The notes under the pieces are model-generated. The model saw only the letters and a list, made by a program, of their open reading frames with translations, searched no databases and was not told where the DNA came from. The position numbers and the translations under genes are program-made. 32,826 nucleotides of DNA, taken from an uncultured Clostridia bacterium (GTDB lineage Bacteria; Bacillota; Clostridia; Oscillospirales; Acutalibacteraceae). Positions 1 to 32,826 of the stretch are shown one piece after another (position 1 is the stretch's first letter; every line of letters starts with the position of its first letter). Location: the NCBI GenBank assembly GCA_944380795.1, contig CALWIS010000010.1, positions 1-32,826 on the forward strand. The letters run 5' to 3'.

Positions 1-20
1 GTTTGCTCTCCGGTGGGGCC
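1..20 (+). repeat. Right arm of a terminator-like hairpin, duplicated at 347-366
   Basis: The first 20 bases of the window repeat, base for base, the right half of the hairpin at 331-366. The left half would lie outside the window. Unlike the downstream copy, this one is not followed by a T-run, so it may be a bidirectional or decayed terminator, or the edge of a duplication that flanks the dispersed element at 53-274. Confidence 0.5.
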
Positions 21-52
21 TCAGCGTGTTAATAAAACCATAATGCTCGATC

Positions 53-274
53 AGTTCGCGTGGGAATAATTTTCAATGCGCAGTTGCTCTCCCGCGACAC
101 AAAAATTTTCGCCCCCCTTTTATAAAAGGGGGTAGGGGGTTCAGGGGGGCAACGCCCCTCCTGATCGCCCATCGCAATGGGCGAAACCCCTGTGCTCCCA
201 AAAACGCAGGAAAGGGTGAGAAAACAGCCCGGTGGGCTGTTTTCGAGGGGAAACCCACGTCTGGGGTTTCCCCT
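53..274 (+). repeat. Dispersed multi-hairpin element, copy 1
   Basis: This is one of three related intergenic elements; the others are 1016-1228 on the minus strand and 16652-16872 on the plus strand. It opens with a TTCGCGTGG box and a CCCGCGACACAAAA box. Five hairpins follow in fixed order: H1 at 113-132 (CCCCCTTTT/AAAAGGGGG), H2 at 142-163 (imperfect), H3 at 165-184 (TCGCCCAT, loop CGCA, ATGGGCGA), H4 at 220-244 (11-bp stem, loop GGT) and H5 at 247-273 (GGGGAAACCC/GGGTTTCCCC). Between H3 and H4 lies the conserved ACGCAGGAA stretch. Stems change between copies while pairing is kept. Short open frames across it are not convincing genes. Confidence 0.8.
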
Positions 275-330
275 TAAAACATATCACTTTTATACAACTG
301 TCCATACAGAAAACTTTTCTACAGACTGAA

Positions 331-374
331 GCCCCATCGGAGAGCGGTTTGCTCTCCGGTGGGGCCTTTGTTTT
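331..374 (+). terminator. Rho-independent terminator
   Basis: The left arm GCCCCATCGGAGAGC and right arm GCTCTCCGGTGGGGC pair with one G-T wobble around a GGTTT loop, followed by CTTTGTTTT. It reads on the plus strand, toward the converging ribbon-helix-helix gene at 385-540, and would end any transcript coming from left of the window through copy 1 of the dispersed element. Confidence 0.75.
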
Positions 375-384
375 GCCAAAAGGG

Positions 385-540
385 TTATTCCTGTTTTTGT
401 GAAAGGGACTTAAGATGCTCTTTCAGTACCAGATTGATATATTGAGAAAGGGAACGGTCAGCATCTTCCGCCAGAATTTTTAATTTCTCTACCATATCCT
501 CATCTAACGTGATACTGACTTTTTTCTTTAGCGGCTTCAT
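385..540 (-). CDS. Ribbon-helix-helix (CopG/Arc-type) DNA-binding protein
   Basis: This 51-residue protein begins MKPLKKKVSITLDEDMVEKL. The pattern is that of ribbon-helix-helix regulators: a short beta strand with alternating hydrophobic residues (KVSITLD, about 7-13), helix A (EDMVEKLKILAEDA) and helix B after the RSLSQYINLVLKEHL turn. Such proteins dimerise and bind DNA through the paired strands, and are common as antitoxins and plasmid copy-control repressors. The start ATG has GGAG nine bases upstream. A TATAAT -10 lies at 574-579, but no good -35 is visible. The gene is AT-rich compared with its neighbours and is divergent from the 83-residue gene at 657-908. No toxin gene follows it in the same operon, so an antitoxin role is only a possibility; a self-regulating repressor is the safer reading. 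Confidence 0.8.
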   Translation of the reverse strand: MKPLKKKVSITLDEDMVEKLKILAEDADRSLSQYINLVLKEHLKSLSQKQE

Positions 541-582
541 CCTCTGCAACTCCAAGCATTCGTTGTTAATTCTATTATATTC

Positions 583-634
583 TAAAGTAAGATAGAATAT
601 TGACTATTCTCCTAAAGTAGTATAAAGTAGGATA
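583..634. promoter_or_regulatory. Divergent promoter region with three direct repeats and an inverted repeat
   Basis: Three near-identical 12-base direct repeats, TAAAGTAAGATA (583-594), TAAAGTAGTATA (613-624) and TAAAGTAGGATA (623-634), start 30 and 10 bases apart, so all lie on one helical face. An inverted repeat, AGAATA-TTGAC-TATTCT (594-610), sits between the first two and carries a possible -35 (TTGACT, 600-605) for the rightward gene. Ribbon-helix-helix proteins often bind tandem repeats of this sort, so this is the likely operator of the protein encoded at 385-540. Direct binding is inference. Confidence 0.6.
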
Positions 635-656
635 AAACGGTATAAAGGAAGTAAAC

Positions 657-908
657 ATGATGGAGTTATATAGAGAAATTCTGGAAAACATTTTAAAACA
701 GCAAAAAATAGAGGTATCTTTTCCAGAACTTACCATTGACGCAGCGGAGATTATCAATTTGGAATGTTACAAAGCTTTATCACAAATTAAAGATGTCATT
801 TACGACGATACACTGGAAGATAGAGAATGTTTTCAAAAAATTGAAGAAATCATTTGTATTTTAGAATCCCATGGGATTTGGGGAAGTGCCCGACATGATT
901 TTATATAA
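657..908 (+). CDS. Conserved small acidic protein of unknown function
   Basis: This 83-residue protein begins MMELYREILENILKQQKIEV. AAGGAA lies six bases before the first ATG; a second ATG follows directly. It is predicted almost entirely helical and acidic, with no signal peptide or membrane segment and no recognisable catalytic motif. The middle (residues 35-66, with the motif DVIYDDTLEDRECFQKIEEI) and the C-terminal GSARHDF resemble a family of small hypothetical proteins in gut Firmicutes, from memory only. The gene is AT-rich and is transcribed away from the ribbon-helix-helix gene through a shared repeat-rich promoter region, which suggests common control. Function is not known; a toxin partner is possible but nothing in the sequence shows it. 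Confidence 0.75.
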   Translation: MMELYREILENILKQQKIEVSFPELTIDAAEIINLECYKALSQIKDVIYDDTLEDRECFQKIEEIICILESHGIWGSARHDFI

Positions 909-920
909 AAGATTTTATTC

Positions 921-960
921 AAAAACAGAGAAAAAGGGCCCCTTTTTCAAGGAGCCCTTT
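921..960 (-). terminator. Rho-independent terminator for the trpS transcript
   Basis: A 12-bp stem with one mismatch (933-944 with 949-960) is followed, reading leftward, by TTTTTCTCTGTTTTT. It would end the trpS transcript after it has passed through dispersed element copy 2. On the plus strand it lacks a T-run but could still help end the 657-908 gene, whose stop is 25 bases away. Confidence 0.65.
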
Positions 961-1015
961 CAGCTTATCAAAAAATCTGCATGGCTGTTAGAATACGCAG
1001 GCAGAAATCTTTAAA

Positions 1016-1228
1016 GGGGAAACCCCAAACGTGGGTTTCCCCTGGAAAACTGTCCACTGGACAGTTTTCCACCCCTTCCTGCGTTTTGGAAGCATAAGGA
1101 GTTCCGCTCTCTGCGGAGAGCGGCCAAAGGCCCTGCCTTTGGAATCCGCGATTTTTTGAAAAAAATCGAGTAAAACTTTTGTGTCGCGGGAAAGCAAGAG
1201 CAAATGGGAAACTGCTTCCACGCGAACT
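1016..1228 (-). repeat. Dispersed multi-hairpin element, copy 2
   Basis: Read on the minus strand, the element opens with AGTTCGCGTGG, then CCCGCGACACAAAA, and then H1 (1150-1167, GATTTTTT/AAAAAATC), H2 (1124-1142, CCAAAGGC/GCCTTTGG), H3 (1104-1123, identical to copy 3, loop CGCA), H4 (1044-1070, 12-bp stem GGAAAACTGTCC/GGACAGTTTTCC, loop AGT) and H5 (1016-1039). It lies between the trpS stop and the terminator at 921-960, so it is probably transcribed as the trpS 3' untranslated region. In H4 both arms differ from copies 1 and 3 in a compensating way. Confidence 0.8.
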
Positions 1229-1263
1229 TCTCTGCCTACTGATCTTTTTTAGCAGCTTTGTTC

Positions 1264-2283
1264 TTACTTTCTCCCCAAAGGCAGGAAGCCCACCTTCTTC
1301 ATCACCTTCCCCAAAGTCCGGTAGGCAATCCGCGCGGCCTTTTCCGCGTTCTCGGTGTAGCACTGCTCCAAATAGGATTTATCTTTAATCAACTGGGCAA
1401 ACCGCTCCTGAATGGGACGCAAATGCTCGATCACGGCTTCGCCCACGGCTGCCTTGAAATCGCCGTAACCCTTGCCGGCAAATTCCGCTTCGATCTCCTC
1501 ATAGCTCTTGCCAGTGACGCAGGAATAAATACCCATCAGGTTATTCACGCCATCTTTTCCCTCGCCATAGTGCACGCTGGCTTCGCTGTCGGTGACCGCC
1601 CGCTTGAATTTGCGCATAATGTCCTCCGGCTTATCCAGCAGGGCAATATAGCCGTTGGCGTTTTCGTCAGACTTGGACATCTTCCGGCTGGGGTCCTGCA
1701 AAGACATAATCCGGGCGCCGGTTTTGGGAATATAGCCGTCCGGCACCTTAAAGGTGGGGCTGTAAATGCCGTTAAACCGCTCGGCAATGTTCCGGGTCAA
1801 CTCCAGATGCTGCTTCTGGTCGGCGCCTACTGGCACCAGGTCTGCCTGATACAGCAGAATATCCGCCGCCATCAGGCTGGGATAGGTGAACAGTCCGGCG
1901 TTGATGTTCTCCGGGTGCTTCTGGGACTTATCCTTAAACTGGGTCATGCGGGAAAGCTCTCCAAACTGGGTATAGCAGTTGAGCACCCAAGCCAGCTCCG
2001 CATGGGCGGGAACCTGGCTCTGGATAAAGAACAGGCTCTTGTTGAGGTCGATACCGCAGGCCAGCAGCAGCGCATAAGCTTCCAGGGTGTTTTTGCGGAA
2101 TGTGGCCGGGTCTTGGCGCACGGTAATGGTGTGCAGGTCGGCCAGGGCATAAATGCAGTCATAATCATCCTGCAAAGAAATCCAGTTTTTCAGAGCGCCC
2201 AGATAATTGCCCAGGGTAATGGTGCCGCTGGGCTGGATTGCGCTGAAAATCACCGGTTTGCGTTCAGTTTGTACGGTTTCCAT
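1264..2283 (-). CDS. trpS: Tryptophan--tRNA ligase
   Basis: This 339-residue class I aminoacyl-tRNA synthetase charges tRNA-Trp with tryptophan in the cytoplasm, using ATP. The HIGH-equivalent signature of TrpRS is at residues 18-31 (PSGTITLGNYLGAL), and the KMSKS loop is exact at residues 201-205, followed by DENANGYI. Length matches the bacterial family (about 325-345). The start ATG at 2283 has GGAGGT a suitable distance upstream. The gene is monocistronic: a T-box leader and promoter lie upstream (2341-2646), and a repeat element plus terminator lie downstream. The leader shows that expression rises when tRNA-Trp is uncharged. Confidence 0.97.
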   Translation of the reverse strand: METVQTERKPVIFSAIQPSGTITLGNYLGALKNWISLQDDYDCIYALADLHTITVRQDPATFRKNTLEAYALLLACGIDLNKSLFFIQSQVPAHAELAWVLNCYTQFGELSRMTQFKDKSQKHPENINAGLFTYPSLMAADILLYQADLVPVGADQKQHLELTRNIAERFNGIYSPTFKVPDGYIPKTGARIMSLQDPSRKMSKSDENANGYIALLDKPEDIMRKFKRAVTDSEASVHYGEGKDGVNNLMGIYSCVTGKSYEEIEAEFAGKGYGDFKAAVGEAVIEHLRPIQERFAQLIKDKSYLEQCYTENAEKAARIAYRTLGKVMKKVGFLPLGRK

Positions 2284-2340
2284 GAGTTAGGACCTCCAAA
2301 AGTAATTTTTCCGTAAATGGGCGAAAAGAAAACGTAGTGA

Positions 2341-2611
2341 AAAAACAAAAAGCTCCCGTCCCAAAAGGGACAGGAGCTGTCATTTCCTGCGGTACCACCC
2401 AAATTGGCGCTATGCGCCCGCTCTTTTCTCACGCGGATACGTGAGCTCCCCTGATAACGGGCAGAGTCCCCGTCGAAGGCTACTGGGAAACCCGTTCGCC
2501 TCGCCCTCCCGGGCCCACTCCACAGCCGGATACTGCCGCGATTCCACCCTCCGCGGCTCTCTGCAAGCTCCTGTACCGTGTACTTTTCCCGGTCATCGGT
2601 TTATCTTATTG
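2341..2611 (-). ncRNA. T-box leader (tRNA-Trp sensing) of trpS
   Basis: On the minus strand the leader starts after the promoter at 2618-2646. It carries a GATGACCGGGAAAAGTA stem I start and an AGAGAG element, then GAGTGGGCCC around a candidate TGG specifier codon (2515-2517). The T-box core GGTGGTACCGC follows at about 2390-2400. It ends in a strong terminator hairpin (2351-2378, arms AGCTCC.GTCCC) with a following T-rich tract. In this family uncharged tRNA pairs with the specifier and the T-box and stabilises the antiterminator, letting transcription reach trpS. The TGG specifier fits the downstream gene. The specifier position is by eye and not folded. Confidence 0.93.
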
Positions 2612-2617
2612 GTATCC

Positions 2618-2646
2618 AGTATATCCCTCTTTTCCTGGTTTGTCAA
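2618..2646 (-). promoter_or_regulatory. trpS promoter
   Basis: On the minus strand, TTGACA (2641-2646) and TATACT (2618-2623) are separated by exactly 17 bases. This is close to the sigma-A consensus and places the transcript start at about 2611, just before the T-box stem I. Confidence 0.85.
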
Positions 2647-2732
2647 TGGAAAAAGCAGAAGCTTTCCTCCCCTTTTTTCTTGATGTTTTCTCCGAAAACT
2701 CTGTCGTTTTCTCCGATGCTTTTCCACACATA

Positions 2733-2761
2733 TTTACACGGCCCTCTCCCCGTGATAAGAT
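2733..2761 (+). promoter_or_regulatory. Candidate abfA promoter
   Basis: TTTACA (2733-2738) and TAAGAT (2756-2761) are spaced by 17 bases, 60 bases before the abfA start. The match is moderate. No clear operator was seen around it. Confidence 0.5.
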
Positions 2762-2821
2762 GCAGACAAAGCCTTTTTTTGGGAAAATGCGACAGAATCA
2801 CACTTTAGGAGGAGATCAATT

Positions 2822-4297
2822 ATGAGCCGGATTACCATCAATCCCGGGGACCGGAAATCCACCATCAGCCGCAACCTGTACGGCAACTTTTCGGAGCATT
2901 TAGGCCGCTGCATCTACAACGGCGTGTTTGTGGGCAAGGATTCCCCCATCCCCAACGTGAACGGGATGCGCACCGATGTGGTGGAAGCCCTGAAGAACAT
3001 CCAACTGCCGGTGCTCCGCTGGCCCGGCGGCTGCTTTGCTGACGAATACCACTGGAAGGATGGCATCGGCCCCCAGGAAAGCCGTAAGCGCATGGTCAAC
3101 ACCCACTGGGGCGGCGTGGTGGAGGACAACTCCTTCGGTACCCACGAATTTTTGGAGCTGTGCCGCCAAGTAGGCTGCGAGCCCTACATCAACGGCAACC
3201 TGGGCTCCGGTACTGTGCAGGAGATGAGCGAATGGGTGGAGTACATGACCTTTGATGGCATTTCCCCCATGGCGGAGCTGCGAGTAAAGAATGGTCAGGA
3301 AAAGCCTTGGAAGATCCGCTATTTCGGCGTTGGCAACGAGAGCTGGGGCTGCGGCGGCAATATGCGCCCCGAATTCTATGCCGATGAGTTCCGCCGCTAC
3401 CAAACCTACCTGCGCAATTATGGCGACAACAAGCTTTATAAAATCGCCTGCGGCCCCAATGCCGACGATTATAATTGGACCGATACCGTCATGGAGATTG
3501 CCGGACGTTATATGGACGCCCTGACCCTCCACTACTACACCATCCCCACCGGCAACTGGGACCACAAGGGAAGCGCCTTGGGCTTTAGCCGGGAGGAATA
3601 CTACTCCACGCTCCGTCGGGCCCTGTATATGCAGGAACTGCTGGACCGCCATATCCAGATCATGGACCGCCGCGACCCGGAAAACCGCGTGGGCCTGATT
3701 GTGGATGAATGGGGCACCTGGTACGACGTGGAGCCGGGCACCAACCCCGGGTTCCTCTATCAGCAGAACACTATGCGTGATGCCATGGTGGCTGCCGCTA
3801 CCCTGAACATCTTCAACGAACACAGCGGCCGGGTGGTCATGGCCAATATCGCCCAGATGGTTAACGTACTCCAGGCCATTATCCTCACCGAGGGCGAGAA
3901 GATGGTCAAGACCCCCACCTACCATATCTTCGACCTGTACAAGCACCACCACGATGCCACTCTGGTATACAGCCATACCGAAACCCAGCAGATCGGCCTG
4001 GGCGACGACCAGGTGCCTCAGGTCAGCGCCTCCGTCTCGGTGGATAAGGACGGCGTGCTCCATGCCACCCTTGCCAATTTGTCCGACGAAAAGGCAGAAG
4101 AGGTAGAACTCGCCTTTGTAAACTTTGTCCCCACTGAGGCTTCCGGCCGCATCCTCTCCGGCAATTCCGGCGATCACAACGACTTTGATCATCCCGACGC
4201 CGTGACCATTCAGGCCATGGAGGGAATCCGGGTAGAGGACGGCAAGCTCTTTGTCACCATGCCCGCCTGCAGCGCTGCGGAGATCACCATCCGATGA
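2822..4297 (+). CDS. abfA: Alpha-L-arabinofuranosidase, GH51
   Basis: This 491-residue intracellular retaining glycosidase removes terminal alpha-L-arabinofuranosyl residues from arabinan or arabinoxylan oligosaccharides. The GH51 acid/base glutamate is E173 in [11 protein letters not shown], and the nucleophile is E296 in [25 protein letters not shown] (65-78) and [11 protein letters not shown] are further family landmarks. The N-terminal (beta/alpha)8 barrel runs to about residue 390 and a beta-sandwich domain completes the C-terminus. No signal peptide is present, so imported oligosaccharides are the likely substrate. The start has AGGAGG nine bases upstream. No arabinose transporter lies nearby. 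Its stop overlaps the start of the next gene by four bases (ATGA). Confidence 0.96.
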
Positions 4298-4548
4298 ACC
4301 CTCCCATTTGCCGCCGGTGCCTTCTGCGGGATTTAGATGACGGTTCCTATGCCCGCACGGTGGAGGAATACATCGCCGCCATCCCTCCTAGACAAAAAGC
4401 CTCCTCCGAGGAATACGAGAAGCGCCTTTCCCTGTGCCGGGAATGTTCCCGGCTGGTATCCGGTATGTGCAGCCTGTGCGGCTGTTTTGTGGAGGCCCGA
4501 GCGGCGAAAGCTTCCCAGCATTGCCCCGATACCCCCTCCCATTGGTAA
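4294..4548 (+). CDS. DUF6171-type cysteine-rich small protein
   Basis: This 84-residue protein has eight cysteines: CxxC at 6-9, CxxC at 48-51, CxxCxC at 59-64, and C77. The pattern suggests one or two bound zinc ions. The order CRRCLLRD, a central YIAAI/YEKRL helical part and a [16 protein letters not shown] tail matches my recollection of the DUF6171 family in Clostridia; its function is unknown. It overlaps abfA by ATGA, so it is translationally coupled to it, and it is followed directly by a terminator, making a two-gene unit. Co-transcription with a glycosidase need not mean a shared function. Confidence 0.8.
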
Positions 4549-4551
4549 TGT

Positions 4552-4590
4552 ATCCCCCTTTCCGACAAATAGCGGGAAGGGGGATTTTTC
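4552..4590 (+). terminator. Terminator after the abfA operon
   Basis: The arms ATCCCCCTTTCC and GGGAAGGGGGAT pair around an ACAAATAGC-type loop, followed by TTTTTCTTT on the plus strand. Confidence 0.88.
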
Positions 4591-4727
4591 TTTGCCCCAG
4601 AATTGTCATTTTTCCCAATCAAATCCACCGGTTCCCCCACTTCTCCCCTACCCTTCTAAAAAGCTGGCGGTTTTCCAGAATTTCCCTTTATTTTTTGGTT
4701 TTTTGCTGTTCATCTCCTGGGGAAATA

Positions 4728-4736
4728 TGCTATACT
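4728..4736 (+). promoter_or_regulatory. Extended -10 promoter for rlmB
   Basis: TGCTATACT is an extended -10 (TGN before TATACT) 41 bases before the rlmB start. The -35 region is weak, as is usual for extended -10 promoters. Confidence 0.55.
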
Positions 4737-4776
4737 GATATATGATTGCTTGCAAACAAGAAAGGCGGATACCATC

Positions 4777-5553
4777 ATGATACAAAACCAAGAAAAAGCC
4801 CCTGCTCGGGGAGAAGATATTATTGCCGGCCGCAACGCCGTCAGTGAAGCGCTGAAGGCAGGCCGCACCATTGACACCCTCTACATCACCCGTGGAAACC
4901 ATTCCGGCCCACTTTCGGTGCTCATTGCCAAAGCCAAAAAGGCAGGAGCCGTTATTAAAGAAGCCGACAGCCGCAAGCTGGACTCCCTGTGCGGCAATGC
5001 CAACCATCAAGGCGTGGTGGCGGTGGCCGCAGTCAAGGAATTTTCCCAGATGGAGGATATTTTCGCTCTGGCAGAGGAACGGGGAGAAGCCCCGTTTTTG
5101 ATTCTGTGCGACGAATTGGAAGATCCTCACAACCTGGGCGCGGTGCTGCGTATTGCCGAATGTGCCGGCGCCCATGGCGTAGTCATTCCCAAGCGGCGTT
5201 CGGTGGGCCTCACCTATGCGGTGGGCAAAGCCTCTGCTGGCGCGGTGGAATATGTGCCGGTGGTACGGGTGAACAATATGGCAGCCACTATTGATGAATT
5301 AAAAGAAAATGGCGTGTGGATCTACACCGCCGATATGGACGGTCAGCCCTGGTGCCAGGTGGATTACACCGGCCCTGCCGCCGTTGTGGTGGGCAGCGAA
5401 GGCTCCGGCGTCAGCCGTCTGGTGCGGGAAAAATCCGATTTTATCATCTCCCTGCCCATGAAGGGGAAAATCAATTCCCTTAACGCCTCGGTAGCCTGTG
5501 GCGTGGTTTGCTATGAGATCGCCCGCCAGCGGGCCGGACTGAAAAGCCGCTAA
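4777..5553 (+). CDS. rlmB: 23S rRNA (guanosine-2'-O)-methyltransferase, RlmB/TrmH family
   Basis: This 258-residue SpoU-class methyltransferase transfers methyl from S-adenosylmethionine to a ribose 2'-OH. By family the target is G2251 of 23S rRNA, in the peptidyl-transferase region. An N-terminal RNA-binding domain spans about 1-80. The C-terminal knotted SPOUT domain shows all three signatures: DPHNLGAVLRIAE, VVVGSEGSGVSRLV and ISLPMKGKINSLNASVACG. An in-frame TTG at 4750 exists, but AAAGGCGG eight bases before ATG 4777 supports the shorter start. It is followed 29 bases later by the large membrane protein gene. Specificity within the TrmH family cannot be proved by sequence alone. Confidence 0.9.
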   Translation: MIQNQEKAPARGEDIIAGRNAVSEALKAGRTIDTLYITRGNHSGPLSVLIAKAKKAGAVIKEADSRKLDSLCGNANHQGVVAVAAVKEFSQMEDIFALAEERGEAPFLILCDELEDPHNLGAVLRIAECAGAHGVVIPKRRSVGLTYAVGKASAGAVEYVPVVRVNNMAATIDELKENGVWIYTADMDGQPWCQVDYTGPAAVVVGSEGSGVSRLVREKSDFIISLPMKGKINSLNASVACGVVCYEIARQRAGLKSR

Positions 5554-5582
5554 AACAACCCCTATTTGACACAAAAGGAAGT

Positions 5583-8500
5583 GTGAACAGCTTCATGGAA
5601 GATAAGAACCGCTCCAACGAGCAAATGCTGGAGGAGATTCTGCAAGAGGCCCATACCCTGCGGGAATCCCATAAAACCGCTGAAACAGCGGAAACGGAGT
5701 CCCCTCCCCAGAGCCCGGAGACCATGGGGCAGGCCGAAAAAGGCAAAAAACAGCGCAAATGGCCTTTTGGTCGCCGGGATCGCCACTATGCTGTAGAAGA
5801 ACCGGATGAAACCGAGGATATTTACTATGGTCTGCAGCTCAAACCCATTGAAGAATTTCAAAAAGATATGCAGGATACCGGGGAGCAGCCTTTAACCCCC
5901 AACCAACCTACAGAGGAATATTCCTTTCTATTTGATAACTCCCCGGAAGGGGAACTGGATGAAGAGATTGCCAACCGGTTCCGAGAACTACATAACGACC
6001 GCCGCCGCAGGGTAAAAGAAGCTCTGGAATCCGAGGGATTGGATTTTCATCAGGTAGTTTCTGAATTTGGGGCAATCCAGCCCCTGCCCAAAAAAACCGG
6101 CGTCGACCACGGAAAAGAAATTTTTTCCGTTTCACCAGGGGCCAAAACTCAATCCCCGGAGATCTCTGCCCCTTCTTCCGTATCTAAAGAACCGCCTACC
6201 GGTTCCTTACCGGATACTGATGCCAAGACTGCTACTACAGAAGTCCCAATAGCACGCCCCTCCCTTGGCGTATTAAAACCAGATGATGATGAATTTACCG
6301 TTGACGCGATTCTGGCCCAGGTACGGGAAAAAAATCTGCGCACCGTGCGGGCACAAACTCCCCCTGTAGATTCTCAGCAGGAACCTGTTCCGGTAAAGGA
6401 TGAGTCTTTGCCCTCCACATCTTCTGCATCTCAGCCTACCGTGCAAGCTGTGTCTACTGTGCAGAAGGAAGTTGCAGAGCCTAAGACCGCTGCACAAACT
6501 ACCACTTCTGCCCAAGAGGAGCCGGTAGATTCTAAGTCTGCAGCAGAAGCAGCAGCTCCTGTGCAGGAAGAACCTGCCCAAACACAAGATGCTGTAAAAA
6601 ACACTGTTTCTCCTGTCGAGGAAGCACCAGCGAACTCTCAGCCCGCGGCAAAAGCTGCGGCCCCTGTACAGGAAGCAGCGGCAAAACACCAGCCTGCGAC
6701 CAAAACAGAAGCTCCTGCGAAAAAAGAGGCCTCCTCATCAAAAGAGGAGCCCGCTCCCTCAGAACCAAACCCCTTTGTGGACGAAACGCCCCGCCAGCCT
6801 AAAATGCCTCGGGAAGCCCGGGAAGGCCCTTCTTATGCCCCGCATACCAAGCCCGTACATTTGATGGACATGAACGTATTGGATTTTGCTTTACGGGAAG
6901 AAGCCAAGTTCTACGAAGAGCAGGTTCAAAAAGAAAAAGAAGAAGAAGCCCGGCGGCGGAAGAAAAAATACATGAAAATGAAGCAACAGAAGGCTCTGGA
7001 AAAAGGTTTTGCCCTCAACGGGGAGGAGCCACAAGAGGATTCCCCGGAAGAACCCCAGGAGCCGGAGGAGGAACTGGAAGATTTCAACTCCCCCTCCGAT
7101 GCCCCTTCTGTCTCTCACGATTTGTGGGCCGGGATGCGGGAACTGATCCTCCGGGTCCTGGTTACCGGTCTGTGTACCGGGCTTTTGGGGCTCTTTGGCC
7201 TGATGGGGGAATTCAACAACCTGTTTAACTGGGACCTTTCCAAAGAAATCACTACTGCTGCCTATATGGCACTAAATGTGATCTTCTTGCTCCTTTCCAT
7301 GGGCTTCTGCTTCCGTATGATTGGCAGCGGTCTCATGGCATTGATCAAATTCCGGGCCAACTCCGACAGCGCCCTCTCTTTGGCATCTATTGCCGCCTTG
7401 ATACAGGCAGTATACGCCTGTTTCTTCCCAGAAGAGGTTATGAGCGGCTCTTTGCATCTATATTCTGTATTGGCTTCTGGTGCCCTGTTCCTTAATTCAG
7501 TGGGTAAATTAGTGATGATCCGCCGGATCTGGAATAACTTCCGCTTTGTCTCCTCCCGGGAGAGCAAATATGCGGTACAGCTCTATGACGATTACAATAC
7601 CTCCCTGAAGCTAGCTCGGGATTGTGTCATGGATTCCCCTGTCATCGCCTATCAGCAAAAAGCGGATTTCCTTTCCCGGTTCCTTCAGTATTCCTATGAA
7701 CCAGACCCCCTGGAAAACAACAGCCAGATCCTGGCTCCCATTGGATTTATCGCCTCTTTGGCTTTATGCGGCGCTACCTTAATGATCTCTCACAGCGCTT
7801 CCCAGGCGATCTCCGCCTTTGCGGCCGCATCCTGTATCTGTGTTCCCTTTACTGGCCTGCTTGGCGGGAACCTTCTGTTGAAAAAACTCTCTGCCCTAGC
7901 TAAAAAATGCGGGGCAATGGCAGTGGGATATCCGGCAGTGGAGAAATTCAGTTCCGTCAACGCGGTGATGCTGGATGCACAAGATCTGTACCCCAAAGGC
8001 ACAGTGGTGCTGGGAGGCATTAAGACCTTTGGAAACCAGCGGATCGATGAAGCCATTTTAGAGGCCACTTCTTTAATGTGTGCCGCTGGCGGACCGTTGG
8101 TAAGTATATTTGATCAGATCATCCAGAGTCGCCGGGAGATCCTCCCCAAGGCAGACAAACCCGTTTATGAAGATGAGCGGGGACTGACCGGCTGGGTATC
8201 CGGCCATCGGGTGCTTATCGGCAATCGTGACCTGCTGGCCGCCCACCATATTGACCCACCCTCTCGGGAATTTGAAAACAAATACACCGCTGGAGGCAAA
8301 AAGGCCGCCTATCTGGCAGTGGGAGGCCAACTGGTGGCCATGTTCCTTCTCACCTACCGTTCCGACTCTCGCCGTGCCCGGGAGCTGCAACGACTGGAAA
8401 CCAATGGTGTGAGTTTGATCGTGCACACCTGCGACCCCAATATTACCAGCAGCTTTTTGGCCAACGCCTTTGGACTGGATCCCCACTCCATCCGGGTACT

Positions 8501-8807
8501 CCCTGATTCTTTGGGGCAGGAATATGTTCGGGTCACACAAGAAGAATGCCCCCGCACCCCAGCTTTGTTGGCTACCCGGGGAAGAGCTGTTTCTATGCTC
8601 CGCATTATCTCTGCTTGCATCCGTACCCGCAGCAACCTAACATTGGCTGCTGTTTTGCAGTCTGTATCGGTAATCTTAGGATTTGTGCTGGTGGCTTTTA
8701 TGGCCTGCTATTCCGGGCTGCAACAGCTTACCACCCTTTCTTTGATTCTCTATGAAGTATTTTGGAGCTTTGTGATTCTCTTCTTCCCCAGACTGCACAA
8801 ACCATAA
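5583..8807 (+). CDS. Large membrane protein: disordered N-terminus plus degenerate P-type ATPase-like C-terminus
   Basis: This protein has up to 1074 residues. Residues 1 to about 430 are hydrophilic, rich in P, E, A, Q and T, with imperfect repeats of the AAAPVQEEPA type. A charged helix (about 440-480, EKEEEARRRKKKYMKMKQQK) precedes membrane segments at about 520-540, 560-590, 596-645 and 715-770. The following soluble part lines up with P-type ATPases: LDAQDLYPKG where DKTGTLTEG is expected (D798 kept, KTGT lost), GHRVLIGNRDLL at about 871-882 like the nucleotide-domain GxxVxxGN motif, and VHTCDPN (D951) where TGDN is expected. Two membrane segments close the protein (1018-1070). ATP-driven transport is therefore unlikely; a pseudoenzyme or scaffold role is inferred. 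The start is GTG 5583 (AAGGAA very close) or ATG 5595. It is probably co-transcribed with rlmB and the next gene. Confidence 0.75.
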   Translation: MNSFMEDKNRSNEQMLEEILQEAHTLRESHKTAETAETESPPQSPETMGQAEKGKKQRKWPFGRRDRHYAVEEPDETEDIYYGLQLKPIEEFQKDMQDTGEQPLTPNQPTEEYSFLFDNSPEGELDEEIANRFRELHNDRRRRVKEALESEGLDFHQVVSEFGAIQPLPKKTGVDHGKEIFSVSPGAKTQSPEISAPSSVSKEPPTGSLPDTDAKTATTEVPIARPSLGVLKPDDDEFTVDAILAQVREKNLRTVRAQTPPVDSQQEPVPVKDESLPSTSSASQPTVQAVSTVQKEVAEPKTAAQTTTSAQEEPVDSKSAAEAAAPVQEEPAQTQDAVKNTVSPVEEAPANSQPAAKAAAPVQEAAAKHQPATKTEAPAKKEASSSKEEPAPSEPNPFVDETPRQPKMPREAREGPSYAPHTKPVHLMDMNVLDFALREEAKFYEEQVQKEKEEEARRRKKKYMKMKQQKALEKGFALNGEEPQEDSPEEPQEPEEELEDFNSPSDAPSVSHDLWAGMRELILRVLVTGLCTGLLGLFGLMGEFNNLFNWDLSKEITTAAYMALNVIFLLLSMGFCFRMIGSGLMALIKFRANSDSALSLASIAALIQAVYACFFPEEVMSGSLHLYSVLASGALFLNSVGKLVMIRRIWNNFRFVSSRESKYAVQLYDDYNTSLKLARDCVMDSPVIAYQQKADFLSRFLQYSYEPDPLENNSQILAPIGFIASLALCGATLMISHSASQAISAFAAASCICVPFTGLLGGNLLLKKLSALAKKCGAMAVGYPAVEKFSSVNAVMLDAQDLYPKGTVVLGGIKTFGNQRIDEAILEATSLMCAAGGPLVSIFDQIIQSRREILPKADKPVYEDERGLTGWVSGHRVLIGNRDLLAAHHIDPPSREFENKYTAGGKKAAYLAVGGQLVAMFLLTYRSDSRRARELQRLETNGVSLIVHTCDPNITSSFLANAFGLDPHSIRVLPDSLGQEYVRVTQEECPRTPALLATRGRAVSMLRIISACIRTRSNLTLAAVLQSVSVILGFVLVAFMACYSGLQQLTTLSLILYEVFWSFVILFFPRLHKP

Positions 8808-8834
8808 CCGGGCTTTGCCTTTGGAGGGATTTCT

Positions 8835-9485
8835 TTGCTGTTTCAACGATACGCTGGCTCCCATATGCTGCGCCGGATTCTCGGGATGCTGGTTTCGGTA
8901 TTCTTTATGGGCGCCACCCTTTCCATACTAATTCGGGTGCAACTTGGCACCGACCCCTGTTCCTGTATGAATCTGGGATTTTCCCGAATTACAGGTATCA
9001 GCTTTGGTACGTGCCAGCTCACCTTTAATCTCTTACTGGCCTTGGTAGTGCTTTTAACTAACCGGCACATGATTGGCCTAGGTACCTTAGGCAATATGGT
9101 ACTGGTAGGCTATGTTTCCGATTTCTTTACCTGGATCTGGAATCAATGCTTGCCTCCGGTAGAATCATGGGGTTTGCCTATACGGGTAGGGGTAATGATT
9201 CCTGTCCTGTTCTTGTTTGTGGCTGCTGCTGCGGCCTATATGACCGCCAATCTGGGCATGGCTCCCTATGACTGCATCCCGTTTTTGATCGTCAATCGCT
9301 GGCGGAAACTTCCATTTTTTGCGGTACGGGTCACTTGGGACGCTTTAGCAGTGCTGATCGGCTTTTTACTGGGCAGCACGGTAGGGGTAGTCACTGTCCT
9401 TATCGCCTTAGCTATCGGCCCCATTGTACCGTGGTTTGGACGGTTCTTTGCCCGCAGGATCTATAAGATTGATTCCATAGCTTAA
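8835..9485 (+). CDS. YczE/YyaS/YitT-type membrane protein
   Basis: This 216-residue integral membrane protein has five to six hydrophobic segments. It carries motifs recalled from the YczE/YyaS/YitT group: LGTDPCSCMNLGFSRITGIS near residue 37, GLGTLGNMVLVGYVSDFF at about 80-98, and the second-half echo NLGMAPYDCIPFLI, suggesting an internal duplication. The role of this family is not established. The start is TTG at 8835, supported by GGAGGG six bases upstream and by the lack of a better ATG nearby. It begins 27 bases after the previous gene and a strong terminator follows, so it closes the rlmB operon. Confidence 0.85.
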   Translation: MLFQRYAGSHMLRRILGMLVSVFFMGATLSILIRVQLGTDPCSCMNLGFSRITGISFGTCQLTFNLLLALVVLLTNRHMIGLGTLGNMVLVGYVSDFFTWIWNQCLPPVESWGLPIRVGVMIPVLFLFVAAAAAYMTANLGMAPYDCIPFLIVNRWRKLPFFAVRVTWDALAVLIGFLLGSTVGVVTVLIALAIGPIVPWFGRFFARRIYKIDSIA

Positions 9486-9502
9486 TATCTTCTTACACAT
9501 AA

Positions 9503-9551
9503 AAAATCCCCCTGATGTAATGTAGTTACTACATTACATCAGGGGGATTTT
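9503..9551. terminator. Strong bidirectional terminator
   Basis: A long perfect inverted repeat (arms AATCCCCCTGATGTAATGTA and its complement, minimal loop) is flanked by A-run and T-run. It separates the converging YczE-type gene and the chemotaxis receptor gene. Confidence 0.93.
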
Positions 9552-9579
9552 ACTTATCCGCTATTTTAGCAACACCTGT

Positions 9580-11391
9580 TTAGTATTTATCAGAGACATC
9601 GGATAAAGCAGGAGCAACGGGGGTCGCAGCAGTATATTCCGGATATTTCAAGCCTTGAGCCTGGTTATACTCATGAATCCCACGAAATTCTTCTGCATGA
9701 TCAAAGTCCAGTTCAAAACTAGAAACCAACTGCTGTAAAAGGTTGGCCTGCCCAGAAAGCTGTTCGCTGGCAGCTGCGCCTTCTTCTGCGGTAGCCGAGT
9801 TATTCTGTATCACACTGGAGATCTGGTCTACGCCCAAAGAAGTTTCTTTAATGGCAGTTTCCTGTATCTGGGAATTAACAGCAACTTTTTTGGCCTGCTC
9901 CGACAATTTCGTAATCACTTCATCTGCACGTGCCAAAGAAGCCGCAGTTTCGTCCGCAATTGACTTTCCGTTCCCCACTGCCACCAGTGCCTTGGAAATC
10001 AATTCGGAAGTATTCTTGGAGGCTTCTGCCGTGTTGGCAGCCAACCTGCGCACTTCATCTGCCACAACTGCAAAGCCCTTGCCTGCTATACCTGCTCTTG
10101 CAGCTTCTACCGCTGCATTCAATGCCAAAATATTGGTCTGGAATGCAATATCCTCAATGCTCTTAATAATTTTCCCAATCTCAGCGGAAGTGGAGTTGAT
10201 ATTGTCCATGGCAGCGAGCATATCCTGCATTTTCTGTGTGCTGAGCGTTACCTCTTCTACAGTTTTGTTTACACTCTCTTCCACTTCATTGATAGCGCGC
10301 GTATTTTCGCCCACTTCTTTTGAGATCTCGGATAGAGTGGCTGCCAATTCTTCCACACCGGAAGCCTGTTCTACAGCGCCTTGGCTCAGGGCCTGTGATG
10401 CATTGGAAATGTGCTCTGCCCCGCTGGATACTTCGCTGGAAGCGGTATACACCTGGCACATGATATCATTAAGCATTTTAATCAAATGATAAATAGAATC
10501 GCGAAGCAGGTGATATTCCCCTTGATACTGACTGTCATCTGTACTCTTGGCATTAAATCGGCCTTCAGATACCGCATTTAATCCCATCTGCAGATCTTCC
10601 GTAATAAATACAATACGCTGCATGACAGAAGTAATTTTCTTTGCAAGATCTCCGAATTCGTCATTGGATTTATAATTGACAGTAGCTTTCGCAAAGTCCC
10701 CTCGTGCCAAAGCCTCGGAGCCATCCAACAATTTTTTGACAGGCACCAAAATATACCGGAGCATCAAGCCAGTAAACATGATGACCAAAACTAAAGATAC
10801 TGCCAGAATCACAATAACGATGCAGATCGATATTGTACGAGTGCTTTTCACCATATTTTCCTGCGACATAGCAGTCTGATCGATCTTTTCGTTTAGAGCA
10901 ACAATCATATCTGCCGCTTCTATAAAAGCCGGATCATAAGTATTGGTATAAATATCATATGCCTGTTTGGCGGCCTCTTCATTATTAAGCTCTTGAGAAT
11001 ATTCCAAGATTTTAGAATTGCACTCCGATACTCCCTCTAGTTTTTCACGAATAGCCTGAATGTCCTCGGCATATTCCGGATCTAACTCCTCGATCTTATC
11101 CAAAGAATCAAAAAGGGCATCCCGATCGGCATTCATGGCATCCACAACGTGCTGGTAACCTTCAGGATCATTCTCAACAATTGAGTTAAGCAAATACCGT
11201 TGTACCGAGATCATATTTCTTCTGGCCAATCCGATTTCCTCTACCACTGGTACTATTTTTTCTGCATACTCTGTACTCTTTTTCGACATCATATTAGAAA
11301 CAGAAATAGAAGAAATTCCCAGTACCAGCAGCAGAAGAAAAATAGTGCCGTATGATATTAACAATTTCCATTTCAATTTTAAATTTTTCAA
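9580..11391 (-). CDS. Methyl-accepting chemotaxis protein
   Basis: This receptor of about 603 residues has an N-terminal membrane segment ([19 protein letters not shown]), an extracellular helical-bundle ligand domain of the 4HB type (roughly 35-190), a second membrane segment ([19 protein letters not shown]), a HAMP domain and a long cytoplasmic signalling coil. The hairpin tip [18 protein letters not shown] is the CheA/CheW contact and is very conserved. No C-terminal CheR-docking pentapeptide is seen. An ATG lies at 11412 but has no ribosome site in front; AAAGGAG overlaps it and stands ten bases before TTG 11391, so TTG is preferred. The gene stands alone without other chemotaxis genes. 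Its leader is unusual: a consensus promoter, 19 CAGA repeats and two hairpins. The ligand is unknown. Confidence 0.93.
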
Positions 11392-11487
11392 AATTGCTGA
11401 TCTCCTTTTCATAATTATTGTATAATTATTATTTGGGGAATTACTTGATTTACAACAACTTCATCACCTCATTAGAGTAATATGTAC

Positions 11488-11521
11488 AAAAATACCCTTT
11501 TCTGGTTCGGAGAAAAGGGTT
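11488..11521 (-). terminator. Terminator-like hairpin inside the chemotaxis receptor leader
   Basis: On the minus strand ACCCTTTTCT pairs with AGAAAAGGGT around CCGAACC, then ATTTTT follows. It lies about 97 bases before the TTG start and downstream of the consensus promoter at 11650-11678. It could end a short RNA of about 155 bases or act as an attenuator. Confidence 0.7.
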
Positions 11522-11552
11522 AAATTATCTTGTTGTTAAATTTGGGTATGCC

Positions 11553-11645
<93 letters not shown>

Positions 11646-11649
11646 ACAG

Positions 11650-11678
11650 ATTATACAGGCAAATTGCTCCATTGTCAA
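11650..11678 (-). promoter_or_regulatory. Consensus sigma-A promoter of the chemotaxis receptor leader
   Basis: TTGACA (11673-11678) and TATAAT (11650-11655) match the consensus perfectly with a 17-base spacer, reading leftward. Transcription would start near 11643, at the first CAGA unit. Confidence 0.9.
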
Positions 11679-12007
11679 TCTCCTTTTCGCAAAATTCACA
11701 AATTGTTTATTGGTTTTCCGCCTAGAACTCTGATATCCTCATAAACAGATATAACAGAACACTATTTACCGATTATATATTCAACCTTATTTTAAGAAAA
11801 ATTAAGAGGAAAGTTAAAAAAATTTTTACAATATAAGAATTCAATTAATCTCCCTAAAATCCAAGGTTTGGTTTTGTGCATTTTTTACTCTTTAATTCTC
11901 AGTTAGAAAAATTGCCTATAGTAAATGCTCATCAATCAGCAAATGAGCAAAACGCCTAGTAAATACAATTTAAATTTATATATATTATTTAAAATGCAAA
12001 TTACCAG
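11679..12007. other. AT-rich intergenic stretch without a recognised gene
   Basis: No supported coding region was found. A short hairpin (GCTCAT/ATGAGC, about 11927-11949) is flanked by related sequences GCCTATAGTAAAT and GCCTAGTAAAT, and an AT palindrome-like run lies near 11969-11993. Base composition is far lower in GC than the flanking genes. Confidence 0.5.
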
Positions 12008-12036
12008 TTGTAATATCTGTAAAAGTGCGATATAAT
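12008..12036 (+). promoter_or_regulatory. Promoter of the EF-G-like gene
   Basis: TTGTAA (12008-12013) and TATAAT (12031-12036) have a 17-base spacer, giving a leader of about 165 bases before the ATG at 12207. Confidence 0.7.
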
Positions 12037-12144
12037 TATCAAGAAATTCGCAATCTGAATTGTTACATTTTAACGGACAATCTGTATTTCTTTAATCCTA
12101 ATAAACTGGAAGAAGATTGCCGTTATTATCCGCGGGTTTCCGGA

Positions 12145-12182
12145 CGGGAAAAAGTTCCCGCCGCGCCGCAGTTTATGCGGCG
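12145..12182 (+). promoter_or_regulatory. Two tandem hairpins in the leader of the EF-G-like gene
   Basis: CGGGAA-AAAG-TTCCCG (12145-12160) and CGCCGCA-GTTTA-TGCGGCG (12164-12182) are perfect stems just ahead of the ribosome site GGAAGGAG (12188-12195). No T-run follows, so they are not terminators. They may set mRNA stability or translation. Confidence 0.5.
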
Positions 12183-12206
12183 AATATGGAAGGAGTGTTC
12201 TGGCAC

Positions 12207-14279
12207 ATGAAAGTCTATGAAGCAAAAAATATTATCAACCTGGCTTTGGCCGGCCACAGCGGCGCGGGCAAAACCTCTCTGGCAGAAGCTATGCTGTATC
12301 TGGCCGGGGCTTCCGACAGACGGGGAAAGATAGGGGATGGCAACACGGTGTGCGATTACGATCCCGAAGAAGTTCGCCGTAAGTCCTCCGTATCCGCTGC
12401 TGTGGCGCCTTTTGAATGGAAAAACCACAAGATCAATCTTTTGGATGCCCCCGGCCTGTTTGATTTTGAGAGCGGCCTTTGTGAGGCTGTTCGCGCTGCC
12501 GATACCGTGTTGATTGCCGTTTCCGGCAAATCCGGTGTTGCCGTGGGCACCGAAAAGGCTTTTGCCGCCGCCCAGAAGCGCGGCTTGGCAAAAATGATTT
12601 TTGTCAATGGCCTGTGCGATGAAAGCGCCCGTTTCTATCGGGTGTTTGAAGACCTGAAATCCAGCTTTGGCCCCTCTGTCTGCCCAGTGGTGGTGCCCTA
12701 TATCGTAGATGGTCAGGCCAATATCTATGTGAATATTCTGGAATACAAAGCCTATGACTATTCCGACGGCAAGCCGGTGGTAGTCCCTATGCCCGATATG
12801 GGCGATCGTCTGGAAGGCTTGCGCACCGCTATTTATGAGGCCGTAGCCGAAACCAGCGACGAAATGTTTGAGAAATACTTTTCCGGCGAACCCTTCACCC
12901 CGGAAGAGGTCATTGTGGGCATCAGCAAGGGCGTGAAGAACGGTACCATTACCCCTGTGTTCTGCGGCGACGCTATGCTCATGCGGGGCATGGAACAGTT
13001 TATGGATGGCCTCACCTGGCTGGCACCCAAGGCCGACGAAAAGGCCGCCGAACTGGCGGTGGATGTAGACGGCAACCCGGTGGAGCTTTCCGTCAATGAG
13101 GACGCCGCCACTGCTGCTATTGTATTCAAGACGGTAGCTGACCCCTTTATCGGCCGTCTTTCCTACATAAAAGTTATCTCCGGCAAGGTTTCCACCGAAA
13201 CGCCTCTGCTGAATATGCGTACCGGAGAAACCGAGCGTATCGGTAAAGTCGTTATGATGTGCGGCAAAAAGCAGGAGGACGTGAAGTACATTCCCGCCGG
13301 CGATATCGGTGCCATCCCCAAGCTCAACGGCACTCTCACCGGCGATACCCTGTGTTCTCCCGCCCGCAAGGTTATGCTGGAAGGCATCGAATATCCCAAC
13401 GCCACCCTCTCCATGGCTATCCTGCCCAAGAAGAAAGGCGAAGAGGATAAGGTGGCCCAGGGCATCTTCCGTTTGATGGAAGAAGATCCGGCTATCCGTT
13501 TCGTCAACAACACCGAAACCCATCAGATGGTGGTGTCCGGTTTGGGCGAGCAGCATCTGGATGTTCTGGTCTCCCGTTTGAAGAGCAAATTCGGCGTAGA
13601 AGTCACGCTGGAAAAGCCCCGTGTGGCTTACCGCGAGACCATCCGCAAAAAGGTACAGGTACAGGGACGCCACAAAAAGCAGACCGGTGGTCACGGCCAG
13701 TTCGGCGACGTGTGGATCGAGTTTGAGCCCTGCGACTGCGAAGGATTGGAATTCGGCGAGCGTGTGGTAGGCGGCGCTGTTCCCAAGGGCTTCTTCCCGG
13801 CGGTGGAAAAAGGCCTGCGGGAATGCATCAACAAGGGTCCTCTGGCCGGGTATCCGGTGGTGGGTCTCAAGGCTACCCTGTATGACGGCTCCTACCATCC
13901 GGTGGATTCCTACGAAATGTCCTTTAAGATGGCGGCTACTCTGGCTTATAAGGCCGGTATGCCCCAGGCCAATCCGGTACTGCTGGAACCCATCGGCACC
14001 CTGATGGCAACCGTGCCCGACGCCAACATGGGAGATATTATGGGCGAGGTCAACAAGCGCCGCGGCCGTGTGCTGGGCATGGAGCCCGCCGGCGACGGGA
14101 TGCAGACGGTTCAGGCCGATGTTCCCATGGCGGAGATGCACGATTTCTCCACCTATGTCCGCCAGGTGACCCAGGGCAGAGGAAGCTATACCTTTGAGTT
14201 TGCCCGGTATGAGGAAGCCCCTGCACAGGTGTCTGCTAAGGTCATCGAAGAGGCAAAGGCAATGGGTCAAGTAGAGTAA
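12207..14279 (+). CDS. EF-G-like translational GTPase (EF-G2 type)
   Basis: This 690-residue protein has the full EF-G order: GTP-binding domain, beta-barrel domain II (about 310-395), domains III-V. G1 is intact (GHSGAGKT, 16-23). G3 reads DAPGLFDF (80-87) where EF-G has DTPGHVDF, so the catalytic histidine is replaced by L84. G4 reads NGLCD (134-138) in place of NKxD. Those changes mark it as the EF-G-like paralogue group and not the housekeeping translocase, which sits with ribosomal protein genes in most bacteria. The domain IV signature GGHGQFGDVWIEFEP is kept, so ribosome binding is plausible. GGAAGGAG ten bases upstream selects ATG 12207; an upstream in-frame extension from 12117 crosses the leader hairpins and is rejected. 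The biological role of these paralogues is not settled. Confidence 0.9.
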   Translation: MKVYEAKNIINLALAGHSGAGKTSLAEAMLYLAGASDRRGKIGDGNTVCDYDPEEVRRKSSVSAAVAPFEWKNHKINLLDAPGLFDFESGLCEAVRAADTVLIAVSGKSGVAVGTEKAFAAAQKRGLAKMIFVNGLCDESARFYRVFEDLKSSFGPSVCPVVVPYIVDGQANIYVNILEYKAYDYSDGKPVVVPMPDMGDRLEGLRTAIYEAVAETSDEMFEKYFSGEPFTPEEVIVGISKGVKNGTITPVFCGDAMLMRGMEQFMDGLTWLAPKADEKAAELAVDVDGNPVELSVNEDAATAAIVFKTVADPFIGRLSYIKVISGKVSTETPLLNMRTGETERIGKVVMMCGKKQEDVKYIPAGDIGAIPKLNGTLTGDTLCSPARKVMLEGIEYPNATLSMAILPKKKGEEDKVAQGIFRLMEEDPAIRFVNNTETHQMVVSGLGEQHLDVLVSRLKSKFGVEVTLEKPRVAYRETIRKKVQVQGRHKKQTGGHGQFGDVWIEFEPCDCEGLEFGERVVGGAVPKGFFPAVEKGLRECINKGPLAGYPVVGLKATLYDGSYHPVDSYEMSFKMAATLAYKAGMPQANPVLLEPIGTLMATVPDANMGDIMGEVNKRRGRVLGMEPAGDGMQTVQADVPMAEMHDFSTYVRQVTQGRGSYTFEFARYEEAPAQVSAKVIEEAKAMGQVE

Positions 14280-14295
14280 CACTCCCTCCATATAT

Positions 14296-14335
14296 ACAAA
14301 GCCCCGGAAGGCGAGCAAACCTTCCGGGGCTTTGT
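14296..14335. terminator. Bidirectional terminator
   Basis: ACAAAGCCCCGGAAGG pairs with CCTTCCGGGGCTTTGT across an eight-base loop. It separates the converging EF-G-like and Prp-type genes and its right arm touches the Prp gene's stop. T-runs are short on both sides. Confidence 0.85.
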
Positions 14336-14682
14336 TATGGGTTGGGAGCGCTCCATAATTCCGATTCCAGCACCACATAGGCTGGATATTGCCGTGCCAG
14401 CAGACGAAACCCTTGCTCCGCACTTTCCAGCAGTGTGGAAAGGCGCTCCAACCCGGAGAGGGTAGGAGCCGCCTGTATTTCCAGCCATCCCGGCTCCTGC
14501 CGGATGGAAAGAAGCCGAAGAGTTCCTCGTGCTTCTTCCTTTTGCAGGCAGGCAGACAGCGTCAGAGCCAAAGCAGAAGCCCCGGCGCACACAATGTCTT
14601 TTCCGGCAGGGGCAAACCCTGCATGGCCCTGGATGCACACCCAGAACCTTCCCTCCCGGTGAGAAAAAGATACCCGTATCAA
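14335..14682 (-). CDS. Prp-family cysteine protease, phage-associated
   Basis: This 115-residue protein fits the Prp (DUF464) family, whose Firmicute member trims the N-terminus of ribosomal protein L27. The catalytic pair is visible as H20 (QGHAG) and C32 (DIVCAGASAL), spaced 12 residues apart as in the characterised enzyme. Here it is not between rplU and rpmA. Its start overlaps the stop of the portal gene by four bases, so it is coupled to a phage structural gene. A role as a capsid-maturation protease is therefore a reasonable inference. Whether the host carries a second, ribosomal Prp cannot be seen from here. Confidence 0.8.
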   Translation of the reverse strand: MIRVSFSHREGRFWVCIQGHAGFAPAGKDIVCAGASALALTLSACLQKEEARGTLRLLSIRQEPGWLEIQAAPTLSGLERLSTLLESAEQGFRLLARQYPAYVVLESELWSAPNP

Positions 14683-16472
14683 GAAGCGGCCTCCTGTTCC
14701 TCTGCCGGGGAAGAAGGCGGTGTTTCCTGCTCTGGCTGGCTTGCCTTTTGAGAAGCGACCACCGCCCCAGCCAGTTGGGTAAGCTGCTGCTGCATCTGGG
14801 TAAGCTGTTGTTGCAGCTGTAAATTCTGAGAGACGGACTTTTTCACCATTTCCTTCCCCTCAAAATCCATCATCTCCAAAGCCGTCATCGCCTGTTCCCC
14901 CATATCCGGGCGGAAAAAGCCCATGGTATACAGTTCCTTGGCCAGCTCGTTCTGAGCGGCCCGGCTAAAGGGGGAGGATTTCTGGCTGGTGACCCGAATA
15001 TCAAAAACAGGGAGCCGGTTGCCCAAATCCAGCCCATAGGCCTCCCCCTGGGATTGGGGCAGCAGCGCCCGGTTATCCAAATACCGGAAAGCCACCCCGT
15101 CCTCCCCGGAAATACGGAAGCATCGGGGCTCGGTGTAAAACTGGCGAATCAACTCGATGCACAGGTAGTTCACCTGGGCAAAGGCCCGGTACCCGCCTTT
15201 TATCATGTCTCGGGAAAGCTTGTTGCCTGCCTCCTGCAAGGCCGCAATCGCGCTGGCCGCGGTTACGCCGCCGCTGGTGCTTCCCTGGGAAAAATCCCGG
15301 TTGCCGCTGGTTTCCTTCAGCTCTTCGATTTTCTGGCTCAGGAGACTGGGCACCAGGCTGTCCATGGAGTCGATCTTCACCTCCCGGATGCTGTCCTCCC
15401 CCAGCCCGGAGCCTGCCACATGGATAAAATCCCGGCTCCAATCGGCAAATTCCTTTTCGTTCACCGAGCCGTTATCCCGGATAAAGTACCGCTTTCGGGA
15501 AGCCATGAGCGCATGACGCATGAGGGCCTGGTTCAGCCGGTCAATATACATCTGGCAGTCCTTCATCACGTCCACATAGCCAAACCCAGCAGGGGTGCCC
15601 TCATCAGGGAACAGCACGTCCGCCACAAAGGGATATTTGCCGTGGGCATACCAGCCGGTCTGCCGGAGTACGGGGTCGTTTTCACTGGCAAACAGCACGG
15701 TTTCATTGACGAACTTACAGTAATGGAGCAGGCCGTTTCTCTTATAGTACCAGTCCACCACCGCGGATTTTTCACTGGTATCCACGCTGTCGTCATACAG
15801 ATATCGCCCCATGTCCACGGTGGCGGTGTGCAGGGTGCCCCGGAGCTGAGGGTACTGCTCTTCCAAAACCTCATTGTCCATGAGCTCCACGGTAAACAGG
15901 TTGCGGCTGTCCTGGATATCCCCGATTCCCGGCTCCCAAAAGATATTCAGCATATCTACATGACGGATGTCGATGTCCCCCAGCCCGTTTCCCAGCTGAG
16001 GGTTCCAAAATACGCCGTAGATTCCGGTGCCGCTTTTCAGCTTTTTCCACCACACCTGGGAATAGGTATCCTCAAACCGGCTGCGCTCCAAAATGGCGGG
16101 CAGCACCGCACCCAGCACCCGGGCAGTGGCCTGGTCGCTTTCCTCCCGGGGCAGCACATTGGGCTCCGGGAAATTATCCATGGCGTCGGCGTGCTTGTTG
16201 GCAATGGAATTAAACAGCCAGCCCGAAGCCGGTTCTGGGTCTCCGGGGCGGGACTTTTTTCGGAACTGCTGCCAGTGGCGCATCTTAAACCACTGCTCGT
16301 TTTCGATGACCCGCTTTTCCAAATTGGCTTTTCCGGCCCGGTATTTCCTCAAAATCTCCCCAGCGGCGCGAATCTCCGGCGCACCGATGATCGGCGGCGG
16401 AGAAATATCAGGCCCCAGCTTCTGCCCATCATCCACAGGAAAAGCTTCCGGTTGTAAAGAAATCCGATCCAT
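14679..16472 (-). CDS. Phage portal protein (P22-like), orphan
   Basis: This 597-residue protein resembles P22-type portal proteins, the dodecameric ring through which DNA enters and leaves the capsid. Supporting segments are NEQWFKMRHWQQFRK and WLFNSIANKHADAMDNFPEP near the N-terminus, a FWEPGIGDIQDSRNLF stretch recalled from tailed-phage portals, a long helical crown and a Q-rich coiled C-terminus (LQQQLTQMQQQLTQLAG). ATG 16472 is chosen over an upstream in-frame ATG (16514) because AAGGAAGG lies just before it. The reading frame is intact, but no terminase, capsid, tail, integrase or attachment site is seen in the flanks. Codon use resembles the host's. It may be a phage remnant or a domesticated pair with the downstream protease gene. 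Confidence 0.85.
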   Translation of the reverse strand: MDRISLQPEAFPVDDGQKLGPDISPPPIIGAPEIRAAGEILRKYRAGKANLEKRVIENEQWFKMRHWQQFRKKSRPGDPEPASGWLFNSIANKHADAMDNFPEPNVLPREESDQATARVLGAVLPAILERSRFEDTYSQVWWKKLKSGTGIYGVFWNPQLGNGLGDIDIRHVDMLNIFWEPGIGDIQDSRNLFTVELMDNEVLEEQYPQLRGTLHTATVDMGRYLYDDSVDTSEKSAVVDWYYKRNGLLHYCKFVNETVLFASENDPVLRQTGWYAHGKYPFVADVLFPDEGTPAGFGYVDVMKDCQMYIDRLNQALMRHALMASRKRYFIRDNGSVNEKEFADWSRDFIHVAGSGLGEDSIREVKIDSMDSLVPSLLSQKIEELKETSGNRDFSQGSTSGGVTAASAIAALQEAGNKLSRDMIKGGYRAFAQVNYLCIELIRQFYTEPRCFRISGEDGVAFRYLDNRALLPQSQGEAYGLDLGNRLPVFDIRVTSQKSSPFSRAAQNELAKELYTMGFFRPDMGEQAMTALEMMDFEGKEMVKKSVSQNLQLQQQLTQMQQQLTQLAGAVVASQKASQPEQETPPSSPAEEQEAAS

Positions 16473-16577
16473 TTTATACCTTCCTTTCCGCCCTGTCCCA
16501 TTGGTTTTGGGCATGATAGGGCTGGCTTTATTGTAAAGAAGGGAAAAATAGATTGCTCCCCGGTTTTGGGGCTAAAA

Positions 16578-16607
16578 ATAAGAAAAAGGGCCCTTTTAAG
16601 GCCCTTT
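16578..16607 (-). terminator. Terminator for the malL transcript
   Basis: On the minus strand AAAGGGCC pairs with GGCCCTTT and is followed by TTCTTATTTTT. It stands downstream of malL and element copy 3 and upstream of the portal gene. Confidence 0.75.
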
Positions 16608-16651
16608 CAGACTGTCGATAAACCCACAAGGCTAAGAAAATTGCACAAATT

Positions 16652-16872
16652 AGCTCGCGTGGACACAATTAAAAATTGGTACAGGCCTTCTCGCGACGTA
16701 AAAATTTTCGTCCACCTTTTATAAAAGGTGGCAGGAAATCCAAAAGGGCAGCGCCCTTTTGGCCGCTCTCCGCAGAGAGCGGAACCCTTTATGTTCTCAA
16801 AACGCAGGAAGGGGTGAGAAAACAGCCCAGTGGGCTGTTTTCGAGGGGAAACCCACGTCTGGGGTTTCCCTC
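16652..16872 (+). repeat. Dispersed multi-hairpin element, copy 3
   Basis: Boxes AGCTCGCGTGG and TCGCGACGTAAAA open the element, then H1 (16712-16731, CCACCTTTT/AAAAGGTGG), H2 (16740-16762, CCAAAAGGGC/GCCCTTTTGG), H3 (16763-16782, CCGCTCTC, loop CGCA, GAGAGCGG), H4 (16818-16842, 11-bp stem, loop AGT) and H5 (16845-16870). It lies between malL and its terminator but points against malL transcription. H1 differs from copy 1 by paired changes (CCACC/GGTGG against CCCCC/GGGGG). Confidence 0.8.
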
Positions 16873-16884
16873 GAAATTTTCTGC

Positions 16885-18522
16885 CTAGCCAAGTTCTTTA
16901 CTTTTCCGATACAAAATCTTTGCTTCCCACGGGCGCATGGGCTGCCCGCTTTCCTGCTTGGGATAGTTTGAAAGGAGCGTTTGGGCATCCTGCCAGCCTT
17001 CCGGCAGAGAAAACTCTGTTTCTTCCCCAAAGAAGTTGCATACTACCAGCACTTCTTCCCCTTGCCAGCTTCTGCGATACACAAACAGCCGGGGATGCTC
17101 TTCTTCCAACAGGGTGAAATCCCCGTGGACGAACACCGGGTACTCCTTGCGCAAAGCAATAAGCTTTTGATAATAACGGAACACGGAATCCGGGTCCGCC
17201 AAAGCGCTTTCCGCGTTGATCTCCTGATAATTGGGGTTCACCGGCAGCCAGGGCGTCCCCTCACTGAATCCGGCATTTTTCCCGCTGTTCCACTGCATGG
17301 GAGTGCGGGCATTGTCACGGCCCCGGGCATAAATGGACTCCATAATATCCTCGGGAGCATAGCCCTTTTCCAGCCGCTCCCGGTACATATTCAAAATCTC
17401 CACATCCCGGTATTCCTCAATGGGCAACCGGATATTGGTCATGCCCAATTCTTCTCCCTGGTAAACATAGGGGGTTCCCTGCATCCCGTGGAGCATGGTG
17501 CCCAAAAGCTTGGCGGACTGCACCCGGTATTTTCCCGGGTCGCCCCAACGGGAAACAGTGCGGGGCAGGTCGTGGTTATTGAGGAACAGGCTGTTCCAGC
17601 CGCAGCTGTGGAGGGCAGTCTGCCACTTGGCAAAACTCTTCTTCATCTTTACAAAGGGCAGGGGAATGGTATCCCATTTCTCCTCTTTCTGGTCCAGCAC
17701 CATCTGCTCAAACTGGAACACCATGGAAAGTTCGCTGCCGTCCGGCGCGCTGTAGAGCTTGGCCCGCTCCGTGTCTGCGCCCCAGGCTTCGCCCACGGTA
17801 ATCAAACATCCCTTTTGGAAGGTCTCGCGACTCAGTTCCCGCAAAAATTCATGGAGCCGTGGGCCGTTGTTGGTGATAAAGTTATCGGGCTCCTTGGCAA
17901 TCTGGTCGATAACATCCAGACGGAAGCCCTCTACCCCCTGCTCCATCCACCACAGAATCATATCATAAAGCTCCCGGCGCAAGGCAGGGTTCTCCCAGTT
18001 GAGGTCCGGCTGCTGGGGGGCAAACTGGTGGAAATAATACTGCCCCACCTCCGGCACCCACTCCCAAGCTGGGCCGCCGAACACCGATCTCATTTCGTTG
18101 GGGAAATTTCCGGGCACGCCGTCCCGCCACACATAATAATCATGGTAGGGATTATCCTTCCCTTTTTTGGCCTCCAGAAACCAGCGGTGCTGGTCGGAGC
18201 TATGATTCAGCACCAAATCCAGCATGATGCCGATGCCCCGTTTTTTTCCTTCTCGAATTAGGGTGCGCATATCCTCCAGAGTACCGAACATGGGGTCAAT
18301 GGCTCGGTAATCGGAAATATCATAGCCATTATCCACCTGGGGCGAAGCGAACACCGGGGAAAGCCAAATCACGTCAATCCCCAGTTCCTGCAAATAGTCC
18401 AGCCGGTGGATGATGCCCGGCAGGTCACCTATGCCATCCCCGTTGGTATCCTGAAAGCTTTTGGGATAGATCTGGTAGGCGACGGCGGATTTCCACCAAT
18501 CTTTTTGGGTTTTATCCAGCAT
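16885..18522 (-). CDS. malL: GH13 oligo-1,6-glucosidase / alpha-glucosidase
   Basis: This 545-residue cytoplasmic GH13 (subfamily 31-like) enzyme hydrolyses terminal alpha-glucosidic bonds of short oligosaccharides. The catalytic triad is D203 (GFRLDV), E245 (TVGEAWG) and D318 (LNNHD). The residue after the nucleophile is valine (V204); in this subfamily valine there goes with alpha-1,6 (isomaltose, panose) preference, while alanine or threonine goes with alpha-1,4. AAAGGAG before ATG 18522 sets the start; an upstream extension to 18591 is rejected. The gene follows malQ by 384 bases, with a terminator and a pair of direct repeats between, so it may have its own control. Length matches the family (about 550-560). 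Confidence 0.93.
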   Translation of the reverse strand: MLDKTQKDWWKSAVAYQIYPKSFQDTNGDGIGDLPGIIHRLDYLQELGIDVIWLSPVFASPQVDNGYDISDYRAIDPMFGTLEDMRTLIREGKKRGIGIMLDLVLNHSSDQHRWFLEAKKGKDNPYHDYYVWRDGVPGNFPNEMRSVFGGPAWEWVPEVGQYYFHQFAPQQPDLNWENPALRRELYDMILWWMEQGVEGFRLDVIDQIAKEPDNFITNNGPRLHEFLRELSRETFQKGCLITVGEAWGADTERAKLYSAPDGSELSMVFQFEQMVLDQKEEKWDTIPLPFVKMKKSFAKWQTALHSCGWNSLFLNNHDLPRTVSRWGDPGKYRVQSAKLLGTMLHGMQGTPYVYQGEELGMTNIRLPIEEYRDVEILNMYRERLEKGYAPEDIMESIYARGRDNARTPMQWNSGKNAGFSEGTPWLPVNPNYQEINAESALADPDSVFRYYQKLIALRKEYPVFVHGDFTLLEEEHPRLFVYRRSWQGEEVLVVCNFFGEETEFSLPEGWQDAQTLLSNYPKQESGQPMRPWEAKILYRKSKELG

Positions 18523-18548
18523 AAAAATTCTCCTTTCAACCAAACTTG

Positions 18549-18655
18549 ATAAAACAGGTAGTTTGTCCCTCCAGCGCCGCGAGAGCAACAAAACTGTTCC
18601 ACCAAAAAGCCTTTAGTCTTTAATCGAAATTCATTAAACAGGCAGTTTGTCCCTC
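18549..18655. repeat. Pair of 23-base direct repeats upstream of malL
   Basis: Copies at 18549-18571 and 18633-18655 match at 21 of 23 bases. On the minus strand each contains GAGGGACAAACT.CCTGTTT, with a small AAAC-N5-GTTT dyad. One copy lies in the malL leader. They may bind a regulator or mark ends of a repeat; no convincing promoter was found next to them. Confidence 0.6.
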
Positions 18656-18808
18656 AGGCCGGGACGGGCCCCTACTTTCTTCCCAGAAGAAAGTAGGCAA
18701 AGACTGGCAGGGGTGCCCCCTTGACCCCCGGCTTACTCCGTGCCCGCCAGAGTGAACGCTGCGCGTTCAATGGCGTGCAGGTTCACAGGTGCGGCGGGAT
18801 AGAAGTTT
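18650..18808. repeat. Second type of hairpin-rich intergenic repeat (single copy here)
   Basis: A perfect 11-bp stem CTACTTTCTTC/GAAGAAAGTAG (about 18673-18698) is followed by GCAAAGA, a CAGGGGTGCCCCCT stretch and a GAACGC-TGC-GCGTTC hairpin (about 18753-18768). No other copy occurs in the window. Similar CTACTTTCTT hairpins are remembered from other Clostridia genomes, without certainty. Short open frames across it are not supported as genes. Confidence 0.55.
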
Positions 18809-18864
18809 CAGCCAATTTCGACTTGCACAAAACTGAATGAACCGCTGTGCAAAATAAAATATAA

Positions 18865-18897
18865 GCAAAAAGGGGCACTCCTTTCGGCGCGCCCCCT
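18865..18897 (-). terminator. Terminator at the end of the malE-malQ operon
   Basis: On the minus strand GGGGGCGC and GTGCCCC arms pair with one wobble around a GCC-GAAA-GGA apex, then TTTTTGCTTATATTTT follows, ten bases after the malQ stop. Confidence 0.75.
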
Positions 18898-18906
18898 CCA
18901 TCATTT

Positions 18907-20370
18907 TTATTCTTCTTCCGCCCGATGCAGAATCAAGGGACGCAGGCGGCGCAGGCAAGCCTCTATCGAATCAAAACCGGTAAGCCGCCACTCCCAGTTG
19001 GGGGAGCCTACGGTACCGGGGGTGTTCATCCGGGCAGTATTGGAAAGCTCCATCACGTCCTGTGCCGGGAAGATCACATATTCCGACGGGGCCTGCAAGG
19101 CCAGCTGTATCAGCCGCTCCACTGCATTTCCCTGGGTGCAGCCCTGCTGCTTGAGCCAACGGCGCAGTTTGCGCTTGGCAGAAACACTCAGAGCATCATA
19201 CCAGCCCCGCAGGGTATCGTTATCATGGGTACCGGTATACAAAATCTGGTTCTCTTTGGAAGGTTCACGATCAAAGGCGCGCTTACTGCCGGTATCCAGG
19301 GTGAATTCCAGCACCTTCATGCCCTTCAGATGATAGTGATCCCGCAAAGTGAGCACCTCCGGGCGCAAATCGCCCAAATCTTCCGCCACCAGCTGCAAGC
19401 CGAGGATTTTCTCATACAAGGTATCCAGCACCGCATAGCCGGGGGCTTCAATCCAATCCCCTTCAATGGCCGTGGGGCAAGAGGAGGGAATCTTCCAGAA
19501 GGTATCAAAAGCCCGGAAATGGTCAATGCGGATGATGTCGAACAGCTTTTGGCTGTAGCCGATACGCTCTACCCAGAAGGCAAAGCCGTCTTTTTCCAGC
19601 TTATCCCAGTCATAAATAGGGTTGCCCCAGCGCTGACCGGTGGCACTGAAATAATCCGGCGGCACGCCGGCGATGTAGGTGGGGTATCCCTCGCTGTCCA
19701 GCAGGAAGTTGTCCCGTCCAGCCCAAACGTCTACGGAGTCGATGCCTACATAAAAGGGCACATCCCCCATAATCTGAATATTCTTGCTGTGAGCGTAATC
19801 CCGCACGGCATTCCACTGCCGCAAAAACTCATACTGCAAAAAGGCTTGATACCGGGCTTCCGCTTCCAGTTCCGGGGAAAGCTCTCCCCGATTTTCAGGC
19901 CAGTCCCGCTGCTCCTTGGGCCATTCCAGCCAGCAGCGGCTGGAATTTGCCTTTTTCATGGCGCGGAACACGCAGTATTCCTGCACCCAGTCCTGCTTTG
20001 CAAAAGCTTCAAATTCAGCGTTGGGGGTAAAGGCTGCGTAGGCCTTTTTCAGCCACGCTTCTTTATTGGCGCGCACGGCTTCATATTCCACCCGGGGGCT
20101 TTCATTTTCCTCGGTGGGAAGGGCTTCTGTCAGCAAGCCCTCTTTTGCCAACATTTCCAAGCTGATGTACAGCTCATCTCCCGCCCGGGAGGAATAGGGC
20201 TGGTAGGGGGAATTGCCGTAGCCGGTGGGATTCAGGGGCAAAATCTGCCAGATAGTAATACCGTTTTCGGCCAGAATATCGATCCAATCTATTGCCGGCT
20301 GCCCCAGATCCCCTACCCCGTAGGGGGTGGGGAGAGAGGAGACCGCCAGCAGGACGCCTGTTTGTTTCAT
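18907..20370 (-). CDS. malQ: 4-alpha-glucanotransferase (amylomaltase), GH77
   Basis: This 487-residue cytoplasmic enzyme moves maltosyl and longer alpha-1,4-glucan units between maltodextrins, releasing glucose and making chains long enough for phosphorylase. GH77 residues are in place: nucleophile D283 (RIDHFRAF), acid/base E330 (LVAEDLG) and transition-state stabiliser D383 (TGTHDNDT). The start ATG 20370 has AAGGAGG ahead of it; a ten-residue longer frame overlaps the end of glgP and is not used. It lies ten bases after glgP, typical of coupled translation, and is the last gene before the operon terminator. The N-terminus SSLPTPYGVGDLG is a family landmark. Confidence 0.97.
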   Translation of the reverse strand: MKQTGVLLAVSSLPTPYGVGDLGQPAIDWIDILAENGITIWQILPLNPTGYGNSPYQPYSSRAGDELYISLEMLAKEGLLTEALPTEENESPRVEYEAVRANKEAWLKKAYAAFTPNAEFEAFAKQDWVQEYCVFRAMKKANSSRCWLEWPKEQRDWPENRGELSPELEAEARYQAFLQYEFLRQWNAVRDYAHSKNIQIMGDVPFYVGIDSVDVWAGRDNFLLDSEGYPTYIAGVPPDYFSATGQRWGNPIYDWDKLEKDGFAFWVERIGYSQKLFDIIRIDHFRAFDTFWKIPSSCPTAIEGDWIEAPGYAVLDTLYEKILGLQLVAEDLGDLRPEVLTLRDHYHLKGMKVLEFTLDTGSKRAFDREPSKENQILYTGTHDNDTLRGWYDALSVSAKRKLRRWLKQQGCTQGNAVERLIQLALQAPSEYVIFPAQDVMELSNTARMNTPGTVGSPNWEWRLTGFDSIEACLRRLRPLILHRAEEE

Positions 20371-20380
20371 AGTGTCCTCC

Positions 20381-22642
20381 TTACAGATGCCAAATGTCAT
20401 CGTTGTATTCCTGGATGGTGCGGTCGGAGGAGAAGAACCCGGCCTTAGCGATGTTTACCAGGGATTTTTTCGCCCAGGCTTTCCGGTCCTCATAATCCGC
20501 CAGCATTTTTTCCTTGACTGCAATATACTCCTTGAGGTCCAGCAAAGTCATGAACCAGTCCTTGCCCACAATCTCTTTGTACAGACGGCACAGAGAATAC
20601 ACGTCGCCGATACGGATCATCTTCTTGTCGATGATGAAATCCACCAAATCGGCGATCTCCGGGTCGGAGTCGTAAATAGCGGCGGAGGAATATCCCTTGG
20701 TGTCGTACAGCTTAATAACCTCGTCGGAGCTCTTACCAAAGGTGTAGATATTGTCCTTTCCCACCAATTCGCCGATCTCCACGTTGGCGCCGTCCTGAGT
20801 TCCCAGGGTAATGGCGCCGTTGAGCATAAACTTCATGTTGCCGGTGCCGGAAGCTTCCTTAGAAGCCAGGCTGATCTGCTCCGAAATATCGCAGGCGGGA
20901 ATCACCTTGGCGGCCTTGGTCACGTTGTAGTTCTCAATCATCACCACCTTGAGCCAATCCCGCACGTCGGGGTCGTTGTCGATAATCTGGCTCAGGCACA
21001 TGATAAAGTGGATAATATCTTTGGCGATGGTATAGGCGGGAGCCGCTTTTGCGCCAAAAATCATGGTAATGGGGCGGGGCGGCAGATGTCCGGCCTTGAT
21101 CTGCTGATACTTATACACCGCATACAGGGCGTTCATCTGCTGGCGCTTGTACTCATGGAGGCGCTTGACCTGAATATCAAATACGGAATCGGTGTTGATC
21201 TCAATGCCCTGGGTATCCTTCAGGTACTTTGCCAACTCCTCCTTGTTCTCCTTCTTGATGTCCAGCAGCTTTTGGAGCACGGCTTCATCCTCGGCAAAGG
21301 GCAGCAGCTTTTCCAGTTCCATAGCATCGGTCTTAAAACCAGGGCCAATGAGGCTTTCCACATAGGATGCCAAAGAGGGGTTGCAGTGGAGGAGCCAGCG
21401 GCGGAAGGTGATGCCGTTGGTTTTGTTGTTGAACTTTTCGGGATACAGGTCATAGAAGGGACGCAGCTCGGATTCCTTCAAAATCTCGGTGTGCAGGGCA
21501 GCCACGCCGTTGACGCTGTAGCCAAAGTGGATGTCGATATGGGCCATATGCACCCGGTCGTTCTCGTCGATAATGGCCACCTTGGGATCATCGGAAATCT
21601 TCTTGGCCCGCTCATCCAATTCCTTGATGATGGGCATGATCTGGGGCGCAACCTTCTCCAAATAGGCGGCAGGCCACTTCTCCAGAGCCTCTGCCAAGAT
21701 GGTATGGTTGGTATAGGCGCAGGTCTGGCTCACTTCCTTAATAGCCTCGTCCATAGTAAGGCCTTCCTTAACCAGCAGGCGAATGAGCTCAGGGATAATC
21801 ATAGTGGGATGGGTATCGTTGATCTGTACTGCCACATACTCATGCAGGTGGGCAAGGTCGCCGCCCCGCTCCTTGGTTTCCTTCAAAATCAGCTGGGCCG
21901 TACTGCTCACCAAGAAGTACTGCTGGTATACCCGCAGCAGCAATCCTGCTTCATCGCTATCATCGGGATATAAGAACAGTGTCAGGTTCTCGGGAATATC
22001 GGTCTTATCAAAGGAGATGCCATCCTTGATAATGGATTCATCCACGCTGGGGGAATCAAACAGGTGCAGGGTATTGCGGTGACCGCGATAACCAGGCACG
22101 CAGATGTCGTACATCACGGAATCCATACTAAAATCGGCAAACTCCACGGTAAAGTGAACGCCGGTATCGGTGAGCCAGCTGTCGGGGGTGATCCAGGGAT
22201 TTTTCTCCTCACACTGATGGTTGTTTTCCAGCTTCTGGTAGAACAAGCCGTCATGATAATTGAGGCCCGCGCCGTCGCCGCACAGGTTCAGGCTGGCAAT
22301 GGAATCCAAAAAGCAGGCGGCCAAACGTCCCAAACCGCCGTTACCCAGGGAAGGCTCGTTTTCGGCTTCCTCAATCTCCGTCAGTTCATGACCATAGCGG
22401 TGGAGCAGTTCACGGGCTTCGTCGAACAGCCCTAGGTTGATGAGGTTGTTGGAGAGCAGCTTACCGATGAGGAATTCTGCGGAAACGTAATACAGCTTGC
22501 GCTTTCCTTCGTTCATGGGCATATCCGCCATTTTATCCTTGGTAAAGTACAGCAGGGCGATATAGATTTCCCGGCTATCCGCCGTCTCCAGTGTTTTATT
22601 GAATTTCTCTTTGAGAATTTTCTGCAATGCCTGTTCCATCAT
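20381..22642 (-). CDS. glgP: Glycogen/maltodextrin phosphorylase, GT35
   Basis: This 753-residue enzyme uses inorganic phosphate and pyridoxal phosphate to release glucose-1-phosphate from alpha-1,4-glucan ends. The cofactor lysine is K604 in [15 protein letters not shown], followed by the invariant [11 protein letters not shown]. The N-terminal [17 protein letters not shown] and the [15 protein letters not shown] segment are further signatures. It is shorter than the E. coli enzyme (about 800) but not truncated: both ends align with family landmarks. AGGAG precedes two consecutive ATG codons at 22642 and 22639. It sits between the debranching enzyme and malQ genes. Preference for glycogen or imported maltodextrin cannot be told apart; the operon favours maltodextrin. 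Confidence 0.97.
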
Positions 22643-22654
22643 CGGTGTCTCCTC

Positions 22655-24604
22655 TCAAATATAAATATCATTTCGTTCCAGCTGTTCCGCCGCCCGCAGC
22701 ATCTCGCCCACGCTCCAGGCTTGGGCAAAGCAGCCTCGGGAAACCGTAGGGATTTCACCGTCATAGATCTCCGGCAGCTGTCCTGCACAGCCTTCCCGCA
22801 GCGCGGGAAGCAGAGCTTCCATCTGGCTTTTTACTTGGCGGGCTGCTTCGGCAGAATAACCGTGTACTTTTAAATAGGCCAGATAATAGGCTCCCAGCGG
22901 GAAGGGCCACACTGTTCCCTGATGGTATGCCAAGTCTCGTTCCTGCTGAGGCCCACCATAGGTGGGATGAAAATCCGGGTCACTGGGGTCCAGCGTACGC
23001 AGGCCCAGTGGGGTATAGAGAGATTTTCCCACTGCCTCTACCACCTGTTTTTCCTGTTCAGGTTCCAGCATGGTAAAGGGCATGGATACTGCCCAAATTT
23101 GGTTGCAGCGGAGCTGCTCCTCATCGGCCCCGCCGGAAAGCACGTCACGCAGGCAGTGCTTTTCCTCCCACCAGAATTTCTCTCGGAAGGAATTGCGGAT
23201 CTTATGGGAAAGCTCCCGATACGGAGTCCCGTCCCTACCCACTACAGAAGCCAGCGCATCCATCACACAGGCGGCGTTGTACCAGTAGGCGTTGATTTCC
23301 ACCGGTTTTCCATGGCGAGGGGTAGGAAGGTGGCCATCAATACACACATCCATCCAGGTAAGCTGCTCCAGTCCGGCTCCGGCGGAAATCAGTCCATCTT
23401 CCTCCATACGGATGTGGTACTGTGTACCTTTTCGATAGTTCTCCATGATCTTTTCCATGGTGGGATATGCCTGCCGGACAAAATCGCTGTCCCCGGTATA
23501 CCAGTGGTACAGATACACACAGTTGATAAAGAGCAGTGCCGCGTCCACTGTATTATACAGAGGTTCGCTCTTCCCTTCTGGGAAAAGGTTGGGCATCAGA
23601 CCGTCCCGCTCGTTTTCCATAAAGGTTTGCAGGATGCTTTTGGCTTCCTCGAATCGACCGGTAGAAAGAGTACAGCCGGGCAGGGCAATCATGGTATCCC
23701 GTCCCCAGTCGGCAAAAAAGGGATATCCGGCCAGAATGGTACTGCCGCCGGTGGAATCCCGGCGGGCAATAAAAGCATCCGCACTTTCTGCCAACTGACA
23801 GGCTAACTGACCCTTCAGACCACACCGGGTAACCAGTGCTCTCCGGCGCTGCTGTGCCTGATACAGGATTTTTTCACAGCACAAGGGGGACTCTTCTAGA
23901 GAAAACACCAATTCCAGCAGGCCGGTGTGCCCGGCGGGAACCTCTTTCTCCACTGAAAGTACTGCAGCCGCTTCTCCGGTTGAGCGCCGTCCATCACAGA
24001 TGTCATAGGAATAAAAGAGGGTTTCTTTTTTCAGAGGTTCCTCGGTCAGCAGACCATTGGTCACTAAACGAAGCCGAATCCCTGCTGCTTCCACGGTATC
24101 CCCCTGCACTAGAAATTTTATCTCCGGCGCAAGATCTTCCCCTTTGGGGGCAAACTGCATCCAAGGACGCACCCGCAGGGTACAAGGCTGGGAGGTGTGG
24201 TTACAGATCCGGTACTGCACGGCTACCGTATTTTCCCCGTGGACCATAGCCATCTGCTTTTCCACCTGTATCCCCTGCCAGTCAAAGCCCCATCGGGGAA
24301 GGCCATCTACTTCCATAAAGGAAAGATGTTTCCAGCCATTCTCCGGTGCTTCTTCCGCAAATTGCTGGGTGGAAAGGAATGTACTTTCTTCCCCGGCACA
24401 AAGGCTTTCCTGTAGCCGGTGCACCACATTCACCCGATAGTTAGGCGCTTTGGTACAAGCCATCAGAACTGCATGGTCGTTTCGAGAGGCTTCCCCGGCA
24501 ATAGTCATGGAGGAAAATCCGCCCAGACCGTTTGCCAGCAGCCAGCCGCTTTCCCGGCTCCGTTCTATACTGGAAAACTCCTGTTTGCCATAAAGAAATT
24601 TCAT
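22655..24604 (-). CDS. Amylo-alpha-1,6-glucosidase / glycogen debranching enzyme, GH133
   Basis: This 649-residue protein has an N-terminal debranching-enzyme domain (about 10-230, opening GWLLANGLGGFSSMTIAGEASR) and a C-terminal (alpha/alpha)6 barrel. The landmark FFADWGRDTMIALPG lies at about 293-307, followed by ILQTFMENERDGLMPNLFPEG and ending near the YHQGTVWPFPLGAYYLAY segment. Family members hydrolyse the alpha-1,6 link of the glucose stub left after phosphorylase and transferase action. It lies 12 bases upstream of glgP, its natural partner, and 20 bases after the pullulanase gene. No signal peptide is present, so the enzyme is cytoplasmic. The catalytic residues of this family were not assigned individually here. 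Confidence 0.94.
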   Translation of the reverse strand: MKFLYGKQEFSSIERSRESGWLLANGLGGFSSMTIAGEASRNDHAVLMACTKAPNYRVNVVHRLQESLCAGEESTFLSTQQFAEEAPENGWKHLSFMEVDGLPRWGFDWQGIQVEKQMAMVHGENTVAVQYRICNHTSQPCTLRVRPWMQFAPKGEDLAPEIKFLVQGDTVEAAGIRLRLVTNGLLTEEPLKKETLFYSYDICDGRRSTGEAAAVLSVEKEVPAGHTGLLELVFSLEESPLCCEKILYQAQQRRRALVTRCGLKGQLACQLAESADAFIARRDSTGGSTILAGYPFFADWGRDTMIALPGCTLSTGRFEEAKSILQTFMENERDGLMPNLFPEGKSEPLYNTVDAALLFINCVYLYHWYTGDSDFVRQAYPTMEKIMENYRKGTQYHIRMEEDGLISAGAGLEQLTWMDVCIDGHLPTPRHGKPVEINAYWYNAACVMDALASVVGRDGTPYRELSHKIRNSFREKFWWEEKHCLRDVLSGGADEEQLRCNQIWAVSMPFTMLEPEQEKQVVEAVGKSLYTPLGLRTLDPSDPDFHPTYGGPQQERDLAYHQGTVWPFPLGAYYLAYLKVHGYSAEAARQVKSQMEALLPALREGCAGQLPEIYDGEIPTVSRGCFAQAWSVGEMLRAAEQLERNDIYI

Positions 24605-24624
24605 AGAGACCCCCGTTTACTTGT

Positions 24625-26553
24625 TTATTTTCTGCCCAGGATCACTGCCGAGACCGGCCCGGCCTTTAGCTGTGATACCGGGTGTTCCTCCTGCCACAAA
24701 AAGCTGTTTTCACCATCTGCCAGCAAGAACCAACCATCTTCCAGCAAAACTTCCTGTGGGGTGTGAGTGGCATTATACACCAGCATAACCTGTCGGTAGC
24801 TTCCGCCTGTATTGTCCAGCAGAACCTGCACACAACCGGGGCGCAAAATCTCCTGTTGGAGAACCCGCTCCCAGGCGGTCCCCGATTTATCACATAGAGC
24901 AGGCAGTATTTTTCGCAAGGCAAAAAGTCCCCGATAATACTCTGCCAATCCCCGATTCTGCCACGCCCGCTCCCAATCCAAACGGTTCAGGGTAATAGGA
25001 GCGCAATAGGTGTTGGCTTCCCCCTCCTTGGTGCGCCCGAACTCCTCCCCAGAAAGGAGGAACAGCCGCCCCTGACAGGTAAAACAGATAGCCGCCGCCA
25101 ACCGATTGGCCCGAAGCACTTTTGGGGAAAACCTGTCATATTGCTTCTGCGGGTCTACCGTAAACACCAGCTTGTCCCATACTGTCATATCGTCATGGCA
25201 AGAAAGATAGTTAATAACCTGAGAGGGAGCGGCGGCCGAAAATCGGCGATGTTTTCCACACCAACCGGAAACGCTGTGGAAAATTTCATTTTCCTTGCGT
25301 CTTCCGCCGTTGACAAATCCTCGGGATGCGGCATTCATCACAGAGCCTTTGATCCCATCCCGCACACCGTCGCAAAACGCACCGATCTCCGGGTCCATGC
25401 CGGCAAGGTGCTTTTTATCCGCCGGCTGGAACCCCCGGGCCATGGAAGTCTCCCACGCGGTCCAGGGCTCGCCGTATACCAGTTTTTCCCCCCGGCCCCA
25501 CCGGGTGTCCAGCTCTTTCCGAATGGTCTCCATAAGCTGGGTATCCAATAGGCCCATCAGGTCAAACCGAAATCCGTCGATGTGGTATTCCTCTGTCCAA
25601 TACAGCACTGAGTCCAAAATATATTTAGCACACATGGAGCGCTCCGAGGCAATATCGTTGCCGCAGCCGGAACCGTCAGAAATCCTGCCGTCTGGGTATT
25701 GGCGGTAGTAATAACCGGGCACCGTACGCTCCAGCCAGGAATCCCGGTGGTAGGTATGGTTGTATACCACATCCATCACCACCCGGAAGCCGTTTTGATG
25801 CAGTGACTGCACCATCTCCTTAAACTCCCGGATACGCACCTCTCCCCGAGTGGGGTCGGTGGAATAAGAGCCTTCGGGAATATTGTAATTTAAAGGGTCA
25901 TACCCCCAGTTAAAGCTGCCCTCCGGGTTCTCCTCATCCACAGAGGCATAGTCGAACACCGGCATCAGCTGCACATGGGTAATGCCCAGCTGTTTCATCC
26001 ATCCAATTCCCGTGGGATGCACTCCGTCGTTGTGCAGCGTGGTGTCTGTACAAGAAAAGGCTTTATATTTACCTCTGGCCTTTTTGGGAAAGCCGCCGCT
26101 TTCCGCCCAAGAAAATTCCCGCACATGCACCTCATAGATAATGTCTTCCGACTGTTTTGCCGGAGGCTTGTCCATCTCCCAACCTTTGGGATTGGTACGG
26201 AAAAGATCGATGACCATGCTCCTGCTGCCGTTGAGACCGCAGGCCCGGGCATAGGGATCTGCCGTTTCCCGGGAGACCCCCTGGGCGGTGACTACATAAT
26301 CATAGTATACACCATCCAGATTCTGTGGAGAAGACCAAACCCACACCCCTTTTCCCTCTCGGGAAAGGGCAGTTTGGAAATAAGGGCTCACACCATGGCC
26401 TTTTTGATATAGACGAAGTTCCACAGATACGGCTGTGGGGGCCCACAGCCGGAAGGTGGTCCCTTCCGGGCTGCATACAGCCCCCAAAGCGCCGTCATAA
26501 TGATATTGTTTTGCAAACCGTTTGCTGTTGAATCGCTGCCGTAAATTCTCCAT
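24625..26553 (-). CDS. pulA: Type I pullulanase, GH13_14, with CBM48
   Basis: This 642-residue enzyme cleaves alpha-1,6 branches in pullulan and maltodextrin-type substrates. An N-terminal CBM48 (about 20-110, GTTFRLWAPTAVSVELRLY) precedes the GH13 barrel. The type I pullulanase signature is FNWGYDP (214-220). Catalytic residues are D331 (GFRFDLMG), E362 (LVYGEPW) and the H453-D454-D455 motif of region VII (SCHDDMTVWD). There is no signal peptide or anchor, so it acts inside the cell on imported branched dextrins. It starts five bases after the malG stop in the transport-degradation operon. Confidence 0.95.
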   Translation of the reverse strand: MENLRQRFNSKRFAKQYHYDGALGAVCSPEGTTFRLWAPTAVSVELRLYQKGHGVSPYFQTALSREGKGVWVWSSPQNLDGVYYDYVVTAQGVSRETADPYARACGLNGSRSMVIDLFRTNPKGWEMDKPPAKQSEDIIYEVHVREFSWAESGGFPKKARGKYKAFSCTDTTLHNDGVHPTGIGWMKQLGITHVQLMPVFDYASVDEENPEGSFNWGYDPLNYNIPEGSYSTDPTRGEVRIREFKEMVQSLHQNGFRVVMDVVYNHTYHRDSWLERTVPGYYYRQYPDGRISDGSGCGNDIASERSMCAKYILDSVLYWTEEYHIDGFRFDLMGLLDTQLMETIRKELDTRWGRGEKLVYGEPWTAWETSMARGFQPADKKHLAGMDPEIGAFCDGVRDGIKGSVMNAASRGFVNGGRRKENEIFHSVSGWCGKHRRFSAAAPSQVINYLSCHDDMTVWDKLVFTVDPQKQYDRFSPKVLRANRLAAAICFTCQGRLFLLSGEEFGRTKEGEANTYCAPITLNRLDWERAWQNRGLAEYYRGLFALRKILPALCDKSGTAWERVLQQEILRPGCVQVLLDNTGGSYRQVMLVYNATHTPQEVLLEDGWFLLADGENSFLWQEEHPVSQLKAGPVSAVILGRK

Positions 26554-26558
26554 CCTAA

Positions 26559-27425
26559 TTATCCCTTAACTGCACCAGCCATGCCGTCTACATAATACTT
26601 TTGCAGCTTGAGGAACAGCAGGGCAATGGGAATGGAAATAATCACCGCGCCTGCGGCAAAACAGGTGTACCAGCTGTCGATGTATTCCTTTTCCAGCATC
26701 TTCCACAGGCCAATAGCCACGGTGTACTGGTCGGAGTTGGCGCGGCAGATCACCTTTGCGAAAATAAAGTCAACCCAGGGGCCGATAAATGCGGTCAGCA
26801 CAGTGTAAATTACAATAGGCTTACTGAGCGGAAGAGTAATCTTGCGGAAGATCTGGCCCCGAGTGCAGCCGTCAATAAGGGCTGCTTCATCAACGGCATA
26901 GGGAGTGGTGTCAAAAAAGCCTTTGGCAATCTGGAAGCCCAGTGCCGCACTGCCGGAATAGCAGAGGATCAGGGCCAGACGGATCATAGAGCCCTCACTC
27001 AGCCCCACTGCTTTCAAAATAAAGTACACTGCGATCATGGACATAAATCCCGGGAACAGCCCCAGAACCATGGCCATGTTCATATACGGTTTACGCATGC
27101 GGAACCGTACACGAGACAAGCAGTAGGAAGCCGACAGTACATAGAAGCTGGACAAAATACAGGAACAAATGGCGATAATCAAGGTGTTCATAAACATCTG
27201 CGGGAAGTTGAGCACCGTGGTATCGGTAAACAGCTTGATATAGTTGTCAAAGGTAAAGGACTGGGGGAAGAAGGTGGACACATAGGAGCCCTTTTCCGCC
27301 CGGAAGCTGGTCATAACCACCCACAGCACCGGGAACACCCAAATGATGGCCAGAATCGCCAACACCGTATGGACGATAATATTATTGCGGATTTTTGCCG
27401 CCTTTGCACTTTTTGTCTTTGCCAT
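26559..27425 (-). CDS. malG: Maltodextrin ABC transporter permease, MalG type
   Basis: This 288-residue inner-membrane subunit has six predicted membrane segments, starting with IIVHTVLAILAIIWVFPVLWVV after a lysine-rich N-terminus. The EAA loop that contacts the ATPase reads DEAALIDGCTRGQIFRKITLPLSKP near residue 190. It forms the channel together with the longer permease, whose gene ends three bases upstream. The gene order malE-malF-malG and the maltodextrin-degrading genes behind it support substrate assignment. GGGGG-rich ribosome site lies before ATG 27425. Confidence 0.94.
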   Translation of the reverse strand: MAKTKSAKAAKIRNNIIVHTVLAILAIIWVFPVLWVVMTSFRAEKGSYVSTFFPQSFTFDNYIKLFTDTTVLNFPQMFMNTLIIAICSCILSSFYVLSASYCLSRVRFRMRKPYMNMAMVLGLFPGFMSMIAVYFILKAVGLSEGSMIRLALILCYSGSAALGFQIAKGFFDTTPYAVDEAALIDGCTRGQIFRKITLPLSKPIVIYTVLTAFIGPWVDFIFAKVICRANSDQYTVAIGLWKMLEKEYIDSWYTCFAAGAVIISIPIALLFLKLQKYYVDGMAGAVKG

Positions 27426-27428
27426 GAT

Positions 27429-28799
27429 TTAAAATCCCCCTTCCTCTTTATAGGACTTGCTGTGACGATAGGTAATCAGAGCACCAATGGACAGGATAAT
27501 AAAGGTAAGGATGCCCACCACTGCGCCTACATTGTAATATTGCTTATCAACCGTCAGCTTATATAGCCAAGTGACCAGCAGATCGGTGTCGCCTGCGGTA
27601 GAGGAGAGGTTAGTCACCGGGTCACCGCCGGAAAGCAGGTAAATCACGTTAAAGTTGTTGACGTTGCCGGTAAAGGCTGCAATCAGATAAGGAGTAGTGA
27701 CATAGAACATATAGGGCAGGGTGATATGGATAAAGGTCTTGACCGGGCCTGCACCATCCACGGTGGCGGCTTCATACAGTTCGCCGGGGATATTCTTCAA
27801 AACACCGGTGAGCTGGAGCAGGGTATAGGGCACGCCTACCCAGATATTGATAACGATAACCGTCACTCTTGCCCAGGTGGGATCGGTAAAGAAGGGAAGG
27901 CTGGCATCGGGAGCGATAAGGCCCAGACTGCGCAGCAACACATTTACCGCACCCTCCGGCTGGAGCATGGTGCGCATAATCAGCAAAGAAACGAACTGGG
28001 GCACTGCGCTGGAAAGCACAAAGCAGAAACGCCAGAATCCCTTGGCATGGGTTTCTTTGCGGTTGATGACGATAGCCAGGATCATACCAAAGAAATAGTT
28101 GGTAAAGGTGGCGAATACTGCCCAAACTAAGGTCCACACCAATACCGACCAGAAGGTACTGCCCAGCACACTGTTGCTGTCAAACAGGGCGGCAAAGTTC
28201 TCCAGGCCCACCCAATCAAAGAGCACCAGATGATTCCCGATACGGCTATAGTTGGTAAAGGCCATGCAGATCATAAAGATCAGAGGAAGGATGGTCAATA
28301 CCGTAATAAAGAACATGGGAGGCGTCATCAGGAGCCGGTGGATGTTCTCATCAAAAAGGGAACGAATATCATCGATAAAGGTATTGACATGGCGGCCTTC
28401 TTTGCTCAGGCACTCAGCCTGATAGGCGCTTTTCAGCGTACCCCGCCAAATCCAGAACATAATCAGGGTAATCATAATAGTGGCAATGCCATATAACAGC
28501 AGCAGCACCGACTGGTCGCCCTGAGTATACTGATACACCTGCAATTCTTCGTTCCAGTACTCTTCCTGTTCCACGCTTCCAAGAGAAACCAACATTTTCA
28601 GGTTATAAAATCCATATTGGACCATAAACCAGATGTACGCAACTTCCGTCAGAAGGAAAATCGCACCTTTAATATATTGCTTATGAAGAATATTGCCCAA
28701 TCCCATTACCAGGGCCGACAAACGGGTCTCGGTCCCACCTTGCTGCAGGGCTCCGATACAGGTATAGGGAGAAACGCCTTCCGCATATTTCCGTTTCAT
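27429..28799 (-). CDS. malF: Maltodextrin ABC transporter permease, MalF/MdxF type
   Basis: This 456-residue permease is longer than generic sugar permeases (about 290-310) but matches the maltodextrin MalC/MdxF type (about 430-455). The N-terminal extension (residues 1-165) holds two extra membrane segments (AIFLLTEVAYIWFMVQYGF and LLLLYGIATIMITLIMFWI) and a cytoplasmic linker. The core permease follows, with the EAA motif YEAATVDGAGPVKTFIHITLP near residue 345. It pairs with MalG and docks a MalE-type lipoprotein. The length supports maltodextrin over other sugars. Confidence 0.94.
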   Translation of the reverse strand: MKRKYAEGVSPYTCIGALQQGGTETRLSALVMGLGNILHKQYIKGAIFLLTEVAYIWFMVQYGFYNLKMLVSLGSVEQEEYWNEELQVYQYTQGDQSVLLLLYGIATIMITLIMFWIWRGTLKSAYQAECLSKEGRHVNTFIDDIRSLFDENIHRLLMTPPMFFITVLTILPLIFMICMAFTNYSRIGNHLVLFDWVGLENFAALFDSNSVLGSTFWSVLVWTLVWAVFATFTNYFFGMILAIVINRKETHAKGFWRFCFVLSSAVPQFVSLLIMRTMLQPEGAVNVLLRSLGLIAPDASLPFFTDPTWARVTVIVINIWVGVPYTLLQLTGVLKNIPGELYEAATVDGAGPVKTFIHITLPYMFYVTTPYLIAAFTGNVNNFNVIYLLSGGDPVTNLSSTAGDTDLLVTWLYKLTVDKQYYNVGAVVGILTFIILSIGALITYRHSKSYKEEGGF

Positions 28800-28824
28800 A
28801 ATACCACCTCGTTTTTTCTCATTC

Positions 28825-30060
28825 TTATATTCCGTCGCTGTTCATGGCATCTTCCATGGCCTGGGTTTGCTCCGCCGCATTTTCTTTAGTCACGTCGCCA
28901 TTGCGGATTGCCTTGCCCATATTTTCCACCGGTGTCCAGCAGTTATTCATTTGTGAAACAAAGGGCTGGAGGATAGACGTAAAGTTAAAGGTATTATTCT
29001 GGGCCTGTACCAGAGGGTCAGCGGCGATCTCCGGGTCAGATAACAATTCGGTATTGCAAGGAATCACATTTCGAAGCTCATAATGGAGCTGCTGCGCCTC
29101 CGCGGAACCCAGATACATGGCCAATTCCACAGCCTGTACCATATACTTGGTATGGGTATTCACGCCAATGGCTTTGGAACCTGCATACGCATACATCTGC
29201 TTTTCTTCGCCGTTCAAAGTGTAGGTGGGAAGGGAAGTAACTCCCATATTATCCCCTAAGATCTCTTTAATAGCGTTTGCTTCCCAAGAGCCTGTAAACA
29301 TGGCCTTTACACTGCCATCCCGCATTCCAGCCAAACCGGAACCATCCGCATCAATCTTAAAGTTAGGGTTGTCCACCAAGTCCAGCAGGTATTCCGTTAC
29401 CTCGGTGCCTTTTTCTCCGGCAAAATCCGCTCCTAGCTCTTCTTGGGTGCCGTCACCAAACAGGGTGCAGCCGTTTCCAAAATAGAAAGCCGGCAGATAC
29501 CAAGAGTTGGTGAGGGGGAAGGAAACCACGCCTTTTTCCAGCATAGTATCCAGACTTTTCACATCTTCTTCGCTGAACACGCTCTTATCATAGAACATGT
29601 ACCAAGTATTGGTGGTAAAGGGAACACCGTAAATATCCCCATCCACTGTCAAAGAATCCAGCAATTCCTCGCTGTTGGTAGCCCGAAGCTCATCTGCATA
29701 CTTTCCGCCAAACTTAGCCAAAGCATTGGCATCCCGCATGGTAGGCACACCATCGTTGGGGAACATAAACACATCTGCGCTGGCATCTGGGTCTTGGGCA
29801 ACTGCCACACCTGCACTGGCTTCATCCGATACACCGTAGACAAAGGTAATATCCCATTCCGGATGCAGATCTGCAAATTTCTCACAGCAGGTTTGCAGCC
29901 ATTGCCCGCTGTCTTTGGATTGGTCCTCAGAAGGAGACCACACCATTAGACGTACCTTTTCCACCTCGTCATTGGATGTGCCGGGAACGATCCCACATCC
30001 AGATAGCAGCAGCGCACCTGCGCACATGGCCGCGGCTAACTTTACTATACCCTTACGCAT
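28825..30060 (-). CDS. malE: Maltodextrin-binding lipoprotein, MalE type
   Basis: This 411-residue extracellular solute-binding protein begins with a lipoprotein signal: MRKG, a hydrophobic core, and lipobox LLSGC with the lipidated cysteine at about 22. It belongs to the family-1 sugar-binding group, with motifs such as NDGVPTMRDANALAKFGG, GDIYGVPFTTNTWYMFYDKS, GSWEANAIKEILGDN and YAGSKAIGVNTHTKYMVQA. It captures maltodextrins outside the cell and feeds MalF-MalG. It is the first gene of the operon, behind promoter 30108-30136 and a candidate operator. No ATPase gene is present in the operon. Confidence 0.93.
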   Translation of the reverse strand: MRKGIVKLAAAMCAGALLLSGCGIVPGTSNDEVEKVRLMVWSPSEDQSKDSGQWLQTCCEKFADLHPEWDITFVYGVSDEASAGVAVAQDPDASADVFMFPNDGVPTMRDANALAKFGGKYADELRATNSEELLDSLTVDGDIYGVPFTTNTWYMFYDKSVFSEEDVKSLDTMLEKGVVSFPLTNSWYLPAFYFGNGCTLFGDGTQEELGADFAGEKGTEVTEYLLDLVDNPNFKIDADGSGLAGMRDGSVKAMFTGSWEANAIKEILGDNMGVTSLPTYTLNGEEKQMYAYAGSKAIGVNTHTKYMVQAVELAMYLGSAEAQQLHYELRNVIPCNTELLSDPEIAADPLVQAQNNTFNFTSILQPFVSQMNNCWTPVENMGKAIRNGDVTKENAAEQTQAMEDAMNSDGI

Positions 30061-30083
30061 TGATTGATTACCTCCCTATCTTT

Positions 30084-30099
30084 GTTTCGTAAAGTTTCG
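30084..30099 (-). promoter_or_regulatory. Candidate operator at the malE transcription start
   Basis: On the minus strand CGAAACTTTACGAAAC starts eight bases after the malE -10 box. A 14 of 16 match, CGAAACTTTTCTAAAC, lies at 30224-30239 on the plus strand, upstream of the lacI-type promoter. The position fits repression of malE by the divergent regulator. Confidence 0.65.
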
Positions 30100-30107
30100 C
30101 TAATTAG

Positions 30108-30136
30108 AATATACTCCTCAAATAATCGACAGTCAA
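30108..30136 (-). promoter_or_regulatory. malE operon promoter
   Basis: TTGACT (30131-30136) and TATATT (30108-30113) with a 17-base spacer, reading leftward. The start would be near 30101, at the edge of the candidate operator. Confidence 0.85.
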
Positions 30137-30223
30137 GATTATTTTCTGTGTTTTTTGTAGTTTATTCAGTTTGCACAACGGCGAAACCTGCTATTTGTTG
30201 GAAATTATTAGGGAAATAGCTGT

Positions 30224-30239
30224 CGAAACTTTTCTAAAC
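30224..30239 (+). promoter_or_regulatory. Second candidate operator
   Basis: CGAAACTTTTCTAAAC matches the malE-side motif in inverted orientation, 125 bases from it (centre to centre about 140). A further partial match, CGAAAC, lies at 30182-30187. Two spaced sites could allow looping or joint control of both genes. Confidence 0.55.
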
Positions 30240-30264
30240 TTTATATTTCGTGCATATTGAAGAA

Positions 30265-30293
30265 TTGATTTTTTATAAAAACCTGTCTATAAT
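30265..30293 (+). promoter_or_regulatory. Promoter of the LacI-family gene
   Basis: TTGATT (30265-30270) and TATAAT (30288-30293) with a 17-base spacer. A perfect dyad GTCGA-TTTGT-TCGAC (30308-30322) lies just after the expected start and may be an autoregulatory site. Confidence 0.8.
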
Positions 30294-30341
30294 GATTGAT
30301 ATGAATTGTCGATTTGTTCGACTTTGGGAAAGGAGAACCTC

Positions 30342-31382
30342 ATGATCAGGATTGAAGATATTGCAAAAAAACTGGATATTTCCAAAGGAACTGTATCCAA
30401 AGCTCTGAACGGCGCTCCTGATGTGAGCGAAACCTTGCGAAAAACCGTACTGGAAACAGCAGTAGAATTGGGTTATACCCGTTCCATGCACAAAAAAGGG
30501 GCCAAGCAGCTGTGTATTTTCGTAAAAAACATGACCTATACCAACCCCAGTGACTTTGGATATGATATCATTATTGGCTTTCGAAAAATGGCGGAGCCTG
30601 CCGGTTATATTGTGGCTGTAGAAGAATTGGAGGATCGCATACAAAACAACATCCCCTATGACGAATACATGCTCAAGCGAAATTATGTAGGCGCCCTGTT
30701 TTTGGGCCTCTCCCTTTCCGATCCTTGGCTGCACCAGTTCCGCACCAGCCAAACTCCTGCCGTGCTATTCGATAACTATGTAAAAGTCAATCCCAACACC
30801 ACCTATGTAGGTATTGATAACAATGAAGGGATGAACTTGGCTATCTCCTACCTAAAAGACCAGGGACATCGAACCATTGGATATCTCAGCGGCGCCCTTG
30901 GGGCCTATGTAAATCAAGTGCGCTACAGCGCCTTCTTCCATTCTCTGCGAAAATACGGCCTGCCCGACGATCCTGGTCTGGGAGGCAACGCCTACCTGTT
31001 TTCCGATTGCCTGCAAAAGCATCTGCCCCGCCTGCTGGAAAAGGGCGTAACAGCCATTGTGTGCAGCCATGACCTACTGGCCCATACTGTTATGATCCAC
31101 TGTCAGGAGTTGGGGCTGCGCGTTCCAGAAGATATCAGCATCATTGGCTTTGACGACCTGCCCTTCTGTGCCTATACGATGCCCCCTATGACGACTGTAC
31201 AGCAAAACCGAACCGGCATTGGCAAAAGCGCGTTTTATGCGCTGGACAGCCTCATGGGGAATATCCCCATCAGCACACTGCTGCTCCATGCCAAGCTAAT
31301 GGTACGCCAATCCTCTGGTCCTGCGCCAGAGCGTTTGCCCAAAGATAGCTTGGGCGGAAGTTTTTTACAGGCAGTCGAATAA
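30342..31382 (+). CDS. LacI-family transcriptional regulator of the maltodextrin operon
   Basis: This 346-residue regulator has the LacI helix-turn-helix at the N-terminus (IRIEDIAKKLDISKGTVSKALN, second to about 24th residue), a hinge, and a periplasmic-binding-like effector domain with landmarks YVGIDNNEGMNLAISYL, GHRTIGYLSG and DISIIGFDDLPFCAYTMPPMTTV. AAAGGAG six bases before ATG 30342 sets the start; an upstream TTG frame at 30306 is not needed. It is divergent from malE, and shared operator-like motifs flank both promoters. A maltodextrin-derived inducer is likely but cannot be read from the sequence. MalR-type is the best comparison. Confidence 0.92.
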   Translation: MIRIEDIAKKLDISKGTVSKALNGAPDVSETLRKTVLETAVELGYTRSMHKKGAKQLCIFVKNMTYTNPSDFGYDIIIGFRKMAEPAGYIVAVEELEDRIQNNIPYDEYMLKRNYVGALFLGLSLSDPWLHQFRTSQTPAVLFDNYVKVNPNTTYVGIDNNEGMNLAISYLKDQGHRTIGYLSGALGAYVNQVRYSAFFHSLRKYGLPDDPGLGGNAYLFSDCLQKHLPRLLEKGVTAIVCSHDLLAHTVMIHCQELGLRVPEDISIIGFDDLPFCAYTMPPMTTVQQNRTGIGKSAFYALDSLMGNIPISTLLLHAKLMVRQSSGPAPERLPKDSLGGSFLQAVE

Positions 31383-31409
31383 GTAAATCTACACCCGTCG
31401 TTTTGAACT

Positions 31410-31464
31410 GCACCCCAGTTGTTAAGCAGTATGCTATACAAAAAAACAACTGGGGTGCTTTATT
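31410..31464 (+). terminator. Terminator after the LacI-family gene
   Basis: GCACCCCAGTTGTT (31410-31423) pairs perfectly with AACAACTGGGGTGC (31445-31458) across a 21-base loop, then TTTATT. Confidence 0.8.
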
Positions 31465-31467
31465 ATG

Positions 31468-31503
31468 ACAAAAATCTGCCGCAGGAAAATCCTGCGGCAG
31501 ATT
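31468..31503 (-). terminator. Terminator after the NahK-like kinase gene
   Basis: AATCTGCCGCAGGA and TCCTGCGGCAGATT form a 14-bp perfect stem with a three-base loop; reading leftward TTTTTG follows. Confidence 0.9.
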
Positions 31504-31511
31504 CTCTTAAC

Positions 31512-32615
31512 TTAATATTTTCGAACGATCTCCTGCATCTGCTGCCAACATTTTTCCATATCCGAAACCAGCTTAAACTGGGTACGGCAGCGATCTAAAT
31601 TCTGTCCCGGACGATGGACAGCAAAATAATGGTCTCCATCCAAATAGTCGGTAAGAAACCGCATTCCGCATTCCAGCGTCATCAGCCGGGCTCCCCAAGG
31701 CAAATATTCCTTTTCTTCCTGTGAGATCACCCCTTGGGCTCCCTCCAAAAATCCTCGAGTATAGACCTCAAACAGTGAAAGGTCAAAATTCACCTTACTT
31801 AAATCTTTCTCATCCTCAGCATTATGGTTGGCACCAAAGCGGATAGAATCTCCAAAATCGTTGCAGGCCAAACCGGGCATCACCGTATCGAGATCAATAA
31901 TACACAAACCGGTGCCCGTTTCTTTATCAATCAGGATATTGTTCAGCTTGGTATCGTTGTGCGTCACACGCAGCGGCAATTTTCCCTCCCGCAACGCCTG
32001 TAGACACACACTGCAGTCCTCTTTGCGGGCTTTGGCAAACTCAATTTCTTGCTGTACTTCTGCGGCCCGCCCGCACACATCAGCTTCCACTGCTTTCATC
32101 AGGTTGGCATACCGGTTTTCCGTATCATGGAATTTCGCAATGGTCTCATACAGAGTCTCTGCCGGATAATCTCTAAGCATATACTGGAACCGCCCAAAAG
32201 CTTTTGCAGAAGCCTCAAATAGCTCCGGTGTCTCTGCACTTTGCAAACACTCTGTATCTTCAATAAAGGGATAGACACGCCAAGGTCCGCCTTCACTGTC
32301 GGTAAAGAATGTCTCCCCTTGGCAAGTGCGCTTTACGGTAATTGTTTCCCGTTCTGGGTCTCCTCCATTTTCCCGTATTTTTTCGCTGAGATAATCCGTT
32401 ACGCCCGTAATATTCGCCATCAGCTGGTCTGGATTTTTAAAGGCAGTTGTGCTCATACGCTGTAAGATATACCGACGTACGTTTTTTCCTTCCTGCACTT
32501 CCACACAAAAGGTATCGTTGATGTGACCCTCTCCATAGCGGGAAACCTTATTGGGGCACTCAAACCCCCAGGCATTCAACGCTTGCTGCAGCATTGCCTT
32601 TTCCACATTCTTCAC
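31512..32615 (-). CDS. NahK-like sugar 1-kinase (aminoglycoside phosphotransferase fold)
   Basis: This 367-residue phosphotransferase has the catalytic loop THNDTKLNN with D221 as the probable base and the metal-binding segment IIDLDTVMPGLACNDFGDSIRFG (D241, D243). The DLDTVMPG..DFGDSIR stretch is shared with N-acetylhexosamine 1-kinase of bifidobacteria, which phosphorylates GlcNAc/GalNAc at C1 in mucin and milk-glycan salvage. That makes it the best guess; other sugar or small-molecule kinases share the fold. The N-terminal GEGHINDTFCVEV is the glycine-rich part. GTG 32615 is chosen as start because GGAGGA stands seven bases ahead; an in-frame TTG at 32630 overlaps that site. No phosphorylase partner (GH112) is visible in the window. 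Confidence 0.8.
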   Translation of the reverse strand: MKNVEKAMLQQALNAWGFECPNKVSRYGEGHINDTFCVEVQEGKNVRRYILQRMSTTAFKNPDQLMANITGVTDYLSEKIRENGGDPERETITVKRTCQGETFFTDSEGGPWRVYPFIEDTECLQSAETPELFEASAKAFGRFQYMLRDYPAETLYETIAKFHDTENRYANLMKAVEADVCGRAAEVQQEIEFAKARKEDCSVCLQALREGKLPLRVTHNDTKLNNILIDKETGTGLCIIDLDTVMPGLACNDFGDSIRFGANHNAEDEKDLSKVNFDLSLFEVYTRGFLEGAQGVISQEEKEYLPWGARLMTLECGMRFLTDYLDGDHYFAVHRPGQNLDRCRTQFKLVSDMEKCWQQMQEIVRKY

Positions 32616-32714
32616 CTTTGATTCCTCCAAAATTTCGGGTAGCCCCGTTTTATTATTTTTTATAGAAGAAGGCCAACTTTTACAGAAGATCTCTGATAAA
32701 GCCTTTCTTTTTCT

Positions 32715-32826
32715 TTACATCCTGCGGTATTTTTTTACCTTCTTCAGCTTTTTCTTTTTCCGGTTATAGATCAACGCCAATACAATATAAACCACCAAAA
32801 GCAGTACGATCAGGCCCACAATCCCC
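32715..32826 (-). CDS. C-terminal end of a membrane-anchored protein (partial)
   Basis: Reading leftward from the window edge, 36 codons run to a TAA at 32715-32717. They encode a hydrophobic helix (IVGLIVLLLVVYIVLALIY) followed by a very basic tail (NRKKKKLKKVKKYRRM). This is the usual end of a surface protein with a C-terminal anchor or of a small membrane protein with a cytoplasmic tail. The rest lies outside the window, so the function cannot be stated. No sorting motif is seen before the helix within the available bases. Confidence 0.6.
   Translation of the reverse strand, partial: GIVGLIVLLLVVYIVLALIYNRKKKKLKKVKKYRRM

Follow-up and report, generated by a model that had tools for sequence, protein, structure and literature searches.

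A dispersed six-hairpin element of Oscillospirales with a conserved structured core, probably mobilised in one genus by an IS1182-family transposase that targets terminators

REP/BIME sequences are intergenic hairpins present in many copies, palindromes of 20-40 bp tied to other transposases, and HEARO, the IscB-associated RNA, is a mobile, multicopy, structured RNA. The repeats bcr1-bcr18 of the Bacillus cereus group, according to the accessible portions of two reports (PMC3446304, PMC6542083), are dispersed sequences of 100-400 bp, some of them MITE-like, and some have a conserved secondary structure and are transcribed in UTRs. IS1272, a member of the IS1182 family, takes stem-loops as its targets, often transcription terminators, without primary sequence specificity; the accessible portions of its descriptions (PMC5678879, PMC4923244) state that it removes all or part of the target hairpin, by deletion or replacement, and leaves no duplication. 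Duplication of the stem-loop is given there just as possible pathway b of a model (PMC5678879), and in the excerpts of the open-access literature available to us it appears for IS1182 only as this possible pathway.

The element described here would share with IS1272 and IS1182, so far as the sections consulted describe them, both an IS1182-family transposase and a stem-loop target without primary sequence specificity. Unlike IS1272 as portrayed in those sections, it is associated with duplication of the whole hairpin, as seen at two loci (L075 and L085) by comparison with empty sites, rather than with deletion or replacement, and the element is non-autonomous and has a conserved fold. From REP/BIME it differs by an ordered core of six hairpins and by DDE-type ends in part of one genus. 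The bcr repeats belong to another clade, their mobility is linked to TTTAT motifs, and terminator duplication is not described in the portions of the bcr reports consulted (PMC3446304, PMC6542083). Our overall reading, to which we assign a probability of roughly 0.7, is that of a non-autonomous, IS1182-mobilised, terminator-targeting element with a conserved structured core.

The window, meaning the whole stretch of 32,826 nucleotides analysed, is contig C10 of genome G000, a MAG of 2.6 Mb in 261 contigs, 86% complete. An initial annotation had described a dispersed element in three copies, and all three, at 53-274 (+), 1016-1228 (-) and 16652-16872 (+), were found again; their folding z-scores against 200 dinucleotide shuffles were -7.46, -6.85 and -8.08, with 0 of 200 shuffles as good in each case. 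The extent 53-274 holds for the body of copy 1, while the full-length element is longer, reaching from 22 to 328 with terminal inverted repeats. The features of the window are as follows.

1-21, + strand: left terminator hairpin, of which the contig start leaves only the 3' part; identical to 347-367
22-328, + strand: full-length element copy 1, 307 bp; inverted repeats at both ends
22-36, + strand: 5' terminal inverted repeat of copy 1, CAGCGTGTTAATAAA; 2 mismatches to the consensus CAGNNTGTCGATAAA
56-97, + strand: 5' stem domain, TCGCGTGG...CCCGCGA; six pairs, G-U variants in several of 22 copies
101-111, + strand: conserved linker AAAAATTTTCG; AAAGUUU box in other genera
113-132, + strand: hairpin H1, from alignments
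141-164, + strand: hairpin H2, from alignments
165-184, + strand: hairpin H3, loop CGCA, from alignments
186-217, + strand: hairpin H4, with internal conserved segment AAACGCAGG; predicted on alignment A2 and outside the 40 pairs counted in alignment A6
220-244, + strand: hairpin H5, three-base loop, from alignments
247-273, + strand: hairpin H6, from alignments
314-328, + strand: 3' terminal inverted repeat of copy 1, CTTTTCTACAGACTG; 2 mismatches, on the - strand
329-367, + strand: right terminator hairpin with its T-tract kept (stem-loop 331-365); 21-nt direct repeat with 1-21
961-975, + strand: 3'-side terminal inverted repeat of copy 2, CAGCTTATCAAAAAA; adjoins a terminator-like hairpin at 931-960
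1016-1228, - strand: copy 2 element body, AT-rich H1 type; E 5.2e-72
16585-16607, + strand: terminator-like hairpin AAAGGGCCCTTTTAAGGCCCTTT abutting copy 3
16608-16622, + strand: 5' terminal inverted repeat of copy 3, CAGACTGTCGATAAA; exact
16652-16872, + strand: copy 3 element body; E 3.0e-79

Read 5' to 3', the element is a stem domain, a linker (AAAATTTTCG), and the hairpins H1, H2, H3, H4, H5 and H6, so that the five hairpins first claimed become six plus a 5' stem domain. The boxes TCGCG...CGCGA, proposed earlier as an outer stem, close the 5' domain alone (56-63 with 91-97) and not the whole element. H1, H2, H3, H5 and H6 come as sequence alleles in which pairing is kept; H4 is a long hairpin with the conserved segment. 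The individual stems had been quoted correctly: CCCCC/GGGGG, CCACC/GGTGG and an AT-rich type for H1; TCGCCCAT/ATGGGCGA against CCGCTCTC/GAGAGCGG for H3, both with loop CGCA; and, under the name H4, ACAGCCC/GGGCTGT against ACTGTCC/GGACAGT with three-base loops. The hairpin remnant at 1-21 is followed by CAG, with no T-tract. Copies 2 and 3 have one recognisable repeat and one hairpin each: no 5' terminal repeat is recognisable in copy 2, and no right-hand copy of the hairpin at 16585-16607 was seen beside copy 3.

The window also holds a T-box leader (RF00230, 102.3 bits) at 2363-2605 on the minus strand, outside the element, and the Rfam search placed a purine riboswitch in locus L060, likewise outside the element. 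Several contigs of the genome (C10, C16, C86, C122, C247 and others) end inside or beside element copies, and the 3' flank of one copy is common to C16 and C10.

A covariance model built from 22 copies of the window's own genome returned 100 matches there, of which 75, including two overlapping ones, reach E<1e-14, as well as matches in relatives, which confirms a dispersed family beyond the three copies. At least two types can be told apart by H6 in this genome (type I, GGGGAAACCCACGTCTGGGGTTTCCCC; type II, GGGCCCCTTTTGCAAGAAAAAAGGGGCCC), and two types by H1. Model R1 matched 17 of the 60 genomes searched, the window's own included, several of them by one weak or short match each; all five genomes of the genus were among them, and many matches fell in other genera (genomes G015, G021, G034 and G028). 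Model R2, made from 46 cores spanning the AAAGUUU box and H1 to H6, matched 72 of 394 genomes of the order, in 42 of the 168 genera sampled, and only 2 of 299 genomes in a phylum-wide draw, one of these being the window's own; in both surveys a cap applied to the number scored in each genome. Carriers named by one pattern scan for the element include Oscillospiraceae MAGs, Clostridia MAGs, Candidatus Gallacutalibacter pullistercoris, Candidatus Howiella intestinavium and Firmicutes bacterium CAG:94, and by these names the carrier order is Oscillospirales. Phage and viral contigs searched with the exact element pattern gave no match, nor did phage records and plasmids searched for the element. 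The family of dispersed elements is real and order-wide.

That the element falls in no named RNA class, as had been supposed, holds for Rfam 15: there was no match on the element at the gathering threshold, and relaxed thresholds gave only hits far below gathering scores. Nor was the element recognised in the open-access literature as available to us in excerpt, PMC11109978 included. No gene is common to many of the loci L001-L125 beside the element; the largest cluster of ORFs, from 28 loci, seems to consist of reading frames that run through the element, and the next real cluster comprises 4 loci, of which two are one and the same place. An RNA-guided or ribozyme element, such as an IscB/TnpB guide RNA or a group II intron remnant, would also be multihairpin, dispersed and strand-specific, but we consider this origin very improbable: the lack of an Rfam 15 match and, among loci L001-L125, of a gene recurring beside many copies speaks against it and also separates the element from HEARO, and in part of the genus IS1182 explains the ends.

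In the window's genus the element body is extended on both sides to inverted repeats, CAGNNTGTCGATAAA...TTTTTCGACANNCTG, and full-length copies measure about 305-330 bp; six of the seven copies measured are 307-327 bp, and the seventh, L058, is 429 bp with an insert. Like a MITE, the element is short and has no transposase gene, the clustered ORFs looking like frames of the element. An exact search finds CAGNNTGTCGANAAA at 10 sites in the window's own genome, 8 of which are ends of seven element copies; one of the remaining sites is an insertion sequence end and one lies inside an apparent gene. Both terminal repeats, called at no more than 4 mismatches each against a consensus drawn from the same copies, are kept in 8 of the 40 type-I copies examined in the genus (29 from the own genome and 11 from sister genomes), and these 8 are the copies with MITE-like ends, as on an autonomous element; the other 32 do not show both recognisable ends.

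Outside the terminal repeats stands a locus-specific hairpin as a direct duplicate, for example AAGCCACCTGCTTACTAAAGCAGGTGGCTT, which flanks L075 on both sides. Among the seven copies with enough flank, six have a direct repeat of 9-30 nt at the same locus and the seventh one of 5 nt, against a maximum of 7 nt in cross-locus controls. The empty site of L075 in sister species G003 and that of L085 in sister species G001 each contain the hairpin once, without the element, so that the target site duplication of a MITE here takes the form of a whole hairpin doubled, with two empty sites. A T-tract follows the right hairpin copy; in a terminator scan the right hairpin was called at L085 and in the window and the left was not, the window's left hairpin being truncated. 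From these sequence comparisons, mobility of this part of the family with target duplication is well supported. The two flanks paired better with each other than permuted partners did at 37 loci in the genus (16 of 5000 permutations reached so low a value) and at 24 loci in other genera (1 of 5000), and no better than permuted ones at 16 type II loci (2490 of 5000); per locus just 4 of 77 fall in the best 5%, and the terminal repeats explain part of the signal.

A candidate source of the transposase was found on two other contigs of the same genome. On C213 the repeat CAGCCTGTCGAAAAAGG opens a region with a frame matching NF033551 and PF05598; the match to NF033551 (E 2.3e-39, 135.6 bits) is partial and under the cut-off of 270, and the frame breaks near the contig end. 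On contig C85 lie the C-terminal portion of an IS1182 transposase, covering model positions 346-488, and the right end TTTTTCTACAAGCTG. Because the outer flanks on both contigs have the same 23-nt hairpin, AACAGCCGCTTTTAGCGGCTGTC, the two pieces are probably one insertion. An intact transposase was not seen in the own genome. One of the four full-length IS1182 elements of relatives that were tested bears the element's ends: in G049, from another family of the order, a transposase of 512 aa (385 bits to NF033551, above the cut-off) lies between these ends, with 0 and 1 mismatch, and the 35-nt hairpin is duplicated, its copies differing at two loop positions. The other three (L229, L231 and L232) have other ends and no direct repeat of at least 12 nt. 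No element match was found in G049 despite its intact IS1182, and NF033551 at E<=1e-10 found nothing in G002-G004, G015, G021 or G034.

The ends are different in type II copies of the own genome and in copies from other genera. L097, which is of type II, starts at TTCGCG, and the corresponding empty site in G002, the one type II site tested, reveals no duplication. Seven G021 copies that were viewed start at or near AAAAGTTTT and end past a seventh hairpin without inverted repeats, so that IS1182-like ends are absent from them; about four of six G034 copies lie between GGGGCTGTCGCA-like and TGCGACAGCCCC-like arms, and several G015 copies follow short tandem units. Because these copies have other ends, the IS1182 ends explain movement in part of one genus only. 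The core is the conserved unit of the family.

Further repeats were seen around and within the copies. At L162 and L176 tandem units of about 35 nt (AACTACAATCTGTTGCCAARGAGGCAA), up to three in view, stand directly upstream of the core. At L081 (G034:C22) the core stands between two arms, and immediately upstream is a solo palindrome, GAGGCTGTCGCAAAATAATTGCGACAGCCTC, that resembles them, as though such a hairpin had received the core in its loop. At L337 (G003:C3, after 71873) an unrelated repeat, CCCTCCGTCACGGCTTATGCCGTGCCACCTCCCTC..., stands at a site that is taken by a type II copy in G000 and is empty in G002; the site may be an insertion hot spot. A second small module of about 58 nt, consisting of TCGCCTGCCGGCTCGGTCGG and a varying hairpin, is nested in the element, in the H2 loop or near H1 and in either orientation, at L028, L052, L053, L058, L062, L090 and L336. 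Allowing up to 2 mismatches, the 20-mer TCGCCTGCCGGCTCGGTCGG occurs 17 times in G000, 18 times in G001, 7 times in G003 and 11 times in G004, and it is absent from G015 and G021.

Divergent cores from several genera were aligned by MAFFT without fitting to structure (alignment A6); of 55 copies picked by hand, 54 were anchored and 46 used, and 8 copies were excluded because they held an insert, were truncated or short, or were redundant. In these 46 cores 96.0% of cells pair, and double-sided changes occur at 32 of the 40 pairs counted, H4 lying outside the 40. The covariation score is 0.533, against 0.214 for column shuffles, which ignore relatedness (0 of 500 as high), and against at most 0.168 for slid controls, over which the structure is favoured by its derivation from the same alignment. 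Covariation beyond both kinds of control is what a structured RNA element should show. Unpaired boxes and loops are conserved over the same cores across genera.

Mismatches in strand-neutral stems distinguish the two strands. Under a strict filter G·T and A·C mismatches number 49 and 14 on one strand, in 194 distinct sequences (a few weak or antisense matches included) and 429 distinct hairpins; the four settings of this filter gave 49/14, 34/8, 23/6 and 31/11, and a looser, noisy first filter 73 against 48. In orthologous copies the counts are 69 and 38 (19 pairs, each counted in both directions), and with the other strand folded they point in the same direction, 71 against 48. Because G·T exceeds A·C on one strand, the fold is kept as a single strand, most simply as RNA. 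Among same-site copies in sister species (20 pairs, not all independent), changed sites amount to 188 of 2776 paired and 153 of 1336 unpaired positions. The suggestion of the initial annotation that paired change points to selection on the fold thus gains support from the 32 doubly changed pairs in 46 cores, the shuffles and the excess of G·T over A·C.

Hairpins could instead matter only as single-stranded or cruciform DNA, in replication or transposition, as might be expected from a transposase group that targets stem-loops; single-stranded DNA also tolerates G·T, and 31 of 74 copies are opposite to the upstream gene. We regard such a DNA-level element as unlikely. A cruciform is strand-symmetric, yet G·T exceeds A·C; bodies without ends still fold and match the model; in vertically inherited copies conservation is higher in the stems than elsewhere; and unpaired boxes and loops are conserved across genera. 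We favour the view that selection maintains the core fold as a single strand, most likely as plus-strand RNA, and from the sequence evidence the RNA nature of the core appears likely.

Some paired differences have a simpler source. Copies L299 and L321 differ at 12 double-changed pairs though their upstream flanks are 98.7% identical, L296 and L308 show 4 double changes by hairpin exchange with upstream flanks 96.5% identical, and in L336 modules are replaced. Part of the paired variation is, to judge from these alleles, exchange of whole hairpins between copies, and the exchange in L299/L321 and L296/L308 counts against stepwise compensation. Single stem changes in orthologous copies, moreover, disrupt the pair in 65 cases and preserve it in 55, a slight excess of disruption. 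Such swaps and broken pairs are what would be seen if the fold were under no selection at all, with palindrome-templated repair and gene conversion keeping arms complementary and swapping hairpins. That account is, in our estimate, somewhat less probable even than a DNA-level role: repair and conversion are strand-symmetric, whereas G·T and A·C are unequal; they do not account for conserved unpaired boxes and loops in 46 aligned cores, nor for a family present in 42 of 168 genera sampled of the order. The earlier phrase that the variation is not mere copying therefore stands as regards selection on the fold, and fails in that the family spreads by transposition, as the empty sites indicate, and hairpins are swapped whole.

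For 85 copies the neighbouring genes gave no clear sense bias: the upstream gene is on the same strand as the element in 43 of 74 cases and the downstream gene on the element's strand in 24 of 70. Scans of window positions 1-420 and of the L085 region found no promoter-like site in the former and, near L085, only one, on the other strand and outside the element. A separate small RNA gene, driven by a promoter of its own, acting in trans and multicopy by chance, would agree with a fold and unpaired boxes conserved across the order. It is nonetheless improbable, given that no promoter-like site lies in the element in either scanned region and that there are tens of copies with differing ends and neighbours.

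The reading we prefer takes as its base the sequence-level record of copies, ends, hairpin duplication, empty sites, an IS1182 with the same ends and duplication, covariation and G·T excess. In the window's genus, the element with CAGNNTGTCGATAAA ends would be moved in trans by an IS1182-family DDE transposase, which would take an intrinsic-terminator stem-loop as target and join the element at the 5' feet of the stem-loop; joining there would therefore duplicate the whole hairpin, about 23-35 bp. The left hairpin would lose its T-tract and the right hairpin keep it. With a T-tract only at the right, transcripts of the upstream gene should continue across the element and end at the right hairpin, and so the insertion would be nearly harmless. 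The element would become a 3'-UTR extension of the upstream gene, carrying a six-hairpin core with conserved unpaired boxes that is preserved as a single-strand fold. The core most likely acts as RNA, shielding 3' ends or serving as a protein-binding platform. This scheme predicts read-through at the left hairpin and RNA on one strand.

These loci appear to offer natural cases, complete with empty sites, of whole-stem-loop duplication, earlier only a possible pathway for IS1182-type transposition, and thus a mobile element that would rebuild the terminator it hits. They also contribute a candidate structured RNA of gut bacteria, multicopy and spread across an order, that lies outside all Rfam models. 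More tentatively, and with the odds somewhat against it, the core may be a selfish or domesticated structured RNA of the whole order, travelling on ends borrowed from different mobile elements, IS1182 here. If that is true, each landing would put the RNA in a transcribed 3' UTR, with a terminator rebuilt behind it.
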